Source of the DNA: Thermoanaerobaculia bacterium
GTDB taxonomy: Bacteria; Acidobacteriota; Thermoanaerobaculia; Multivoradales; J023
Assembly: GCA_028066595.1 (NCBI GenBank)
Contig: JALCBJ010000022.1
Span: forward strand, 1 to 64,000
DNA: 64,000 bases
Direction of reading: 5' to 3'
Of the stretch, positions 1 to 64,000 are shown piece after piece (position 1 is the first letter of the stretch; every line of letters starts with the position of its first letter). Both the position numbers and the translations under genes were made by a program. The notes under the pieces are model-generated. The model had not been told where the DNA came from. It was given only the letters and a program-made list of their open reading frames with translations, and made no database searches.

Positions 1-561
1 ATGGGCCTGAAGACTCTCATACGAAGCGGACCAGTTCTGCGGGGGAAGGTCACAATATTCATTGTCTACCCATGGGATTCCTCTACCGAGGGCTACTGAG
101 CACAATAATAGAGAAACCATGAATATCGAAATCTGGTCCGCTAGTGCCTCCGCCCTCGGGTGCTCCGGGTTGAGGCGGAGAAACTCCAAAACAGGTACCA
201 AGTCCGCTGATGGATACAGTCTCATGTTCCCATCGCGAGTAGCCTCCCGAACGATCAGCTCATGGAGCTTGCGCGGGTCTACCTCCGAGGGATCAGGCCG
301 TGGCACGCGCTCGCGAAAACCCTCAAGCTCCAACACCTCGAGGTGTGGCTCTACAGATTCCGGAATCAATGAAATCCGGTCAAAGTAGCCAACATTTCCT
401 GCCGGAGATGAGCCTCGGCCGAGGTAGCCAGCAACGGGTTTCGGTACGGCAAAAGGGAACCTGTCATCAGGAACAAGGAGTTTGCCGAAGTAGAACAAGG
501 CGTGCTTCAACGAGGAGAATCCCGAATCTACATAGAGAGATTGAAAGATCACCTGCCTCAT
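1..561 (-). CDS. Partial unrecognised protein (N-terminal 187 residues)
   Basis: An uninterrupted minus-strand frame runs from an ATG at 559-561 to the left edge, where the gene is cut. An in-frame stop lies at 583-585 with no other ATG between, so the start is well fixed, although no clear Shine-Dalgarno is seen. The protein begins MRQVIFQSLY and contains ALFYFGKLLVPDD near residue 24. It has a proline/acid-rich middle and a hydrophobic stretch near residue 160 (FMVSLLLCSVALG). I do not recognise it. The opening loosely recalls DUF6236-like proteins that assign a cell-bound effector, but that is weak. It lies 42 bases downstream of the formate dehydrogenase stop on the same strand, yet is only about 54% G+C by hand count of bases 1-540, against about 62% next door. 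This suggests a different origin. Confidence 0.7.
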   Translation of the reverse strand, partial: MRQVIFQSLYVDSGFSSLKHALFYFGKLLVPDDRFPFAVPKPVAGYLGRGSSPAGNVGYFDRISLIPESVEPHLEVLELEGFRERVPRPDPSEVDPRKLHELIVREATRDGNMRLYPSADLVPVLEFLRLNPEHPRAEALADQISIFMVSLLLCSVALGRGIPWVDNEYCDLPPQNWSASYESLQAH

Positions 562-603
562 GGGGATCTTGTCAAACTTGGCCTACGTTTGGCGCCGGCT
601 GAG

Positions 604-3369
604 CTAACCGACAGCCGCGAACGCTCCACGGAACATGCTTTCCGGCGTCGACTCTTCCACCACCTCGATGCGCGCCGCACACACCTTGTACTCTCCTGTG
701 CCGGTCACCTTGTCACCGGCATCGGTGGTGAGGTAGTTGGTGCGGACGTCGGGAAAGTGAAAAGGCATCCAGATCGCGTTGCGTCGGACCTGGCGGCTAT
801 ACATGGCACGACAGCGGACACGGCCGCGGCGGGTGACGATGTCGACGAGTTGGCCGTCCTTCACTCCGAGCTGTTTGGCTTTCTTGGGGTGGATCTCGAC
901 AAAAGCCTCGGGCTGCTTCAGCGTCAGCCCGTCGGATCGGCGGGTCTGCGTGGCTGCGTTGTAGTGATACAGCGTGCGTCCTGTGGACAGGATGAGCGGA
1001 TACTCGGGATCGGCCTGCTCGAACGGTGGCTGAAATTCCACCGGTTGGAACAGGCCCTTACCCCGCAGTATGCCGTCCTTGTGGAGGTATTCCGTCGACG
1101 GCGCATCCGGCGTTGTGACCGGCCACTGCAACCCGCCTTCGTTCTCGATGCGTTCGTAACTGATGCCCGCGAACTTGGGTGACAGCGACGCCATCTCGGC
1201 GTAGATCTCTCGTGGATGCTGGTAGTCGGGCTGCTCGAGCCCGACGCGTTTCATGAGCTCGCGCAGGATCCACCAGTCAGGCTTGGCATCGCCCGGTGGC
1301 TCGACCGCCTTCCGAACCCTCTGGACCCGGCGGTCCGAGTTCGTGAACACACCGTCCTTCTCGGCGAAGCAGGCGGCAGGGAGCACAACGTCGGCCCAGC
1401 GGCAACTCTCGTTGAAAAAGATGTCTTGCACGACCACGAAGTCGAGCTGGTTCATGCCCTCCTCGACCTTGCAGACGTTGGGCTCCGAGACCACGATGTC
1501 CTCACCCATGAGGAACATGCCTCGGATCTGCTGACCCATCACCTTCATCATCTGATTCAGATTGAGGCCCGGCGAGGTCGGCTGCTCGACGCCCCAGGCG
1601 TCACCGAACTTCTTCCGCACGTCCGGCTCGTGCCAGTTCTGATAGCCGGGATAGAAGACCGGCGTAGCACCGGAGTCGTTGGCGCCCTGGACGTTGTTCT
1701 GGCCGCGTAGCGGATTCATGCCAGCGGAACGGACTCCGAGGTGGCCGGTCATCAGCACCAAGTTCGACAACGCGTAGACATTGTCGGTCCCGGTCGTGTG
1801 CTCGGTGATGCCCAGCGTGTAATAGATGCCGGCCTTCGGCGTCGCGGCATAGGCACGTGCGACCTCGCGAATCATCTCTGCCGGCACTCCGGTGACCTTC
1901 TCCGCCTCTTCCGGCGGATAGTTCAGCACCGTGTCACGCACGGCTTCGAAGTTCTCCGTATTCGTGGCGATGAAGTCTTTGTCGACCAGGTCTTCGGTCA
2001 CGATGACGTGCGCCATGGCGTTCAGCAGCCAGACATCGGTGCCCGGCTTCAGCTGCATGTGCCAATCGGCGATGTCCGACAACCAGATGGCGCGCGGGTC
2101 CGACACGGCGAGCTTAGCACCTCGGCGCACCGCTCGTTTCATCTCCATCGCGATGATGGGGTGGGCCTCGGTGGTGTTCGAGCCCGTGACGAAGAGGAAC
2201 TCAGCGTCCCGGATCTCCGGGATCGAGTTCGTCATGGCTCCGGCTCCGTACGTGGTCACCAGACCGGCGACCGTGGGGGCGTGTCACGTTGCCGCGCATT
2301 GATGAACGTTGTGTGTTCGAAACGCGGCCCTCGCCATCTTCTGTACGAGGTAGTTCTCCTCGCCGGTACAGCGGCTCGAGCTGACAAAGGCCAGGGAGTC
2401 GGGGCCGTGTTGCTCGGCGATCCGGATCAGACCCTGGGCCGCGCGATCCAGTGCTTCGTCCCACGTGGCTGGGTGCAGTCCACCATCGTCGCCCCGTACC
2501 AGCGGCGTCGTCAGCCGCTCCTCGTGGTGTACGAAGTCGTTGGCGAAACGTCCTTTCACACAGGTATTGCCGTCGTTCACCGTGGTACCTGGATCCGGTG
2601 CCGTCACCTTGACGACACGGTTGGCCTCGCGGTCGACGTTGAGCTGGATCTGGCAGCCTACGCCGCAGAAATTACACGTGGTCTGGACCTTCTCCAGCTC
2701 CTTCTCGGGCTTGCCCCAAAGAAGTGCAGGCTTGTCCGACATGGCACCCGTGGGACATACGTCGACGCATCCGCCGCAAAGCTCGCACGTGGAGTCGGTC
2801 AACGCGACCCGGTCGGCGGTCGAGATCGTCGTCGTCGCACCTCGACCGGCGAGACTGATGGCGGAGACCGCTTCGACCTGATCGCAGTAGCGCGTGCACA
2901 GAGAGCACAGGATGCAGTGCTCGGGCCGGTACTGGATGAAGCGGTTGTCGTCGAGCGGACGATCGGCGCGAACCTGCTCCACCGCTGGCCACGGCCCGGC
3001 CGTGCCGTAGAGATCGGCGTGAGACCAGAGTTTCGACGGCTCGTTGCTCTCCGCCTCTTCGCGTGTCTGTACGGTGTCGGCCTGATGCAGCGCGACGATG
3101 AACTGCTGGTTGCGGCGCACCTTGTCGGTCTGGGTACGTACCACCATCCCCGATGCCGCTTTGTAGGAACACGCCGGTTGCATGAGACGCGCACCCTCCA
3201 CTTCCACCAAGCACATGCGGCAAGCACCCGCTGGCTCGAGGCGCGGATCCCAACACAGGGTCGGAATTTCGATTTCGGCACGCGCAGCCACCTGGAGGAC
3301 GGTCTCGCCGTCTTCAAAGGAGAGCTCGTTACCATCGATGACGATGAATTGCTTCTTGCTGTCAGACAT
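604..3369 (-). CDS. fdhA: Selenocysteine-containing formate dehydrogenase, catalytic alpha subunit (in-frame UGA)
   Basis: Oxidises formate to CO2 (or the reverse) at a Mo/W-bis-pterin site and passes electrons to the NuoF-like partner upstream. Reading through TGA at 2284-2286 gives one 921-residue protein. A [2Fe-2S] ferredoxin domain has C39, C50, C53 and C67. Two [4Fe-4S] motifs follow (C152/155/158/162 and C195/198/201/205), then the molybdopterin [4Fe-4S] motif C232/235/239/270. Residue 362 (UGA) is followed by HAPTVAGL, exactly where FDH enzymes carry Sec or Cys before the catalytic His. The two halves align to one family with no frame change or missing residues, so this is not a pseudogene. 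No cysteines occur between 67 and 152, so the His-Cys3 cluster of NuoG-like relatives is absent. The start at 3369 has AGAGG seven bases upstream. Gene callers would split it at 2259/2284. Confidence 0.93.
2254..2286 (-). promoter_or_regulatory. Bacterial SECIS-like hairpin after the Sec UGA
   Basis: Directly 3' of the UGA (2286-2284) there are 11 bases and then a hairpin. The arms are GGUCGCC (2272-2266) and GGUGACC (2260-2254), seven pairs with one G-U, closing the loop GGUCU (2265-2261). The E. coli fdhF SECIS, as I remember it, also starts 11 bases after UGA and exposes a GGUCU apical loop that SelB binds. Spacing and loop match, while the E. coli bulged U is here a C opposite G. This supports selenocysteine insertion rather than termination. 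Confidence 0.85.
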
Positions 3370-3483
3370 GGGGTCGCCTCTGCTATGCGGTCTGATTGGC
3401 TGTTGTCTGGCTACCGCGGATCACGAATGGGGCGGTCGACCGGCGACCGTCTCCTCCGACGCGGACCGTGGTTCTCGGTGTCG

Positions 3484-5001
3484 TCATGCGCTCCGCCCGA
3501 ATTCCCCTGGGAAGTACTTGATCGCCGAGGTCAGGGGCCAAGACGCAGCTTGTCCCAAACCGCAGATCGACGCCTGCTCCATACCCCACGACACCTCGTC
3601 GAGGTGCGACAAGGCCGCCGGGTCGCGGTTCTCGAGGTAGCGCTCCAGAGTCTGGCGAACGATCTGCGTGCCGATACGGCAGGGGGAACACTGACCGCAG
3701 CTCTCGTACTCGAAAAAGATGGCCTGGTGAAGAGCGGCTTCCACCATGTCCACCGTCTCGTTGAGGACGACGACGCCGGCCGAGCCGAGCATGCAGCCTT
3801 CCTCCTGGAGAGACTTGAAGTCCATGGTCACATCCACTTTCGACGCCGGCAGGTAGCCGCTCGAAGCGCCGCCGGGTGAGAACGCCTTCAGCGTGCCGTC
3901 GACTCCACCCGCCAGCTCCAGCAGCTCCGCCATGGAGGTTCCCATGGGCGCCTCGTAGACGCCGGGCTTGTTCACATGACCCGACATGCAATACAGCTTG
4001 GTGCCGGGTTGCGTCGCGCCGAGGTCCTTCCACCACTGCCCACCGCGCAGGACGATGGCCGTCATGTTCGCGATGGTCTCGACGTTCTGGATCAGCGTCG
4101 GCTTGCCTCGGAATCCCTTCTCCACCGGAAATGGCGGCTTCATACGCGGCATGCCACGCTTGCCTTCCAGGGACTCGAGGAGCGCCGTCTCTTCTCCACA
4201 GATATAGGCGCCGTGTCCTTCGACGAAATGCCAACGAAGTTCGTCGTCGAGATCGCCACGGGTCTTGGCCTCCTCGACCGCCCTTTCCATGGCGTGCACC
4301 GCGCGGCGAAACTCGCCGCGCGTGTAGAGGTAGACGTCCCTGGCTTCCAGGACCTCGGCTGCGATGGCCAACCCCTCGATCACCAGATGGGGTCGGCGCA
4401 GCATCACTTCACGATCCTTGAACGTACCGGGCTCACCCTCGTCGGCATTGAGAACGACGTACCGTTCCGTCTCTTCTTGGTTCCGGATGGCTCGCCACTT
4501 GATGTGCGCCGGAAATCCGGCTCCCCCGCGACCGGACAGGCCCGACGTCTCCAACTCCCCGAGCAGCCACTCCGGCCCTTCCCGTCTTACCCGGCGCAAG
4601 GCGTCGTACGACTCGGCGTCACGACCGGAGAGGTTCAGTGGCAGATCCGGATCGTCGGGCGACAAATGTGTCGTCACCGGCGGCTCTTCGGCATCGGGAT
4701 CCCAAGAAGCAGGAGCCACGTCACAACGACCGAGGCATGACGCCCAGGTGTTGGCGACGCCGGCGGCATCGAGATCGGCCTTGAGGTCTTCGCAGCCGTG
4801 GAGCTGGCAAGACAGCCCCTGACACACCCGAACACCGGCTTCAGGCTCGCGCAGCAGACTGTAGAACGTACCCACCCCGTACACGTCGGCCGCCGGCACG
4901 CCGGAGCGCTGACGAACCTCGTCGGAAGTACCGGGACGGAGGCCTCCGAGATCGTCGAGCAGGGGGAGCACGGCTTCGCGGCTAGCGCCCTTGGGTAGCA
5001 T
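3484..5001 (-). CDS. NAD-binding flavoprotein subunit of formate dehydrogenase (NuoE-like/NuoF fusion, FdsB type)
   Basis: The diaphorase partner of the formate dehydrogenase alpha subunit, moving electrons between its iron-sulfur chain and NAD(H). The 505 residues begin with a short NuoE-like thioredoxin-fold domain with [2Fe-2S] cysteines C60, C65, C89 and C93. The NuoF body follows, with the glycine-rich FMN/NADH stretch SGRGGAGFP (about 156-164), NADEGEPGTFKDR (185-197) and the C-terminal [4Fe-4S] motif CGQCSPCR plus a later Cys (C435, C438, C441, C480). This fused arrangement matches FdsB/HndC-type subunits. It lies upstream of fdhA in the same orientation with a 114-base gap, presumably one transcript. 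No fdhD or molybdenum-cofactor gene is nearby. The ATG at 4999-5001 is the farthest start and fits the family length. Confidence 0.92.
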   Translation of the reverse strand: MLPKGASREAVLPLLDDLGGLRPGTSDEVRQRSGVPAADVYGVGTFYSLLREPEAGVRVCQGLSCQLHGCEDLKADLDAAGVANTWASCLGRCDVAPASWDPDAEEPPVTTHLSPDDPDLPLNLSGRDAESYDALRRVRREGPEWLLGELETSGLSGRGGAGFPAHIKWRAIRNQEETERYVVLNADEGEPGTFKDREVMLRRPHLVIEGLAIAAEVLEARDVYLYTRGEFRRAVHAMERAVEEAKTRGDLDDELRWHFVEGHGAYICGEETALLESLEGKRGMPRMKPPFPVEKGFRGKPTLIQNVETIANMTAIVLRGGQWWKDLGATQPGTKLYCMSGHVNKPGVYEAPMGTSMAELLELAGGVDGTLKAFSPGGASSGYLPASKVDVTMDFKSLQEEGCMLGSAGVVVLNETVDMVEAALHQAIFFEYESCGQCSPCRIGTQIVRQTLERYLENRDPAALSHLDEVSWGMEQASICGLGQAASWPLTSAIKYFPGEFGRSA

Positions 5002-5061
5002 GACGCCTACTCTATCGAAGACCGATGGTCCGGCGACCGCTCCCGAGGACTGTCTCCCCCC

Positions 5062-5412
5062 TCATTGGTTCGCCTGGCCCAGCAGTGGCTCGCCGCCGAC
5101 CTGCACGCCCTCCATCATGCGCCGCAGCATTTCTGAAGAGTGACGGAGCGCCTCCGCGCCGGCCGGAGTCAACCGGCAGTACTTGCGAGCTCGGCCCGGT
5201 CGTCCCGACTCGGGCCCTTCGACTCTGAACGAGAGATAGCCCTTGTCACCCAGGCGGTCCAACGTCGAATAGAGCGCGCCGATAGCGACGCTGCGTTCGG
5301 TGCGCGATTCGATCTCGCGCCGAAGGGCGCCGCCGTAAGCATCGTCGCCGAGGCGGGCGACGGCGAGCATGACGTAGAGCTCGAAGTCTCCGAGGATCTT
5401 CTTGGCTTTCAT
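5062..5412 (-). CDS. PadR-family transcriptional regulator
   Basis: A 116-residue winged-helix repressor of the PadR family. FELYVMLAVARLGDDAYGGALRREIE and GALYSTLDRLGDKGYLSFR are the hallmark helix and wing segments, followed by YCRLTPAGAEAL. The start at 5412 is preceded by GAGAG. The gene begins six bases after the stop of the ADOP permease on the same strand, so the two form one operon. In most Acidobacteriota modules the PadR gene precedes its permease, as in the second module at 11022-11387; here it follows. It probably represses its own operon, perhaps through the palindrome at 8249-8265. Confidence 0.92.
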   Translation of the reverse strand: MKAKKILGDFELYVMLAVARLGDDAYGGALRREIESRTERSVAIGALYSTLDRLGDKGYLSFRVEGPESGRPGRARKYCRLTPAGAEALRHSSEMLRRMMEGVQVGGEPLLGQANQ

Positions 5413-5418
5413 ATCTCT

Positions 5419-8208
5419 CTACCGCCCACGCAGTTCCTGACCGGGGATGCCGGACACTACCTTGCGTGCCGGCCAGGCACTGGCCCACGTCGTCGCCAGT
5501 CCCACGACGATGCCACTGACCAAGAGGGCCGGAGGATCGAGAGCGCGGATGCCTGGCACCAGGTCGCCCAGATTTGCTGCCAGGAGCAGCGCGGGGAGCA
5601 ATCCCAAGACGAATCCCACGGCCGCAAGGCGAACTCCGCCGGCGGCGACTGCCAGCACGAGCTGCCTTGGCGACGCACCGATCGCCTGACGAATCGCCAG
5701 CTCACGACTTCGCAGGCTCACGATGTAGGACACCAGCCCATAGATTCCCATCAGCGCGAGCAGCATTCCCAAGACCCCGATGCCAGCCAACCATCGAGAG
5801 GCTGTGGTGACCGTAGAGGTCTGAGCCTCGACGTAGCTGCGGTAGGTGCGCGGCGAGATCAACGGCAGCTCTCCCTCGGCGAGCTTCGATTCCTCACGCA
5901 GCGCCTGCAGGGCCGGCTCCGCGCCCTCCGAGCCTCGAACGATGACGACCGCGAATCGCTCTTCGGCTTCGAACGGCATCCAGAAATAGGGCAGGTCGCG
6001 CTGCGCTGGATTGAGGTACGCACCATCGGCCGCCACACCGACGATCTCCACCCTGCGAACGTCGTCTTTGCCGCCGTCCGGGTTGATGAGACGGAGCCGC
6101 TCACCGACCACTCCCTCGCCGAGCTCGGACGCGAAGTGCCGGGCGAACGACTGATTGACCACGATGATGTCGGTTCGCCCAGAGTGGGCTTCAAAGCTCT
6201 CGCCACGCTGGAGGGGAATACCCAGCGTCTCGAGGTACGAACCCGAGACGCCGTTGTAGAGCACGAGCTCGGGTTCGCGATCCCCGATGGCCACCTTGAG
6301 GTCGAATGCACCGGCCAGGAAGGTGCTCTCGGCGGAAACGGAAAATGCGGCGGCGTCGATCTCTGGCCTGGCCAGGAGCTCTTGGCGCAGTGCTTCCAGG
6401 GCCTCCAACTTGCCTTCTCCGGCCAGCTCACCCTGGACCAAGCCCCGACTCATGAGTGCCAACCGATCGGTGTCGAATCCCAGATCCGAGCTGTCGAGCC
6501 TGCCGGCGCTGCGCGTCATGGCCGCTGCGACCACGACGAAGACGACCGCCAATGCCACTTGCCCGACGATCAATGCACGGCGTAGCCACATGCCGCGACC
6601 ACTGCCGCCCGTTGCTTCACCCTTGAGCGAGGTCACCAGATCGGTACGCGCCCCTTCGAGAGCCGGGGCGAGTCCCAGCACGATGGTCGACACCAAGCCG
6701 AGGGTGAGTGCGAAGAGCAAGACTCCACCATCCTGGGAAACGTGCCAGACGAGCGGCATGTCCAAAGGCAAAATCGGCTGACGGAGGATTCCGGTCAATA
6801 CACGGGCCACCAGAACGCCGAGACCCGCGGCGGCCATGGCCGGCACAGCGCTCTCCATCAACAGCATGCGGACCAGGCGCGGCCGGCTCGCGCCCATCGA
6901 CAGACGGACCGCCATCTCCCGACGGCGACGCTGGCCGAGGGCCAGGGCCAGTCCCGCGGCATTGGAGCAAGCGATGAGCAGCACCAGTCCGCAGGCGAGC
7001 GCGATCAGTCCGAGCATCGCGAGGATCGGCGATCGCGCCTCCGGTGGCACGCGGCTGCCGTCGTCCTCGAGCAGCGAGAAGCCTCGCACACCGCCGTCCA
7101 CGTCGACCCATTCGCCTGGATGCTCCCGGCCGAGTCGCTGCGACAGCAGGTCGAGTTGCGCTCGCGCGCGGGAGGGTGTGGCGCCGTCGCGCAATCGAGC
7201 CAGCACGCCGTACTTGCGCTGCGCACGATTCTCCAAACCGTCGGCCCCGATGTTGGCGATGCCGCCATCGATCCCGGCAGGCAACCAGGCGTCGATCTGG
7301 AATCCCATCAATCTACTGGAGTAGCCCTTCGGCCCGACGCCGACGACGGTGAACACCTTGCCGTCGATACGAAGGCTCCGGCCCACGATGTCCGGGTCAG
7401 CACCGAATTCGCCATGCCAAAGGTCATGACTGAGCACGACGACCGGCGCGGCACCGCGTAGCGATGTCTCTTGGGCGGAGGGTAGGCGACCGATGGTCGG
7501 CACCAGACGCGTGATGCCGAAGAAGTCGTCGGCTACCAGCTCCACGAGCATCCTCTTTCGGACGTCTTCAGAACGCAGTTCGACTCCGGCCACTCGGAAC
7601 AGCGCCGTCGACTCGAGAGAGCCGACATCGGCGCGTACGTCCGCGTAGTCGGGAGCCGACACGTCTCCGAAGGCCTTCGAGGGATCGCTGGCCGCGGCAG
7701 TGTAAACACGGACGACGTCGGGTAGCGGCTCGGAGCCGAAGAGTAAGGCTCGGCTGAACGAGTAGATGGCGGTCGTTCCACCGATTCCGAGACCCAGCGA
7801 CAGGACGACGACGATCATCGGCATCGGGTGCTTGAGGAACGTGCGAACGGCAAGGCGGAGGTCGCTGAGAAGGTCGCGCATGGGCGCTCCATGGAGGTTG
7901 GGTTGGTGGTGGACGGTGACGCCTGGACGCCAGCGGACGTCGACACCCGACTTGAGGCCAGAGCCTGCGTCGCGGTGAGAGGGACCAAGGGAGCGGCGCC
8001 GAAACAAGCCGCCCAGCAGTGGCATCACAGAGTCCCGAGCCTGCCGCCGGTAGAACCGGCACGCCGCCTGCCGACCATCGCTACCCACACGCTCCTCGAA
8101 CTCGTCCTGCAAGTCGTCGAGGAGATAGCGTCGGTTGGCGCGCGACGTCAGTAAGGTAAGCAACCAGCGGCTCAGTCGGGGTGGTTCAGTAGATGGACGC
8201 CAAAACAT
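5419..8208 (-). CDS. ADOP-type MacB/FtsX permease
   Basis: A large ABC-transporter permease of the acidobacterial duplicated-orientation class (MacB_PCD/FtsX), likely acting with an unlinked ATPase on membrane-embedded substrates or peptides. From the ATG at 8206-8208 it has 929 residues. A soluble N-terminal segment (ANRRYLLDDLQDEFEER) typical of ADOP proteins comes first. The first membrane helix follows near LRLAVRTFLKHPMPMIVVVLSLGLG, then a periplasmic core domain, three helices with the RRRREMAVRLSMGASRPRLVRMLLMES signature, a second core domain and a final three-helix block (SRELAIRQAIGASPRQLV). The frame is open upstream to 8277 but those residues look non-coding, so I place the start at 8208. 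No ABC ATPase gene is nearby. The PadR gene follows directly. Confidence 0.88.
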   Translation of the reverse strand: MFWRPSTEPPRLSRWLLTLLTSRANRRYLLDDLQDEFEERVGSDGRQAACRFYRRQARDSVMPLLGGLFRRRSLGPSHRDAGSGLKSGVDVRWRPGVTVHHQPNLHGAPMRDLLSDLRLAVRTFLKHPMPMIVVVLSLGLGIGGTTAIYSFSRALLFGSEPLPDVVRVYTAAASDPSKAFGDVSAPDYADVRADVGSLESTALFRVAGVELRSEDVRKRMLVELVADDFFGITRLVPTIGRLPSAQETSLRGAAPVVVLSHDLWHGEFGADPDIVGRSLRIDGKVFTVVGVGPKGYSSRLMGFQIDAWLPAGIDGGIANIGADGLENRAQRKYGVLARLRDGATPSRARAQLDLLSQRLGREHPGEWVDVDGGVRGFSLLEDDGSRVPPEARSPILAMLGLIALACGLVLLIACSNAAGLALALGQRRRREMAVRLSMGASRPRLVRMLLMESAVPAMAAAGLGVLVARVLTGILRQPILPLDMPLVWHVSQDGGVLLFALTLGLVSTIVLGLAPALEGARTDLVTSLKGEATGGSGRGMWLRRALIVGQVALAVVFVVVAAAMTRSAGRLDSSDLGFDTDRLALMSRGLVQGELAGEGKLEALEALRQELLARPEIDAAAFSVSAESTFLAGAFDLKVAIGDREPELVLYNGVSGSYLETLGIPLQRGESFEAHSGRTDIIVVNQSFARHFASELGEGVVGERLRLINPDGGKDDVRRVEIVGVAADGAYLNPAQRDLPYFWMPFEAEERFAVVIVRGSEGAEPALQALREESKLAEGELPLISPRTYRSYVEAQTSTVTTASRWLAGIGVLGMLLALMGIYGLVSYIVSLRSRELAIRQAIGASPRQLVLAVAAGGVRLAAVGFVLGLLPALLLAANLGDLVPGIRALDPPALLVSGIVVGLATTWASAWPARKVVSGIPGQELRGR

Positions 8209-8248
8209 GGTCGAAGAGGATCCAGTAGACGTGTGCCGGGTAGCACAA

Positions 8249-8268
8249 ACTCTACATTGCAGAGTATA
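8249..8268 (-). promoter_or_regulatory. Candidate PadR operator overlapping a -10 box
   Basis: The sequence ACTCTACATTGCAGAGT (8249-8265) is an inverted repeat with 5-bp arms around a 7-base centre. On the minus strand it overlaps TATACT (8268-8263), a good -10 hexamer for the permease-PadR operon starting at 8208. It shares ATGTAGA with the inverted repeat upstream of the second PadR gene (11394-11430). Assignment to PadR is inference. Confidence 0.45.
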
Positions 8269-8370
8269 CGAACCCAAGACAGCTTTGTTGCGTCCATCGG
8301 CTCGAAGTTCTATTCCAGACTCAGAGACTCCGCCTCGGACCGTCGCCGACCGCAGGGCCCCGACTCGCGC

Positions 8371-11025
8371 TCACTCCTCTCGGAGAGTCTCCAGAGGATC
8401 CGTGACCGCGGCTCGAATCGCCGGCAGTCCGCTGGCGAGAGTGCAGACTCCTAGAATCAACAGCGCCGTCGCACCGTAAGTCGGCGGATTCAAGACCGCG
8501 ATGCCAAAGATCAGGGATTCGAGGAGCCCGGACAGCAAGGCGGCGAGACCGAGACCCGCCACCAGGCCGACCAGCGCCCACGCGAGGCCTTGCCCCAACA
8601 CGAGCCGGCAAACATGGCTCGCGGCTGCTCCTAGAGCCATTCGGATCCCAAGGTCCCGCCGGCGCAAATGCACCGAGTACGCCAGAACTCCGTAGACCCC
8701 CACCGCGGCCAGGACGACTGCGAGAAGCGAGAAGAGGCCAACCAGGGAAAGCAGGAAGCGACGCTCGGCAAGGTTGGCGTCGGCGATGTCTTCGAGCGTC
8801 TGAACGGTAGACACAGGCAGTAGCGGATCTAGCTCGCCGACTGCGCGCCGAACTGCGCCTGACAGGCTGGTGGGGTTCAGTCCGGGCTCGACACGCAGCA
8901 CCATCGACTGCTGCCGAAACGACCGCTGGCCAAAGTGCCAAAACAAGGCGGAGCGCGCCACCAGGTCGCCGGGCCGATCGACGATATCGCCGACGACGCC
9001 CACGATTTCGACCTCATTGCCCCAAAGGCTCAACCTCTGCCCGATGACCTCGTGCGGCGACTTGTGCGGCACGAACTCCTCGACCAGTCGCTGGTTCACG
9101 GTCACCACAAGGGGTGCCTCGGCGTCGTCGGTAGGGGCGGGAAGGCGTCCGGCCACCAACTCGGTACCGAGCGCCTCGAAGTACCCTGGATGAACCGCTC
9201 CATATCTGGCGGTTGGGCTGTTCTCCCGCTCGATCGGATCATCGAGGATGCCGAATCCAGTGTTCTCGTCCCAGCCCGTCCATGGCAGATAGTTGGCACC
9301 GCCCACCGACTCGACGCCAGGTAGGCCTGCCAGCGTCTCGCCGAGCCGGCCGTAGAAATTGACGACATCGCCGTCATCGGCGTATCTCTGCTGCGGAAGA
9401 TTCACTTCGAAGGTCAGGACCTGTTCGGGATCGAAGCCCCAATCGGTCACTTGAATCAGCTGAAGGCTGCGCAACAAAAGGCCGCCACCAACCACCAGCG
9501 CTGTAGCCAGCGCTACCTCCAACGCCACCAGCAGGCCACGACGGCCGGTCCAGTGGGAACCGCCGATGGTGCGTCCGCCCTCGGAAAGAGACTCGGCGAG
9601 GGTCGGTGGCCGCAGACGCCAGCTTTGAGCGATGCCGAACAGTAGCCCGGCCGCCGCCGACAAGGCGAAAGTGAAGAGCACCACCAGACCATCGACCTGG
9701 ATCGAGTGAAGTCGCGGAAAGTCCGACGGCATCAGCCGCAGGAGAAGGCCGACACCGAGCCAACCCAAGAGCAGTCCCAGAACACCTCCAGCGGCAGAGA
9801 GAAGAAGACTCTCGACCAACATCTGCTGCCGCAACCGCCCGCGGCCGGCACCGAGAGCGGAAGCGATCGCCAGCTCCCGACGCCGCGCCAACGAGCGAGC
9901 GAAGAGCAGGTGGGCGACGTTGACACAGCCGATGATCACGAGAAATGTCACGGCTGCCGCCAGCAGTGTCATCAGGTCGTCCCGACCGCCGACGATGCGA
10001 TCGTGCAACGACTCGACGCGCACGCTCCAACCACGGTTGGTCTCTGGATGGCGGGTCTCCAGCTCGGCCGCCAGCGCGATCAGCTCCTGCTCGCCGACCT
10101 GCGCCTGGACACCGTCCGCAAGACGGCCGACGACGTTGATGTAGTGCCAGTTGCGCCGTACCTTCTCGGGGGATAGCTCGATCGGCCACCAGGCATCGAC
10201 CGTCTCGCCGTGGCCGGTGGAACGGTAGTTGCCACCGACGTGCTGGAAACCGGCCGGCAGCACACCGAGAACGGTCCAAGCGGCGCCGTTCACCTGTACT
10301 TGCTTACCGACGATGTCCGGATCCGTGGCGAACCTCGTGCGCCACAATCGATCCGAGATCAACAGGACTTTGGCCGCATCGACGGTATCCGCGTCCTCGA
10401 ATACCCGGCCCTTGGCCGGCCGGGCACCCAGGATCTCGAAATAGTCAGGTGTCACCCGCAGTGCTGCGAGTGTCAAGGGCTCGCCACCGTCCGACAGCTC
10501 CAGATCCTCCCGCGTGTAACCCGCCAACACCTGGAAGCCAGTCGCTTCGTTGCGAAAGTCCAACAGGTTGAGCGGCGAGACAGGAAACTCGGCGACGGTA
10601 GTGCGGGTCTCGAAAACCCGCACCAACCGATCGGGTTCCGGGTATGGGAGCGGGCGCAGCACGACGCCGCGGAGGAGACTGAAGACCACCACGCTGGCAC
10701 CCAGGGCCAGCCCTAAAGTGATTACGACCACCGAGGTAAACGATGGCTGCCGCAGCAAACGGCGAGCGCCGAGTCGCAGGTCTCTCAGCACGGATTCCAG
10801 CCCCGGGAGCCCCCGATCGTCACGAACCGATTCCTTGACCTGCTCCTCACCGCCCAGGCGCAGCCGCGCCAGGCGACGCGCCTCTTCCGGTTCGCAGCCG
10901 CCGCGCACGTACTCATCGACCAGTTGGTCGAAGTGAAAGCGAAGCTCCTCGTCGAGCTCGGCTTCGTGACTTCGATATCGAACCACCGCTACCAGGCGCC
11001 GCCAGGTCGCTCGCAGCCGACTCAC
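8371..11025 (-). CDS. ADOP-type MacB/FtsX permease (second copy)
   Basis: A second ADOP permease of 884 residues from a GTG at 11023-11025. This start forms a four-base GTGA overlap with the stop of the upstream PadR gene, which makes it preferable to the longer open frame beginning at 11178. The soluble N-terminus (YRSHEAELDEELRFHFDQ) is followed by a helix at LRLGARRLLRQPSFTSVVVITLGLALG. A periplasmic domain, the middle helices (ARRRELAIASALGAGRGRLRQQML), another periplasmic domain and C-terminal helices (RRDLGIRMALGAAASHVCRLV) complete it. It resembles the 5419-8208 permease only at family level, so the two modules are probably not a recent duplication. An export role is inferred from the family. 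Confidence 0.9.
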   Translation of the reverse strand: MSRLRATWRRLVAVVRYRSHEAELDEELRFHFDQLVDEYVRGGCEPEEARRLARLRLGGEEQVKESVRDDRGLPGLESVLRDLRLGARRLLRQPSFTSVVVITLGLALGASVVVFSLLRGVVLRPLPYPEPDRLVRVFETRTTVAEFPVSPLNLLDFRNEATGFQVLAGYTREDLELSDGGEPLTLAALRVTPDYFEILGARPAKGRVFEDADTVDAAKVLLISDRLWRTRFATDPDIVGKQVQVNGAAWTVLGVLPAGFQHVGGNYRSTGHGETVDAWWPIELSPEKVRRNWHYINVVGRLADGVQAQVGEQELIALAAELETRHPETNRGWSVRVESLHDRIVGGRDDLMTLLAAAVTFLVIIGCVNVAHLLFARSLARRRELAIASALGAGRGRLRQQMLVESLLLSAAGGVLGLLLGWLGVGLLLRLMPSDFPRLHSIQVDGLVVLFTFALSAAAGLLFGIAQSWRLRPPTLAESLSEGGRTIGGSHWTGRRGLLVALEVALATALVVGGGLLLRSLQLIQVTDWGFDPEQVLTFEVNLPQQRYADDGDVVNFYGRLGETLAGLPGVESVGGANYLPWTGWDENTGFGILDDPIERENSPTARYGAVHPGYFEALGTELVAGRLPAPTDDAEAPLVVTVNQRLVEEFVPHKSPHEVIGQRLSLWGNEVEIVGVVGDIVDRPGDLVARSALFWHFGQRSFRQQSMVLRVEPGLNPTSLSGAVRRAVGELDPLLPVSTVQTLEDIADANLAERRFLLSLVGLFSLLAVVLAAVGVYGVLAYSVHLRRRDLGIRMALGAAASHVCRLVLGQGLAWALVGLVAGLGLAALLSGLLESLIFGIAVLNPPTYGATALLILGVCTLASGLPAIRAAVTDPLETLREE

Positions 11026-11387
11026 GACGCAGGCTCCGCGAGCACCCGGTTCACGACCGACGAAACCCGTCGCCAATCCTCTCGCTCGCGCTCCAAGCGC
11101 TTCCGCCCCGCGTCGGTGATGGAGTAGAACTTGGCTCGGCGATTGTTGTCGGACGTGCCCCACTCCGAGCCGATCCAACCACGGTGAGACAGTCGTGTCA
11201 GGGCCGGATAAAGAGTTCCCTGATTCAGACTCAGCACCTCGTCCGACACCTGCTCCAACCGTCGCGCGATGCCGTAGCCGTGCATCGGACCCAGAGCGGC
11301 GAGGGTTTGCAGTACCAAGAGATCCAGGGTTCCCTGGATCATCTCCATTCCCGTTTTTCGCGTCATGTCCTCGCCTGCTTCTTCCAT
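11022..11387 (-). CDS. PadR-family transcriptional regulator
   Basis: A 121-residue PadR repressor with the diagnostic QGTLDLLVLQTLAALGPMHG helix and GTLYPALTRLSHRGWI recognition region, and FYSITDAGRKRLERE in the wing. It leads the second permease module and its stop overlaps the permease GTG by four bases, implying translational coupling. The ATG at 11387 fits the promoter just upstream, but internal ATGs at residues 8 and 14 are also possible because the family usually begins near MEMIQGTLD. It probably autoregulates through the inverted repeat at 11394-11430. Confidence 0.93.
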   Translation of the reverse strand: MEEAGEDMTRKTGMEMIQGTLDLLVLQTLAALGPMHGYGIARRLEQVSDEVLSLNQGTLYPALTRLSHRGWIGSEWGTSDNNRRAKFYSITDAGRKRLEREREDWRRVSSVVNRVLAEPAS

Positions 11388-11393
11388 TAGAAG

Positions 11394-11436
11394 ATCTACA
11401 TGAGAGATCCTAGTAACCCTCCCTGTAGATTGTCAA
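11394..11436 (-). promoter_or_regulatory. Promoter and PadR-type inverted repeat
   Basis: On the minus strand TTGACA (11436-11431) and TAGGAT (11412-11407) are separated by 18 bases and drive the PadR-permease operon. ATCTACA (11394-11400) and TGTAGAT (11424-11430) form a perfect 7-bp inverted repeat enclosing the -10 box, a sensible place for a repressor. The hexamers and the repeat are visible; the regulator assignment is inferred from proximity. Confidence 0.6.
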
Positions 11437-11459
11437 CAGGAAATGGCAGGTTCCTAGGA

Positions 11460-12233
11460 CTATTCGGACACGACCGATGTCAGCTCGGGGCGCTTGGGAT
11501 CGAGCTCGTCTCCCGAAGAGCGTCCCCACAGATGGCGCCAGATCCAGGGTGCCAGATACCGACCGATCCAGCGCGCTTCCGCCGTGATGGCCTCTGTCAA
11601 CCTAGGCGGCGGCGAAGGTGGCAGCGGGTCAGCCCAGCCATCGGGAGTGTCGGGTATTTCCAGCGCCTCCGCCAGGGCCCACGCGATACGGGCGTGACCC
11701 GCACTGTTGGCGTGGAGGCGGTCGTCACTCCATAGTCTCGGATCCGATGCCACCGGATACGCGGCCAGATCGACCAGCACCGCACCCGTCTCCCTACATA
11801 CCCGACGAATCTCAGAGTTCAGCCGCTCGATGCGCTCGCGGAGTAGGCGGGCCATCGGCATCACCGGCGACAGATCCGGCAGGTTGATGCTGAGCACGGT
11901 GGCGCCTGCCGAGATCAGGGTGCTTTGCATCTCCTCTAGGTCCGCCGCCACCCTCGTGGGGTCGAAGCGCCGCGACACGACGTCGTTGGTACCGGCAAAA
12001 ACCGTGGCCAGGTCTGGACGCAACTGCAGAGCGGGCTGTAGCTGCTGGTCGCGGACCTGTCGAGTCGAACGCCCGCGAATGGCCAGATTGGCGTAGAGCA
12101 ACGAACCCTGCGATCGGGCCACCCGTTCCGCAAAGCGGTCGGCCCACCCGCGGTAGCGACCGCGACCGTCCGGATCGTCGAGGCCCTCGGTGGAGCTGTC
12201 ACCGATGGCGACGTAGCGCTCGTATCGCTTCAC
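11460..12233 (-). CDS. SGNH/GDSL-family hydrolase
   Basis: A 257-residue GDSL-like esterase/acylhydrolase. Block I is AIGDSSTEG with Ser13 as the predicted nucleophile, block III contains AGTNDVV, and the C-terminal catalytic pair lies in DDRLHANSAGH. No signal peptide is evident, so the enzyme is probably cytoplasmic. The substrate cannot be read from sequence; relatives act on lipids or O-acetyl groups. The start is a GTG at 12231-12233, which fits the usual beginning just before the GDS block. The last 50 residues are rich in Pro and Arg and look like a family-specific tail. It is the first gene after the second PadR promoter, on the same strand but upstream of it. Confidence 0.88.
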   Translation of the reverse strand: MKRYERYVAIGDSSTEGLDDPDGRGRYRGWADRFAERVARSQGSLLYANLAIRGRSTRQVRDQQLQPALQLRPDLATVFAGTNDVVSRRFDPTRVAADLEEMQSTLISAGATVLSINLPDLSPVMPMARLLRERIERLNSEIRRVCRETGAVLVDLAAYPVASDPRLWSDDRLHANSAGHARIAWALAEALEIPDTPDGWADPLPPSPPPRLTEAITAEARWIGRYLAPWIWRHLWGRSSGDELDPKRPELTSVVSE

Positions 12234-12784
12234 TCCGGCCAGCAGCTCGCCTCGCCCGACTCCATCGTGTCGGATCGGTGGGAGTAGCTCGCTTCCGGTC
12301 TTGGCTGCTTTGCGTCACCCATTCGGAGGCCTTCTGGTGTGGACGCCAGGATCGGCATCGCGACGGATGCTACCAACAGCCGCGATGTCAGGGCGACGGG
12401 GAGTCGTTGTCCGAGGTAGGCGGCACGAACCTCGAGATCACGCAACCACCACCTCTATATCCGGCGTGAGGTAGCCATCCCGCAGGCTTACGCACGAACT
12501 CCATGGCGCCGCAGTCCGGTCCTGCCCACGACATCTACGCCGCGCGACCGGAAGACTACATACTCCGGCCGATGCGCTGGCAGACTGCCGCAGAAACGCA
12601 CCAGAATACGCCACCGAGCCAATCGATCATCTAAGGGCGCGAGGGCTGAACTGTCGCCTCTTGCATCGTCTGGTTCCTCACCGACCTGTCCCATGATTCA
12701 CGGGCGGTCGGCGACTGGACCCGGTGGTTTGGCGAGTCGTTCCCGATGGAGGCCAACCGCGCTCCGAGCACGGAAGGAAGTCGT
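12234..12784. other. Intergenic stretch with no supported gene
   Basis: This 551-base gap holds only short open frames whose translations look non-coding. One on the minus strand (12230-12445, 71 codons) ends in a four-base overlap with the GTG start of the hydrolase, which is suggestive. However, its protein is Arg/Ser/Pro-rich and resembles nothing I know. I see no RNA gene, promoter of note or repeat here. Confidence 0.5.
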
Positions 12785-14056
12785 CTACTGGGACTCCATC
12801 TCGACCCCGCCACCGACACCGAGCCACCACAGGCCGTCCGCGGCGATGTTCAGGAACAAGGCGCTTCGGCCACGCTTCACCTCGGCCCGAAGTAGACGCG
12901 GCTGACCAGACAAGACTTCGTTGTAAACGATCCGATCCTGGCTATCGAACACAAGGAGCCGCCAACGGTCGATGTCGACGTCGGGCTGCGCCACCAGCGC
13001 CAGGAAGTGTTCCGGATCTTCCACCGTAGCCTCTGGCTGCCACGACGCCGCGTCGACGAAACGCATGCCATCGAGATCATGTTGGAAGTCGGCGTTGCCC
13101 TCGAGATCGTAGGCCCGCACGATCGCGCCTCCGACCAGCAGACGCCGGCCGGCGCCGACATCCACAACTTCGACATGCCGATGCGCGCCGTCGTCGTCGA
13201 CCGGCAGGTCGAGCCGTTGCAAGAGTTCTCCTCGAGGATTCCAGATCGACATTCCACCTTGGTGCTCGACCGCAACGACCCAAGCACTGCTCTCCTCGGT
13301 AGTGCGTTCCAACAGCAGCCTCGAGAACAAGGGTGCCTCCCGTTGCCACACGGTCTCTCCCGAGGAGTCGAGTCGTCGGATGGAGCCCTGGCCGGCCGCG
13401 TAGAACTCCACGTCGCCGTCGCGCTCCAGGTCGGCAGGCAGCAGCTGCTGTGGTGGAAGCTTCGGATCTGGGTGGTGCCGAAACACCATCTCGCCCGACA
13501 GATCGAGGACTTCCGTTTCCGAATAGCCACCACCCATCTGCACGATCACCGGCCGGCCGTTCAGCCGGGTGACTGTGGAGTACCAGCTCCACTGCGATCC
13601 CTCGGCTCCGCGATGCTCGACGATCTCCACGGGCTCGGGAGCCACCGCGGGGCCCTCCGGGAACTGAGAACGAGCTGCCGACTCGAGGTCGAGAGGCCGG
13701 AAAGATCGGATCGCGTGATGGTTCGCGACCACCAGCTCGTCTCCCGGCGTGCCGTCGAACTCTGTGATCCGGAACCATGCGCTGGCGTCGAGCAAGCGGA
13801 CTCGGCCGATACCGCCGTTCGTCACGACAATCCGAGGTGGCCCGATCTCGGCCCGTCGTGACTCCCGTTCGGCCACCGTCCACGGCGCTCGATCGGGCCG
13901 GGCGATCGACCATGCCAACGTCAGTACCGCGACCGTAGCGGCAGCGGTGAGAAGACCACCGAGGAACCGGGAGCGGGACCATGCGAAACCACACAAGAAT
14001 CCGACGATAAGGCCTGCGGGCAGGGCGCCGACCAGGAGATAGACAGGCGAGAACAA
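12785..14056 (-). CDS. Membrane-anchored beta-propeller-like protein
   Basis: A 423-residue protein of unknown function. Two hydrophobic segments near the N-terminus (about residues 6-25 and 33-50) anchor a long extracytoplasmic part. That part has repeated beta-strand units such as VLDLSGEMVFRHHPDP, IRRLDSSGETVWQREAP and IWNPRGELLQRLDLP. These are typical of PQQ/FG-GAP-type propeller blades that read out a value, then a formatted quantity. The apparent start is TTG (14054-14056), with no ATG nearby. It follows the small membrane protein at 14084-14428 by 27 bases on the same strand, so the pair is probably co-transcribed. No catalytic motif is seen. Confidence 0.8.
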   Translation of the reverse strand: MFSPVYLLVGALPAGLIVGFLCGFAWSRSRFLGGLLTAAATVAVLTLAWSIARPDRAPWTVAERESRRAEIGPPRIVVTNGGIGRVRLLDASAWFRITEFDGTPGDELVVANHHAIRSFRPLDLESAARSQFPEGPAVAPEPVEIVEHRGAEGSQWSWYSTVTRLNGRPVIVQMGGGYSETEVLDLSGEMVFRHHPDPKLPPQQLLPADLERDGDVEFYAAGQGSIRRLDSSGETVWQREAPLFSRLLLERTTEESSAWVVAVEHQGGMSIWNPRGELLQRLDLPVDDDGAHRHVEVVDVGAGRRLLVGGAIVRAYDLEGNADFQHDLDGMRFVDAASWQPEATVEDPEHFLALVAQPDVDIDRWRLLVFDSQDRIVYNEVLSGQPRLLRAEVKRGRSALFLNIAADGLWWLGVGGGVEMESQ

Positions 14057-14083
14057 GAACAGGATGGCCGCGGTGGAGCTGGT

Positions 14084-14428
14084 CTAAAAGACCAACACCA
14101 GCAAGCGCACCGAGATCTCACCCAGCAACAGGAACGACCCACCTCCGAGGGTTGCCCCAAGACCCGGTATCGACGACCGGAAACGACGGTCGAGCAACCG
14201 AGCCGCCAGCAGGTAGACCATCCATGGCATCGCTGCCCACAAGCCGAACACCAGCAGACCGGCCAAGCTGATGACGAAGGCCAGCAAGCCGCCCTCGCCC
14301 AGGCTGTCCAGCGCGGAAAGCAAGGCCGACCCGCCGATCACCAGAATGCCGGCACCAGCGAGCCGAGTTCCCCAAAGCCTCGAGGGCCCTCCGTCGAGGG
14401 CATGGTTCTCTGTCTCTGTCCTATGCAA
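14084..14428 (-). CDS. Small integral membrane protein
   Basis: A 114-residue protein with three hydrophobic segments (about residues 23-42, 45-78 and 90-113) separated by short Arg-containing loops (LLDRRFRSS). No family is recognised. The only plausible start in frame is a TTG at 14426-14428, so the N-terminus is uncertain. It precedes the membrane-anchored propeller gene with a 27-base gap and may help assemble or localise that protein; this is inferred from position only. Confidence 0.6.
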   Translation of the reverse strand: MHRTETENHALDGGPSRLWGTRLAGAGILVIGGSALLSALDSLGEGGLLAFVISLAGLLVFGLWAAMPWMVYLLAARLLDRRFRSSIPGLGATLGGGSFLLLGEISVRLLVLVF

Positions 14429-14542
14429 GGCCCTGCGCCCGATCCCACCACGTCATCATTCCATTATCTATGGGTTCCCGTGGAAGGGGCTCGCCGGAAG
14501 GACGAAGCGTTCGCTGGAAAGGTCGAATCGCCGAACGTATGA

Positions 14543-14569
14543 CGGCCCGGACGTCGCGCGTCCGGACCG
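14543..14569 (-). terminator. Strong hairpin, probable terminator of the lipase operon
   Basis: CGGCCCGGACG (14543-14553) and CGTCCGGACCG (14559-14569) pair over 11 bp with one G-U around a five-base loop. The hairpin lies about 25 bases beyond the stop at 14594 of the minus-strand DUF4785-like gene. There is no T-run, so it is only a probable terminator. Confidence 0.5.
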
Positions 14570-14593
14570 TCCTCGGCTGCGATCGGAGCCGCG

Positions 14594-15835
14594 TCAGTCG
14601 ACGACCAGACCGATAGCTTGTCGGTGCAGTATCCCCATGCGGCCCTGGTCCAAGAGGCGCAAGTCTCGGATCTCGAACGGCGCTCCGACCTCGGCCTCGT
14701 CGAGCAACGAGCGATCGAACGAGAGGCGAACGACGCCGTCGGCGGCCAGCCAACTGGCACTGTGGCCCATAGCTACCGGACGCAACACGCCGGCAGCGTC
14801 GGTGCCGAACAACACTCCGCGCACCTCGTAGCGTCCGGGGCTCCCGACCTGGACTGCAAAGTCTGCCCGTAGACCGCTCCGTCCCTGCGTCAGGGCGACG
14901 TCGCCGGCGAGACCGGCGGTCGGCAAGTGGACTCCGAAGGCGGTTCGCGCGCTGCGCACCACCTCGAGACCGTCGACCGAGCCGCGAGCCGCCACGTGCA
15001 GCTCCCAGAGGCCGTCCACATGCCGTTCGCGGGCGTCGAGCGGCAGCTGTACCGAGAGGTAGCCGCCCTCGCCCGGCGCGATCTCGACCCGCCAGGCACG
15101 ACCTGCCGGAGACGTGACATAGGCCTCGACGCCGTAGAGAGGTAGAGTCTTTTCCGAGCTTCCCAACCTGGCGGCGGCCTCGAGGGTCTGGCCGTGGAGG
15201 TAGTCCGTGGCGCCAGCACGCAGACCGAGAATGTAGGGGCTCTCCACGTCGAAAACGTGGATCTGGTACCGGCCTCCAGACTCGAGAGCTGCGGCCTGAA
15301 GCACGATCTCGCCGACTCCAACGCTCGGTGCCAGCCGGAACGCGGTAGTGCCTTCCATGAAGGGCACACCGGCCTTCTCCAGCTCCGCAGCCTCGACGAG
15401 TAGCGACATGCCGCTACCTTTGTCGAAGGAGCCGGCGGCGCTGCGAATCAGCAGGCCGGAGGGCTCTATGGTCGGCAACGCCTTGTCCCGAGCCGACGTC
15501 GGGTTGATGCGCACGACGGCATTCTCCGCTGTCACGTAGATCGGTACCCCGCGACGCAGGTCATCTCCCGAAACGTCGGTGAAGTACTCACGGCTGGCTA
15601 CCTCGAACGGTGCCGGGCGCAGGTCGAGGGCGAGATCGGAGCGCACCGCGTAAGTAAAGGCGACATCTTCCCGGGAAACGCCCGGACGCGCCTTGTCGAG
15701 AACCCGAATCAGGTCAGATGCAGCGAGATCGCCCTCTTGGACGGGCGCCAGACGAACCGTGTCGGCGGCGCTCGAGGGAATGGCCAGAACCAGGGCGGTG
15801 GCGGATATCAGAATGGCGTTCTTGAAGCTCAACAT
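14594..15835 (-). CDS. Exported DUF4785-like protein paired with lipase
   Basis: A 413-residue secreted protein starting at the ATG 15833-15835, which has GGAGG eight bases upstream and opens a signal peptide (MLSFKNAILISATALVLAIP, cleavage near SSAAD). The mature protein is a beta-rich, multi-domain chain without catalytic motifs. SREYFTDVSGDDLRRGVPIYVTAENAVVRINP and the following Ig-like segments resemble DUF4785 proteins. The frame is open further upstream but overlaps the lipase. It begins 16 bases after the lipase stop, so the two are one operon. A role in helping the lipase to fold, or in binding its substrate at the cell surface, is possible but is inference from the pairing. Confidence 0.8.
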   Translation of the reverse strand: MLSFKNAILISATALVLAIPSSAADTVRLAPVQEGDLAASDLIRVLDKARPGVSREDVAFTYAVRSDLALDLRPAPFEVASREYFTDVSGDDLRRGVPIYVTAENAVVRINPTSARDKALPTIEPSGLLIRSAAGSFDKGSGMSLLVEAAELEKAGVPFMEGTTAFRLAPSVGVGEIVLQAAALESGGRYQIHVFDVESPYILGLRAGATDYLHGQTLEAAARLGSSEKTLPLYGVEAYVTSPAGRAWRVEIAPGEGGYLSVQLPLDARERHVDGLWELHVAARGSVDGLEVVRSARTAFGVHLPTAGLAGDVALTQGRSGLRADFAVQVGSPGRYEVRGVLFGTDAAGVLRPVAMGHSASWLAADGVVRLSFDRSLLDEAEVGAPFEIRDLRLLDQGRMGILHRQAIGLVVD

Positions 15836-15851
15836 GGCTTTGGCCTCCAGA

Positions 15852-16724
15852 TCACAGGTCGTTGCGCAGGATGACGTCGAGGCCGAAGCACTTGCGGCGG
15901 CTCTGGTTGTGCGACAAGGGCTCATCGCCCTGGGTCTGAGCGGTATCGAAGAACCAGAGAGATCCCGCTCCGTTCTGGCTGCTGCACTCCAAGAAGCCGT
16001 CGGAACAACTGTCGAGCCACGCCTGAGTGATCTCGAGACCCAGGTTCAGCGTGTAGCCACCACAGTAGGAGTCGCCATCCCAGATCGCGGTCTCGACATC
16101 GGTACCGACGACGTTCCAGAAGCCCTTGGGTAAGGACGGGCGACCCGAGGTGCCCAACAACCAGTTGGCGTTGTAGTAGGCCATCCAGCTGGTCTGCTGC
16201 ATGCGGACGGCGTCGCTCTGGTAACCGAGCAGCCAACCCACGGCGGCCTCGAAAATGGTCCCGCTCATCACCGCATCGGCAAGTGGTGTACCGAGCGACG
16301 ACGGCGCCAGGGCATTGACCCAACGAATCTTGGAGATGATGTTCGGGTATCGGCTGTCCCAGGTCGGGTTGGACAGGATCCAGCGCATCACGTTGCCACC
16401 GTTCGAGTGGGTGATCACCACCAAGTCGGTGATGCCCTTCGAAGTGATGAATGAGTCCAGGTAACCGGCGAGACAGCCGGCGGCACCAGACGTCCACATG
16501 TACTCTTCGAAGTCGCAATTGACGACGACATAGTTGCTCTGGTCTGGCAGGCCCTGGCGAATCGAGTTCACCATCGCGGACTTCCAGTAGTCGTTCAGAG
16601 CGTCGGTCTGCGAGCCCGTCCCATGGACGAAGGCGACACCAGTCTCGGCTGCCACCGGACTGGCGAAGCCGAGCCCGCTCAGGACGACACACGCGAGCAG
16701 GAAGGCGAAAGGACTACGTAGCAC
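15852..16724 (-). CDS. Secreted triacylglycerol lipase-like alpha/beta hydrolase
   Basis: A 290-residue exported hydrolase. The GTG at 16722-16724 is chosen because GAGGAGGT stands seven bases upstream and a signal peptide follows at once (LRSPFAFLLACVVLSGLGFASPVAA, cut near AETG). The mature chain starts with the oxyanion-loop motif FVHGTGSQ and has the nucleophile elbow THSNGGNVMRW, where Ser in HSNGG is the predicted nucleophile, followed by APSSLGTPLAD. Several cysteines (in VVNCDFEEY, AAGCLAG, SYCGGY, DSCSDGFLECSS) suggest disulfides. This is the arrangement of extracellular lipases and PHB-type esterases. It is followed in the operon by the DUF4785-like protein, and its promoter carries a TetR-like operator. 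Confidence 0.88.
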   Translation of the reverse strand: MLRSPFAFLLACVVLSGLGFASPVAAETGVAFVHGTGSQTDALNDYWKSAMVNSIRQGLPDQSNYVVVNCDFEEYMWTSGAAGCLAGYLDSFITSKGITDLVVITHSNGGNVMRWILSNPTWDSRYPNIISKIRWVNALAPSSLGTPLADAVMSGTIFEAAVGWLLGYQSDAVRMQQTSWMAYYNANWLLGTSGRPSLPKGFWNVVGTDVETAIWDGDSYCGGYTLNLGLEITQAWLDSCSDGFLECSSQNGAGSLWFFDTAQTQGDEPLSHNQSRRKCFGLDVILRNDL

Positions 16725-16871
16725 GTTCCGTACCTCCTCGGGGGTCAGGAGTGTTCGTACGGATCCGCACCGAGCCACCAACACGGGGGATCCAAGGTAG
16801 AGGCCGAGATCCGAACACCACAATGGCGAAGCCGGACAGCTCTTTGGGCGATCGGAACGCGGACGCTGAGG

Positions 16872-16914
16872 ACTTACTTACCGGTAGGTTAGCGAGCGAA
16901 ACTTCGCCAGTCAA
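16872..16914 (-). promoter_or_regulatory. Lipase operon promoter with TetR-type operator
   Basis: On the minus strand TTGACT (16914-16909) and TAACCT (16891-16886) are exactly 17 bases apart. Immediately downstream lies ACCTACCGGTAAGTAAGT (16889-16872), centred on the perfect 8-bp palindrome TACCGGTA (16879-16886). This form is common among TetR-family operators. An 11-bp perfect inverted repeat (16889-16899 and 16933-16943) brackets the -35/-10 region. The lipase GTG is about 160 bases downstream. The regulator is not in this window. Confidence 0.55.
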
Positions 16915-17008
16915 GCGTTCTTTGCCCGGAGCTCGCTCGCTAAAGGTGCGGAGCGAACGCGGCGACACCCGAGCTCAGTGGGCCCCACACACTCGGGTCC
17001 CCGATGCT

Positions 17009-18928
17009 TCACGGGCCGTCCGAATGCCATTCGGCCAACAGGCTTCGCCAATGGCGCTCGAGCTGCGGCGCCGAACCGGCCGGCAAGGACGCCAGCATTT
17101 GCTGCAAGAGCTTCACCGCGTCGGCATGACGACCGACCGCGGCCAGTGATACCGCCAAGAGCTCACCATGTTGAGCCGTAGCTGCTCGCCGGAAGAGGGC
17201 GTCCGCCAGCTCCAGCGCGCCGTCCGGGTCGCGGACGGCCGGGTCCTGCGCGGTCAGAAGCAAGCGCACCAAGGAACTCTCCAGAGGTACTGACGCTGGG
17301 TCGGCCAGAATCTCGCAACCCTCGCGCAGTCGCGACACGGCCTCGGCTTCGCGGCCTGCCAACGCCAACGCCGTCGCTTCACCCTGCCAGGCGGCGGAAC
17401 GACCCGGGTCGATCTCGAGGGCGCGGCGGTAGCTGGCAGCCGAGTCTGGGTAACGACCCGCGACGCCCAGGAGGTTTCCCAACCCGAAGTGGGCACCGGC
17501 GAACTCCGGTTCGAGCTCCAATGCCTTCCGGTAGGCGTTCATTGCACCGGGGCCGTCTCCCTTGTGCGCCAGCGCCTCGCCGAGCAGGCCGAGCCCTTCG
17601 GCTCGAAGAGCCGTGCGCTCGGCCTCTCGCGCGACGATCCGCGCATCGGCCAGAGCGCCATCGAGGTCGCCGGAAGCCATCCGCACCTTGGCGCGTCCGA
17701 GGCGCGCTTCCTGGTCCGTCGGTTCGTCGTTCAGCAGATGCTCGAAATGCGACAAAGCTTCGGCGAAGAGGCTCAGTTGCGCCAGTCGGTCGGCCAACGC
17801 ACGCCGAAACTCCTGGTAGTCGGGCTCTAGCTCGACGGCTCGACGGAACTCCACCAATGCCTCGCCTCCAGAATTCTCTAGCTGTTCCAGCACCAAGGCG
17901 AGAGAGAAGCGGTGGAGTGCCTTGTCGGGTTCCAGTCGTACCGCAGCTCGATACTGATCTGCCGACTCGCGATACTTTCCGGTCTGGGCCAACAGCGCAC
18001 CCAGATCGCGACGCGCCTCGGGGCTCTCGGGATCGTTCTCCACCGCGCGCCGGTAGATGTCGACCGCTGCTTCCAACTGGCCGACAGCCTTGACCGAAGC
18101 ACCTTGCTGCTGAAGCGCGGCCGAACCCGCCACCTCGAGGTAGATCAAAGCCAGCCATGGATCGGCGAACGACACCTCGGCTTGGCCGGCCTGTCGCAGA
18201 TGATCCCGGGCGGAATCGATGTTGCCAGCGCGGCGTTGGAGCTGACCGAGCAGGTAGTGCAGGCGGGTCGCCTGTGGCTGATCGCCGAGGGCTGTCTCAT
18301 AGTGTCGGATTGCGGCTTTCAGATCGTCCGACGACGACGCAACGTCGCCGAGAACTTGATGCGCCGCCGCGGAGACAGGTGAGTCGCCGCCCAACTCCAA
18401 AGCTTCACGTGCCAGCGTCTCGGCTTCCCCTAGCCGACCCAACTTCAGCGCCACTTCAGCGCTCTGGAGCAGCACGGCCAGGCGGGCTCCGGGGTTGCTG
18501 CTCGGGAGCTCGCGTGCTCGTTCGAGGCTCGCTGCAGCAGCCTCGAAGTCGCCCGCCCATCGATAGACGACGCCCAGGAGATAGGGCCAGCGCGGCGTGC
18601 TCGGAGCGAGGCGCTCTGCATTGCGATACCCGGCGGCAGCCGCATCGAGCAGATCGTACGCATGGTAGAGCGCGGCCAGGCGACCGATTGCCTCCGCCTT
18701 CTCGATCGAATCTGCCGACGTATTCAGGAGCAGAGCATCGACCTGACGGCGCACCTCGTCGAGCTGATCTCGGACCGCATCCTCCGCGGCGCGCAGCGCC
18801 GGACTCGGAACATCCTCCAGCGATCCCTGGCCCGCTAGGGGAAGGGGGGCTCCCGCCGCAGCGACGATGAGGGCCAGCCATCGCACGAGCCGCAGTCTCA
18901 GCAGGTTTCCTCCGCGAGGCGACGTCAT
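17009..18928 (-). CDS. Exported TPR-repeat protein
   Basis: A 639-residue protein with a signal peptide (hydrophobic stretch about residues 14-33, ending LAGQG) and then at least a dozen tetratricopeptide repeats. Units such as YRNAERLAPSTPRWPYLLGVVYRWAGDFEAA, YRRAVENDPESPEARRDLGALLAQTGKYRESA and YRRALEIDPGRSAAWQG show the pattern. No catalytic domain is present. It starts inside the stop of the CRTAC1 gene (ATGA overlap, 18925-18928), so translation is coupled. In Acidobacteriota, CRTAC1/UnbV proteins and TPR proteins often occur together. I infer a periplasmic scaffold that works with the neighbour, but the process is unknown. Confidence 0.92.
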   Translation of the reverse strand: MTSPRGGNLLRLRLVRWLALIVAAAGAPLPLAGQGSLEDVPSPALRAAEDAVRDQLDEVRRQVDALLLNTSADSIEKAEAIGRLAALYHAYDLLDAAAAGYRNAERLAPSTPRWPYLLGVVYRWAGDFEAAAASLERARELPSSNPGARLAVLLQSAEVALKLGRLGEAETLAREALELGGDSPVSAAAHQVLGDVASSSDDLKAAIRHYETALGDQPQATRLHYLLGQLQRRAGNIDSARDHLRQAGQAEVSFADPWLALIYLEVAGSAALQQQGASVKAVGQLEAAVDIYRRAVENDPESPEARRDLGALLAQTGKYRESADQYRAAVRLEPDKALHRFSLALVLEQLENSGGEALVEFRRAVELEPDYQEFRRALADRLAQLSLFAEALSHFEHLLNDEPTDQEARLGRAKVRMASGDLDGALADARIVAREAERTALRAEGLGLLGEALAHKGDGPGAMNAYRKALELEPEFAGAHFGLGNLLGVAGRYPDSAASYRRALEIDPGRSAAWQGEATALALAGREAEAVSRLREGCEILADPASVPLESSLVRLLLTAQDPAVRDPDGALELADALFRRAATAQHGELLAVSLAAVGRHADAVKLLQQMLASLPAGSAPQLERHWRSLLAEWHSDGP

Positions 18929-20706
18929 TCTGCCGTCTTCGCCCCGCCCGAACCGCGTCGGAGGGTCGTGTAGACACCCGGCTTCACCATCGAGCTCGAA
19001 AAGCTCTCCCGCGTCCCGTCGGCCCAGGTGACCTCGATCCGCGTTACCTCCCCTGTACCCAGAGTCACCAGGATGCGCGGATCTGATGCCGACGCGTAGG
19101 AGCCGTCGGTGCGGACCGTGCGCCGGATGGCCCGGCTTCCCTCGCGATCGATGCGGACATGGGCGCCCAACGCGTCGCGTCCCGAGGACTCGAGCAGACG
19201 CAAGCCGAGCCAGGCACCAGATCTCGGGGTGCGATTGAGTAAGAGTCGAACCGGTCCGTTGTTGTTCCCAACCAGCAGGTCTGGATCGCCGTCATTGTCG
19301 ACATCACCGACAGCCAGTCCGCGGCTCACCTCCGACAACGCCCAGGCTTCCCCTGCTCGGGGAGTGACGTCTTCGAAGCGCGGCCCGGCCGGTTGTGCGC
19401 CCAGATTGCGGAAGAGCTGGTTGGGCTGATGCAGCGGAAAGGGATCCCCCGCGCGGAGCAAGTGCTCCAGGTGTTTCACGGCGCCGTTGGCCACAGCCAG
19501 ATCGAGATTCCCGTCGGAATCGAAATCCAACCACACCGCGCCGAAACCGGTGGCATCCCACGACGCCTGTGCCAGGCCGCTGTCCTGTGTTCGGTCGTCG
19601 AAGAAACCACCGCCTTGGTTCAGATAGAGCGTATGGGTTTCCCGAACCAGATGGCTCACCAGGAGGTCGACATCGCCGTCACCGTCCGGGTCGCCGGCTG
19701 CGACCCCCATTCCGGCCTCCGGTCGCCCTTCTGCGTTCACACCGGTACCACCCAGCAGTGACTCGTCGGCGAAACGGGGCCCTGAGCCCGCCGACTCGCC
19801 CTGATTCATCCACATCTGATTCGCGCTCTGGTCGTTCGCGACGTACAGATCGGTCCAGCCGTTGTCGTCCAGGTCAGCGGCGACGACGCCGAGCCCGGCA
19901 CCGAAGGTCTTTGCCAAACCAGCAGACTCAGTGGCTCGCTCGAAACGTCCGCCGACGTTGCGTAGCAGCCGGTCGGGCTCCGGTCCATAGGCCAGCGGGC
20001 TGCAGTAGTCCGGCGCTCCTGTGTAGTTCCGGCAAGGCTTGTGGATCGCCAATGCGTAGTCGACATAGTTGGCAACGAAGAGATCGAGCCGGCCATCCCG
20101 ATCCAGATCGGAAAACGAAGCGGATACGCTCCATCGCCGATCTCCGGCGCCAGCTTCGTCGGTGACGTCCCGAAACCGGACCTGACCGCGGTCGTCAATG
20201 CCCTCGTTGCGAAGCAGCTGGTTACGCCCAAAGTTGGTCAGATAGAGGTCTACCCGCCCGTCGTCGTCGAAGTCGCCGGCGGCCACACCCATGCCGTACT
20301 CGGTTGCGAGGGTGAGGCCGGCCGCAACGGTGACATCGGTGAACGCGAGCTGGCCGGTCTCGATCAGGTCGTTGCGGAACAACCTGTCTGTGGGCAGCTG
20401 AGCACTCGACCTCGACGCCAGAGGCCCGCCCTGAACCAGGTAGACGTCGAGATCGCCGTCACCGTCCACATCGGCGAGTGCAACACCTGGGCCCATCATC
20501 TCGCTGAAGAAATACTCACCACGCATGCCGTTTCGGTGAACGAAATCGAGACCGAGCTCGGCGGCTCGCTCGTCGAAAACCGGTTCGGCTGTCGCCGAGA
20601 CGGCGCAGAGCACACCCAGGATCGCAACGCCGATCCTGCAGCGCGCGAATCGCTGAGTTGGCTGGAATCGCATGGCCGTACGGGCTCTGAGGCGGTGCGT
20701 TCTCAT
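18925..20706 (-). CDS. CRTAC1 family protein (FG-GAP/VCBS propeller with ASPIC/UnbV domain)
   Basis: A 593-residue secreted protein. After a signal peptide (GVAILGVLCAVSATA) come several FG-GAP/VCBS repeats with calcium-binding DxDxDGDxD-type loops (ADVDGDGDLDVYL, GDFDDDGRVDLYL, SDLDRDGRLDLFV, GDPDGDGDVDLLV, GDVDNDGDPDLLV). These predict an integrin-like beta-propeller. The last 90 residues form the ASPIC/UnbV domain (GAHVRIDREGSRAIRRTV to VTWADGTRESFS). The family is named after cartilage acidic protein 1 and bacterial UnbV; its function in bacteria is unknown. The start is taken at the ATG 20706, with an alternative at residue 12, and neither has a clear ribosome site. It overlaps the TPR gene by four bases. 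Confidence 0.92.
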   Translation of the reverse strand: MRTHRLRARTAMRFQPTQRFARCRIGVAILGVLCAVSATAEPVFDERAAELGLDFVHRNGMRGEYFFSEMMGPGVALADVDGDGDLDVYLVQGGPLASRSSAQLPTDRLFRNDLIETGQLAFTDVTVAAGLTLATEYGMGVAAGDFDDDGRVDLYLTNFGRNQLLRNEGIDDRGQVRFRDVTDEAGAGDRRWSVSASFSDLDRDGRLDLFVANYVDYALAIHKPCRNYTGAPDYCSPLAYGPEPDRLLRNVGGRFERATESAGLAKTFGAGLGVVAADLDDNGWTDLYVANDQSANQMWMNQGESAGSGPRFADESLLGGTGVNAEGRPEAGMGVAAGDPDGDGDVDLLVSHLVRETHTLYLNQGGGFFDDRTQDSGLAQASWDATGFGAVWLDFDSDGNLDLAVANGAVKHLEHLLRAGDPFPLHQPNQLFRNLGAQPAGPRFEDVTPRAGEAWALSEVSRGLAVGDVDNDGDPDLLVGNNNGPVRLLLNRTPRSGAWLGLRLLESSGRDALGAHVRIDREGSRAIRRTVRTDGSYASASDPRILVTLGTGEVTRIEVTWADGTRESFSSSMVKPGVYTTLRRGSGGAKTAE

Positions 20707-20802
20707 AAGGAGGAGCCGCGGAGGAACTCGAAATCAGTATACGCTCTAGCCTGTTCTCAGCTCGGCTACCGGCCATTCACAGTTCCCGACCCCGAGACAT
20801 CC

Positions 20803-22098
20803 ATGACTCCTGCAATGACCCGCGAATCCAACTTGTTCCGCCTCCTGGCTCTCGCCCTGCTCATGGCACCTGCTGCCGTACTTGGCGCGTGCAGCGGACC
20901 CGAGACGGTGGATGCGCCCGATACGAGCACCACCGAGGCGTCGGCCCAGGAAGAGGACGCACGGTCCCGAGCCGAGCACCTGGCAAGCGAGTACCTCATC
21001 CTCGACGGACACATCGACGTGCCCTATCGCCTCGAGGCGAGTCCAGCTGACGTCTCCCGGGCCATCGAAAGCGGCGACTTCGACTATCCTCGTGCCAAGC
21101 GAGGTGGCCTCGACGTGCCCTTCATGTCGATCTACATCCCGGCGGACTACCAGCAGGACGCAGAGGGTGGAGCCAAGGAGCTGGCGGACAAGCTGATCGA
21201 CGGCATGGATCAACTGTCCACCGACCATCCCGACAAATTCGCCAAGGTAACGTCGACCGAAGAGGCGTACGCGGCCTTCGCCCAGGGCAAGGTGGGGATC
21301 GCCATGGGAATGGAGAATGGGGCCCCCGTCGAAGGTGACCTGGCCAACCTGCAACATTTCTATGACCGCGGCATCCGATACATCACGCTCACCCACTCGA
21401 AGAACAACCACATCTCCGACTCATCCTACGAGGACGCCGACAACCGAAAGTGGGACGGATTGTCGTCCTTCGGCGAAGAATTGGTTGCCAATATGAACGA
21501 TCTCGGCATCATGGTGGACATCTCTCACGTCTCCGATGCCGCCTTCTGGGACGTGATGGAGATCACCAAGGCGCCGGCCATCGCCTCCCACTCCTCGTGC
21601 CGTCGTTTCACACCCGGCTTCGAGCGCAACATGACGGACGAGATGATCATCAAGCTGGCGGAGAACGGCGGGGTGATCCAGATCAACTTCGGATCCTCCT
21701 TCCTCACCAGCGATGCCCAACAACATTCCACCAACCGCTGGGCCGCGGTACGTGCCTACGCCGAGGAACACGGACTCGAGCGGGGCGACGAGGAGCTCAC
21801 CGCATTCGTCGAGCGACACCGGGAAGAGAACCCGTTCCCGTTCGCCGATCTCGACGACGTGGTCGCCCACATCGACCATGTGGTTCGGCTGGTCGGAATC
21901 GACCACGTGGGACTCGGCTCCGACTTCGACGGGGTCGGCGACTCTCTTCCCACCGGTCTGAAGAGTGTCGCCGACTATCCGAACCTGATCCGTGCCCTGC
22001 TCGTCAAGGGCTACAGCGACGAAGACATCGAGAAGATCCTGAGTGGCAACGTCATGCGGGTTTGGCGCGAGGTCGAACGGGTAGCCTCCGAGGCCTGA
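20803..22098 (+). CDS. Membrane dipeptidase (peptidase M19) lipoprotein
   Basis: A renal-dipeptidase-type zinc hydrolase that would cleave dipeptides, including D-containing ones, at the cell surface. The ATG at 20803 gives 431 residues and a lipoprotein signal with lipobox LGAC (Cys30). The much longer open frame upstream from 20041 overlaps the CRTAC1 gene antisense and is rejected. M19 landmarks are all present: the HxD pair H70/D72 in ILDGHIDVPY, MGMENGAPVEGDLANLQHFYDRGIRYITLTHSKNN with the bridging Glu, DISHVSD, IASHSSCR and GLGSDFDGVGD. It heads a plus-strand cluster with a copper-binding lipoprotein and a symporter, which could take up the products. Confidence 0.93.
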   Translation: MTPAMTRESNLFRLLALALLMAPAAVLGACSGPETVDAPDTSTTEASAQEEDARSRAEHLASEYLILDGHIDVPYRLEASPADVSRAIESGDFDYPRAKRGGLDVPFMSIYIPADYQQDAEGGAKELADKLIDGMDQLSTDHPDKFAKVTSTEEAYAAFAQGKVGIAMGMENGAPVEGDLANLQHFYDRGIRYITLTHSKNNHISDSSYEDADNRKWDGLSSFGEELVANMNDLGIMVDISHVSDAAFWDVMEITKAPAIASHSSCRRFTPGFERNMTDEMIIKLAENGGVIQINFGSSFLTSDAQQHSTNRWAAVRAYAEEHGLERGDEELTAFVERHREENPFPFADLDDVVAHIDHVVRLVGIDHVGLGSDFDGVGDSLPTGLKSVADYPNLIRALLVKGYSDEDIEKILSGNVMRVWREVERVASEA

Positions 22099-22141
22099 TC
22101 GTTCTCGAGAATCGAACGAGACCATCCTCACCAGCGCATCC

Positions 22142-22654
22142 ATGAGACGTCTTCTACTCCCTGCTCTCCTGTGTCTGATCTCGACTTCGGTGGCCGGTTG
22201 TGGAGGCACCGACGGTGCCCCCAGCTCCGTGCAAGACGAGGAGGCGGTAGCTGTCTACTCGACCCGTGGGATCGTCCGGGCCTTACCCGATCCGGAACGC
22301 CCCGGCTCCGAGATGCACATTCGTCACGAGGCACTTCCGGACTTCGAGAGCATCGACGGCGAGGTGGTGGGGATGAAATCGATGACGATGCCATTCCCCA
22401 TCGACTCTTCGATGCTCGAAGGAGTGGCGCTCGGAGATCGTGTGTCGTTCGATTTCGAAGTGCGTTGGAACGGCAGTCCTCCGATGCATGTGACGCGCCT
22501 GGATGTGCTGCCTTCCGACACTGTCTTGAGCTTCGAAACTCCGGCAGCTGCACCTGATCCTGGAGCAGACGCTGGCGAAGACTCCGAGCCGGCAGAACCT
22601 GACGCCGGAACGTCGGACAGCGCCGATCACGCTACCCACGAGCACACCCACTGA
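22142..22654 (+). CDS. CusF-like copper-binding lipoprotein
   Basis: A 170-residue lipoprotein (signal with VAGC, Cys20) holding one small beta-barrel of the CusF_Ec type. GIVRALPDPERPG opens the domain, and MHIRHEALPDF and GMKSMTMPFPI give the His and Met ligands that bind Cu(I)/Ag(I) in CusF. VALGDRVSFDFEV closes it. The C-terminus is acidic and ends in a short His-rich tail (DHATHEHTH), which may add metal capacity. The usual partners (CusCBA, SCO1/SenC) are absent; instead it lies between a zinc dipeptidase and a symporter, with one base to the latter. Confidence 0.85.
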   Translation: MRRLLLPALLCLISTSVAGCGGTDGAPSSVQDEEAVAVYSTRGIVRALPDPERPGSEMHIRHEALPDFESIDGEVVGMKSMTMPFPIDSSMLEGVALGDRVSFDFEVRWNGSPPMHVTRLDVLPSDTVLSFETPAAAPDPGADAGEDSEPAEPDAGTSDSADHATHEHTH

Positions 22655-22655
22655 G

Positions 22656-24422
22656 ATGCACCTCCAGCTCGTCGACTGGGCGATCATCTTCGGCTATCTG
22701 GCGCTGGCCGTGGGGGTCGGCATCTATTTCTCGCGCAAGGGCGGCCGCAGCGTCGACGACTACTTCGTAGCCAATCGTAGTCTCCCGTGGTGGCTTGCGG
22801 GCATGACCATGGTGGCGTCCGGTTTTGCCATCGACACACCTCTGGGAATCACGGGCCTGGTGGCGGGCAACGGCATCCAGGGCGTGTGGTTCGCCTGGGT
22901 GTTCATCATCGGCGCGGTCGGCACTCTCGGGGCCTTTGTCTTTGCGCCGCTCCTGCGTCGCTCAGAGGTCATCACCATCGCCGAGTTGGTGGAATTACGT
23001 TACGCCGGTCCACAGGCTGCCGGGCTGCGCTTGTTCAAAGGTGTCTATTTCGGTTTGATGGTCAACGCGATCACACTGGGTTCGATCATCAAGGCTGTCT
23101 GGACGGTCACCGACGTGGTTCTGGGCTGGAACCCTCACGTGACTCTCGGCGTCGTGCTCCTCTTCACGCTCTTCTACTCGACGATGTCAGGCATGTGGGG
23201 GATCGCAGCCACCGACGTGATGCAGTTCTGCATCGGTTTCCTGGGACTCTTCGTGCTGGCGTGGTTTTCCATGAAGCACGTAGGTGGGGCCGACGCCCTG
23301 ATGGCAGGATTCATCGACCGATACGGTCCCGAGGAGGGCGCGCGACGCCTGCAATTCTTCCCTCGTCCCGGCCAACCGTTCTTCGAGACGTTCATCGTCT
23401 TCCTGACGCTCAAGCACTGGACCAACCCGTCGCCAGCCATCCATCAGCGCATCGTCTCGGCCAAGGACGAACGTGCGGCTTCGGCTTCGACGATGATCTT
23501 CTGCATCTTTCAGTTCGCCATCAACTATTGGCCGATGATCCTGATCGCCATGGTGTCCCTGGTGGTCTTCCCCGACCTGGCACCGGCTGCCGCCGAGCAG
23601 GGATATCCGATGCTCATCGTGAAGCTGATCCCGACAGGGCTCCTGGGTCTGTTGCTGGCGGCGATGATGGCGGCGTTCATGTCTACGGTCGACACCCATC
23701 TGAACTACGGTGCGTCGTACATGGTGAAGGACATTTACCAGCGATTCGTGAATCGCGATGCCGAAGAGAAGCACTACGTAACAGCGTCGCGGATCTCGAC
23801 GGTGATCATGCTCGCAATCGCGGTATTGGTCGCCTACAACCTGGACTCCGTACAAGGCGCCTGGTACTACATCTCGACCTTGACCGCCGGCTACGGTTTT
23901 CTCATGGTGGTGCGCTGGTTCTGGTGGCGGATCAATGCCTGGTGCGAGATCGCTTCACTGGCGGCATCGGGCATCTCGGCGACACTTACCGCCAAGAAAT
24001 TCGCGGAGTATTGCGGCTATTGGGACTGGTTGAGCCAGTATTCGTTCGGCTGGCGGTTCCTCTTCGTGGTCACCGTGTCGACCCTCGCATGGGTGATCAC
24101 CGCCAACTTCACGCAGCCCGACCCGGAAGAACATCTCGTCCGATTCTGCAAGAAGGTGCGGCCCTATCCCACCTTTTGGGGCCCGATCTACGAACGCCAT
24201 CCAGAGATCGGATGGAATCCCTTCTTCGCTCGTGCTGTAGCTCACTGGCTGTCCGGTAGCGTCGCTGTATTCGGGATCTGTTTCGGTATCGGCAACCTGA
24301 TCTTCGGTGCTACGGCGCTGGGTCTGGGCCTGCTCCTGATGGCGGTCGTCATCTTCCTCGTCATCTGGCGCACGCTGCAGTTGGGCGATAGCACGCCGAA
24401 AGAGGCTGAGGGGATCTCATGA
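22656..24422 (+). CDS. Sodium:solute symporter (SSS family)
   Basis: A 588-residue transporter of the SSS/SLC5 family with about 13 hydrophobic segments. DDYFVANRSLPWWLAGMTMVASGFAIDTPLGITGLV is the N-terminal family signature and YSTMSGMWGIAATDVMQFCIGFLG marks the core. LLAAMMAAFMSTVDTHLNYGASYMVKDIYQRF contains the Na+ site region of helix 8. The substrate is not predictable; this Trp-rich variant is common in Bacteroidota and Acidobacteriota. It starts one base after the CusF-like gene stop and overlaps the next gene by ATGA, so all four plus-strand genes probably form one operon. Confidence 0.92.
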   Translation: MHLQLVDWAIIFGYLALAVGVGIYFSRKGGRSVDDYFVANRSLPWWLAGMTMVASGFAIDTPLGITGLVAGNGIQGVWFAWVFIIGAVGTLGAFVFAPLLRRSEVITIAELVELRYAGPQAAGLRLFKGVYFGLMVNAITLGSIIKAVWTVTDVVLGWNPHVTLGVVLLFTLFYSTMSGMWGIAATDVMQFCIGFLGLFVLAWFSMKHVGGADALMAGFIDRYGPEEGARRLQFFPRPGQPFFETFIVFLTLKHWTNPSPAIHQRIVSAKDERAASASTMIFCIFQFAINYWPMILIAMVSLVVFPDLAPAAAEQGYPMLIVKLIPTGLLGLLLAAMMAAFMSTVDTHLNYGASYMVKDIYQRFVNRDAEEKHYVTASRISTVIMLAIAVLVAYNLDSVQGAWYYISTLTAGYGFLMVVRWFWWRINAWCEIASLAASGISATLTAKKFAEYCGYWDWLSQYSFGWRFLFVVTVSTLAWVITANFTQPDPEEHLVRFCKKVRPYPTFWGPIYERHPEIGWNPFFARAVAHWLSGSVAVFGICFGIGNLIFGATALGLGLLLMAVVIFLVIWRTLQLGDSTPKEAEGIS

Positions 24423-24943
24423 GAGCGTTTTTCACACCCACGGGACGCAGCCGCCGCCACTACCGGGACCTCGTGGCACAGTTCGATCCACTCCTGGAGC
24501 TGATGGACGATCCCCAGACCCTTTCGAAGCGAGACGACGCGATATCCAGATGGAGCGTCGGCGAACAGCTGGAGCACATCGCCAAGGTCGACGGCAAGAT
24601 CTTCGAGGCCATCGAGGCCCTGCTGGCAGATCCATCGGAAGGCACGGGGACTCCGGTCCGGTTGGCGCGTGTCCTGCTGCTGCTCGGACGCTTCCCGAGG
24701 GGTCGCGGCAAGTCGCCGAAAGCGCTGGTGGCTACCGGCATCGATCTCGGCCAGGTTCGCTCGATGCTAGAACAGCGTAGGGACTCATGGCGGGTCTTCG
24801 GGCCTCGACTGCCGGAAGTGGTCGCCAGCCGCGCGCGCGCGCCTCATCCATCGCTCGGGGACTTCAATGCCCTTCAGTGGCTTCGCTTCGCCCAGATTCA
24901 CATCCGGCACCACCGGCTGATCATCGACGACATCAGGTCCTAG
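24419..24943 (+). CDS. DinB/DUF1569-like four-helix protein
   Basis: A 174-residue member of the DinB/YfiT-like putative metalloenzyme superfamily, nearest to DUF1569. ISRWSVGEQLEHIAKVDGKIFEAIEALL carries the first metal-binding His, and LRFAQIHIRHHRLIIDDI near the C-terminus carries the second pair. It is predicted to be cytoplasmic. Family members act as thiol-dependent S-transferases or have no known role. The start overlaps the symporter stop by four bases (ATGA), so it is translationally coupled as the last gene of the cluster. Confidence 0.85.
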   Translation: MRAFFTPTGRSRRHYRDLVAQFDPLLELMDDPQTLSKRDDAISRWSVGEQLEHIAKVDGKIFEAIEALLADPSEGTGTPVRLARVLLLLGRFPRGRGKSPKALVATGIDLGQVRSMLEQRRDSWRVFGPRLPEVVASRARAPHPSLGDFNALQWLRFAQIHIRHHRLIIDDIRS

Positions 24944-24971
24944 CGTTCTCCATGGGGCAAACGCATTCCCT

Positions 24972-25217
24972 TTGTGGCGCGAGATCGTCGTCGAGCATCC
25001 CTGCCAACGTGAGAAGAACTGGGAGGTCCTAGTCAAGGTCCTCGACGGGTGCGGTCTCAACGACCGCTACTGGATTTTCACCGCCGCTGCCACCAACGTC
25101 GAGTACGCCATCACCGTGTTCGACACTGTGTCCGAACAGGAATGGACCTACGACAACTCGCTGGGAGTGGCTTCACCTGCCGTCACCGACATCGACGCGT
25201 TCGCCTGCCAGCCCTGA
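24972..25217 (+). pseudogene. C-terminal remnant of an acidobacterial exported-protein domain
   Basis: An 81-codon frame. From about residue 16 on (NWEVLVKVLDGCGLNDRYW) to the end (SPAVTDIDAFACQP) it matches, in my memory, the extreme C-terminus of large secreted Acidobacteriota proteins. In those the segment closes a domain whose earlier part is missing here. The first 15 codons look unrelated. No signal peptide or ribosome site is seen. I read it as a fragment left after deletion of most of a gene. Confidence 0.6.
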
Positions 25218-25268
25218 CACGTCTCCGGCCAGGACACGTCGCCTGTCCCGGCCACCGAGACATCGATG

Positions 25269-25289
25269 GAGGAGGCGTTCCGCCTCCTC
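25269..25289. terminator. Perfect 9-bp hairpin between convergent units
   Basis: GAGGAGGCG and CGCCTCCTC pair perfectly around a TTC loop. It stands between the plus-strand remnant ending at 25217 and the minus-strand gene ending at 25393, so it could stop transcription from both sides. There is no T-run. Confidence 0.55.
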
Positions 25290-25392
25290 GATCGCGAAGG
25301 CCCCTACCCTGAATCCGAAACACGTTCGCGAGGCGCTCGCGGAGCCTGGCGCAGCGCGGAATTTCGCTCCGAAGAGCCGACAACCCTTGCCG

Positions 25393-26400
25393 TCAGTCCA
25401 GAAGACGGTTCAACGAAAAGTCGTACTGCCCATCGGTGCTTGAGAAGCGTTCGGCGAAATCGATCCGCCGCAGACAGTCCTCGTCCACGACCCGCGAGTA
25501 GGTCGATGCATCGTCTGCCGTCGCAGCCACCATGCTCGACTTCATGAACACGTCCGCGGGTGGTGGATGACCGGCCAGTGCATCGCAGACCATGACCAGA
25601 GCCCAGATGCCGTCCAAGATATGCCCGCCCACGCTGGTGGTGATCCGGCCGTCTGCAACCTGCTCGAGAGAATCGCCGAGCCAGTCGATGCCACCGAGGA
25701 GAACGTCCTCTCCGGGGTTCAGCCCCACGTCTTCGAGTGCCTGTGCAGCTCCCTGAGCGATGCTGTCGTTGGCTGCCCAGATCACCTGCGGGCGATTGGT
25801 CTGCAGGTACTCGGCGGTGATCCGGTGCCCTTTCCCCCGGCTCCAACCGGCCATGCGAAGGTCGTAGGTAACTTGGTCTCCGTATTCGCGGACGGTCTCA
25901 CGGAATCCCGTCAGACGGTTGGTCGCCGCTTGGGTGAACGGGCCGGACAACGTCAGGACCCGGATTTTGCCGTCCGCCTCGCGGCGGTTCTCAACGATGG
26001 CGCGATCCAGAAGCGTGCGGGCGAGCATCCGCCCCACGCCCCGATCGTCGGGCATGATCTCGCAGCGCCAATGCTCATAGGGTAATCCGGGTTCGCCGAC
26101 GATGTTTCGATCCGTTTCGTAGAAACTCTCAAAAGCCATGACGGTAGGAACTTCCGCGCGGTTCAAGATGTCGAGTAGCGGAGTCGCGAGGTTCCTGGCG
26201 TTGACCACGACTGCGCCGTCTGGGCGCTCGGGTCCGTCGAGGAGCTCGCGGAGCAGATGCGCGACGTCTTCCGTCGCATTGAGCCCATTCACTTCGACTC
26301 CCAGGCTCGTTGCCGCGATTTTCATATAACGAAGTGCTAAATCGTGAAACTTACCTGGTTTGTCGAGTAGGGGGCTGATGAATACAACATGATGAGCCAT
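25393..26400 (-). CDS. Periplasmic-binding-protein-like sugar sensor without signal peptide
   Basis: A 335-residue protein with the two-lobed fold of sugar-binding proteins (Peripla_BP_4/RbsB type). VVFISPLLDKPGKFHDLALRYMKIAATSLGVEV opens lobe one, VIWAANDSIAQGAAQALEDVGL is the classic hinge/ligand region and VLLGGIDWLGDSLEQV follows. An in-frame TAG lies directly before the ATG, so there is no signal peptide and no room for a longer start. The protein should stay in the cytoplasm. No DNA-binding domain and no ABC transporter genes accompany it. It follows the LacI repressor gene on the same strand with a 194-base gap. It may be a soluble sensor or buffer of the sugar handled by the neighbouring symporter; this is inference. 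Confidence 0.8.
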   Translation of the reverse strand: MAHHVVFISPLLDKPGKFHDLALRYMKIAATSLGVEVNGLNATEDVAHLLRELLDGPERPDGAVVVNARNLATPLLDILNRAEVPTVMAFESFYETDRNIVGEPGLPYEHWRCEIMPDDRGVGRMLARTLLDRAIVENRREADGKIRVLTLSGPFTQAATNRLTGFRETVREYGDQVTYDLRMAGWSRGKGHRITAEYLQTNRPQVIWAANDSIAQGAAQALEDVGLNPGEDVLLGGIDWLGDSLEQVADGRITTSVGGHILDGIWALVMVCDALAGHPPPADVFMKSSMVAATADDASTYSRVVDEDCLRRIDFAERFSSTDGQYDFSLNRLLD

Positions 26401-26594
26401 CTAAAGCCTCGGTTCGTTTTCGGTTCTGCGAAGAAACGCTCTTCACGAAACCTTTAGAGTACGAGGCTAGCAAGGTCCCAGATTTGCGAGCAATAGCTAG
26501 CAATTCAGAATCTCCGAGCATTGAGCCTGTACTTTGAACGATACCGATCAGCTCTCTACTCGGCCGCTCAGGGCGCCCGCTGGGCGTGTCTCGG

Positions 26595-27701
26595 CTACTC
26601 GATCGTGCCGGATATCGCAGTCCGCAGATCGGTCGCCGCGGGCATCGGATCGGGTCGACGACGCAGCTGTCCGGGAGACGGACCGGTGGACTTGCGAACG
26701 ACCAACTCCGGCTCGACGGTGAACTCGTTCGGCATGTCGACACCCCGCAAGCAATCGAGCAACGCCCGACCCGCGATGCGACCCATCTCTTCCAATGGCT
26801 GCCGTACGGTGGTCAAGCTCGGATTGAAGAACGCCGCGCTCTGGATGTCGTCGAAGCCCACCACCGACACGTCGTCTGGCACGTCGAGTCCGGCGTCGAG
26901 GAAGGCCCGCATGGCACCGATCGCAGATACGTCGTTGAACGCGAAGAGTGCCGAGAAGCCTCCGATCTCGAGCAGCTGCTGCCCCAACGCGTAGCCCTCC
27001 TCGAAGCCTTGCTCCGGCGTGAAGACTTCCTGCGGGCCCGCACCGGTGAGCTGGAGGATCCGCTCCTGCGGCAGATCAATGTCGAACTCGACGGCGGCCT
27101 CACGGATCGACTCCAGACGAACTTCGGTGTCACCACTGCTGGGATGCCCCTGAAATACGGCGATCTCGCGGTGTCCGAGCTCCGCGAGATGGCCGAGAGC
27201 GGCGCGGGCTGCGCTGCGGTGTTCGATGATCACATTCATCACGCCCGGAGCATCTTCGTGCCCGGCAACTGCCACCGTGGGTAGCTCCAAGGGTCCGAAC
27301 AGAGGCGTGTTGATCAGCACGAATCCGTCTACCTGGCGATCGCGGAAGAGATTCACGTAGTCGTCGAAGAGCTCGGGTCGGATCCGGTGTCCAGCGACGA
27401 AATAGAAATAGCCCTCCGCCAGAAGATGACTCTCCAGGCCGGTCAGAATGCCCGAGTTGTAACTGTCACTGACCTCCGGCAGCAGCACTCCGATCGTGTG
27501 GCTCTTCTGATTCCGCAACGAACGGGCCGTGAGATTCGGCCGGTAGTTCAAGAGACGGGCTGCAGCGCGCACCCGGTCTTGTGTGTCTTGAGGGATCGCC
27601 CGAGCCGCCGGGGCCTGGTTGATCACCAGAGAGACCGTGGCGGTCGAAACACCGGCGTGGCTGGCCACGTCTTTGAGGGTCACGCGCTTACTTCTCGACA
27701 T
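26595..27701 (-). CDS. LacI-family transcriptional repressor
   Basis: A 368-residue repressor. The helix-turn-helix VTLKDVASHAGVSTATVSLVIN (residues 7-28) and hinge PNLTARSLR lead into a periplasmic-binding-like sensor domain with TIGVLLPEVSDSYN, ALFAFNDVSAIGAMRAFLDAGLDVPDDVSVVGFDD and SLTTVRQPLEEMGR. It is transcribed divergently from the SGLT-like symporter at 28019. The intergenic region has two CG-centred operator-like sites, so it most likely represses that transporter in the absence of its sugar. About 25 residues at the C-terminus extend beyond the usual end. Confidence 0.95.
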   Translation of the reverse strand: MSRSKRVTLKDVASHAGVSTATVSLVINQAPAARAIPQDTQDRVRAAARLLNYRPNLTARSLRNQKSHTIGVLLPEVSDSYNSGILTGLESHLLAEGYFYFVAGHRIRPELFDDYVNLFRDRQVDGFVLINTPLFGPLELPTVAVAGHEDAPGVMNVIIEHRSAARAALGHLAELGHREIAVFQGHPSSGDTEVRLESIREAAVEFDIDLPQERILQLTGAGPQEVFTPEQGFEEGYALGQQLLEIGGFSALFAFNDVSAIGAMRAFLDAGLDVPDDVSVVGFDDIQSAAFFNPSLTTVRQPLEEMGRIAGRALLDCLRGVDMPNEFTVEPELVVRKSTGPSPGQLRRRPDPMPAATDLRTAISGTIE

Positions 27702-27889
27702 TCGACCGACACCCTCTGGTTTGCCCGTTCACGTGGATTCCCACGATTCGCATGACGTTCCGCGCCATTATCGGCGTAGAAATTCTCGATACAAAAAGCC
27801 CAAAGCCCATTCCATCCCCCGGATCTTGGTGGCCACGAGGTGGCAATCGTACCGAGGGAGACCTTGTAACAAATATTCATAACAGCTCC

Positions 27890-27957
27890 TAAATCGTTTG
27901 ACAACTACAGTCGCTCATCTATACCCTGGCGCTCACGACGATTAAAACGATTTAATC
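27890..27957 (+). promoter_or_regulatory. Symporter promoter flanked by two LacI-type operators
   Basis: TTGACA (27898-27903) and TATACC (27920-27925), 16 bases apart, form a good sigma-70 promoter reading toward the symporter at 28019. GATTAAAACGATTTAATC (27940-27957) is an 18-base near-palindrome with the central CG typical of LacI-family operators; only one base pair of the nine breaks symmetry. Its core AAACGATTT recurs in inverted form as AAATCGTTT at 27891-27899, overlapping the -35 box. Two sites around a promoter suit looping repression by the adjacent LacI protein. The rest of the 317-base intergenic stretch (27702-28018) shows nothing else that I can support. Confidence 0.7.
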
Positions 27958-28018
27958 CTTACTCGCGCAGGTCCGACGTCTCGGAGCGCAAGGCCCGAAC
28001 CCGCTATGGAGGCCAAGC

Positions 28019-29656
28019 ATGGAATTGCTGAACGCCCTCGACTGGAGTCTGATCGCCCTCTACTTCGCGGCTGTCTTCGGTGTTGCTCTATGGTCCGCTC
28101 GGCGCGGCGACACACGGGAGACGTCGAAGGGCTATTTCTTGGCCGGTCGCAACATCGGCTGGTTCGTCGTCGGAGCGTCGCTTTTCGCCTCGAACATCGG
28201 CTCGGAGCACCTGGTCGGTCTTGCCGGTAGCGGCGCCGCGAGCGGTCTGGCAGTGGGTCAGTTCGAGATCCTCGCCTCTCTGATCCTGCTTCTCCTGGGT
28301 TGGCTGTTCGTACCCTTTTATCTCAAGAGCGGTGTCTTCACGATGCCGGAGTTTCTCGAACGCCGGTACTCGTCAGGGGCTCGCTGGTACCTGGCCGTGA
28401 TCTCTATCGTCGGTTATGTGCTGACCAAGATTTCGGTCACCATCGCCGCTGGGGGCATCGTGTTCGAGGCGTTGATGGGCATTGATTTCTGGGTCGGCGC
28501 CCTGGTCGTGGTGGTCGCTACGGGCCTCTACACCGTGTTTGGCGGCCTGCGGGCCGTTCTTTACACCGACCTGCTCCAGACCTTCGTTCTGGTGGGCGGC
28601 GCGGTCACCGTCACCCTGATCGGGCTCGGTCAACTGGGCGGCCTGTCGGAGCTGAGGACGGTGGTGGAGCCGAGCTTCTTCGAGATCTGGAGATCGTCTC
28701 AGGATTCGGACTTCCCCTGGACCGGCATCCTCTTCGGTGCACCGATTCTGGGGGTCTGGTATTGGTGCACCGACCAGTTCATCGTCCAACGGGTGCTCTC
28801 GGCATCGGACGTGGACAACGCTCGCCGCGGGACCATCTTCGGCGGCTTTCTCAAGATCCTCCCATTGTTCCTCTTCGTGCTCCCTGGCGTTGTCGCCCAT
28901 GGGTTGCAGCAGCAGGGGAGGCTGACCCTCGACACACCGGACCAAGCGCTACCCGCCCTCGTTGGAACGCTTTTGCCAGCAGGTCTCCGCGGCCTCGTGG
29001 TAGCTGGCCTTCTCGCAGCTCTGATGAGCTCCCTCTCGTCGGTGTTCAATTCCTGCTCCACCTTGGTCACATGGGACATCTACAAGAAGCTGCGCCCGAG
29101 CGCCGACGAGCGGACGCTCGTGCGGGTCGGCCAGATCGCCACCGCGATACTGGTGGGCTTCGGCTTGCTGTGGATCCCGATGATGCAGTTCATCTCCGAT
29201 CAGCTCTACGTCTACATCCAGAGCGTCCAGGCCTATATCTCGCCGCCCATCGCTGCGGTCTTCCTCATCGGTCTGTTCTGGCGACGCGTCAATGCCCAGG
29301 GCGCGATCGCTTCGTTGGTGACGGGCTTCTTCTTGGGTATGGGGAGACTGCTATTGGAGATCCAGAAGGAAAACCTGGGCGGCAGCCTGCGCTGGTTGGC
29401 CGAGGTCAACTTCCTCCACTTCGCCATTCTCCTTTTCGTGGCCTGCAGTGCCGTCCTCGTCCTCGTGAGCCTGCTGACCCCCGCGCAGTCCGACGCACGA
29501 CTCGCCGGGTTGACTTTCGCGACTGCCGATGCAGCGGCCCCCGCCGGTACCGAGGCACATCACGTAGAACCCGATCCGAGCCGCCGTCGCACGGATCTTT
29601 GGTTGTCGATTCTGCTGGCGGGCTGCGTAGCCGCTATCTGGATCCTGTTCGCCTGA
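28019..29656 (+). CDS. SGLT-like sodium/sugar symporter
   Basis: A 545-residue SSS-family transporter close to the Na+/galactose (vSGLT) group. KGYFLAGRNIGWFVVGASLFASNIGSEHLVGLAGSGAASG is the SGLT signature segment. PEFLERRYSSGARW, YWCTDQFIVQRVLSA and AGLLAALMSSLSSVFNSCSTLVTWDIYKKL (helix 8 with the Na+ site Ser residues) also match. It has about 14 hydrophobic segments, the last alone at the C-terminus (LWLSILLAGCVAAIWILFA). The divergent LacI repressor and twin operators indicate sugar-induced expression. The sugar itself cannot be named, and no glycosidase or sugar kinase is adjacent. Confidence 0.94.
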   Translation: MELLNALDWSLIALYFAAVFGVALWSARRGDTRETSKGYFLAGRNIGWFVVGASLFASNIGSEHLVGLAGSGAASGLAVGQFEILASLILLLLGWLFVPFYLKSGVFTMPEFLERRYSSGARWYLAVISIVGYVLTKISVTIAAGGIVFEALMGIDFWVGALVVVVATGLYTVFGGLRAVLYTDLLQTFVLVGGAVTVTLIGLGQLGGLSELRTVVEPSFFEIWRSSQDSDFPWTGILFGAPILGVWYWCTDQFIVQRVLSASDVDNARRGTIFGGFLKILPLFLFVLPGVVAHGLQQQGRLTLDTPDQALPALVGTLLPAGLRGLVVAGLLAALMSSLSSVFNSCSTLVTWDIYKKLRPSADERTLVRVGQIATAILVGFGLLWIPMMQFISDQLYVYIQSVQAYISPPIAAVFLIGLFWRRVNAQGAIASLVTGFFLGMGRLLLEIQKENLGGSLRWLAEVNFLHFAILLFVACSAVLVLVSLLTPAQSDARLAGLTFATADAAAPAGTEAHHVEPDPSRRRTDLWLSILLAGCVAAIWILFA

Positions 29657-29662
29657 GGCGCC

Positions 29663-29726
29663 GGGGCCAAATATCGCCTGCCGGGACAGGGGCCAAGTAT
29701 CGCCTGCGGCGAAAGGGGCCAAGTAC
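29663..29726. repeat. 26-bp tandem repeat, about 2.5 copies
   Basis: GGGGCCAAATATCGCCTG starts at 29663, GGGGCCAAGTATCGCCTG at 29689 and GGGGCCAAGTAC at 29715, exactly 26 bases apart. The units lie between the convergent symporter and cupin genes. The intervening CCGGGACAGG resembles motifs near REP-type elements, and GCCGGGACAGG recurs inverted near 25240. Confidence 0.75.
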
Positions 29727-29764
29727 GAAGGGTCCAGAGATCGCCTCACGGCTTCTCAAGGCGG

Positions 29765-30100
29765 CTACCCAGGAGCGTAGAACAAGGCGAGCCAGATCGT
29801 CGGCTCACTCTGCGCCGTCCACTCCACCCGATGACGGCGATGCGCTTCGATGAGGACATGGTCGCCGGGTCTGAGCTCGCGCACCCTGTCTTCGTCTTCG
29901 AAGCGAAGTCCCGCGGCGCCTGCCAGCAGCAGAACCCATTCCACTTCGTCTTGGTCGTACCAGAAACCGGGCGCGGAAGCCTGACCGGTGGAAACGATGC
30001 GTTCCGCACGCACCGGGCCGCGCCGCAACAACTCGAGCACCTGTTCGTCCTTGGCTTCGGGCGGCGGCAGGCGGTCGGTGAGGAGATTGTCGGGATGCAA
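29765..30100 (-). CDS. Small cupin-domain protein
   Basis: A single-domain cupin of about 111 residues. SAPGFWYDQDEVEWVLLLAGAAGLRFEDE and LRPGDHVLIEAHRRHRVEWT supply the two cupin motifs and probable metal ligands (Glu and His residues); TIWLALFYAPG closes the barrel. The reading frame extends upstream to 30295, but that part overlaps the preceding membrane-protein gene and looks non-coding. No ATG exists near the expected start; I take a TTG at 30098-30100, which gives MHPDNLL. Substrate and reaction are unknown. It follows the membrane protein on the same strand with a short overlap. Confidence 0.75.
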   Translation of the reverse strand: MHPDNLLTDRLPPPEAKDEQVLELLRRGPVRAERIVSTGQASAPGFWYDQDEVEWVLLLAGAAGLRFEDEDRVRELRPGDHVLIEAHRRHRVEWTAQSEPTIWLALFYAPG

Positions 30101-30114
30101 ATCAGGCGATGGAG

Positions 30115-30675
30115 TCAGCCCGCAGGCCACAGCCAGCAGAAGACCGCGCCGGTGACCAGGCCGTAGACGACCCCGTCGAAGATTTCGCGCCAGATGTTGC
30201 TCCACTTGCGATGCAGCCAGATCGCGTTGGGTGGTGATCCTCCTGCGAACGCCAGGATGGCAACGGTGCCGACAATCTGGAAGACCGCCAAACACTCCGC
30301 CCCTGCTGAAAGGGTGACGCTCGCGACGTAGGCAACCAAGCTCTGAAGGATCAGCAAGTACACGAAGTACACAGCCATGCTCTTCCCGATGGCCATCTCG
30401 CCGGGCTGCGCCAACGTAAGAAAGCCGACGGGCCCTTCCTTGAACTTGGCCTGCCAGGCTTCGTCCTTCCAGTCCTCCGGACCGGCTGAGAACGGAAAGG
30501 TGTACTCACCTTTGCCGGCTCCGGCGGCACGGATCGCGCTCATGACCGAGTCTTCGTCGTCGAGCTTGGCCCAATCGTTGCGGTGTAGACGCAGCACCAT
30601 CCAGCTCAGGGTACTGGTGATCTGCACACAAACCGCGGCCACGACGATGGGCAGCCAGAGGCTGGTCAAAGACAT
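30115..30675 (-). CDS. Conserved integral membrane protein
   Basis: A 186-residue protein with an N-terminal hydrophobic segment (about 6-28). A soluble loop with KGEYTFPFSAGPEDWKDEAWQAKF follows, then three further membrane segments (about 96-118, 120-140 and 160-182). WLHRKWSNIWREIFDGVVYGLVTGAVF near the end is the most conserved-looking part. I recall uncharacterised homologues of this length in several phyla but no function. The start at 30675 has GAGAGG five bases upstream. It is followed directly by the cupin gene. Confidence 0.8.
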   Translation of the reverse strand: MSLTSLWLPIVVAAVCVQITSTLSWMVLRLHRNDWAKLDDEDSVMSAIRAAGAGKGEYTFPFSAGPEDWKDEAWQAKFKEGPVGFLTLAQPGEMAIGKSMAVYFVYLLILQSLVAYVASVTLSAGAECLAVFQIVGTVAILAFAGGSPPNAIWLHRKWSNIWREIFDGVVYGLVTGAVFCWLWPAG

Positions 30676-30759
30676 ATCGACCTCTCTTTCTTGGATCCGA
30701 CGGTAGGTTTGGTGCGGCGAGTCTAACCGAATCGAGCCGGAGATACTCTAGGCCCCGTC

Positions 30760-31830
30760 ATGGACCCCATTTGCCACACCCTCGTCGGCGCGACGCTCGC
30801 CGGGACCCGTCTGGGCGACCGGTGCTGGGGCGCCAAGGCAACCCTGATCGTCGCGGCCAATCTTCCCGACGTCGATGTCGTGTCTCTCGCCTGGGGACAG
30901 AACGCCTCGATGGCCTGGCGACGCGGTTGGACACATGGAGTTTTGGCTCTCGCCGTAGCGCCCTTCCTCCTGGCCTGGCTCGTCGGCTGGTGGGGGCGCC
31001 GACGAGGTCGCGAAGTGAGTCAAAGCTGGCTGCTAGGTCTCTCGTACCTCGGATTCCTCACCCATCCCACCCTCGATTGGCTCAACACGTACGGCATGCG
31101 CTGGCTCATGCCATTCGACGGCACCTGGTTCTATGGAGACGCGCTCTACATCGTCGATCCGTGGATGTGGCTGATCCCCGGAGCCGCCGCATTTCTGCGC
31201 TTCTCTCGAGGCCGCCGCGCTGTCGGTCTTTGGCTGGTCCTGGGTTTGCTTCTCAGCGTGCCGATTGTCGGGTTTGCGCCCGCCGAGGCACGTTGGCCGT
31301 GGCTGATCGCCTGTACCGTTCTCGTCGCGGTACGTGCACGTGGACCCTTGGCTCCCGCAACGGCACGCTCGTTGTGCGTCGTAGCGTTGGGCCTCGTAGT
31401 GGCCTACGCTGCCACCATGGCAGCGCAACAGCGTCTCACCCGCAACGAGCTCGTGGTCATGACCGGCAAGCGGCCGGCAGAGGTATTCGTCGGCCCCCTC
31501 CCCGGCCGCGTTACCTCCCGGGACGTTCTGCTGGCCGGACCTCACACGTATACGCCGGGAATCCATCACCTCAGCGAACCCGAGCTCGAGACTCTCGATG
31601 CCATCGCGATCGAGTCGGATGACGTGCGTGTGCTCTCGGCCCTCCTCGCGCCCTGCGCTGAAGGGATAGCAAACTGGTTGCGCTATCCGTTCTTCCGCAT
31701 CGAGGAGACCACCGATGGCGGAAGTCGCGTCCACCTATTGGACGCACGCTACGTGCGTTCGGTGCAACCGGGCTTCGGGATGTGGACCGTCGAATTCGAC
31801 GCCGAAGGAAACGTCGTCAGCTGTCCCTGA
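30760..31830 (+). CDS. YdjM/DUF457-type membrane-bound metal-dependent hydrolase
   Basis: A 356-residue inner-membrane protein of the DUF457/YdjM family. MDPICHTLVGATLAGTRLGDRCWGAKATLIVAANLPDVDVVSL carries the His and Asp residues thought to bind metal, with further His/Asp in RRGWTHGVLAL and GFLTHPTLDWLNTYGMRW. About five membrane segments follow, and then a C-terminal soluble domain from roughly residue 240. Members are annotated as metal-dependent hydrolases, but the substrate is unknown. It is divergent from the 30675 membrane gene. Confidence 0.88.
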   Translation: MDPICHTLVGATLAGTRLGDRCWGAKATLIVAANLPDVDVVSLAWGQNASMAWRRGWTHGVLALAVAPFLLAWLVGWWGRRRGREVSQSWLLGLSYLGFLTHPTLDWLNTYGMRWLMPFDGTWFYGDALYIVDPWMWLIPGAAAFLRFSRGRRAVGLWLVLGLLLSVPIVGFAPAEARWPWLIACTVLVAVRARGPLAPATARSLCVVALGLVVAYAATMAAQQRLTRNELVVMTGKRPAEVFVGPLPGRVTSRDVLLAGPHTYTPGIHHLSEPELETLDAIAIESDDVRVLSALLAPCAEGIANWLRYPFFRIEETTDGGSRVHLLDARYVRSVQPGFGMWTVEFDAEGNVVSCP

Positions 31831-31931
31831 TCCGCCGATCCCGCCACTCTGGTCTGGTTTCGGCCCCTGGAGCCTCCGACGTTTCGCCAGCCCCCCTCGC
31901 TGGGCGCCAACGGCTGCCAATGCGTCGTTGG

Positions 31932-32717
31932 TTAGAAACCTCGCAGCCCGAGACGGGCTCCCACCTCGTCCGCGAGCTGGGAGAAGTCTTCCGCGGCTCG
32001 GGACTGAGGTGCGTAGCGAAAGATGTCTTGACAGTGACCGGGTGCCTCCAGCAAGCGGACATCTGTACGCACGATGGTAGAGAGAGCTTCTTCCGGGAAC
32101 TGCGCCTTGAGCAGCTCGTCGACCTCGCGATAGAGACGAGTCCTCGCGTCGGCACGGCATTGCAAGACGCCGAAGAGCTCCAAGTCGGGATTCAGCCGCT
32201 GGCGCACCAAGCTCACCACACGGTCGAGGCCGGCGAGCGAACCCAAGGCCATCGCGCCCGACTCGATGACCACCAGGACATCGCTGGCGGCTGCCAATGC
32301 CGAATGCATCAGCCAGCCGTGAGCGGGCGGTGTGTCGAGCAACACCACCGACCAGCGCTCCGGCAGAGCTCCGACCACCCCCGCAAGAACCGTCTCTGAC
32401 CCCGGCTCGCTCGACAGCAGCACCTCGGCCCGCGCTAGACCGCCACAGCCTGGGATCAGATCGAGGCCGGGGACCGAGGTCTCTTGCACCAGGTCGATGA
32501 GACCCGATTCACCGCGCAATGCGCCGAGCAGCCGGCTCTCCGGATCGGATCGCTCGAGCCACGAGGAGGCCGAGGCCTCGATCTGAGGGTCCAGGTCGAT
32601 CAGGAGCACCCGTTCGCCTCGCTCCCTGAGCTTCCTGCAGAGACCGGCGGCCAGATTGACGGCTGTGGTCGTCTTGCCGACGCCGCCTTTCAGGTTGGTG
32701 ATCGCGATGCGCCTCAT
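31932..32717 (-). CDS. Orphan ParA/Soj-type ATPase
   Basis: A 261-residue deviant-Walker ATPase starting at the ATG 32715-32717, directly before MRRIAITNLKGGVGKTTTAV. The signature Lys and P-loop lie at residues 10-17, the A' motif is VLLIDLDPQIEAS and the Walker B-like region is VVLLDTPPAHG. Such proteins position DNA, chemosensory arrays or other cargo on the nucleoid by dimerising with ATP. No ParB-like partner or parS site is visible, and the next genes are unrelated, so the cargo is unknown. The open frame reaching 32813 runs through the promoter of the divergent gene and is not used. Confidence 0.88.
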   Translation of the reverse strand: MRRIAITNLKGGVGKTTTAVNLAAGLCRKLRERGERVLLIDLDPQIEASASSWLERSDPESRLLGALRGESGLIDLVQETSVPGLDLIPGCGGLARAEVLLSSEPGSETVLAGVVGALPERWSVVLLDTPPAHGWLMHSALAAASDVLVVIESGAMALGSLAGLDRVVSLVRQRLNPDLELFGVLQCRADARTRLYREVDELLKAQFPEEALSTIVRTDVRLLEAPGHCQDIFRYAPQSRAAEDFSQLADEVGARLGLRGF

Positions 32718-32805
32718 GGTGCCAAAGCGTACCAGTGATCCGGATCCGATAAATCTGGTCCGGGAGTGAACCGGATCCGGAGCAACCGACGTATACAAAA
32801 CATTC

Positions 32806-32835
32806 TTGACCAACCGGTCAACTACTCACTACAAA
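32806..32835 (+). promoter_or_regulatory. Promoter with TetR-like palindrome
   Basis: TTGACCAACCGGTCAA (32806-32821) is a 6-4-6 inverted repeat whose left arm is also a -35 hexamer. TACAAA (32830-32835) lies 18 bases on, as the -10 box for the AhpD-like gene at 32853. Upstream, GGATCCGG-type motifs recur between 32735 and 32780. The palindrome looks like a TetR-family operator, but no such regulator is encoded here. Confidence 0.55.
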
Positions 32836-32852
32836 CACGTAAGGACATCACC

Positions 32853-33419
32853 ATGAGCCTGTTCGACGTTCACACTCTCGACTCCGTATCCGCGGACGGC
32901 CAGGAAGCTCTCCAAGCTGCACAAGGCAAGTTCGGTTTCGTACCCAATCTCATCGGCGTCATGGCCGAGGCACCCGCCCTCGCCAACGGCTATCTGTCCC
33001 TCGCCGGAATCTTCGGCAGCTCGTCTCTTTCGGCCCAGGAGCAGCAGGTCGTCCTCCTCGCCGTCAGCTATGTCAACGACTGCCGCTACTGCGTGGCCGC
33101 CCACACCACCGTGGCCCAGGGTACCGGCCTATCTCGCGAGAACCTCGATGCCCTACGTTCCGGCGGCGACCTACCGGATGCAAAGCAGAACGCCCTCGCC
33201 ACGTTTTCCCGGGCACTGGTGGAAAGCAACGGCTGGGCTGGTGACGCTGCGGTACAGGCCTTTCTCGATGCGGGCTACTCGCGGCAGAACGTTCTCGAGG
33301 TGGTCTTGGGGATCGGGGTCAAGACCCTGTCGAACTACACCAACCACCTCGCCGACACCCCCCTGGACGGAGCCTTCCAGGCCAACGCCTGGAACAAGGC
33401 GGAATCGGCGGCCGCCTGA
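32853..33419 (+). CDS. Carboxymuconolactone decarboxylase/AhpD-like protein
   Basis: A 188-residue AhpD-fold protein. SYVNDCRYCVAAHTTVAQ has the CxxC pair with the downstream His of alkylhydroperoxidase-type active sites, so a thiol peroxidase or redox role is likely. LDAGYSRQNVLEVVLGIGVKTLSNYTNHLADTPLD is the usual C-terminal helix pair. The ATG at 32853 is chosen because AAGGA precedes it by seven bases and the residues upstream run through the promoter. It carries its own operator-bearing promoter and ends before a strong bidirectional terminator, so it is a single-gene unit. Confidence 0.92.
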   Translation: MSLFDVHTLDSVSADGQEALQAAQGKFGFVPNLIGVMAEAPALANGYLSLAGIFGSSSLSAQEQQVVLLAVSYVNDCRYCVAAHTTVAQGTGLSRENLDALRSGGDLPDAKQNALATFSRALVESNGWAGDAAVQAFLDAGYSRQNVLEVVLGIGVKTLSNYTNHLADTPLDGAFQANAWNKAESAAA

Positions 33420-33467
33420 CGGCACCGCGTCTCTGACGGACTCGACTAGATCCCGCCTCAAAGTGAA

Positions 33468-33495
33468 AAGGCTCCCCACTACCGTGGGGAGCCTT
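33468..33495 (-). terminator. Rho-independent terminator
   Basis: AAGGCTCCCCAC (33468-33479) and GTGGGGAGCCTT (33484-33495) form a perfect 12-bp stem with a TACC loop. Read on the minus strand it is followed by TTTTCACTTT, so it is a good terminator for the outer-membrane gene ending at 33542. It may also stop the AhpD-like gene from the other side. Confidence 0.9.
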
Positions 33496-33541
33496 CCGGG
33501 CCCCGAAGGCCCATGACGACCGTGTCGTCTACCGGATCGGA

Positions 33542-35446
33542 CTACTTCTCCAAGAAGATCTCGACGCTACGGCCGCTACCGTCCTCGGCCTTGCAGGCCG
33601 GCGCCAGCTCGTAGCGATCCGGGGTGATGTCCTTGAAGAACGGATAGGCCGCTTGCGCTCGGAGGAAACCGGCGATCCTCGCGGCCCGCTCCTCTGCTGT
33701 GCAGTGTGCCTCGTCGGAGGTCTCGCGACCCGCGACACAGGCGGTGAACTCAGGGCACATTCGCATGAAGTTCACCAGGTCGCACAACGGCGTCTTCTTC
33801 TCGTTCTCGTCGGTGGGTAGCTGGATCACCGGAATGTCCGTCTGATCCTTCGCATATCCGTCCACCAGTTGTGTCCAGGTCGCCGAGTCACAGCTCCATT
33901 CCGTCTTGTTGGAGTAGCGGCCGCACTTGGCGTACTCGCCCAGGATCGGCTCGTCGACACACGGACGCGGCGGGCCCACGAAGGTGGCTACGCAGGTCCT
34001 GTCACCGTCGAGAGTCACCGAAGTCGACGGATCGGCTCCGGAGCAATCGACGCTCCAGCCACCGAACGTCGAGTCTGCACCCGGCGCGGCGGTGAGGTCG
34101 ATCTTCGTTCCGACGTCGTAGGTCTCCTTGCACTTGCCGTCGCAGGTCTTGCCGTCGAAGCCGACGGAGCCAGTGCCCTTGTCGTCACCATCCGGATGGG
34201 TCTTCCCCACCACCTCGACGGTCAAGTCGTAGAGCTTGATGAACGTCGCGGTGCAGGCCTTGTCGTCGTCGAGCGTGATCGTCACGCTGTCGCCCATGCC
34301 CGCACAGTCACCACCCCACTTGTCGAATCGGGAGCCAGGATCGGGCGTCGCCGTCAGGGTGACGGTGCCACCGCAGTAGTAGCTGCTGGTGCAGATGCTG
34401 CCGCAGTCGAGCCGGCCCTCCGATCCGCGGACGGTGCCGGTACCCGATCCGTCCTTGGTCACGGCCAGCTCATAGCGATTCTTCGGCGCATAGCTGACAC
34501 CCAGCAGGCCGCCGATCGGCGTGTAGTCGAAGTTCGTGTCGGACAGGTCAACGCGCAAGGCGGCGTTGAACGCCCAGTCCGGATTGTTGAAGTGGAAACG
34601 GCCGCCAGAGGCGATATCTGCCGCATCGTGCTCACCGTTGGAATCGGTGTACAAGATGCCCGACAGCTCGGTGATCCAGTCGAACTTCTCGTTGATCTGC
34701 CGCTCGTAGCCTATGCCGACGTTGATCTGGTCGGAGACCCTACCGAGAGCGGAATTAGGCACCAGGGAGCCGTCTTCGCCCGGGCTGGAAGTGGCGGCCA
34801 CGTCCGGGTCGCCCGGCGCGAAGTAGCCGATGTTGAACACCCAGCCAGCCTGGTTGTTGTACACGAAATCGAGACCCAGGCCGACTTCGCCGGTGGCGAC
34901 GGCCTCGTCATCGTCGCCCGTGGGAGCGTCGACATAGGCATGAAGGGCCGTTGCATAGGTGTCGGTGCGTGCCAGCTGGAACTTGGCGCCCAGACGCAGA
35001 TCGCCGATACCACTTTGATCGATACGGCCACGGAACAGTTGGCCGTTGAGAATCGCGGCTCCGAGCAGTCCGTCGTTGGTTTCCTCGCCGTCGTACTGCC
35101 AGTACGGCAGCATGACGGAGAACTCGACCTTGTCGGTAATGCCGTAGCCGATTGCCAAGCTGAGCCGCTCGACGTCCATGTCCCAATCGGTCCATAGCGG
35201 GTCGTACTCGTGGGTCACGGGATCGGCCTGCACGCGGCGGTCCCACTTGTTGTAGTAGAGCGAGAACGCCCACTGTCCCTTGCACAGAGCCTCGCCGTAG
35301 ATCAGATTGAAGAGGCCCTTCTGACCGCAAGCCGCCGTAGCAGCTTGGCCATCCTCGGCGAGCGCCATACCGGGCGTCACCAGCAAACTCAGACAGCTCG
35401 CGAGCAGCAAGACGATGAGATGTCGTTTCGAGAACTCGAGAATCAT
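33542..35446 (-). CDS. Outer-membrane beta-barrel protein with two beta-strand repeat domains
   Basis: A 634-residue exported protein. The ATG at 35444-35446 has GGAGGA six bases upstream and opens a signal peptide (IVLLLASCLSLLVTPGMALA). Residues about 35-320 have the alternating pattern of a transporter-type beta-barrel (IGYGITDKVEFSVMLPYWQ, YATALHAYVDAPTGDDDEAV). Two Cys-rich repeats of the bacterial InlB-B/BR type follow. One runs from YELAVTKDGSGTGTV to ACTATF and the other from YDLTVEVVGKTHPDG to TCVATF, each with a GGW/KWGG core. A C-terminal Cys-rich segment ends at IFLEK. Carrying the repeats after the barrel is unusual; they would face the periplasm or surface. No partner gene is nearby. 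Confidence 0.8.
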   Translation of the reverse strand: MILEFSKRHLIVLLLASCLSLLVTPGMALAEDGQAATAACGQKGLFNLIYGEALCKGQWAFSLYYNKWDRRVQADPVTHEYDPLWTDWDMDVERLSLAIGYGITDKVEFSVMLPYWQYDGEETNDGLLGAAILNGQLFRGRIDQSGIGDLRLGAKFQLARTDTYATALHAYVDAPTGDDDEAVATGEVGLGLDFVYNNQAGWVFNIGYFAPGDPDVAATSSPGEDGSLVPNSALGRVSDQINVGIGYERQINEKFDWITELSGILYTDSNGEHDAADIASGGRFHFNNPDWAFNAALRVDLSDTNFDYTPIGGLLGVSYAPKNRYELAVTKDGSGTGTVRGSEGRLDCGSICTSSYYCGGTVTLTATPDPGSRFDKWGGDCAGMGDSVTITLDDDKACTATFIKLYDLTVEVVGKTHPDGDDKGTGSVGFDGKTCDGKCKETYDVGTKIDLTAAPGADSTFGGWSVDCSGADPSTSVTLDGDRTCVATFVGPPRPCVDEPILGEYAKCGRYSNKTEWSCDSATWTQLVDGYAKDQTDIPVIQLPTDENEKKTPLCDLVNFMRMCPEFTACVAGRETSDEAHCTAEERAARIAGFLRAQAAYPFFKDITPDRYELAPACKAEDGSGRSVEIFLEK

Positions 35447-35596
35447 TTTGTCTCCTCCGGCTCCCGGTCGCCGGCCCGACGACCTGGGATTCATCCGGCT
35501 CCTATGTAGACCAACGGGGGGAAAGGTCCTCACCGATGTGTGGGAAAAGCGGGTCCCTGATACTCATGGTAGCACCTCTGTTGAATTCCAGTGCCT

Positions 35597-37264
35597 TCAC
35601 GGCTCGACCAGCACGAACTCTCGCCGCCGAATCGATCGGCCACACCAATCGTCCAGACCGCGATGCCATTCGGCGAAGGCTCTCGATGTCGCTTCGACAG
35701 CTAAAGAGGCTATCTGAACCTGGCCCGAGCTGACCACACACTTTCCAGTGCTTGGTGAGTCTCCGGTGAGAGTGGAGGACGCCGAGATCCGCGCCGGTAA
35801 CGCCGTCGACTGCGAAGGCGGGCCCCCCGTCGACTCCCAGACTCTGACGCTGCCGCGTCCGGACGCGGGGTCTTCGAAGGTCCGCAGAAGTCGCCATTCA
35901 GGTGGTCCCAGTTGTTGCAGGATCGGAAATCTGCCGTGAAAGAGCGACGGATCGACAACATAGCTGGGTCCAACCCGCCGCAGCGCCTCTGCGGCACCAT
36001 GCCGGGCCGCAACCGGTGACACCAACCCAACCAGGTCGAGTACGGTGTGCCGCGGCGCGAAGTACCCCGCCACGCCGATCTCTACCATGGCCACGGTCCC
36101 GGGTTCGGTTTCTTGCGACAGGAATTCGCCGACCTGCCGGTAGATGCGCCAACGTGGATCGGGCGGTTCTCCGAAGCCGGCAACCAGAAACGTCACCGAC
36201 GTCCACAGGATCGGTGCCATCAAGACGACAGTCACTGCCGATCTCGTCGGGGTCCGTCGAGCCAAGGCGTTGGCCACACTCATGCAGCCCCAGGCCGCCC
36301 ACGCCAGAAGCAAAGTCACGGTCATGACGTGGTACCACGGCGAGAAGGGAACCCGAATGCTCCGATAGAAGATCTCCACCGCCACCACCCAACCGACTGC
36401 GGTGGCCACCAGTGGATGCCGCCAAACACCGCTGCGAACCAGCACGACCAGCCCCACCAACGCGGCGAGGAGCAACGCGACGGCACCGACTCTGCCGAAG
36501 TCCCGTACCAGCCAGCTCCATTCCGCGGCGCCATAGGAAGCCGTCGATCGGTCGGCGAATTCGCCTTGCTTGCCCTCCAGGGTTTGGGGCAGCGGAGAGC
36601 CGTAGTAGGCGGTGACCGCCAGTACGGTCAGGCCAGCGGGCAACGTACCCATCAAGTACTTCCAGGGAAATCGGCGTCCCCGAATCCACAGTGCGAGCCC
36701 GAGGCCACCGCAGATCAAGACGGCGTCGAAGCGAAATGACGCCGCCAAGCCGGCCAGTAGACCGCCCGACAACATGCGACCCCTGCCGAGGCTCAACGCG
36801 CTCGCCAGGCAGGCTGCACCCAGAACCGGCAACGTTTCGGCTCCGAGTAGCTCGACGTGCCAACGTGCCACGAGCAACGAGACACCCCAGAGCACGATCC
36901 ACCCAACGGGCGGACGCTGAGGAGGCTTCAACAGCCACGGGGACAGCGCAGCGGCGACGAGACCTCCGAGACCGAGGATCGTTCCCCAAGCGACAGGCGT
37001 CCCAAACAGCTTGCTCAGGATGCCCAGCACGAACGCGTAGCCAGGGGCGGTCGTACCCAGGACCCGCTCGTCGGGGTTGTACACAAGCCCGTCGCCCTCG
37101 GCCAGATGGAGAGAGTAGCGGTACGTGATGTAGGCGTCGTCGTAGGAAAAGCCCCAGAAAGCCCAGGCTACACAAGAGGCCACGCCGAGAATCAACACGA
37201 TCCACACCACCTGTCGTCCGGCCGACGCACCCTCGCGGGCCCCCGCTGCAGAAGCTTTCCCCAT
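35597..37264 (-). CDS. GT-C-type membrane glycosyltransferase-like protein
   Basis: A 555-residue polytopic membrane protein. The first periplasmic loop, FSYDDAYITYRYSLHLAEGDGLVYNPDERVLGTTAPGYA, carries the acidic pair (near residues 42-43) that marks GT-C enzymes using polyprenyl-linked sugars. About ten membrane segments follow, and then a soluble C-terminal domain from roughly residue 375 (EIGVAGYFAPRHTVLDLVGL). It probably moves a sugar from a lipid carrier to a cell-envelope acceptor, but donor and acceptor are unknown. It is divergent from the alpha/beta hydrolase, with 17 bases between the starts. Confidence 0.85.
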   Translation of the reverse strand: MGKASAAGAREGASAGRQVVWIVLILGVASCVAWAFWGFSYDDAYITYRYSLHLAEGDGLVYNPDERVLGTTAPGYAFVLGILSKLFGTPVAWGTILGLGGLVAAALSPWLLKPPQRPPVGWIVLWGVSLLVARWHVELLGAETLPVLGAACLASALSLGRGRMLSGGLLAGLAASFRFDAVLICGGLGLALWIRGRRFPWKYLMGTLPAGLTVLAVTAYYGSPLPQTLEGKQGEFADRSTASYGAAEWSWLVRDFGRVGAVALLLAALVGLVVLVRSGVWRHPLVATAVGWVVAVEIFYRSIRVPFSPWYHVMTVTLLLAWAAWGCMSVANALARRTPTRSAVTVVLMAPILWTSVTFLVAGFGEPPDPRWRIYRQVGEFLSQETEPGTVAMVEIGVAGYFAPRHTVLDLVGLVSPVAARHGAAEALRRVGPSYVVDPSLFHGRFPILQQLGPPEWRLLRTFEDPASGRGSVRVWESTGGPPSQSTALPARISASSTLTGDSPSTGKCVVSSGQVQIASLAVEATSRAFAEWHRGLDDWCGRSIRRREFVLVEP

Positions 37265-37281
37265 CGCCGGAGCAGACTACA

Positions 37282-38298
37282 ATGCCAGCGATGAGCGAGC
37301 AGCCCTACTCGCCCGGGCGCCCGATCGGTCCCCGGGTCGCAGGACATTTCCATACGGTATTGCCCGCCCTGCGCCATCGAATCGTTCCGCAACGCTCTCC
37401 CGAATGGGAGCCCTGGTCTTGCACCTATGATGACCCCGACTCGGGGCACATCTCACTGTCAGGAGCCCTGAGCGATGGATCAACCGACAGCGACAGGCTG
37501 CTGATCCTGGTTCACGGGCTCGGGGGCTCGATCGAGAGTCACTACATGGCGCCAGCCGCCCGTGCTGCTGTCGACCTCGGCCTCGCCTGCCTGCGCCTCA
37601 ACCTGCGGGGAGCAGATCGTCAGCCGACCGATCTCTACCATGCAGGCCTCACACTCGATCTGCACCAGGCATTGCACAGCTCGGAGCTCGCGGGATTTCG
37701 GCGCATCTACGTGATGGGCTTCTCGCTCGGCGGCCATGTGACACTGAAGTTCGGAATCGAAGAGAAGGACGAGCGCGTAGGTGCGGTCGCCGCCGTCTGC
37801 TCACCTCTCGATCTGCGCGCGACCGTCCGAGACTTCGACGCTCTGCCACGTTATCCGTACCGGGAATACATCGTGGGTGGAGTCAAGAACAAGGTCTTGC
37901 ACATCCTCGCCCATCGAGACGACCTGCCCGGCGAGTTGGACGCGGCTCAGATCCGGGGCGTGAACAAGCTACGCGACTTCGATGCGGCAACCGTCGTCCC
38001 CCGATTCGGTTTCGACGACACGGATCACTACTACGAGAGTCAGAGCGTGGTCCACCGCCTTCACGAGCTCCGACGCCCCGCGCTGCTGCTGGCGGCCAAA
38101 GAAGATCCGATGATCTCGGCGCGTTCCGTGCGATCGGGCCTCGCCAGCGGCTCGGGAAACCTCGAGGTGGTGTGGAGTGAACGTGGCGGGCACGTGGCGT
38201 TCCCTAACGACCTCGACCTGCGGCACCGGCTGGGTCTCGGAGACCAGGCGCCCAGGAGTCTCGAAGGGCAGATCATCGCCTGGCTACTTCAGCAGTGA
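37282..38298 (+). CDS. YheT-like alpha/beta hydrolase
   Basis: A 338-residue hydrolase of the YheT/ABHD1-3 group. LLILVHGLGGSIESHY forms the oxyanion region, CLRLNLRGADR follows and YVMGFSLGGHVTLKFG is the nucleophile elbow (Ser in GFSLGG). LLLAAKEDPMIS provides the acid and ERGGHVAFPND the catalytic His. No signal peptide is present. Eukaryotic relatives act on phospholipids; the bacterial substrate is unknown. The ATG three codons in (MSEQPY) is an equally possible start. It precedes the acyltransferase and glycerol kinase genes on the same strand, fitting a lipid-related role. Confidence 0.9.
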   Translation: MPAMSEQPYSPGRPIGPRVAGHFHTVLPALRHRIVPQRSPEWEPWSCTYDDPDSGHISLSGALSDGSTDSDRLLILVHGLGGSIESHYMAPAARAAVDLGLACLRLNLRGADRQPTDLYHAGLTLDLHQALHSSELAGFRRIYVMGFSLGGHVTLKFGIEEKDERVGAVAAVCSPLDLRATVRDFDALPRYPYREYIVGGVKNKVLHILAHRDDLPGELDAAQIRGVNKLRDFDAATVVPRFGFDDTDHYYESQSVVHRLHELRRPALLLAAKEDPMISARSVRSGLASGSGNLEVVWSERGGHVAFPNDLDLRHRLGLGDQAPRSLEGQIIAWLLQQ

Positions 38299-38394
38299 GG
38301 TTCAGGCGACGCACGCAGCCCCTGATCGGTAGAATCGCTCGGTCCGCATCTCATCAGCACACGCCGATCTTCGAAAGGAGTCATCCCGGAGGAC

Positions 38395-39858
38395 ATGACC
38401 TGGTCCCAGACGATCTGGCGTCGCGTCTGCCAGTTCATGGTACGCATCTTCTACCGTCGCTTCGAAGCGGTAGGCACGGATGATCTCCCCGCAGATGGCC
38501 CGATCATCCTCTGCGCGAATCACGTCAACGCCTTGGTGGACGCTCTCGTGATCCAGGCCGCCTGTCCGAGACCGATCCACCCGATCGCTCGCTCCGGCCT
38601 GTTCCGCAACCCGCTGTTGCGCCCGATCCTGTCGTTCATTCAAGCGGTACCAATCTATCGGCGCCATCAACCGCGAGCCGACGCCGGCCCGATCCGCAAG
38701 ATGATCGACCAACATCAAGCTCGGCGTGGCGATCGCAACGAGGGCAGCTTCAGCAAGCTGTACGAGCTCCTGGACGAAGGTAGGGTCATCTTGATCTTTC
38801 CGGAGGGTCAGAGTCATTCCGACCCCAGTCTGCGTCCGCTCAAGACGGGAGCGGCACGCTTGGCCTTGGGTCATTTCGAGCGCACGGGCGAGCCGGCGCC
38901 GGTCGTCCCGATCGGTCTCTTGTTCACTGCCAAAGGGCGGTTCCGCGCAGGCGCGTTGGTGCAGGTCGGAGAGCCTGTGACCTTCGTTCCGCAGACCGAA
39001 GAAGATCCCGAGGCGCAAGTACGTCGCTACACCGAGGACATCGACGGTGCCCTCAAGCAGGTGACCCTGAACATGGAGTCCTGGGAAGACAAAGCGTTGA
39101 TGGACGTGCTGCAACGGTATTTCCATCCGAGTCTCACCGTTCCATCGGAATCCGGCAATGAAGAGCCGCTGGGCGAGCAACCGACCCTCAGCAGACGGTT
39201 TCTCTCCTATCAACGAATCCTTCACGTCCGTGAGACGCTGCGCCCCACCTGTCCGGAGCGGGTCGAACGGCTACGCCATGATCTGGCACGCTTCGAACGG
39301 CTTTGTGCTCGCTACGGGGTGCGCGACTATCACCTGGAGCTCAACTACACTCCGCGAACCGTCGGCCTTTGGCTCCTCCGCAATCTGCTCTTTGCACTCT
39401 TCGTCGTACCACTGGGTCTCTGGGGCCTGCTCAACTCGGGTATCCCTTACTACCTGGCACGCAAGGCGTCACAGCTTTCGGCACGTGCTCGCGATCACTA
39501 CGATACGGCCGGAATGTTGTGGGGTCTCTTCTTCTTTCTCCTCTTCTGGGGCGCACAGACCGCGTTCGTCTTTTTCACCTGGGGATCGTGGCCAGCGGTT
39601 GCGTACGGTGCGTCACTGGGCGTCACCGCGGGGGTCAGTCTCAAGCTGGGACGTGAGCGGCGCCGGATTCTCGATGAATCACGCGTCTTCTGGCTCTTCG
39701 TCTTGCGCAGGAACGTGAAGGAACATCTTCGAGATCGGCGAGACGACCTCGAGGTCGAAGTGGAGGAGCTCGCTCAGATGGCACGCCAACTCGAACGAGA
39801 ATCCCGCGCGGCGGTGGACCCGACCGCGCCAGCCTCGAAGGAAGCTACAAGTGCCTAG
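38395..39858 (+). CDS. PlsC-like 1-acyl-glycerol-3-phosphate acyltransferase family protein with C-terminal membrane region
   Basis: A 487-residue acyltransferase. Block I is [12 protein letters not shown] (NHxxxxD), block III is [25 protein letters not shown] and block IV is PVVPIGL, as in PlsC/GPAT-type enzymes that acylate glycerol phosphate backbones. Beyond about residue 230 is an extra half. It has an Arg-rich helical segment, two or three hydrophobic stretches ([58 protein letters not shown]) and a coiled-coil-like tail rich in Arg/Glu. GGAGG is present just before the ATG. Its last eight bases overlap glycerol kinase, so product supply and use may be coupled. Confidence 0.9.
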
Positions 39859-41371
39859 ACACCCAAGAAGCGAAGCCGTGCTCGCCATCGATCAAGGTAC
39901 CACCGGGTCGACCGCATTGGTGTTCGGGCGCGATGGTCAGATCCTTGGTCGCGCCTATTCCGAGTTCACCCAACACTTCCCGAAGCCGGGCTGGGTCGAG
40001 CACGACCCGGACGAGATCTGGCAGGTCTCCCTTCGGGTCATGGCGACCGCTTTGGCACAGGCGGGTCTGGAGCAGGAGGCCATCGCGGCGATCGGTATTA
40101 CCAATCAACGCGAGACCACGGTGGTATGGGATCGCGAGTCCGGCAGGCCGGTGCACAATGCCGTCGTCTGGCAAAGCCGCCAGACTGCCGAGATCTGCGA
40201 ACGTCTGCGTCGGGAGGGCCATGAATCGCTGTTCCGCGAGCGGACCGGGTTGGTCCTCGACGCCTACTTCTCCGGAACCAAGATTCGCTGGATCCTCGAC
40301 CGCGACGAGCGTCTACAGAAAAAGGCCGAGGCCGGTGAGTTGTTGTTCGGAACCATCGATACCTGGCTACTGTGGAAGCTGACCGGCGGCAAGGTCCACA
40401 AGACCGAGCCCACGAATGCGTCGCGCACCCTGCTCTTCGACATCCATCGCCGCCGGTGGGACGACGACATCCTGGACATCCTGGGAATCCCTCGGGCCAT
40501 GCTGCCCAGCGTCACCTCGGGCAGCTCTGAAATCTTCGGCGAAACCGTAGTCCTCTCCACCGACAGCTCGGGCGAGGTTCCGGGCGGAATCCCCATTTCG
40601 GGGATCGCAGGCGATCAACAGTCCGCGCTCTACGGTCAGGGCTGCTGGCGCCCAGGCCAGGCCAAGAATACCTACGGCACCGGGTGCTTCCTGCTCATGA
40701 ACATGGGCGACCAAAATGCCCTCTCCGAGGGTGGCCTGCTGACGACACTGGGCTGCGACGAAGATGGTCAGCCCGTCTACTGCCTCGAAGGCTCGGTATT
40801 CACGGCCGGCGCAGCCGTGCAATGGCTGCGCGACGAGCTTCAGCTGGTCAGCTCTGCCGCCGACACCGAGGGCTTCGCGCGATCGATCGACAGCACCGAC
40901 GGCGTCTACGTGGTGCCTGCTTTCTCCGGTCTCGGTGCACCCTATTGGGACATGGAGGCGCGTGGCACCATCGTCGGACTGACACGGGGATCGAGTCGCG
41001 CCCACCTGATCCGGGCGGTCCTCGAGTCCATCGCGTACCAGACCCGCGACGTCCTGGACGTCATGAATCAGGACTCGGGCATTCCCATCACCGAGTTGCG
41101 GGTGGATGGCGGTGCGGCCGCCAACGACTTCCTGATGCAATTCCAGAGTGACATCACCGGTATTCCGGTAGATCGGCCGGCAATCGTCGAGACCACGGCC
41201 ATGGGGGCGGCGTTCCTCGCAGGCCTGGCGACAGGCCTCTGGTCCGCTCCCGAAGAGCTCGCCCACGTCCGACGGAAAGAGCGTCGGTTCGAGCCAAGGA
41301 TGGACATCGAACAGCGCCAGGAGCTGTACAAGGGATGGAAGCAGGCGGTACGCCGAGCGCTCCATAGATGA
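39851..41371 (+). CDS. glpK: Glycerol kinase
   Basis: Phosphorylates glycerol to sn-glycerol 3-phosphate with ATP. The 506 residues match the FGGY family throughout. [23 protein letters not shown] is the N-terminal phosphate loop, [31 protein letters not shown] follows and [11 protein letters not shown] carries substrate contacts. Further matches are [57 protein letters not shown] and [20 protein letters not shown]. It overlaps the acyltransferase by eight bases and is followed by a 186-base gap. No glpF or glpD is adjacent, so the product may feed the acyltransferase rather than glycolysis. Confidence 0.97.
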
Positions 41372-41557
41372 TGCCCTGGCTCTGACCGATCGGAACTCCC
41401 AGGTCGTAGGACCGACGAGTCGGGTCGGGTGACCGCTTAGTTCCTACATCGGGTGACGTGACAACGGTAGGCCGCCGAATTCTCGCCTGGAGGCCTGTCT
41501 CCGGGTCTCCCCATCGAGCGAGATATCCTGGCAGTCAAAGATCCTAGGAGTTCCATC

Positions 41558-41824
41558 ATGTGCAGGAACATCCGTACTCTCTTCAACTTCGATCCCCCTG
41601 CGACCGACGAAGAGATCCACGCCGCGTCTCTACAATTCGTTCGCAAGATCAGCGGTTTCACGCGACCGTCGAAGATCAATACGGAACCCTTCGAGCGAGC
41701 GGTGGACGAAGTGTCGAAGATCGCCACCGATCTGCTGGCGGAGCTCGTGACGTCCGCACCGACCAAGGACCGCGAGGTCGAGGCCGCAAAAGCGAGGGCA
41801 CGAGCCGCGAAACGATTCGCCTGA
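41558..41824 (+). CDS. DUF2277 family protein
   Basis: An 88-residue protein beginning MCRNIRTLFNFDPPATDEEI, the invariant start of DUF2277. SLQFVRKISGFTRPSKINTEPFERAVDEVS and a Lys/Arg/Ala-rich tail follow. The family is small, cytoplasmic and of unknown function. AGGAG is present upstream of the ATG (41547-41552). It stands alone between glycerol kinase and the RDD gene on the same strand. Confidence 0.92.
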   Translation: MCRNIRTLFNFDPPATDEEIHAASLQFVRKISGFTRPSKINTEPFERAVDEVSKIATDLLAELVTSAPTKDREVEAAKARARAAKRFA

Positions 41825-41872
41825 AAGCAGTTGGCCGCCGAATACCGTCTCGCGTCGGGCGTATCGTGAAAA

Positions 41873-42850
41873 ATGGCACTTCTAGAGCGACTCCTGGACA
41901 ACCGCGCGAAGGCGTTTATCGTCGATGTGATCACCTTTGGATTCCTCTGGACGCTGGTGGACAACACTGTGATCCGTCCCTTGCCGCCCTGGGTTCTGGC
42001 ACTCGGGGTCTCTCTTGCGTTCGCAACGTACTTCGCAATCTTCGAAGGGATGGGAAGAATCCGCGCGAGTCCAGGCAAGCGCATTTTCAAGTTGCGGGTA
42101 ATCCACCACGATGGGAGTCGACCTTCGATACAAGTCGCCTTTCTACGAGCTCTCGTCCTGACCCCTGTCCTGGGCACCGTGGCATTCGATGTCCTCTATG
42201 AGCCCCTCGTCTCTCTACTTCTAGCCGGCACTCCCTGGATCTTTCTTGCGATCGCCATTTCACTTCCCGCCGCGTTGCTCGTCTGGAACGCGGTTTTCGC
42301 GACCCGAATCGATCATGGCGCCCTGATCCAGGACGGCCTCTTCGCCACCCGTGTCGTCGCAATCGAACCGCTGTCGGACAGTGAAGCAACGACTTCTGAA
42401 ACAGAGCCAGTCTCCGAAAGGCCGTGGTCATGGACGCTATTCGCTCTGGTCTTCGTGCTCTCGCTCCCGCTGGGATTTACGTTGGCACCGGGTTCGAAGT
42501 ACATGGTGCGGGAACAGAGGATTCAACAGGAGATCGGGAACCAGGCGCAGCTTAGAACGTACGTCCGGCTGGGCTCCGAAGAACGACCTCGACCCTTCGA
42601 CAGTCGTCCGGGACGGGATCTGGTCATCCGCGTTCGGATTCCACACCTTGCCTGGGACGACATCGATGGCGAGAACATCGCGGAACTCGCGTGGAAGAGT
42701 GCTGAGGCGAATCCCAACGGGTATGGCGGTGGTGTCGTCGAACTTTGGTCTGGCTTTCCTGGGTTCTTCTGGGGATACTTCTGGCAACTCGTACCATTCC
42801 TTCAGGATCCCAAACCGAGCCAAAGGTACGAGTTCTCCAACACATCCTAG
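41873..42850 (+). CDS. RDD-domain membrane protein
   Basis: A 325-residue protein. The N-terminal RDD domain contains RAKAFIVDVITFGFLWTLVDN (Arg/Asp in the first membrane helix), a second helix, FEGMGRIRASPGKRIFKLRVIHHDG and two more helices (about 105-155). After about residue 195 a further hydrophobic segment (SWTLFALVFVLSLPLGFTLAPG) leads into a soluble domain with no known match, ending at a Trp/Phe-rich stretch (WSGFPGFFWGYFWQLVPF). RDD proteins are suggested transporters or ion-stress factors; the function here is unknown. It is convergent with the nuclease gene, with 10 bases between the stops. Confidence 0.82.
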   Translation: MALLERLLDNRAKAFIVDVITFGFLWTLVDNTVIRPLPPWVLALGVSLAFATYFAIFEGMGRIRASPGKRIFKLRVIHHDGSRPSIQVAFLRALVLTPVLGTVAFDVLYEPLVSLLLAGTPWIFLAIAISLPAALLVWNAVFATRIDHGALIQDGLFATRVVAIEPLSDSEATTSETEPVSERPWSWTLFALVFVLSLPLGFTLAPGSKYMVREQRIQQEIGNQAQLRTYVRLGSEERPRPFDSRPGRDLVIRVRIPHLAWDDIDGENIAELAWKSAEANPNGYGGGVVELWSGFPGFFWGYFWQLVPFLQDPKPSQRYEFSNTS

Positions 42851-42860
42851 GCAGCGCGAC

Positions 42861-44573
42861 CTAGGCACCGGATTTCCAGCTCACCTTCGCGACCTGTGCC
42901 GGGATCCCCACCTCTTCGAAGTAATCGATCCATGCCTTCTGCTCAGCACGCAGCTGATCACCCGGCCCTTTGACTTCCCACAGCTCGAATCGCGGTCCGG
43001 ACCCGTCCGCCTTCTCTGCGGTGACCAGCAGGTCAGGTAGACCGCGACGGTAGCGTCCCAAGTCACGGCTCAGGCGATCTGCGACGAGCGCGAGATCCCG
43101 ACCTCGCACCAGATCCATCGCTTGGAGCAGAGTCTCCTGGACTTCGGGATGCCAGACGACGAGGCTGGAGGCGATGCCCTGCTTCTCCTCGTATACCGGC
43201 ATCAAGAACGATCGCAGGTCGTCGTGGCCATGCAGCTCCTCCAACCTCTGTGAGACGGCGGTTTCGCGACGGCGTCGGAAGTCGGCCGTGTACAGATCGA
43301 GCGGACCGGTCTGGAAAGGATGCTCGAATACGCCCGGTAGTGGCTCGAAGACGACATCCCAGAACGCGAGGCCGAAGAGGCTTCGCCACAGCCAGTTCTC
43401 CGTACGCAACGCCATGCGACCCTGCGACTCCAGGTGCTCCACCACCAGCGACTCCACCGCTGTGCCCGGATCGGGCGCGATCTCCAGCTCCATGACGCGA
43501 CGCTTGCGTCGCGGTGCGCCGGGACCTAGGCCGAGCTTTCGATCGAGCCGACGTCCGATGACGCGGGCGGCGTCGCGCTCCGCCTCGTCGTATGGCTCCT
43601 CCGCCAGGGTCGTGCAGAGTCCGTGCGCCTCGTCGAGCCGCTCGAGGCGCTCCAGGACGCGAACCCGACGTTCTCTCGACGGTGGCGCCTCCGCCGATTC
43701 ATAGATCGCAAGCGCCTCCTCGCTCCGTCCGCAGCGTTCGAGCTCGCGCCCGAGCCCGTTCAGCAATCGGTCGAGTTGCGGCTTCGCGTTCGGATGCAGA
43801 CCCTTCAGGCCCCACGCATCGCCCGATAGCAAGTGCTCCGCGATTCCGAGCGCTTCGTCGACGAGTCCGCCCGCCAACAAGTCGTGCACGGAGTGTCGAT
43901 ACTCGCGCAGAACCAGCGCGTGATCGATCTCCTGCCGCTGATCGAAGAGCCTGAGCCGACGGTCCAAGGGATAGTCCTCATATCGAACGATGCCGAGATC
44001 ACGAATCACGAGCTCGCTGAGGTCCTGGCCCAGGTTGCCGAAGAAGAGCAGCCGGTACACCAGGATGACCTCCACGCCCACAGGGCGAACGATCGGGAAC
44101 CGATCCCTGGCCACCCGTAGCGCCTGCGGCTGATCCGCCAGGCCCGACTCGATCTCGCCCCGCCGAAGAGTCGCTACCGCTCGGTCGGCACCGAGCACGG
44201 CGGCGACATCCACAAGCTCCGCCTTGCGCAGAGTTGCCAAGACCTCCTCTGGTTCGGCGTCCCGAGCACCATCGAGGAGGCCCGCCTGCAGCAGCTCTTC
44301 CGTCGCCGCCACCAGGTCCGGCACGTCCTCGTAAGAGAGCAGATCGACGCGAAAGCAGGGCCCCTTGCGAGAGATCAAGCGGACGTAGAGCCTGCGACAC
44401 GGATCAGGCAGCTCGTCGAAAGTGGCAGCGAAGTCCAGCTCCTCCGGCCGGAGCAGATCGTCGTAGCGTTCTCTGACCGTGTCGAGAACCGTCTGAAAGT
44501 TGTCTACATAGTAGCCATCGGCGAGCAGCACCTCATCCCGCGGAGTGTCCGATCGACGCTCCCCTACGGGCAC
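42861..44573 (-). CDS. FAN1-like VRR-NUC nuclease
   Basis: A 570-residue structure-specific nuclease of the bacterial FAN1 group, which acts on flaps and interstrand-crosslink intermediates. The N-terminus (YYVDNFQTVLDTVRERYDDLL, LPDPCRRLYVRLISRKGPCFR) is the FAN1 winged-helix/SAP-like region. Helical repeats fill the middle. The C-terminal VRR-NUC domain has the catalytic set GLPDLL (D514), E533-V-K535 in LWEVKGPGD and Q545 in RAEQKAWIDYF. All residues are intact. Pseudomonas FAN1 is the best-known relative. It lies just downstream of prfC on the same strand with a 49-base gap. Confidence 0.92.
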   Translation of the reverse strand: MPVGERRSDTPRDEVLLADGYYVDNFQTVLDTVRERYDDLLRPEELDFAATFDELPDPCRRLYVRLISRKGPCFRVDLLSYEDVPDLVAATEELLQAGLLDGARDAEPEEVLATLRKAELVDVAAVLGADRAVATLRRGEIESGLADQPQALRVARDRFPIVRPVGVEVILVYRLLFFGNLGQDLSELVIRDLGIVRYEDYPLDRRLRLFDQRQEIDHALVLREYRHSVHDLLAGGLVDEALGIAEHLLSGDAWGLKGLHPNAKPQLDRLLNGLGRELERCGRSEEALAIYESAEAPPSRERRVRVLERLERLDEAHGLCTTLAEEPYDEAERDAARVIGRRLDRKLGLGPGAPRRKRRVMELEIAPDPGTAVESLVVEHLESQGRMALRTENWLWRSLFGLAFWDVVFEPLPGVFEHPFQTGPLDLYTADFRRRRETAVSQRLEELHGHDDLRSFLMPVYEEKQGIASSLVVWHPEVQETLLQAMDLVRGRDLALVADRLSRDLGRYRRGLPDLLVTAEKADGSGPRFELWEVKGPGDQLRAEQKAWIDYFEEVGIPAQVAKVSWKSGA

Positions 44574-44622
44574 GCAGCTGCTTCCTCGCGGGGCCCGAAC
44601 ACCGACGGATCGTCCACGAACG

Positions 44623-46248
44623 CTACCGGACTTGCTCGCGAGTCTTCAGAAATTGGACATCTGGCCAGTCCTCGATCGCACAGCTGAGCTGCCAGTTGCT
44701 CTTCGCCAAATAGACCGGTAGGTCGTGGTGGTCGCTGGCCATCTGTGTCTCGTTGCGAGATTGGAAGCGCTTGAGCTCCTTGACGTCGTCCGAGATCACC
44801 CAACGAGCGGTCTGCATTTGCGTCGACTCGAAGTGCACCGGGACGTCGTACTCGGTACGGATGCGATCGGCCAGGACCTCGAATTGCAACGCACCGGCAA
44901 CCCCGACGATCCAGGTGTTGCCAATGTAGCTCTTGAGCACCAGTGCGGCGCCTTCTTCCGCCAGCTGCTGTAGAGCGCGCCCGAGATGTTTGGAGCGCAA
45001 GGGATCTTCTGGACGGACACGGCGTAGTAGCTCCGGTGCGAAGCTCGGAATGCCTGTGAAGTGCAGATCCTCGCCTTCCGTGAGGGCGTCGCCGATGTGG
45101 AGATCGCCATGATTGGGCACGCCGAGGATGTCGCCGGCATAGGCTTCTTCCGCCAGCTCCCGATCCTGGGCAAGAAACAAAACCGGGCTATGCATGGTCA
45201 TGCTCTTGCCTGAGCGCGGATGGTGCAGCTTCATTCCGCGGCGGAACTGGCCGGAGGCCAGGCGAACGAATGCCAGTCGATCGCGATGCTTGGGGTCCAT
45301 ATTCGCCTGGATCTTGAACACGAAACCCGCGACGTCCTCTTCCTGCGGTTCGACCGGTCGCTCCTTCGTGGGTTGCGGTCGGGGCGGCGGCGCCATCTCC
45401 ACCAAGGCATCGAGGAGTGTCTGTACGCCGAAGCTTTGGAGCGCCGAACCGAAATAGACCGCGGTCATGTTGCCTTCCAGGTAGCTCTGGCGATCGAACT
45501 CCGGGCAGAGTCCCTGGGCCATCTCCACCTCCTCACGCAACGCCGTGACCTCGTTCGCTTCCAGCAACTCGTCCACTCGTGGGTCGTGTAACCCGTCGAC
45601 CGTCTCCCCTTCTTGCCTGCGCTCCTTGTCGCCGCGCTCGAGGAGAGCCAGGCGATCGTGCAGGAGCTCGTAGCAGCCACGGAAGCTTCGCCCCATGCCG
45701 ATAGGCCAGCTTCCGGGCGTCACGTCGAGCTGCAGGTCCTGCTCGATCTCGTCCATGATCTCGAACGGATCGCGGCCGTCGCGGTCTAGCTTGTTGACGA
45801 ACGTCAGGATCGGAACGTCGCGCAAGCGGCAGACCTCGAACAGCTTGCGCGTCTGCGATTCGATGCCCTTTGCGGCGTCGAGCACCATGACGGCCGAATC
45901 GACAGCGGTGAGGGTGCGGTAGGTGTCCTCAGAAAAGTCCTCGTGACCCGGCGTGTCGAGGAGGTTGAACGTACAGCCACCGTAGTCGAAGGTCATCACC
46001 GATACGGTGACGGAGATACCCCTCTCACGTTCGACCTTCATCCAATCGGATCGCGCCCGGCGACGTTCGCCCCTTGCCTTGACGGTTCCCGCCAATTGGA
46101 TGGCTCCACCGTAAAGCAAGAGCTTCTCGGTCAAGGTGGTCTTGCCGGCATCGGGGTGGGAGATGATGGCGAAAGTGCGCCGGCGCGCGATCTCTCGGCG
46201 CAGCTGTTTCTGAACCGGGCCGAGTGCCTCGGGAGTCGTGGTAGCCAT
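44623..46248 (-). CDS. prfC: Peptide chain release factor 3
   Basis: A GTPase that recycles RF1/RF2 after termination. The 541-residue length fits. The G1 motif is SHPDAGKTTLTEKLLLYGGAIQ, the G2 region is ERGISVTVSVMTF, G3 is LLDTPGHEDFSEDTYRTL and G4 is FVNKLDRDGRDP. Domain II has FVFKIQANMDPKHRDRLAFVRLASG, and domain III runs to the end. The ATG at 46248 gives the usual N-terminus. The small gene at 46263-46568 starts upstream on the same strand with a 14-base gap. Confidence 0.97.
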   Translation of the reverse strand: MATTTPEALGPVQKQLRREIARRRTFAIISHPDAGKTTLTEKLLLYGGAIQLAGTVKARGERRRARSDWMKVERERGISVTVSVMTFDYGGCTFNLLDTPGHEDFSEDTYRTLTAVDSAVMVLDAAKGIESQTRKLFEVCRLRDVPILTFVNKLDRDGRDPFEIMDEIEQDLQLDVTPGSWPIGMGRSFRGCYELLHDRLALLERGDKERRQEGETVDGLHDPRVDELLEANEVTALREEVEMAQGLCPEFDRQSYLEGNMTAVYFGSALQSFGVQTLLDALVEMAPPPRPQPTKERPVEPQEEDVAGFVFKIQANMDPKHRDRLAFVRLASGQFRRGMKLHHPRSGKSMTMHSPVLFLAQDRELAEEAYAGDILGVPNHGDLHIGDALTEGEDLHFTGIPSFAPELLRRVRPEDPLRSKHLGRALQQLAEEGAALVLKSYIGNTWIVGVAGALQFEVLADRIRTEYDVPVHFESTQMQTARWVISDDVKELKRFQSRNETQMASDHHDLPVYLAKSNWQLSCAIEDWPDVQFLKTREQVR

Positions 46249-46262
46249 AGCGAGCTGGTGCC

Positions 46263-46568
46263 TCAGGATTCGAGCTCTTCGAGCCGCTCGATGCGATCGA
46301 TCAGAGCCAGAGCTACGTGGGCAACGGTGCCGAAGAGTGCTTCGGCTCGTTCACGATCCAAACCTGCATCAGCGAGACGGCGGAAGATCCCCACGTTGCG
46401 CCGTAAGGAACTGTCGACGTCCGACGGGTCGAGTCCCATATCGGCCAACACCGATTGACTCGAGGCAGATGGGGATGCCAACTCGGCGAGGACCCGGCGA
46501 AGCGCGGCAGCGGCTTCGTAGCCGTGCAATCCCGATTCTGCCAAGACGCTGAGGGCGGCACAGTTCAT
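46263..46568 (-). CDS. Small hypothetical protein upstream of prfC
   Basis: A 101-residue, Ala/Leu-rich and probably all-helical protein (EAAAALRRVLAELASPSASSQSVLADMGLDPSDVDSSLRRN). No family is recognised. Codon use fits the neighbours, the 14-base gap to prfC suggests co-transcription, and the charge pattern is protein-like. I therefore call it real with reservations. Confidence 0.5.
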   Translation of the reverse strand: MNCAALSVLAESGLHGYEAAAALRRVLAELASPSASSQSVLADMGLDPSDVDSSLRRNVGIFRRLADAGLDRERAEALFGTVAHVALALIDRIERLEELES

Positions 46569-46854
46569 CGTATTCGCGGCGTGGGACGAGGGTGGATCGA
46601 AAGAGTAAGAACGGGCGGACTGGGACGTTCTTGTGAGCGAGGTCGGCGAGCGCGTCGAAGGCGCCGAATCAATGAGCGGATCCGCGCCTGGAAGACGCGT
46701 TCGCCGGCCTCATCCTATCCTGGTTCCATCGTCCCCAGACGGTCCAGGATCCAGCGCAATCGTGCTGCGAGAGCCACGATTCAGTCCGGCGTCGGAACGT
46801 CGACCGAAGCGGAGGAGGCCTTGGAATCGGTAGGTTTCGCGCCCATCTCGACAC
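46569..46854. other. Gap with no intact gene before the amine-oxidase fragment
   Basis: This stretch should contain the N-terminal FAD-binding half of the amine oxidase if that gene were whole. I see no GxGxxG fold motif in any plus-strand frame, and the frame leading into the fragment is closed by TAG at 46831-46833. It looks like sequence brought in or left by a deletion. Confidence 0.45.
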
Positions 46855-47520
46855 GTCCTCGATCGGATGAGCCAACCCGACGGTGTGATGGTCTCGTGCC
46901 GCGGCAGGCAATACCAGGGTGATGCCGCACTCGTGACCTTTCCGGTCGGCGTCCTGGCGTCCGGAGACATCACGTTCACACCGCCTTTGCCCGCGGCCAA
47001 GCAACGCGCGATCGCCGATCTGGGCATGGGAGTCCTCGACAAGCTGGCCCTTCGCTTTCCCCGGGCGTTCTGGCAGCCTTCGCGAGATCTCGTCGCATCC
47101 GTGGATCGCCGGCACGGGCACTTCCCGGTCTTTCTCGATCTCTATCGTCACACCGGAGTACCGATCCTGGTGGCCTTCCACGCCGGCCGGGAAGCGAGAC
47201 GCCTGCAGTCGAAGGCCGAAGCAGCCGTCGTTCGAGACGCGATGGTCGTTCTTCGCCGCATCTTTGGACGCGGCGTCCCCGAGCCCGAGGCGGTGGTCCG
47301 GAGCACCTGGGCCGCCGACCCCTTCTCTCGTGGCTCCTATTCCTACTTGCCCACGGGCACCTCGGCCGATCTGTTCGACCAGCTGGCCGAGCCCTTCGAG
47401 CGTTTGTTCTTCGCAGGCGAAGCCACGAACCGGACCCACCTGGCGACGGTCCACGGTGCCTATCTGAGCGGTTTGCGAGAAGCCGAGCGCATCGCCAAGT
47501 CGCTACCTCGCTTCGCCTGA
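46855..47520 (+). pseudogene. C-terminal fragment of a flavin amine oxidase
   Basis: The frame encodes about 220 residues of the C-terminal half of a monoamine/polyamine-oxidase-type flavoprotein. ALVTFPVGVLASGDITFTPPLP and IADLGMGVLDKLALRFPRAFW are the central strand and helix. STWAADPFSRGSYSYLPTG and LFFAGEATNRTHLATVHGAYLSGLREAERI form the FAD-contacting C-terminus. The family is about 450-500 residues and begins with a Rossmann GxGxxG motif, which is missing. An ATG at 46867 could start a truncated product, but family similarity begins just before it. Without the dinucleotide fold it should not bind FAD. Confidence 0.75.
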
Positions 47521-47549
47521 TCGTCCGCCTGCGCGCGTAGACTGGGTCG

Positions 47550-49031
47550 ATGAACGCAATTCGTACCCAAGGCGATCCGATTCTGCAGCAGCCCTGCGAG
47601 CCGGTATCCGCCCAGGACGTCGACCTCGCCGCAGAGGCCGAAGCCTGCCACGAGGCGTTGGCACTGTTTCGGGCCGAGCACGGATTCGGCAGGGCCATCG
47701 CTGCACCCCAGCTCGGCTTCGCCAAACGCTTCGTCTGCCTGAACCTCGGAGCGACACCGTTCACCGTGATCAACCCCGAGATCACCTGGCGAAGCGAAGA
47801 GAAGTTCGAGGTCTGGGACGATTGCCTGAGCTTGCCGGACATCGTCGTGCGTGTAGAGCGTCATCGCTCCATCTCCTTGACCTACGTCGACGACCGAGGC
47901 AGACGTCGCACGTGGGAACGCCTTCCCGAAGACATGAGCGAGCTGCTGCAACATGAGATCGACCACCTCGATGGCATCCTGATGACACAGCGCGCCGCCG
48001 GATCCGACGCCGTGCGGCCGATATCCGAGCACGCTGACCTGGTAGGAGCCGAGCGACGCGAACACCGTCTCTCGCTGCCGGCCATCGCGAGGGCGGCCGA
48101 AGCGGTAGACCCCGTCTTCCTCCACTCTCCGCAGTTCGAAAGCGAGTCGCTGTCCGCCGAGCTCGCCTGTTCCCTGACATTGAAGGTAGAGACCGTCAAT
48201 CCGATCCGATGTTTCAAAGGACGAGGTGCGGACTATTTCGTTGCGGACCTGGTGCAGAGAGGCGACGAGCGGCCTCTCGTGTGCGCCAGCGCCGGCAACT
48301 TCGGACAGGCCATGGCCTATGCCTGTGGCAAGCACGGGCGCCCACTGACCGTCTTCGCCGCCACCACGGCCAACACCTTGAAAATCGAACGAATGAAAGC
48401 CCTGGGCGCTGAGGTCCGACTCGCCGGTCGTGACTTCGACGCCGCCAAAGATGCAGCGCGCGAGTTCGCGCAGCAGCGGGGTGCGCTGTGGGTCGAGGAC
48501 GGGCGCGAGCCTGCGATCAGTGAGGGAGCCGGTAGCCTGGCCGTCGAGCTCCTGGCGAGAGACGACGCTTTCGACGATCTGCTCGTACCCCTCGGCAACG
48601 GCGCGCTACTGGCCGGCGTCGGCCGCTGGTTCCGGGCAGCCTCGCCAGCCACCCGAATCGTCGGTGTCTGCAGCACCGGGGCCGACGCCATGGCCCGTTC
48701 GTGGCGCGAGGGTCGGATTGTCCAAGGCGACTCGGTTCGGACCATTGCGGATGGCATCGGCGTTCGCGTGCCCGTACCCGAAGCCCTCGCCGACCTGGAA
48801 GGCCTGATCGACGACGTGGTGCTGGTGGACGACGAGGCGATCCTCCGCGCGATGCGACTGATCTTCGACCACACCGGACTTCTCACGGAGCCAGCAGCGG
48901 CGGTCGGCGTGGCGGTACCACTGACGGACACCCGCTTCGTCGGGAGCCGCGTCGCGACGATCTTGACCGGCGGCAACATGACGGTCGAAGAGACCGAGAG
49001 TCGACTGTTTCGACGGAGGATCGAACGCTGA
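47550..49031 (+). CDS. Fusion of a peptide-deformylase-like domain and a threonine-dehydratase-like PLP enzyme
   Basis: A 493-residue two-domain protein in one continuous frame. Residues 1-150 are peptide-deformylase-like. Motif 1 is GRAIAAPQLG, motif 2 DDCLSLP (metal ligand C92) and motif 3 LQHEIDHLDG (H135, E136, H139). All metal and catalytic residues are kept, but motif 1 lacks the usual GxGLAAPQ glycine and motif 2 has DD for EG. Residues 185-490 are a fold-type II PLP enzyme of the serine/threonine-dehydratase group. Its Schiff-base Lys is K223 in RCFKGRGA, its phosphate loops are SAGNFGQA (247-254) and LVPLGNGALLAGV, and its cofactor-end motif is TGGN (473-476). I know of no characterised enzyme with this pairing. 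No second deformylase, fmt or amino-acid pathway gene is nearby. The start at 47550 fits deformylase N-termini. Confidence 0.9.
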   Translation: MNAIRTQGDPILQQPCEPVSAQDVDLAAEAEACHEALALFRAEHGFGRAIAAPQLGFAKRFVCLNLGATPFTVINPEITWRSEEKFEVWDDCLSLPDIVVRVERHRSISLTYVDDRGRRRTWERLPEDMSELLQHEIDHLDGILMTQRAAGSDAVRPISEHADLVGAERREHRLSLPAIARAAEAVDPVFLHSPQFESESLSAELACSLTLKVETVNPIRCFKGRGADYFVADLVQRGDERPLVCASAGNFGQAMAYACGKHGRPLTVFAATTANTLKIERMKALGAEVRLAGRDFDAAKDAAREFAQQRGALWVEDGREPAISEGAGSLAVELLARDDAFDDLLVPLGNGALLAGVGRWFRAASPATRIVGVCSTGADAMARSWREGRIVQGDSVRTIADGIGVRVPVPEALADLEGLIDDVVLVDDEAILRAMRLIFDHTGLLTEPAAAVGVAVPLTDTRFVGSRVATILTGGNMTVEETESRLFRRRIER

Positions 49032-49246
49032 TCCCCGCCAGCGCTGGCCTTGGAGGCCGATGCCAACGCTCGAAGACGACGGACACTTGACCGCGCAATC
49101 CGCTCTTGATCTAGTGTTCCGACTGTCTCCAGAGCGCTGCGCTGGCGGCGCAGACCCACCGTCGAGAGGCGCTGCAGCGGGAGATCTTCAATCACGCTCG
49201 GCCTGGGCTTGGAGGACAAGGGCGCCTTTAGACAAGAAAGGTCGCC

Positions 49247-49978
49247 ATGCAGAAAGTGCGAAACCGTAGGCACGTGGGCCATGTCGTCGGACTGTGGCGC
49301 TACCCGGTCAAGTCGATGGGAGCGGAGGAATTGGCGGAAGTCGAAGTGTCCTGGCACGGCTTCGCCGGGGATCGGCGCTGGGCCTTCGTGCGAGAAGGCG
49401 TGGCACGCAGCGGATTCCCGTGGTTGACGCTGCGTCAGCGACCCGACATGAATCACTATCTCCCTTCGTTCGCCGATGCGTCCCAACCGGACAAGTCGCC
49501 CACGGTGGTACGGACTCCGACCGGAGCTGTTCATGAGGTCACCGATGAGGCTCTCGCGGAGGAGCTCGCTCCCGGCGGCGCGCACGTGATCAAGCAGGAT
49601 CGCGGCGTCTTCGACAGCTTCCCACTGTCCCTCATCACCACGCAGACGATTGCCCGACTCGGCGAGATGGTCGGCAGTGAGCTCGACGTCCTGCGCTTTC
49701 GCCCCAACATCCTCGTGGATGCTTCCGACGGGGCCCCTTTCGTAGAAGACGATTGGGTTGGCAGCGTCTTGCGGGTCGGCGACATGCGGATGCGCGTCGA
49801 CAAACGCGACGGCCGGTGCGTCGTCATCACCATCGATCCCGTGAACCAGGAGCGCAAACCGGAGATCTTGCGCACGGTTGCTGGCGATCGTCAGGGATGC
49901 CTCGGCGTCTACGGCTCGATCGTGGAGCCAGGCCGTGTCGCGACGGACGATCTCGTGTTTGTCGAATCTCCGACCTGA
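49247..49978 (+). CDS. MOSC-domain protein
   Basis: A 243-residue protein with an N-terminal MOSC_N beta-barrel (VVGLWRYPVKSMGAEELAEVEV, GFAGDRRWAFV) and a C-terminal MOSC domain (LDVLRFRPNILVDASDG, KRDGRCVVITIDPVNQERKPEILRTV, GCLGVYGSIVEPGRV). The Cys in GRCVVITID is the conserved sulfur/Mo-cofactor Cys of the family. Members mobilise sulfur or bind molybdenum cofactor and reduce N-hydroxylated compounds. AAAGGT precedes the ATG. It is not next to the formate dehydrogenase, so any link through molybdenum is speculative. Confidence 0.92.
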   Translation: MQKVRNRRHVGHVVGLWRYPVKSMGAEELAEVEVSWHGFAGDRRWAFVREGVARSGFPWLTLRQRPDMNHYLPSFADASQPDKSPTVVRTPTGAVHEVTDEALAEELAPGGAHVIKQDRGVFDSFPLSLITTQTIARLGEMVGSELDVLRFRPNILVDASDGAPFVEDDWVGSVLRVGDMRMRVDKRDGRCVVITIDPVNQERKPEILRTVAGDRQGCLGVYGSIVEPGRVATDDLVFVESPT

Positions 49979-50062
49979 CTGCCATCACGCCACCCGGGTT
50001 GCCTTTAACACTCCGTCGCTTGGGAGGGAGACTGCACTTCCTGTGGGGCTGAAACGGGCCGA

Positions 50063-50103
50063 CCTCAGGACGGATTCCTATCCTGAGGGCAGAGCCTGCC
50101 TTT
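50063..50103 (+). terminator. Tandem hairpins ahead of the M16 protease gene
   Basis: CCTCAGGA (50063-50070) pairs with TCCTGAGG (50081-50088). A short GGCAG-AGC-CTGCC hairpin followed by TTT (50088-50103) comes next, ending four bases before the M16 start. It may terminate the MOSC unit or act as a leader structure. Confidence 0.4.
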
Positions 50104-50106
50104 ACA

Positions 50107-53100
50107 ATGCGGCGCATGCAAAGCTCCACCCGCGCGTCTCTCGCCCGTCTGCTGGCCCAGGCAGTCCTTTCCCTTCTGTTGCTCGGATCGCTGGCCTGCA
50201 CCTCTATCGACCATGCAGGCTACGATCCGGCTGCAACGCCGCCGCCTCCGACTACGCCTCAAGCGGAGGCAGAGCCGGCAGCGACTCAGCCTGCCGCACC
50301 TCAGCCGGCCGCGCCTCAGCCGGCCGCGCAAGAAGTCGTAGAGACCGGGGAGTTCGACTTCTCCAACGCACCTCTCAAGGCTGCGATCCCCGTGGCGCCC
50401 GAGGTGCGCACCGGGGTCCTGGACAACGGTCTGCGTTTCTTCATTCGGAAGAACGAGAAGCCGGAGAACAGGGCGGAGCTGCGCTTGGCCATCAATGCGG
50501 GATCGATCCTGGAAGATGACGATCAGCTGGGGCTGGCGCATTTCTTGGAGCACATGGCCTTCAACGGTACGAAGAACTTCGAGAAGCTGGAGCTGATCGA
50601 CTACTTGCAGACGATCGGAATGAGGTTCGGGGCAGACGTGAATGCATACACCTCGTTCGACGAGACGGTGTACATGCTCACTATCCCGACAGACGACGAG
50701 GCGATCGTCGACAAGGCCTTCCTCATCCTCGCCGACTGGGCGGGACACGTTGCCCTGGATCCAGAAGAGATCGAAGCCGAACGAGGGGTCGTGGTCGAGG
50801 AGTGGCGCCTCAGCCGGGGCGCCGGCATGCGTCTCTTCGACAAGCAGTTGCCGATCCTCTTCCACGGATCGCTCTACCCCGATCGGTTGCCTATCGGCAC
50901 CAAGGAGAGTGTCGAGACGTCGCCACGCGAGGCCGTGGCCCGCTTCTACGAGGATTGGTACCGCCCCGATCTGATGGCGGTGATCGCTGTCGGCGACTTC
51001 GACGTCGATCAAGTGGAGGCAAGAATCCGCGAGGCCATGGCACCGTTGACCGGACCGGCCGAACCCAGAACACGAGAGGTCTTCGATATTCCCGGACACG
51101 AGGAGACGCTGGTCAGCCTGGAAACCGACAAGGAGCTGACGGCGACTCGGGTCACGGTGGCCTTCAAACATCCAGCGGAGCCCGAGGGCACCGTGAACGC
51201 CTACCGTCGCGGCTTGATCGAGGGCCTCCACACTTCGATGTTCAACTCGCGACTCGGCGAGATCGCGCAGAAGCCCAACCCGCCCTTCATCGTCGCAGGC
51301 TCCAGCGTCCAGAGCCTGGGCCGAACCGACTTCACCTACAGCCTGGATGCACTCGCCGGCGACGGTCAAACCGAGTCAGCGCTGGAAGCTCTGCTCCTGG
51401 AGGCGGAACGGGTCGATCGGCACGGGTTCACCCAAAGTGAGCTGGAGCGTGCCAAGACCAATCTCCTGCGCGGCTACCAGCAGTTGTTTCAGGAACGCGA
51501 CAAGGCGCCGTCCGGTGCTTTCGCCGCAGAGTACGTCCGCCATTTCTTGCAGGGGGAGACCGTTCCCGGTATCGAGGGCGAGGTGGCACTGGCAGAGCGC
51601 TTCGTGCCCGGCATCACTCTCGACGAAGTCAACTCGCTAGGCAGCCGGTGGATCACGGAAGAAAATCGGGTGATTCTCGTGAGCGCTCCGGAGAAAGAGG
51701 ACGTCGAGCTACCGGAAGAAGAGGCGGTACTGGCTATCTTTCAGGAGGTCGACCAACGGCAGGTGGATGCCTGGGTCGACGAGACGGTGGACCGGCCGCT
51801 GCTGACGGAAACCCCGACGCCCGGGCAGGTGACGGACAGCGAGAGCTTCGCAGAGCTCGGCGTCACCGAGTGGACGCTGTCGAACGGCGTGCGAGTGGTT
51901 CTCAAGCCGACCGATTTTCAGAACGACGAGATACTGTTTCGCGGCAACAGCCCGGGTGGAACGTCGTTGGTGCCGTTGGAGGATCTGGCCTCGGCTCGCT
52001 TCGCCACGGCCATCTTGGGCCAGAGTGGCGTCGGGGAGTTCGGAGCCGTGGAGCTCGGCAAAGCGCTCGCGGGCAAAGTGGCTCAAGCTGCGCCTTCCAT
52101 CGGGGAGCTCGAGGAAGGCATCTCGGGATCCGCTGCGCCCGATGATCTGGAAACGGCACTCCAGCTCGCCTACCTGCACTTTACCGCTCCGCGTTTGGAC
52201 CCCGAAGCCGCAGGCAACTTCATCCAGCGCTACTCGGCCATCGTCGCGAATCGCAACCAACGGCCGGAGACGCTGTACGTCGATGAGTTCCAGAAGCGGT
52301 TCACTCTCGATCATCCTCGCCGCCAGGCGGTGACCGTGGAAACGCTCCAGAGCGTCGAGCCTTCCAAGTCCCTGGATATCTACCGCAATCGCTTTGCCGA
52401 CGCATCGGACTTCACGTTCTTTTTCGTCGGCAACTTCGACCTCGAAGCCATCCGGCCCTTGGTGGAGACCTACCTGGGCGGTCTGCCTTCCAGCGAGCGA
52501 GAAGAGACATGGAAAGATCCCGTAGTGGATCGTCCGGGTGGCGTCGTGACGTTCGAGGTCGAGGCCGGGATCGAGCCCAAGTCGAGGGTCCGGCTGGTCT
52601 TCCACGGCGAAAAGGAGTGGAGTCGAGAAGAGTCTTTCCTGGTCTCCAACCTGGCCAGAGTGCTGGAGATCCGCATGATCGAGCTACTCCGGGAGAAGCT
52701 CGGCCTCACCTACGGCGTAGGCATCGGCGGAGGACTCAGCTGGCGTCCTGATCCCGAATACACCTTCAGCTTCTCGTTTGGTTGTAATCCAGACGAAGTA
52801 GACCGCATCGTCGGCGCCATGCTCGACGAGCTCAAGCGCATGGCCGACGAGGGCGTCGACCCTGAGCTTGTGGACAAGGTGAAGGCGAACCTGCAGCGCG
52901 AGCGCGAGGTACAGCTCAAGGAAAACTCGTTCTGGCTCGGCATCCTCGAGGCGTATTGGACTCGCGATACGGACCCGAATCTGATCCTCGCGTACGACGA
53001 TCTGGTAGGGCTGCTAACGCCGGAGTCGATGCAGGCGACCCTGCGTACCTACCTCGACTTCGACCGCTACATCCTCGGGGTCATGGTTCCCGATCCAGAG

Positions 53101-53136
53101 GCAGTAGCGAGCTCGGCAGAGACGTCGAGACGCTGA
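50107..53136 (+). CDS. M16-family zinc protease lipoprotein
   Basis: A 1009-residue insulinase-type protease anchored by lipid at Cys31 (SLLLLGSLAC). An Ala/Pro-rich linker (about 38-76) leads to the first M16 half, with the inverted zinc motif H145-F-L-E148-H149 in LGLAHFLEHMAFNGTKNFEK and the third ligand near E225 in EAERGVVVEEWR. M16_C domains follow, then a second M16 half that lacks HxxEH (LSNGVRVVLKPTDFQNDEILFRG), as usual. LREKLGLTYGVGIGGG is the C-terminal active-site helper segment. It would degrade peptides at the outer face of the envelope. A second ATG three codons in is an alternative start. No partner M16 gene is adjacent, and both halves are in this chain. Confidence 0.95.
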   Translation: MRRMQSSTRASLARLLAQAVLSLLLLGSLACTSIDHAGYDPAATPPPPTTPQAEAEPAATQPAAPQPAAPQPAAQEVVETGEFDFSNAPLKAAIPVAPEVRTGVLDNGLRFFIRKNEKPENRAELRLAINAGSILEDDDQLGLAHFLEHMAFNGTKNFEKLELIDYLQTIGMRFGADVNAYTSFDETVYMLTIPTDDEAIVDKAFLILADWAGHVALDPEEIEAERGVVVEEWRLSRGAGMRLFDKQLPILFHGSLYPDRLPIGTKESVETSPREAVARFYEDWYRPDLMAVIAVGDFDVDQVEARIREAMAPLTGPAEPRTREVFDIPGHEETLVSLETDKELTATRVTVAFKHPAEPEGTVNAYRRGLIEGLHTSMFNSRLGEIAQKPNPPFIVAGSSVQSLGRTDFTYSLDALAGDGQTESALEALLLEAERVDRHGFTQSELERAKTNLLRGYQQLFQERDKAPSGAFAAEYVRHFLQGETVPGIEGEVALAERFVPGITLDEVNSLGSRWITEENRVILVSAPEKEDVELPEEEAVLAIFQEVDQRQVDAWVDETVDRPLLTETPTPGQVTDSESFAELGVTEWTLSNGVRVVLKPTDFQNDEILFRGNSPGGTSLVPLEDLASARFATAILGQSGVGEFGAVELGKALAGKVAQAAPSIGELEEGISGSAAPDDLETALQLAYLHFTAPRLDPEAAGNFIQRYSAIVANRNQRPETLYVDEFQKRFTLDHPRRQAVTVETLQSVEPSKSLDIYRNRFADASDFTFFFVGNFDLEAIRPLVETYLGGLPSSEREETWKDPVVDRPGGVVTFEVEAGIEPKSRVRLVFHGEKEWSREESFLVSNLARVLEIRMIELLREKLGLTYGVGIGGGLSWRPDPEYTFSFSFGCNPDEVDRIVGAMLDELKRMADEGVDPELVDKVKANLQREREVQLKENSFWLGILEAYWTRDTDPNLILAYDDLVGLLTPESMQATLRTYLDFDRYILGVMVPDPEAVASSAETSRR

Positions 53137-53185
53137 GCGATGTCACACGGCGCATCTCGCTGATCGCGGCGAGGTGCGTCGGGCT

Positions 53186-53656
53186 TCATCCACGGGATCG
53201 TTGCCTCAGCCCCTCGTAGATGGCGACGGCCACGGCCGTCGATAGATTGAGCGATCTCACCACACCGTCACCGCGTCCTGGCATGGGCAGTCGGACCAGC
53301 CGATCGCGATGAATTTCCCGGATTTCGGTGGGCAAGCCTGTGGTTTCTCCACCAAAAACCAGCACCGAATCGGGTCCGAGATCCAGCTGCCAGAGCTCCG
53401 AATCGCCTTCGGCAGAGAAGAACCAAGGCCGACCCATCTCTTCCAGCTTCGGCGCCAGCGCCGGCCACGACGGCCACACCGTCGGCCGCACATATTCCCA
53501 ATAGTCGAGACCGGCCCGGCGGACCCGGCGCTCATCCAGAGAGAAGCCGAGGGGTCGCACCAGATGGAGCTCTGCCCCGGTCGCCAAGCAGGTCCGCCCG
53601 ACGTTGCCTGTATTCCAAGGGATCTCGGGCCCAACGAGAACGACATGCAAGCTCAT
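53186..53656 (-). CDS. trmL: tRNA (cytidine(34)-2'-O)-methyltransferase
   Basis: A 156-residue SPOUT methyltransferase that modifies the wobble base of tRNA-Leu in the TrmL family. VLVGPEIPWNTGNVGRTCLATGAELHLVRPLGFSL is motif 1. VLVFGGETTGLPTEI and RLPMPGRGDGVVRSLNLSTAVAVAIYEGLRQ are the knotted cofactor-binding motifs. The length is exactly that of single-domain TrmL. It is convergent with the M16 protease. Confidence 0.95.
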   Translation of the reverse strand: MSLHVVLVGPEIPWNTGNVGRTCLATGAELHLVRPLGFSLDERRVRRAGLDYWEYVRPTVWPSWPALAPKLEEMGRPWFFSAEGDSELWQLDLGPDSVLVFGGETTGLPTEIREIHRDRLVRLPMPGRGDGVVRSLNLSTAVAVAIYEGLRQRSRG

Positions 53657-53888
53657 CGGCCGATGCTAGTGTACGGTTGGACGATTTTCTTCCGCTTGTT
53701 TCGGGTCTTCTTGGCTCTGGACGTGTTGCTGTTCCTCCGAACACGCTGAGATTCCTCGGCAGGACCTCGAAGCTTCCGAGCTGTTCGCAGGTTTCTCGCC
53801 AAAGACCGCAAACTCCAGCACCGGAGATTCCGAGAGGACGAGTTAGGATCCTCCGGGATCCGCTCCCAACCATCTCGCGCGGAGAGCC

Positions 53889-55439
53889 ATGAACGCTACG
53901 CCATCCCACTCGACCCAGCCCCCCAGCATCCGCTGGTGGCCCGCCGCGGTGATCCTGCTACTCGCGGTCGGCAACGTCGTCCGCATCTGGCTGGGGGACG
54001 ACTCAGACGCCCAGGCACAGACGATGAGAACGATCGGTACGGTTCTTCTGGCCTGCCTCCTCCTCGTGCTCTGGGTGATGCTGGCCTCGAGGCTTCCGTG
54101 GCGGCGGCGATTGGCGGTTCTCGCAGCACTCGTCGTGGCCACAGGTTCGGCGGCCGTGCTATTCGAGATCGAAGGAGTCACAGGGAACCTGGTACCTATC
54201 GTCACCTGGAGATTCGGCGGCGAGCCGGTACTCGGAGAGCTCAGCGGAAGCGCGCAGACCGCCACGACGCCGTGGGACTCGCCGCAGTTCCTCGGTCCCC
54301 GGCGCGACGGTGTCTTTCCGGACGCGGGCCTGTCGACCGACTGGGAATCCATGCCTCCCCGCGAGCTGTGGCGTCGCGAGGTCGGTGACGCCTGGTCTGG
54401 TTTTGCCGTGGTCGGCGAGACCGCCGTGACGATGGAGCAACGCCAAGGCGGCGAGTGGGTGGTGGCATACGTCCTGAAGTCGGGAGAGCCGCTGTGGAGC
54501 CATTCGATCGCCGAAGTCTACGAGTCGGTGATCGGCGGTCACGGACCACGGGCCACTCCGACGATCGCGGGCGGAACGGTCTTCACCTACGGATCCAGTG
54601 GCGTGCTGCGCGCCCTGTCACTGGCCGACGGCCGGTTGCTCTGGCACCAGGACGTCCAACAAACCCATGGAGCCCGAATACCGGAGTGGGGCTACGCAGG
54701 CTCCCCTCTCGTGACGCCCGATGGACTCGTCGTAGTGGTCGCGGGCGGCGACGGGCAACTGTTCGTCGCCTACGACGCCGAAACCGGTGAGAAGGCCTGG
54801 CAAGGTGGCAGCGACAGCGCCATGTACGCCTCCCCGGCCTGGATGGAGATCGGCGGAGTACCGCAAATCGTGACGCTGGGCGACGAGTTCGTCACATCCG
54901 TCGAGCCGAGGGCCGGGCGCACGTTATGGCAAGCAGAATTCGAGACCGGACATCCCAAGGTGGCTCAGCCCATGCAGCTGAAGGGCGATCTAGTGCTGGC
55001 CTCCGCAGGCTACGGCGTCGGCTCGAAGCTCTACCGAGTGTCGCCACCGGCCAGCGAAGGCGCAGCATGGAGTGTGGAGAAGCTCTGGGACAGCCCGCGG
55101 CTCAAATCGAAGTTCGCCAACTTCGTACAACGCGACGGCGTCATCTACGGGCTCGACGACGGTGTCCTTGTCGCGATCGACCCTCAGACCGGCGAGCGTC
55201 ACTGGAAGAAAGGTCGCTACGGTCACGGACAGATCCTGCTGGTGGGCGACACGATTCTGGTCCAGTCCGAAGACGGCGAGTTGCTGCTCGTCGAGGCCAC
55301 GCCGGAGGAGCACCGTGAGCTGGCACGCATGACTGCCCTATCCGACAAGAGCTGGAACCAGCCGGCGCTGTCTGGCAGGTACCTCCTGGTACGCAACCAC
55401 AAGGAAGCCGCAGTCTACGAGCTACCGATCGAGGGCTGA
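53889..55439 (+). CDS. Membrane-anchored PQQ-like beta-propeller protein
   Basis: A 516-residue protein with three N-terminal hydrophobic segments (about 16-35, 49-67 and 77-96) and a large periplasmic propeller of the PQQ-binding-like (WD40/YVTN) superfamily. Blades show the tryptophan-docking pattern: LKSGEPLWSHSIAEV, LADGRLLWHQDVQQ, DAETGEKAWQGG, PRAGRTLWQAEFE and DPQTGERHWKKGRYG. PWDSPQFLGPRRDGVFPDAGLSTDWE is the typical opening of this group. There is no catalytic or haem motif, so it is more likely structural or binding than a dehydrogenase. It starts 232 bases from trmL, divergently. I see nothing in that gap. Confidence 0.9.
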   Translation: MNATPSHSTQPPSIRWWPAAVILLLAVGNVVRIWLGDDSDAQAQTMRTIGTVLLACLLLVLWVMLASRLPWRRRLAVLAALVVATGSAAVLFEIEGVTGNLVPIVTWRFGGEPVLGELSGSAQTATTPWDSPQFLGPRRDGVFPDAGLSTDWESMPPRELWRREVGDAWSGFAVVGETAVTMEQRQGGEWVVAYVLKSGEPLWSHSIAEVYESVIGGHGPRATPTIAGGTVFTYGSSGVLRALSLADGRLLWHQDVQQTHGARIPEWGYAGSPLVTPDGLVVVVAGGDGQLFVAYDAETGEKAWQGGSDSAMYASPAWMEIGGVPQIVTLGDEFVTSVEPRAGRTLWQAEFETGHPKVAQPMQLKGDLVLASAGYGVGSKLYRVSPPASEGAAWSVEKLWDSPRLKSKFANFVQRDGVIYGLDDGVLVAIDPQTGERHWKKGRYGHGQILLVGDTILVQSEDGELLLVEATPEEHRELARMTALSDKSWNQPALSGRYLLVRNHKEAAVYELPIEG

Positions 55440-55467
55440 GCACCCTGGCGAGCACCGAGCGGATCGT

Positions 55468-55857
55468 TCATCGAAGAGCGGCCTGACCCGGCAGTCCGTC
55501 CGATTCGGGGCAAAGAAGACCCAGGTCGAGCGCGAATCGGACGAGCTCTGCCCGGCTGCCGAGCTCGAGCTTGTCCGAAAGCCGATGGCGGTAGGTCTCG
55601 ACGCTCTTGACGCTGACACCCAGATGTTCAGCGATCTCCCGATTGGTATAGCCGTAGGCAACTCCGCGCAGAACCTCTTGCTCGCGCTTCGAAAGAAGAT
55701 CGTAGCTGCGGCGAAGTTGATCTCGCTGCTCCGGCCGAATGCCGTGGGCCTCGTTGCTGGCAGTTGGGTGCATCGTTCGCGTCCTCTGGGGATCCGTCGG
55801 GCCTGGGCGAGCGCGGCTCGGCTCTCCCACAGCCAGTCTACGAATCCAGCGCATCAT
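55468..55857 (-). CDS. Single-domain LuxR/GerE-type regulator
   Basis: A short regulator that is essentially a LuxR-type helix-turn-helix: LLSKREQEVLRGVAYGYTNREIAEHLGVSVKSVETYRHRLSDKLELGSRAELVRFAL. There is no receiver or sensor domain, though the frame is open upstream to 56157 over the antisense of carbamate kinase. I start at the ATG at 55857 (GGGAG just before). The ATG at 55773, with AGAGGA eight bases upstream, is an equal alternative giving 101 residues. It is divergent from carbamate kinase with about 60 bases between starts and could regulate it. Confidence 0.85.
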   Translation of the reverse strand: MMRWIRRLAVGEPSRARPGPTDPQRTRTMHPTASNEAHGIRPEQRDQLRRSYDLLSKREQEVLRGVAYGYTNREIAEHLGVSVKSVETYRHRLSDKLELGSRAELVRFALDLGLLCPESDGLPGQAALR

Positions 55858-55917
55858 CGCTCCCACCCGGCGGGATAGGACGAGTACAATCTCCAATCTC
55901 TTCGACTGAGGACCGTC

Positions 55918-57003
55918 ATGGCACCCATGCACAATCCGCCCAGCTCCGGCCCCTCTCAACAGCGAACCGTCGACTCCCGAACCAATATTGGTGACATCGA
56001 GCCGCCGCACCGGAGAGTCGTAGTGGCTCTGGGTGGCAATGCCATCACTCAGCCGGGGGACGACGGCAGTGTCGCCACCGACTACGCCAACTTGAAACGT
56101 AGCCTGCGTAGCGTGGTGGACCTGGTACGCCGCGGCTACGAGGTGGTGGTCACTCACGGCAACGGCCCACAGGTGGGCAACCAGATGTTGCGCGTGGAGC
56201 TGGCTCGGGGCCAGGCACCCGACTTGCCGCTCGATGTCATGGTCGCCGACCTCCAGGGCGGACTGGGGTACATGATCGAGCGGGTTCTGCGCAACAAGCT
56301 CCTACGCCAGGGCATCGACATGCCGGTCTGTGCGCTGCTGACGCTGGTGGAAGTGAGTGGTGATGATCCGGCGCTGCACGAGCCTTCGAAATACGTCGGT
56401 CAGTTCTACGGCCAAGACGAGGTCGAGACGCTGGTGCGAGAGCGCGGGTGGAAGATGAAGGAAGACAAGGGCCGGGGCTGGCGAAGGGTCGTAGCGTCGC
56501 CCGACCCGGTCGCCATCGTCGAGAAGGATTTGATCGTCACCCTCATTTCCTCGGGTGCATTGGTCATCGTCACCGGCGGAGGTGGTATTCCGGTACGCCG
56601 CGACAGTGCTGGACTGTTGAAAGGCGTCGAGGCGGTCATCGACAAGGATCTGGCGTCTTCGGTCCTCGCCGCCGAAATCGAGGCCTCGGAGCTTTTCATC
56701 CTCACCGGAGTCGAGCAGGTGGCGTTGCACTTCGGCACGGCGGACGAGGCACTCTTGTCGTCACTGACCGTCGAGGAAGCACGTACCTACCTGGCAGAGG
56801 GACACTTTCCCGTCGGAAGTATGGGACCCAAAATCGAAGCAGCGTGTCGTTTCGTCGAGAATGGTGGTGAACGTGCGCTGATCACCGACATTTTCACACT
56901 CGACCAGGCGTTGGCGGGCCGCACCGGCACATGGATCACGGCGGGCTCTCGCTCATCCCCTCCCCGACCTGGCTCCGGCGACGCTGTGGCAACAGTCGCC
57001 TGA
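55918..57003 (+). CDS. arcC: Carbamate kinase
   Basis: Interconverts carbamoyl phosphate plus ADP with ATP plus carbamate. The core from about residue 33 carries VVVALGGNAI, YEVVVTHGNGPQVGNQMLRVE, DVMVADLQGGLGYMIERVL, YGQDEVE, KGRGWRRVVASPDPVAIVE, IVTGGGGIPV, GVEAVIDKDLASSVLA, ILTGVEQVALHFG and FPVGSMGPKIEAACRFV, all expected of the family. At 361 residues it has about 32 extra N-terminal and 20 extra C-terminal residues without known motifs. GAGGA five bases before the ATG supports the start. No arcA or arcB is adjacent, so the usual arginine-deiminase context is missing. Confidence 0.95.
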   Translation: MAPMHNPPSSGPSQQRTVDSRTNIGDIEPPHRRVVVALGGNAITQPGDDGSVATDYANLKRSLRSVVDLVRRGYEVVVTHGNGPQVGNQMLRVELARGQAPDLPLDVMVADLQGGLGYMIERVLRNKLLRQGIDMPVCALLTLVEVSGDDPALHEPSKYVGQFYGQDEVETLVRERGWKMKEDKGRGWRRVVASPDPVAIVEKDLIVTLISSGALVIVTGGGGIPVRRDSAGLLKGVEAVIDKDLASSVLAAEIEASELFILTGVEQVALHFGTADEALLSSLTVEEARTYLAEGHFPVGSMGPKIEAACRFVENGGERALITDIFTLDQALAGRTGTWITAGSRSSPPRPGSGDAVATVA

Positions 57004-57116
57004 CACCTCGAGAGGAGTAAAGGCCTTACAGAACCCTTACGGCCGTTGGCCTCGCAAGGGGTGGGAACAAGCATAGGCTGGCGGTTGCGGTGTCACGAAA
57101 AACCCGCCATCGAGCC

Positions 57117-57500
57117 ATGCGTAAAGACAATATGAATGAGCCAGCCCGGAGCGACTCTCCCGACGCCCGCGCTTGGTGGACTCTCGCCGTAGTCGTCGCG
57201 GTGGTGTTGATCGCCTACCTAGGCCTCAGCGCCGGAAGGATGTCCTCCTCGAGGGACAGCGAACGGCCCGCGGTGGACCAGCCCGTAGCAGGGGTCACCG
57301 AGAACGAGGAGAGCACCCCGACGCCCCGGCCGGGCGACACGACGGCGCTCAGCGAACCCTCGACCGACCCTGGATCCCAACCCTTGGACCCTCAGTTGCT
57401 CCGCGAATTCGGTGAGTTGGGAGTTCTGCCGGGTCTCCTCGGCGACTTCTCCGATATACCGGACTGTGACTTCGACGACGCTCTCAGTACCTGCCAGTAA
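57117..57500 (+). CDS. Small membrane-anchored protein
   Basis: A protein of about 127 residues with one membrane helix (AWWTLAVVVAVVLIAYLGLSAG). A Ser/Pro/Asp-rich disordered stretch follows, and then a conserved-looking end (LLREFGELGVLPGLLGDFSDIPDCDFDDALSTCQ) with two Cys. The ATG at 57117 is taken; a start at 57090 or an ATG at 57132 (MNEPARS) is possible. It lies 11 bases before the PDZ gene, so they are likely co-transcribed and may interact in the periplasm. No family is recognised. Confidence 0.6.
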   Translation: MRKDNMNEPARSDSPDARAWWTLAVVVAVVLIAYLGLSAGRMSSSRDSERPAVDQPVAGVTENEESTPTPRPGDTTALSEPSTDPGSQPLDPQLLREFGELGVLPGLLGDFSDIPDCDFDDALSTCQ

Positions 57501-57511
57501 GGAACCTGTTC

Positions 57512-58087
57512 ATGACGATCAACTTTCGATCTGACCCAACCTCGAGTTTGCCCCGAGCCTTCGTCCTGGGTTTGTGTGCGCTCGTATGTCTTGCGCCCGC
57601 AACCTGGGCCGGGGAGGACTGCGCGTCCCTCGAGAGTTGCCCGTGCATGCTCGAGCTGGTGGAGTCCACCCTCGGACGTGGTTGGGTCGGGATCTACTTT
57701 GAGAACGACGGCAGGGGTTATGTGGTCACGGAGGTGGTTCCCGGCGGCCCCGCCGAGATCGCGGGTTTGGAGCCCGGAGATCGGCTCGTGGCCATGGACG
57801 GCGTACCGATGTCGCGCAAGCACGAGAAGAACCTGGCCAAGATCTACCAACACATGATCCCTGGCGCCGAGCTCGTCTATACCGTCGAGCGCGACGGTCA
57901 GGAAGAGAAGGTTGCCGTCACCCTCGGCCGCTTGCCGGAGAAGATCCTCTCCATCTTCCTCGGGCAAAAGCTGATCGAGCGATACGTCCAGGCTACTGGC
58001 GAGGAGCTGAATCTACCGAAACCGCCTCCTGCACCCAAACCACCCAAACCCGGGAAGCAAAAAGCGCCCAGATCTGGAGGCCGATAG
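57512..58087 (+). CDS. Exported single PDZ-domain protein
   Basis: A 191-residue secreted protein. A signal peptide (AFVLGLCALVCLAPATWA) is followed by a short Cys-bearing segment (DCASLESCPCMLELV). One PDZ domain comes next (GWVGIYFENDGRGYVVTEVVPGGPAEIAGLEPGDRLVAMDGVPM), then a helical part and a Lys/Pro-rich tail (PPPAPKPPKPGKQKAP). It has no protease domain. PDZ modules bind C-termini, and its co-transcribed small neighbour offers one, though that link is inference. The GGDEF/EAL gene follows in the same direction. Confidence 0.85.
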   Translation: MTINFRSDPTSSLPRAFVLGLCALVCLAPATWAGEDCASLESCPCMLELVESTLGRGWVGIYFENDGRGYVVTEVVPGGPAEIAGLEPGDRLVAMDGVPMSRKHEKNLAKIYQHMIPGAELVYTVERDGQEEKVAVTLGRLPEKILSIFLGQKLIERYVQATGEELNLPKPPPAPKPPKPGKQKAPRSGGR

Positions 58088-58189
58088 CGCCGGAATATCT
58101 GGTAAGTTTCCCAGTACAAGCCTTCTCTTGTCGACGGCTGGTTCTGTCGTCCAGATCAGATCCAGTCGGATCCGCCCAACGAAACTGAA

Positions 58190-60022
58190 TTGAAGATGAG
58201 TCGACTTGCCTCCGAGGGATCGGAACCGCGAAGCTCGGGCAGTCCCAGCACGACCCGCCGGGCCCTCACAGCCCTGTCCGAGGCCGTGATCGTAGTGGAT
58301 CACGAGGAGGTGGTCGATTTCGTGAATCCTGCGGCAGAGCGGCTTCTGGGCCAGAGCCGACGCACCCTCGTCGGCCTGCCACTGGCGCAGGTCGTGCAGG
58401 TGACGGATCACGTCATGGAGAGCTCGGCTCCCCTCGACTTGGCGCCGTGCCTTCGTGACGGTCTTCGCATGTCCCTCGACGATCGTCTGGTTCTGAGACG
58501 TTCGGACGAAGTCGCCGTGGACATCGAGGGGACGGTTTCACCACTGCGCCTTGAACCACCCTGCGACGTTGTCGCAGGGGCAGTCGTGATGTTGCGCGAC
58601 GTATCAGACCGGCGTGTGGCGAGTCGACGCCTCGACCGCGCCGCCCGCTTCGACCAACTCACCGGGCTGTTGAATCGCAAAGGATTCGAACGTTACGTCT
58701 CCGAATCGCTGGCGACCGCGAAGAAGGACACCGATTCGGCAGAAGGATCGGCAGAGGGCCCACTGGATGTCCTCTTCTACCTCGATCTCGATCTCTTCCA
58801 GGTGGTCAACGACACCTGCGGCCATGCGGCCGGCGACATGCTGATGCAGTGGGCGGCCAGCCTGATCCGGGAACGCCTGGGCGACGATGACGTCCTGGCC
58901 CGATTGGGCGGAGATGAGTTCGGCCTACTGGCCAAGGGCACTTCGATGGCGTCCGCCGAACGTCTCTCCGACGAGCTACATCAGACTCTCCGCAGGTTCC
59001 GTTTCGTCTGGCAGGACAAGAGCTTCATCGTCGGCGTGTCGGCGGGCATGGTACCGGTGAGCGGTGAGTTCGACAGTGCCGCGGATCTGTTGGGCGCGGC
59101 CGACAAGGCTTGCTACCTGGCGAAACGCAAGGGTCGGGGCCGAACCCAGATCTACCGCAAAGACTCCGACGAGGTTCTCCGCCATCGGGGTCAGATGAGC
59201 TGGATCGTCAAGTTGCAAAGCGCCCTCGACGAAAACCTCTTCGAGCTGCACTGGCAACGCATCTTGCCGCTGGAATCATCGAGGAGCGAGCGACCGCTCT
59301 TCTTCGAGACCCTCATACGGATGCGCGATCGCGATCGAGATACCTTGGCGCGACCCACCGAGTTTCTCGAGGTCGCCGAACGCTTCGGCTTGATGCCGGC
59401 GATCGACCGCTGGGTAGTACGTCACACCCTGCGTAACCTGGCAGGCCAACCCAGAGCCTTAATCGACAAGATCGAAAGCGTATCGATCAATCTCTCTGGT
59501 GCGACCTTGGAAGACAGCGGGCTTCTCGCCTTCTTGCGCCGTGAAATCGAAAGGTTGGAAGGCTCGGGGGTCGAGGCGAGTCGCGTGTGTTTCGAGATCA
59601 CCGAGACGGCAGCCGTTTCGAACCTGCGCCGGGTCTCGGAAATGATGCACGAGCTACGGTGCCTCGGCTGCCGGTGGGCGCTAGACGACTTCGGCAGCGG
59701 CATGTCGTCGTACAGCTATCTGCGCGAGCTGCCCGTGGACTACGTGAAGGTGGACGGGGAGATCGTTTCGGAGATCCTGGACAGTCCTCTCTCCTGGACC
59801 ATCCTGCAGTCCATCAACGAGATCGCGCACGTCATCGACGCGCGGACCATCGCGGAGCACGTGGAATCACCTGCCATTCTGTGGGAGCTGAAGCGCTTGG
59901 GCGTCGACTACGGCCAGGGCTTTCACATCGCCCGTCCGGAACGTCTGCGGGCCGTCGAAGAGCTGTCGGACTATCCCGACATCAAGGTCGTTCCGATGCT
60001 GCCCGTAGCCGTCGATTCGTGA
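58190..60022 (+). CDS. PAS-GGDEF-EAL cyclic-di-GMP protein
   Basis: A 610-residue cytoplasmic protein of cyclic-di-GMP signalling. A PAS domain lies at about 25-140 (ALSEAVIVVDHEEVVDFVNPAAERLLGQS). A GGDEF domain (about 150-322) has the intact signature G240-G-D-E-F244. The usual RxxD inhibitory site is not evident (GDDD at 231-234). An EAL domain (about 340-585) has E373-T-L in place of EAL, N434, E469, the D499-D500 pair in LDDFGSG, K520, E556 and Q576. All the metal and catalytic positions I can check are kept, so it could both make and break the messenger. No membrane segment is present. The RND transporter follows 14 bases later. Confidence 0.93.
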   Translation: MKMSRLASEGSEPRSSGSPSTTRRALTALSEAVIVVDHEEVVDFVNPAAERLLGQSRRTLVGLPLAQVVQVTDHVMESSAPLDLAPCLRDGLRMSLDDRLVLRRSDEVAVDIEGTVSPLRLEPPCDVVAGAVVMLRDVSDRRVASRRLDRAARFDQLTGLLNRKGFERYVSESLATAKKDTDSAEGSAEGPLDVLFYLDLDLFQVVNDTCGHAAGDMLMQWAASLIRERLGDDDVLARLGGDEFGLLAKGTSMASAERLSDELHQTLRRFRFVWQDKSFIVGVSAGMVPVSGEFDSAADLLGAADKACYLAKRKGRGRTQIYRKDSDEVLRHRGQMSWIVKLQSALDENLFELHWQRILPLESSRSERPLFFETLIRMRDRDRDTLARPTEFLEVAERFGLMPAIDRWVVRHTLRNLAGQPRALIDKIESVSINLSGATLEDSGLLAFLRREIERLEGSGVEASRVCFEITETAAVSNLRRVSEMMHELRCLGCRWALDDFGSGMSSYSYLRELPVDYVKVDGEIVSEILDSPLSWTILQSINEIAHVIDARTIAEHVESPAILWELKRLGVDYGQGFHIARPERLRAVEELSDYPDIKVVPMLPVAVDS

Positions 60023-60035
60023 CCCTAGGGTTCGA

Positions 60036-62153
60036 ATGATCAACGGAGCGAAGCGGTCCGTTCTACTGGCCGGTTGCCTGGCCGTAGCTGTGTCGTCTTG
60101 GCTGGTCCTGTTCCACGCCGATCTGTCGCCCAAGGTGGAGGGGGACTTCTTCTTCTCCACCGACGACCCGCAGCTGCAGGCATCGCAACGAATCGGGGAA
60201 ATGTTCCCGTCGAGCGATCAGCTCCTGGTGAGCGCTACCGGGCCCGATGTTCTCGCCGACGACTACCTGGCCCGCCTTCGTCGACTCACGGAAGACCTGG
60301 CGGCGTTGCCGGGGATATCTTCGGTGCAGAGTCTGACGCAAGGTCCGACGTCGCCACAGATCGTGCCTCAAAGCCCTCTGTGGAGTCGCCTACTCCTCGG
60401 CTCGAACGAGCGCAGCTCCCAGCTTCTCGTCTTCCTAGAGCCGGAGTTACCCTCGTCTGCTACGGAGCTGATACGGCAAGTCGAGGAGCTACTCACGGAG
60501 CACCACGCACCGAGTTTCGCTCTCGCCATGTCGGGAGTTCCCTACGTGGTGGAACAGATCCGCCGGGCTCTCGATCGCGACCTCAAGGTCTTCTCCTCCG
60601 CCGCGCTCCTCGTCTTCGGACTGGTCATCGCTGGCGTCTATCGTTCCTGGCGCATCGTCGCAGGCACCTTGATCTGCTGTCTTGGCGCCTGCGCCGTCAC
60701 CCTCGCGGTCCTCCACCTGCTCGGCAAGCCCATAGGCCTGCTCACGGCGAACCTGGTCACGATCGTTTTCGTCCTCACCCTCTCCCATCTCGTATTCCTG
60801 ACGGCGAATTGGCGATCGGAGCCAGCGGAACGTACCGATCGAGTCGCACAGGCCGTACACAAGACCCTACAAGCATCCATGTGGTGCGCGGTCACCACAC
60901 TCCTCGGATTCGCCAGCCTGCTCTTCGCATCCGCCCAACCTCTGCGGGAGCTGGGTGTGGCAGGCGCGATCGGGACGGCGGTCGCGCTGTGTATCGCCTA
61001 CAGTATCTACCCAGCGGTTCTTCGGTCTGCTGCAGATCCCGCCGTCGCGGGTACTGAGACGGTCCGCACACCCCGGCCCCGCCCTGCGATCGCGATCGCT
61101 CTGCTGGCCGCCGCGCTGGTGGCGGCGACCGGAGTACCTCGCCTCGACACCGACCCGAACCTGCTCTCCTACTTCGCCGAGGACGGCGAGCTACGCCAGG
61201 GCCTGGAGCGCATCGATCGCGACGGCGGATCCTCTCCTCTACTGTTGGTCGTCGGGCGCTCCGACGGGGAACGTCTCGATACACCCGATGCCATGGACCG
61301 TCTGCGCCGACTCCAGGCTGTGTACGACGAGGATCCCGCCGTCGGCACGGCCCTGTCTCTCAGCTTGCTCGTCGACGAAGCGCAGCAAGTGCCGTTCGCT
61401 GGCTTTCTTTCGATCGACCGATTGGTCGACATCCTCGCCAGTCCTCGCTTCGAGCGCATCGCAGACAGCTTTCTCACCGAAGAACGAACTCATGCGCTCT
61501 TCTTTCTGCGCATGCACGAGGCCGAGAAGACCGAACCGCGGCGAACCATCATCCGTCGCCTCGATGCCGCCGTCGCCGATGCAGATCTGGACACCGAATG
61601 GGTTGGTGGCCTGTACGAGCTGCAAGCTTCCCTCGGTGAATTGGTCGCCTCGAGCGTCCTGCGGGGCTTGGCAGGTTTGTTCCTGCTCTTCGTACTGATC
61701 GCCGGTCTCGTCGCGCGTCGGATCGGAATCGCCGCTGCCATGATCCTGTCTCTCGCCGCCGTGCCCTTGCTTCTCCTCGGTGCCTTCGGTTGGCTCGGCC
61801 TGCCCCTGGACATCATTTCCTCTCCCGCAGCCAACGTGGCCATCGCTCTCGGCATCGACTCGATGATCCACCTCGTCACCGCGGTGCGGCGACATCGGAG
61901 CGCGGGCGAGTCGGACGAGAGGTCATGGCTGCTCTCCTTGGGCAAGCTGGCCCCGGCAATCGCGGGCGCCACCGCGATCCTCGCTGCAGGTTTCGGACTC
62001 TTCGCACTTTCGAGCTTTCCGCCGACACAGCGGTTCGGCATGGCGGTCGCAGGCGGCACCATCGCTGCGGCGGCCATGGCGATGGTGGTATTGCCCTGGT
62101 TGGCTCAGCGCATCTCCGTCCGTTCTCGAGACGACGCCCGAGGCGTGGCCTGA
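60036..62153 (+). CDS. RND/MMPL-type membrane transporter
   Basis: A 705-residue exporter of the RND superfamily (MMPL/SSD type). One N-terminal helix (about 8-27) precedes a first periplasmic domain. A block of five to six helices (about 190-330, VFSSAALLVFGLVIAGVYRSWR, LGKPIGLLTANLVTIVFVLTLSHLVFL) follows, then a second periplasmic domain. A second block (about 535-695) has LDIISSPAANVAIALGIDSMIHLVTAVRRHR, where Asp in GIDSMIH corresponds to the proton-relay position. The two-fold repeat is clear. Cargo is probably hydrophobic, but unknown. Closest in style are hopanoid- or lipid-exporting MMPL proteins. Confidence 0.9.
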   Translation: MINGAKRSVLLAGCLAVAVSSWLVLFHADLSPKVEGDFFFSTDDPQLQASQRIGEMFPSSDQLLVSATGPDVLADDYLARLRRLTEDLAALPGISSVQSLTQGPTSPQIVPQSPLWSRLLLGSNERSSQLLVFLEPELPSSATELIRQVEELLTEHHAPSFALAMSGVPYVVEQIRRALDRDLKVFSSAALLVFGLVIAGVYRSWRIVAGTLICCLGACAVTLAVLHLLGKPIGLLTANLVTIVFVLTLSHLVFLTANWRSEPAERTDRVAQAVHKTLQASMWCAVTTLLGFASLLFASAQPLRELGVAGAIGTAVALCIAYSIYPAVLRSAADPAVAGTETVRTPRPRPAIAIALLAAALVAATGVPRLDTDPNLLSYFAEDGELRQGLERIDRDGGSSPLLLVVGRSDGERLDTPDAMDRLRRLQAVYDEDPAVGTALSLSLLVDEAQQVPFAGFLSIDRLVDILASPRFERIADSFLTEERTHALFFLRMHEAEKTEPRRTIIRRLDAAVADADLDTEWVGGLYELQASLGELVASSVLRGLAGLFLLFVLIAGLVARRIGIAAAMILSLAAVPLLLLGAFGWLGLPLDIISSPAANVAIALGIDSMIHLVTAVRRHRSAGESDERSWLLSLGKLAPAIAGATAILAAGFGLFALSSFPPTQRFGMAVAGGTIAAAAMAMVVLPWLAQRISVRSRDDARGVA

Positions 62154-62156
62154 CCG

Positions 62157-62180
62157 GAGCCCCGTGCGCGCCACGGGCTC
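62157..62180. terminator. GC-rich hairpin between convergent genes
   Basis: GAGCCCCGTG (62157-62166) pairs with CACGGGCTC (62172-62180) with one bulged C. It stands between the RND gene ending at 62153 and the helicase ending at 62199 and may serve both. No T-run is seen. Confidence 0.5.
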
Positions 62181-62198
62181 TCGAGACGCGCGACTCGC

Positions 62199-64000
62199 CT
62201 AGCGTCCGCGGATCCTGAAAGCCGCCACTGCAACCGGTTCGCGATCGGCGGGCAGGTTCTGGGCGATCTTGCGGATCCCCTGCAGCCAGCCCTGCCGTTT
62301 GGACCAGGACTTGGCATCGACAGATTCCAGTTGGAGATCGTCGCTCGTCAACAGATTCGCCAGGTCGGGCCGGATCTGACCGCGCGCATCGACGGCGACC
62401 GCGTCGACGCCTTCACCCACCGACTCGCCATCCTTGTAGAGCGCCAGGATTCCGAAGGTTTCCTCGGATCCGCGGGCTCGGAACATGGCGACCCGCCCTC
62501 TGCGACCGTCTTCCAACTCGACCAGGATGCCTTCGACCAGGGGGTGGCCCGAAGCAAAGAAATCGAGTCCTTCGTTGGCCACCGCCTCTTCACGGTCGAA
62601 GGTGCCGAGAAACTTCCTGCCCGGAGGTACGCCGGGTAGATGCTCCACCAGAGCCTGTGGACTGTATTCGATCAGCCACACGTCTCGTCCACTCTGCGCT
62701 TCCGTCTCGAATCCGAAGCGAGCAGCCGCCCGCAGCACGACGTCGCGATGGAGGTCGTCGAGGTCGTCGGGCACACGACCAAGGATCTCTTCGGCCACGG
62801 CGGCGCGGTACGGGTCGCGATGCATCTCGTGGTAAGCCGACTCGCGCACCGCTTCTTTGGCATGCGTCGCCTCCTGAAGCACGTCCTCCAGCGGCTCGGC
62901 ACCGGGCGTCCTGGGGCCGTCGAGGAGCAGACGTCCCAGCTCTTCGCCCACATTCGTCAACTCCCTTTGAAGGCTACCCAGAGCTTCCCGAAACAGGCCG
63001 ATCTGCTCGTAGAGATCGACCACCGTACGACCGAACCCACCGGGTGGCCTGAAATACACGATCTCGGTGTCGCGTGTTCGTCCGATCCGGTCGAGGCGTC
63101 CGATACGTTGTTCCACGACCTCCGGGCTCCAGGGCAGATCGAAGAGCACCAGCCGGTCGCAGAACTCGAAGTTCCGTCCCTCGCCGCCGGCTTCCGTGGA
63201 GATCAAGATCCCCGGCCCATCGGCCAGTCGGAACTGCGCCACCTCCATGTCGCGACGCTCTGGACTCAGATCCTCGTGAAAGATGCCCACACGCACTTTG
63301 CCCCGGGTCGACAACACTTCCTTGAGATGCTCGAGAGTCTCTCGATGGGAGACGAAGACCAGCACCTTGTTACCGTCGCGGCGCCAAGCGAGTGCACGAT
63401 CGGCGAGCCAACCGACCCGCGGGTCCTTGGTCTTCGCTTCGAGCGCCAACTGGTCAAAGGGTGACTCGGACACGACACTCGTCGGCAGTGCCACGGGCGA
63501 TGAATGGGCGCGATGCAGAAGGTCGATCTTCCGCTGCCGCTCCGGTTCGGTTTTGGCGTGCTCGCCGCGCAAACGGCGGAACAATCTGTCGAGAGCTTCC
63601 CAGCCGTCCTCATCTTCGATCTCTACCAGCTGCGGTCGCCGGGGCGGCAGGCCACCGACGTCTTGTCGGCGGGTCGCGCTGGTACACGGCGGCAGCTGAG
63701 CACGCGACTCTAACCGTCTCGTGAGCAGGCTGTCGAAGTCGGTTTCATCCCCGTTGTTCGCTTCCGTGAACTCGTCCGGACGCAGCAACTGGAGCAAACG
63801 GAAGAACCCGAGAGCGTCGTCTTCGAGCGGCGTCGCGGTCAGCAGGAGAACGTGACGGCCTAAGTCGGCGATGGGGCGGAGGGCGCGGTAGAGAGCATTG
63901 CCGGGATGCCCGGATCGCCGACGCAGGCGATGGGCCTCATCCACCACGAGGAGATCGATTCCGGCCGATACGGCATGCTCTGCCAGCCGCCGGTTCGACG
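62199..64000 (-). CDS. SNF2/RapA-like helicase, C-terminal part (cut by window edge)
   Basis: The frame runs from a TAG at 62199 to the right edge, so the N-terminal Walker A half is missing from view. The visible part begins near motif II (LLVVDEAHRLRRR, DEAH). LLLTATPLEDDALGFFRLLQLLRPDEF (motif III) comes next, and then the second RecA lobe: VLVFVSHRETLEHLKEVL, GIFHEDLSPERRDMEVAQFR, ILISTEAGGEGRNFEFCDRLVLFDLPWSP and VEQRIGRLDRIGRTRDTEIVYF (motif VI). That is the RapA/HepA-type SNF2 pattern, acting on RNA polymerase or DNA. An accessory C-terminal region follows. A methionine at about 63947 is internal, not a start. Confidence 0.92.
   Translation of the reverse strand, partial: SNRRLAEHAVSAGIDLLVVDEAHRLRRRSGHPGNALYRALRPIADLGRHVLLLTATPLEDDALGFFRLLQLLRPDEFTEANNGDETDFDSLLTRRLESRAQLPPCTSATRRQDVGGLPPRRPQLVEIEDEDGWEALDRLFRRLRGEHAKTEPERQRKIDLLHRAHSSPVALPTSVVSESPFDQLALEAKTKDPRVGWLADRALAWRRDGNKVLVFVSHRETLEHLKEVLSTRGKVRVGIFHEDLSPERRDMEVAQFRLADGPGILISTEAGGEGRNFEFCDRLVLFDLPWSPEVVEQRIGRLDRIGRTRDTEIVYFRPPGGFGRTVVDLYEQIGLFREALGSLQRELTNVGEELGRLLLDGPRTPGAEPLEDVLQEATHAKEAVRESAYHEMHRDPYRAAVAEEILGRVPDDLDDLHRDVVLRAAARFGFETEAQSGRDVWLIEYSPQALVEHLPGVPPGRKFLGTFDREEAVANEGLDFFASGHPLVEGILVELEDGRRGRVAMFRARGSEETFGILALYKDGESVGEGVDAVAVDARGQIRPDLANLLTSDDLQLESVDAKSWSKRQGWLQGIRKIAQNLPADREPVAVAAFRIRGR

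Follow-up and report, generated by a model that had tools for sequence, protein, structure and literature searches.

The window, i.e., the whole stretch of 64,000 nucleotides that was analyzed, lies on contig C170 of a draft genome of 7.5 Mb in 228 contigs, which its relatives assign to the Acidobacteriota. On its forward strand, a single uninterrupted reading frame of 493 codons, with an ATG start and no internal stop, encodes a protein in which a peptide deformylase (PDF)-like domain is followed by a threonine-dehydratase-like PLP domain (Table 1). An earlier sequence-only reading had seen one continuous frame joining these two enzymes, and both Pfam domains are indeed complete. The residues C92, H135, E136, and H139 stand where that reading had placed them, and its wording of the altered motifs, GRAIAAPQ and DDCLSLP, agrees with the sequence. 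Its statement that the PLP motifs are kept holds for K223 and TGGN, but the phosphate loop, although in place, is altered to GNGAL from GGGGL. No ACT domain was found in the PLP part by the Pfam scan. An AlphaFold2 model of the fused protein, based on 47 sequences, reaches a pLDDT of 93.4 and a pTM of 0.81, and only the linker at residues 161-170 and the extreme C-terminus are poorly modelled.

Table 1. Features of the fused gene, with positions given in the window.
Feature	Position	Strand	Basis
Fused gene, PDF-like and fold-type II PLP (threonine-dehydratase-like) domains, 493 aa	47550..49031	+	Pfam, motifs, homologous fusions
PDF-like domain, residues 2-151 (PF01327, Pep_deformylase)	47553..48002	+	Pfam (E 5.9e-30, 104.4 bits; gathering cutoff 22.8); confidently modelled structure
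Altered motif I GRAIAAPQ, residues 47-54; Arg48 nearly constant across clade	47688..47711	+	Motif/clade alignment
Altered motif II WDDCLSLP, residues 89-96, with metal ligand Cys92	47814..47837	+	Motif/clade alignment
Motif III QHEIDHLDG, residues 134-142; metal ligands His135/His139 and Glu136 intact	47949..47975	+	
PDF C-terminal tail/linker, residues 151-172	48000..48065	+	Conservation lowest here; model confidence lowest (161-170, pLDDT 57)
PLP domain, residues 173-481 (PF00291, PALP, match at 193-474)	48066..48992	+	Pfam (E 1.3e-67, 228.7 bits), fold match
Schiff-base lysine K223 in CFKGRG	48216..48218	+	Sequence
SAGN, residues 247-250	48288..48299	+	Sequence position
Phosphate loop GNGAL, residues 349-353, changed from GGGGL; kept throughout clade	48594..48608	+	Sequence, clade alignment
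TGGN, residues 473-476 (LTGGN, 472-476)	48966..48977	+	Sequence

No promoter, terminator, or RNA family was found at the fused gene. Upstream of it, the gene at 46867-47520 (forward strand) encodes only the C-terminal half of a flavin amine oxidase (Pfam profile positions 232-442) and ends 29 bases before the fused gene; in none of the three frames farther upstream could an FAD-binding half be recognized, so that it seems to be a remnant. The same genome contains three clear threonine-dehydratase-like paralogs and a weaker one, as well as two further PDF genes with the canonical motifs GVGLAAPQ and EGCLSIP, and the housekeeping role is covered by these two canonical PDFs.

The same fusion in other genomes

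The same two-domain order was encountered in three other genomes, belonging to the Acidobacteriota and the Myxococcota. A scan of one genome per bacterial or archaeal species uncovered a full-length fusion in the acidobacterial MAG OFTM328 (67% identity), which is evidently a genome of the window's family. Another is encoded in a member of another family within the order (55% identity), and within the class 3 of the 149 genomes scanned contain the fusion. The fourth case, on an 11.9 Mb myxobacterial contig, shows 57% identity over residues 37-478 and is the only match at E ≤ 1e-75 among 331 Myxococcota genomes. In its assembled sequence the frame of the PDF part shifts once, directly ahead of motif I, owing either to a sequencing error or to decay of this copy. 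The four fusions are distributed over two phyla, and three of them are intact. The myxobacterial genome also possesses a second, intact and stand-alone gene of the PDF clade described below. The sequence-only reading had proposed that the two domains act together and had named homologs never carrying both as grounds against it; the homologous fusions bear out the partnership.

In all fusions the junction is the same, the C-terminal tail of the PDF directly meeting HRLS, the native N-terminus of stand-alone PLP proteins. The three intact fusions share 57-68% identity in the PDF half, 54-67% in the PLP half, and 23-55% in the linker. In each half divergence increases from codon position 2 to 1 to 3 (2 < 1 < 3), which shows that both halves are under purifying selection. 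The idea that an assembly indel joined two adjacent genes, which the draft state of the genome might have invited, has practically no chance of being right and is refuted by independent genomes that share fusion and junction at 54-67% identity. The existence of the fused two-enzyme protein is nearly certain, and it is a genuine, rare, and conserved protein.

A stand-alone PDF with 55% identity (L118/L170), situated on a 3.8 kb contig without a PLP gene, has a C-terminal tail resembling the linker of the fusion and may derive from a fusion by loss of the PLP half. Two loci initially read as partial fusions (L033 and L048) lack a PDF domain and were dropped.

Families of the two halves

In the PDF tree, in which the poorly extracted row of locus L083 is to be disregarded, the clade of the fused PDF domain separates from the canonical PDFs of its own genome with support of 100/100. 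The clade is characterized by GR[AG]xxAPQ, WDDC, SELLQHE, and an insert of five residues preceding motif I; position 48 is occupied by Arg in nearly all members, and Asp91 replaces Gly89 of E. coli in most. The motif changes are found clade-wide, and the view that they are peculiar to the fusion is rejected. What stands of the earlier proposal that altered motifs indicate another substrate is that this PDF is not a housekeeping one: besides its place in the tree, the window's domain, with 84.9 bits, does not reach the cutoff of the NCBIfam equivalog TIGR00079 (103.95), and neither does a stand-alone clade member (76.9 bits), as compared to 130.8 bits for a canonical PDF of the same genome (L005). 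The published consensus PhiGPhiAAXQ for motif I and EGCLSPhi for motif II (PMC12690207) are replaced by GRAIAAPQ, with Arg48 and Ala49, and by DDCLSL, respectively. Motif III HExxH and the Cys metal ligand, which are expected of a functional Def, are present (C92, H135, E136, H139), and the three metal ligands together with the catalytic Glu136 are invariant across the clade, fusions included.

Residue 48 corresponds to Ile44 of the E. coli enzyme, which lines S1'. Free N-formyl-Met is a poor substrate of canonical PDFs, and Arg48 could help to bind a free carboxylate, a group that canonical PDFs are not designed to accommodate.

The PLP half belongs to an unnamed and widespread family of stand-alone proteins, with about 45-60% identity, that is encountered in Deinococcota, Actinomycetota, Chloroflexota, Bacteroidota, Gemmatimonadota, Cyanobacteriota, Armatimonadota, Myxococcota, and others. 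It displays the Schiff-base lysine and the Pfam domain of fold-type II PLP enzymes (K223, PF00291). The NCBIfam equivalogs for threonine ammonia-lyase do match, all of those shown below their cutoffs (the best with 191.7 bits versus 421), and the EutB (hydroxyectoine dehydratase) model NF005680 scores 180.9 versus a cutoff of 413. The solved folds nearest to the model are threonine deaminases, namely 8zkv (E 9.1e-31) and TdcB. Fused PLP domains fall into one 11-row group together with some stand-alone proteins (support 91/89) and are not recovered as a single clade. Since the tree test does not reject a single clade (p-AU 0.59 for three, 0.24 for four), the history may have involved one fusion followed by losses, or else several fusions or transfers.

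PDF-clade members also occur in Myxococcota, Actinomycetota, Pseudomonadota, and Bacillota. Among 396 Acidobacteriota genomes, 20 (about 5%) carry the PDF clade, which in this sample is fused only in the window's genome, and 7 carry the PLP clade. The window's genome alone is in both sets and, fusion aside, the stand-alone clades share 0 genomes in this phylum (0.29 expected).

Gene neighborhoods of the stand-alone relatives

Annotated neighbors of stand-alone PDF and PLP genes are largely catabolic. On plasmid pBN1 of Paraburkholderia, an Lrp/AsnC gene is divergent from a run encoding an ABC substrate-binding protein, the PDF, a class IV aminotransferase, a class I/II PLP enzyme, an MFS transporter, and an ArgE-type deacetylase, and in two Burkholderia the PDF-clade gene is likewise flanked by homologs of Lrp, the substrate-binding protein, and the aminotransferase. 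On plasmid pB of Ancylobacter, Lrp, PDF, and ArgE genes are arranged divergently to genes for a class IV aminotransferase, a glycine C-acetyltransferase-like protein, and an amino-acid ABC transporter. In Shinella the PDF gene is the last one of a Liv-type ABC transporter run, following DUF6867, and in one acidobacterium (L184) a CN_hydrolase gene immediately precedes the PDF-clade gene. Other stand-alone acidobacterial PDFs mostly have unrelated neighbors (DUF1800/DUF1501 pairs, PFK, RNB, TPR). Three of the acidobacterial genes (L188, L190, L191) lie between same-strand gene pairs of similar length, whose scanned members are DUF1501/DUF1800 pairs (L188) or DUF1800 (L191). The window and MAG OFTM328 share no conserved operon around the fusion.

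In Pseudonocardia eucalypti (L083, 3760-8033), a PDF-clade gene and a stand-alone PLP homolog are divergent neighbors, with a perfect 16-bp palindrome, GTATCGTATACGATAC, between the starts of the two genes. Next after the PDF gene comes an FCD-type GntR gene. Some 3 kb off, an MFS gene is preceded by a second palindrome site, which has two mismatches; this transporter gene appears to be truncated. In the 9.6 Mb genome of this organism there is no further site with two or fewer mismatches beyond the two at the locus, and the palindrome is absent near a second actinobacterial PDF (L162). The palindrome may represent an operator-like site of a mini-regulon comprising the FCD/GntR, PDF, PLP, and MFS genes. 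Within the genus Pseudonocardia and its order no further close PDF-PLP pair was found, and the divergent pair was seen once only.

Stand-alone PLP genes adjoin Lrp genes in Chelatococcus and Agrobacterium, or GntR and aldehyde dehydrogenase genes in Deinococcus, and their neighbors are varied, with no single pathway shared. An aldehyde dehydrogenase gene is located 3' of the PLP gene in Cyclobacteriaceae and Deinococcus, and in Thermaceae an AzlC-like gene, by eye of the amino-acid exporter type, takes this place (L061, L069, L086, L173; L009, L013, L016). In Ilumatobacteraceae and relatives (L010, L012, L014, L015, L018-L020, L022-L030), the order aspartokinase, methyltransferase, PLP, aspartate-semialdehyde dehydrogenase is kept, a link of the stand-alone PLP gene to the aspartate pathway; a methyltransferase-like gene also precedes the PLP gene in one member of the Myxococcales (L034).

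The deformylase is paired with a lyase in the fusions and in Pseudonocardia and with an aminotransferase in Paraburkholderia, Burkholderia, and Ancylobacter, and both types of PLP enzyme should be able to remove an amino group. As judged from gene content, the stand-alone neighborhoods suggest uptake and catabolism of amino acids and a small-molecule use of the deformylase.

Possible function and comparison with known systems

The reading that we put forward, and to which we give an even chance, is that the fused protein is a bifunctional catabolic enzyme that removes the formyl group from a small N-formyl amino acid, or from a close relative, and then deaminates the product. In the N-terminal domain, a member of the accessory PDF clade, the formyl group would be hydrolyzed with the help of the metal bound by Cys92, His135, and His139, so that formate and the deformylated amino acid are set free. 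The C-terminal fold-type II domain, a threonine/serine-dehydratase-like lyase, would then take the amino group off, yielding a 2-oxo acid and ammonia. Both activities, their order, and the substrate class are what we infer for the fused enzyme; to name N-formyl-Ser or N-formyl-Thr as the substrate would be a guess. Somewhat tentatively, the GR[AG]xxAPQ/WDDC clade as a whole might consist of widespread amidohydrolases for N-formyl amino acids, i.e., small molecules, that serve dedicated catabolic pathways, and of which the fusion would be a self-contained deformylase-ammonia-lyase. Support comes from the conservation of both halves (54-68%) in three genomes and the fourth case in Myxococcota, from the intact catalytic and metal residues beside canonical PDFs elsewhere in the genome, from the operons and the P. 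eucalypti pair, and from the similarity of the PLP fold to threonine deaminases. The catabolic reading is weakened by motif I and II substitutions of the kind that, in type 3 PDFs, is linked to weakened or lost activity (PMC12690207), by the lack of co-occurrence of the stand-alone clades in Acidobacteriota, where PDFs mostly reside beside unrelated genes, and by the lack of a conserved operon at the fusion, the single divergent pair, and the fused PLP domains not being recovered as one clade, even if a single clade is not rejected.

The same pathway logic might be served by other chemistry, if the PDF domain deformylated a formamide other than that of a simple alpha-amino acid, or if the PLP domain carried out beta-replacement or racemization, in a biosynthetic or salvage pathway. 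Such a role would fit PLP domains that, in the fusion and its relatives, score below every curated equivalog cutoff, the phosphate loop altered to GNGAL, and the Ilumatobacteraceae gene lying between those for aspartokinase and aspartate-semialdehyde dehydrogenase. However, Ala248 of SAGN stands at the position of Ser84, the re-face serine of serine racemase, threonine deaminases are the nearest folds, and the annotated PDF and PLP neighbors are largely of a catabolic kind; we consider this possibility unlikely. Improbable as well is a PDF domain that is inactive or nearly so and that has a structural or ligand-sensing role for the PLP lyase, as ACT domains have in IlvA. Activity can be missing in type 3 PDFs, whose motifs I and II are changed (PMC12690207), and the PLP part lacks an ACT domain, but every metal and catalytic residue is invariant in the clade, fusions included, and the two parts are equally well conserved. 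Finally, a working accessory peptide deformylase, tolerant for example of actinonin-like inhibitors, might be joined to an ordinary threonine/serine dehydratase with their chemistry uncoupled. Accessory copies are common, often mobile, and can confer inhibitor resistance (PMC12690207), and the metal site is intact; yet a clade without the EGCLS and motif I patterns and below the TIGR00079 cutoff, plasmid-borne stand-alone members in amino-acid operons, and the presence of the fusion in two phyla render this quite improbable.

PDF is usually regarded as having a single job, in protein synthesis, and as an antibiotic target, and accessory copies as spares or resistance genes. Taken together with stand-alone relatives in amino-acid operons, the conserved PLP fusion indicates that small-molecule catabolism is probably the task of some of the accessory PDFs. 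Catabolism of small N-formyl amino acids is not a known use of the PDF family, and if the catabolic reading is true, the fusion reveals a second function of the PDF fold; it also offers a testable substrate class. GR[AG]xxAPQ combined with WDDC provides a new annotation rule and cautions against counting such genes as peptide deformylases. A search of the open-access literature retrieved no published peptide deformylase-threonine dehydratase fusion and nothing on N-formyl amino acid catabolism by PDFs.

HutG and YlmB are hydrolases of N-formyl small molecules with other folds. Like them, the fused enzyme would take a formyl group off a small molecule, in catabolism or salvage, although their folds are unrelated to PDF, and we know of no hydrolase of the HutG/YlmB type fused to a deaminating PLP enzyme. 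With TdcB, IlvA, EutB, and BhcB the fusion shares the fold-type II PLP domain, the Schiff-base lysine, and the SAGN and GGN-type motifs, the PLP domain being 24-29% identical to solved threonine deaminases. It differs from them in KGRG and GNGAL, in its N-terminal PDF, in having no ACT domain, and in scoring below all NCBIfam equivalog cutoffs.

Similarly, the PDF half has the fold of Def (PF01327), its Cys92/His135/His139 metal site, Glu136, and motif III HExxH. In contrast to Def, it shows GRAIAAPQ for GPhiGPhiAAXQ and DDCLS for EGCLS, five extra residues before motif I, and Glu131 in SELLQHE, lies below the TIGR00079 cutoff, and is placed outside the genome's canonical PDFs in the tree. According to a 2025 survey of accessory PDFs, type 3 PDFs have altered motifs I and II and are weak or inactive (PMC12690207). 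By that published definition only, the substituted motifs I and II beside canonical copies would make the fused domain a type 3 PDF (PMC12690207), from which it is set apart by its PLP partner and by the catabolic neighborhoods of its relatives. The single PDF fusion reported in the survey, def-fmt of Exiguobacterium, is likewise natural and conserved, but there the partner is methionyl-tRNA formyltransferase, with a role in translation (PMC12690207), whereas here it is a PLP lyase.
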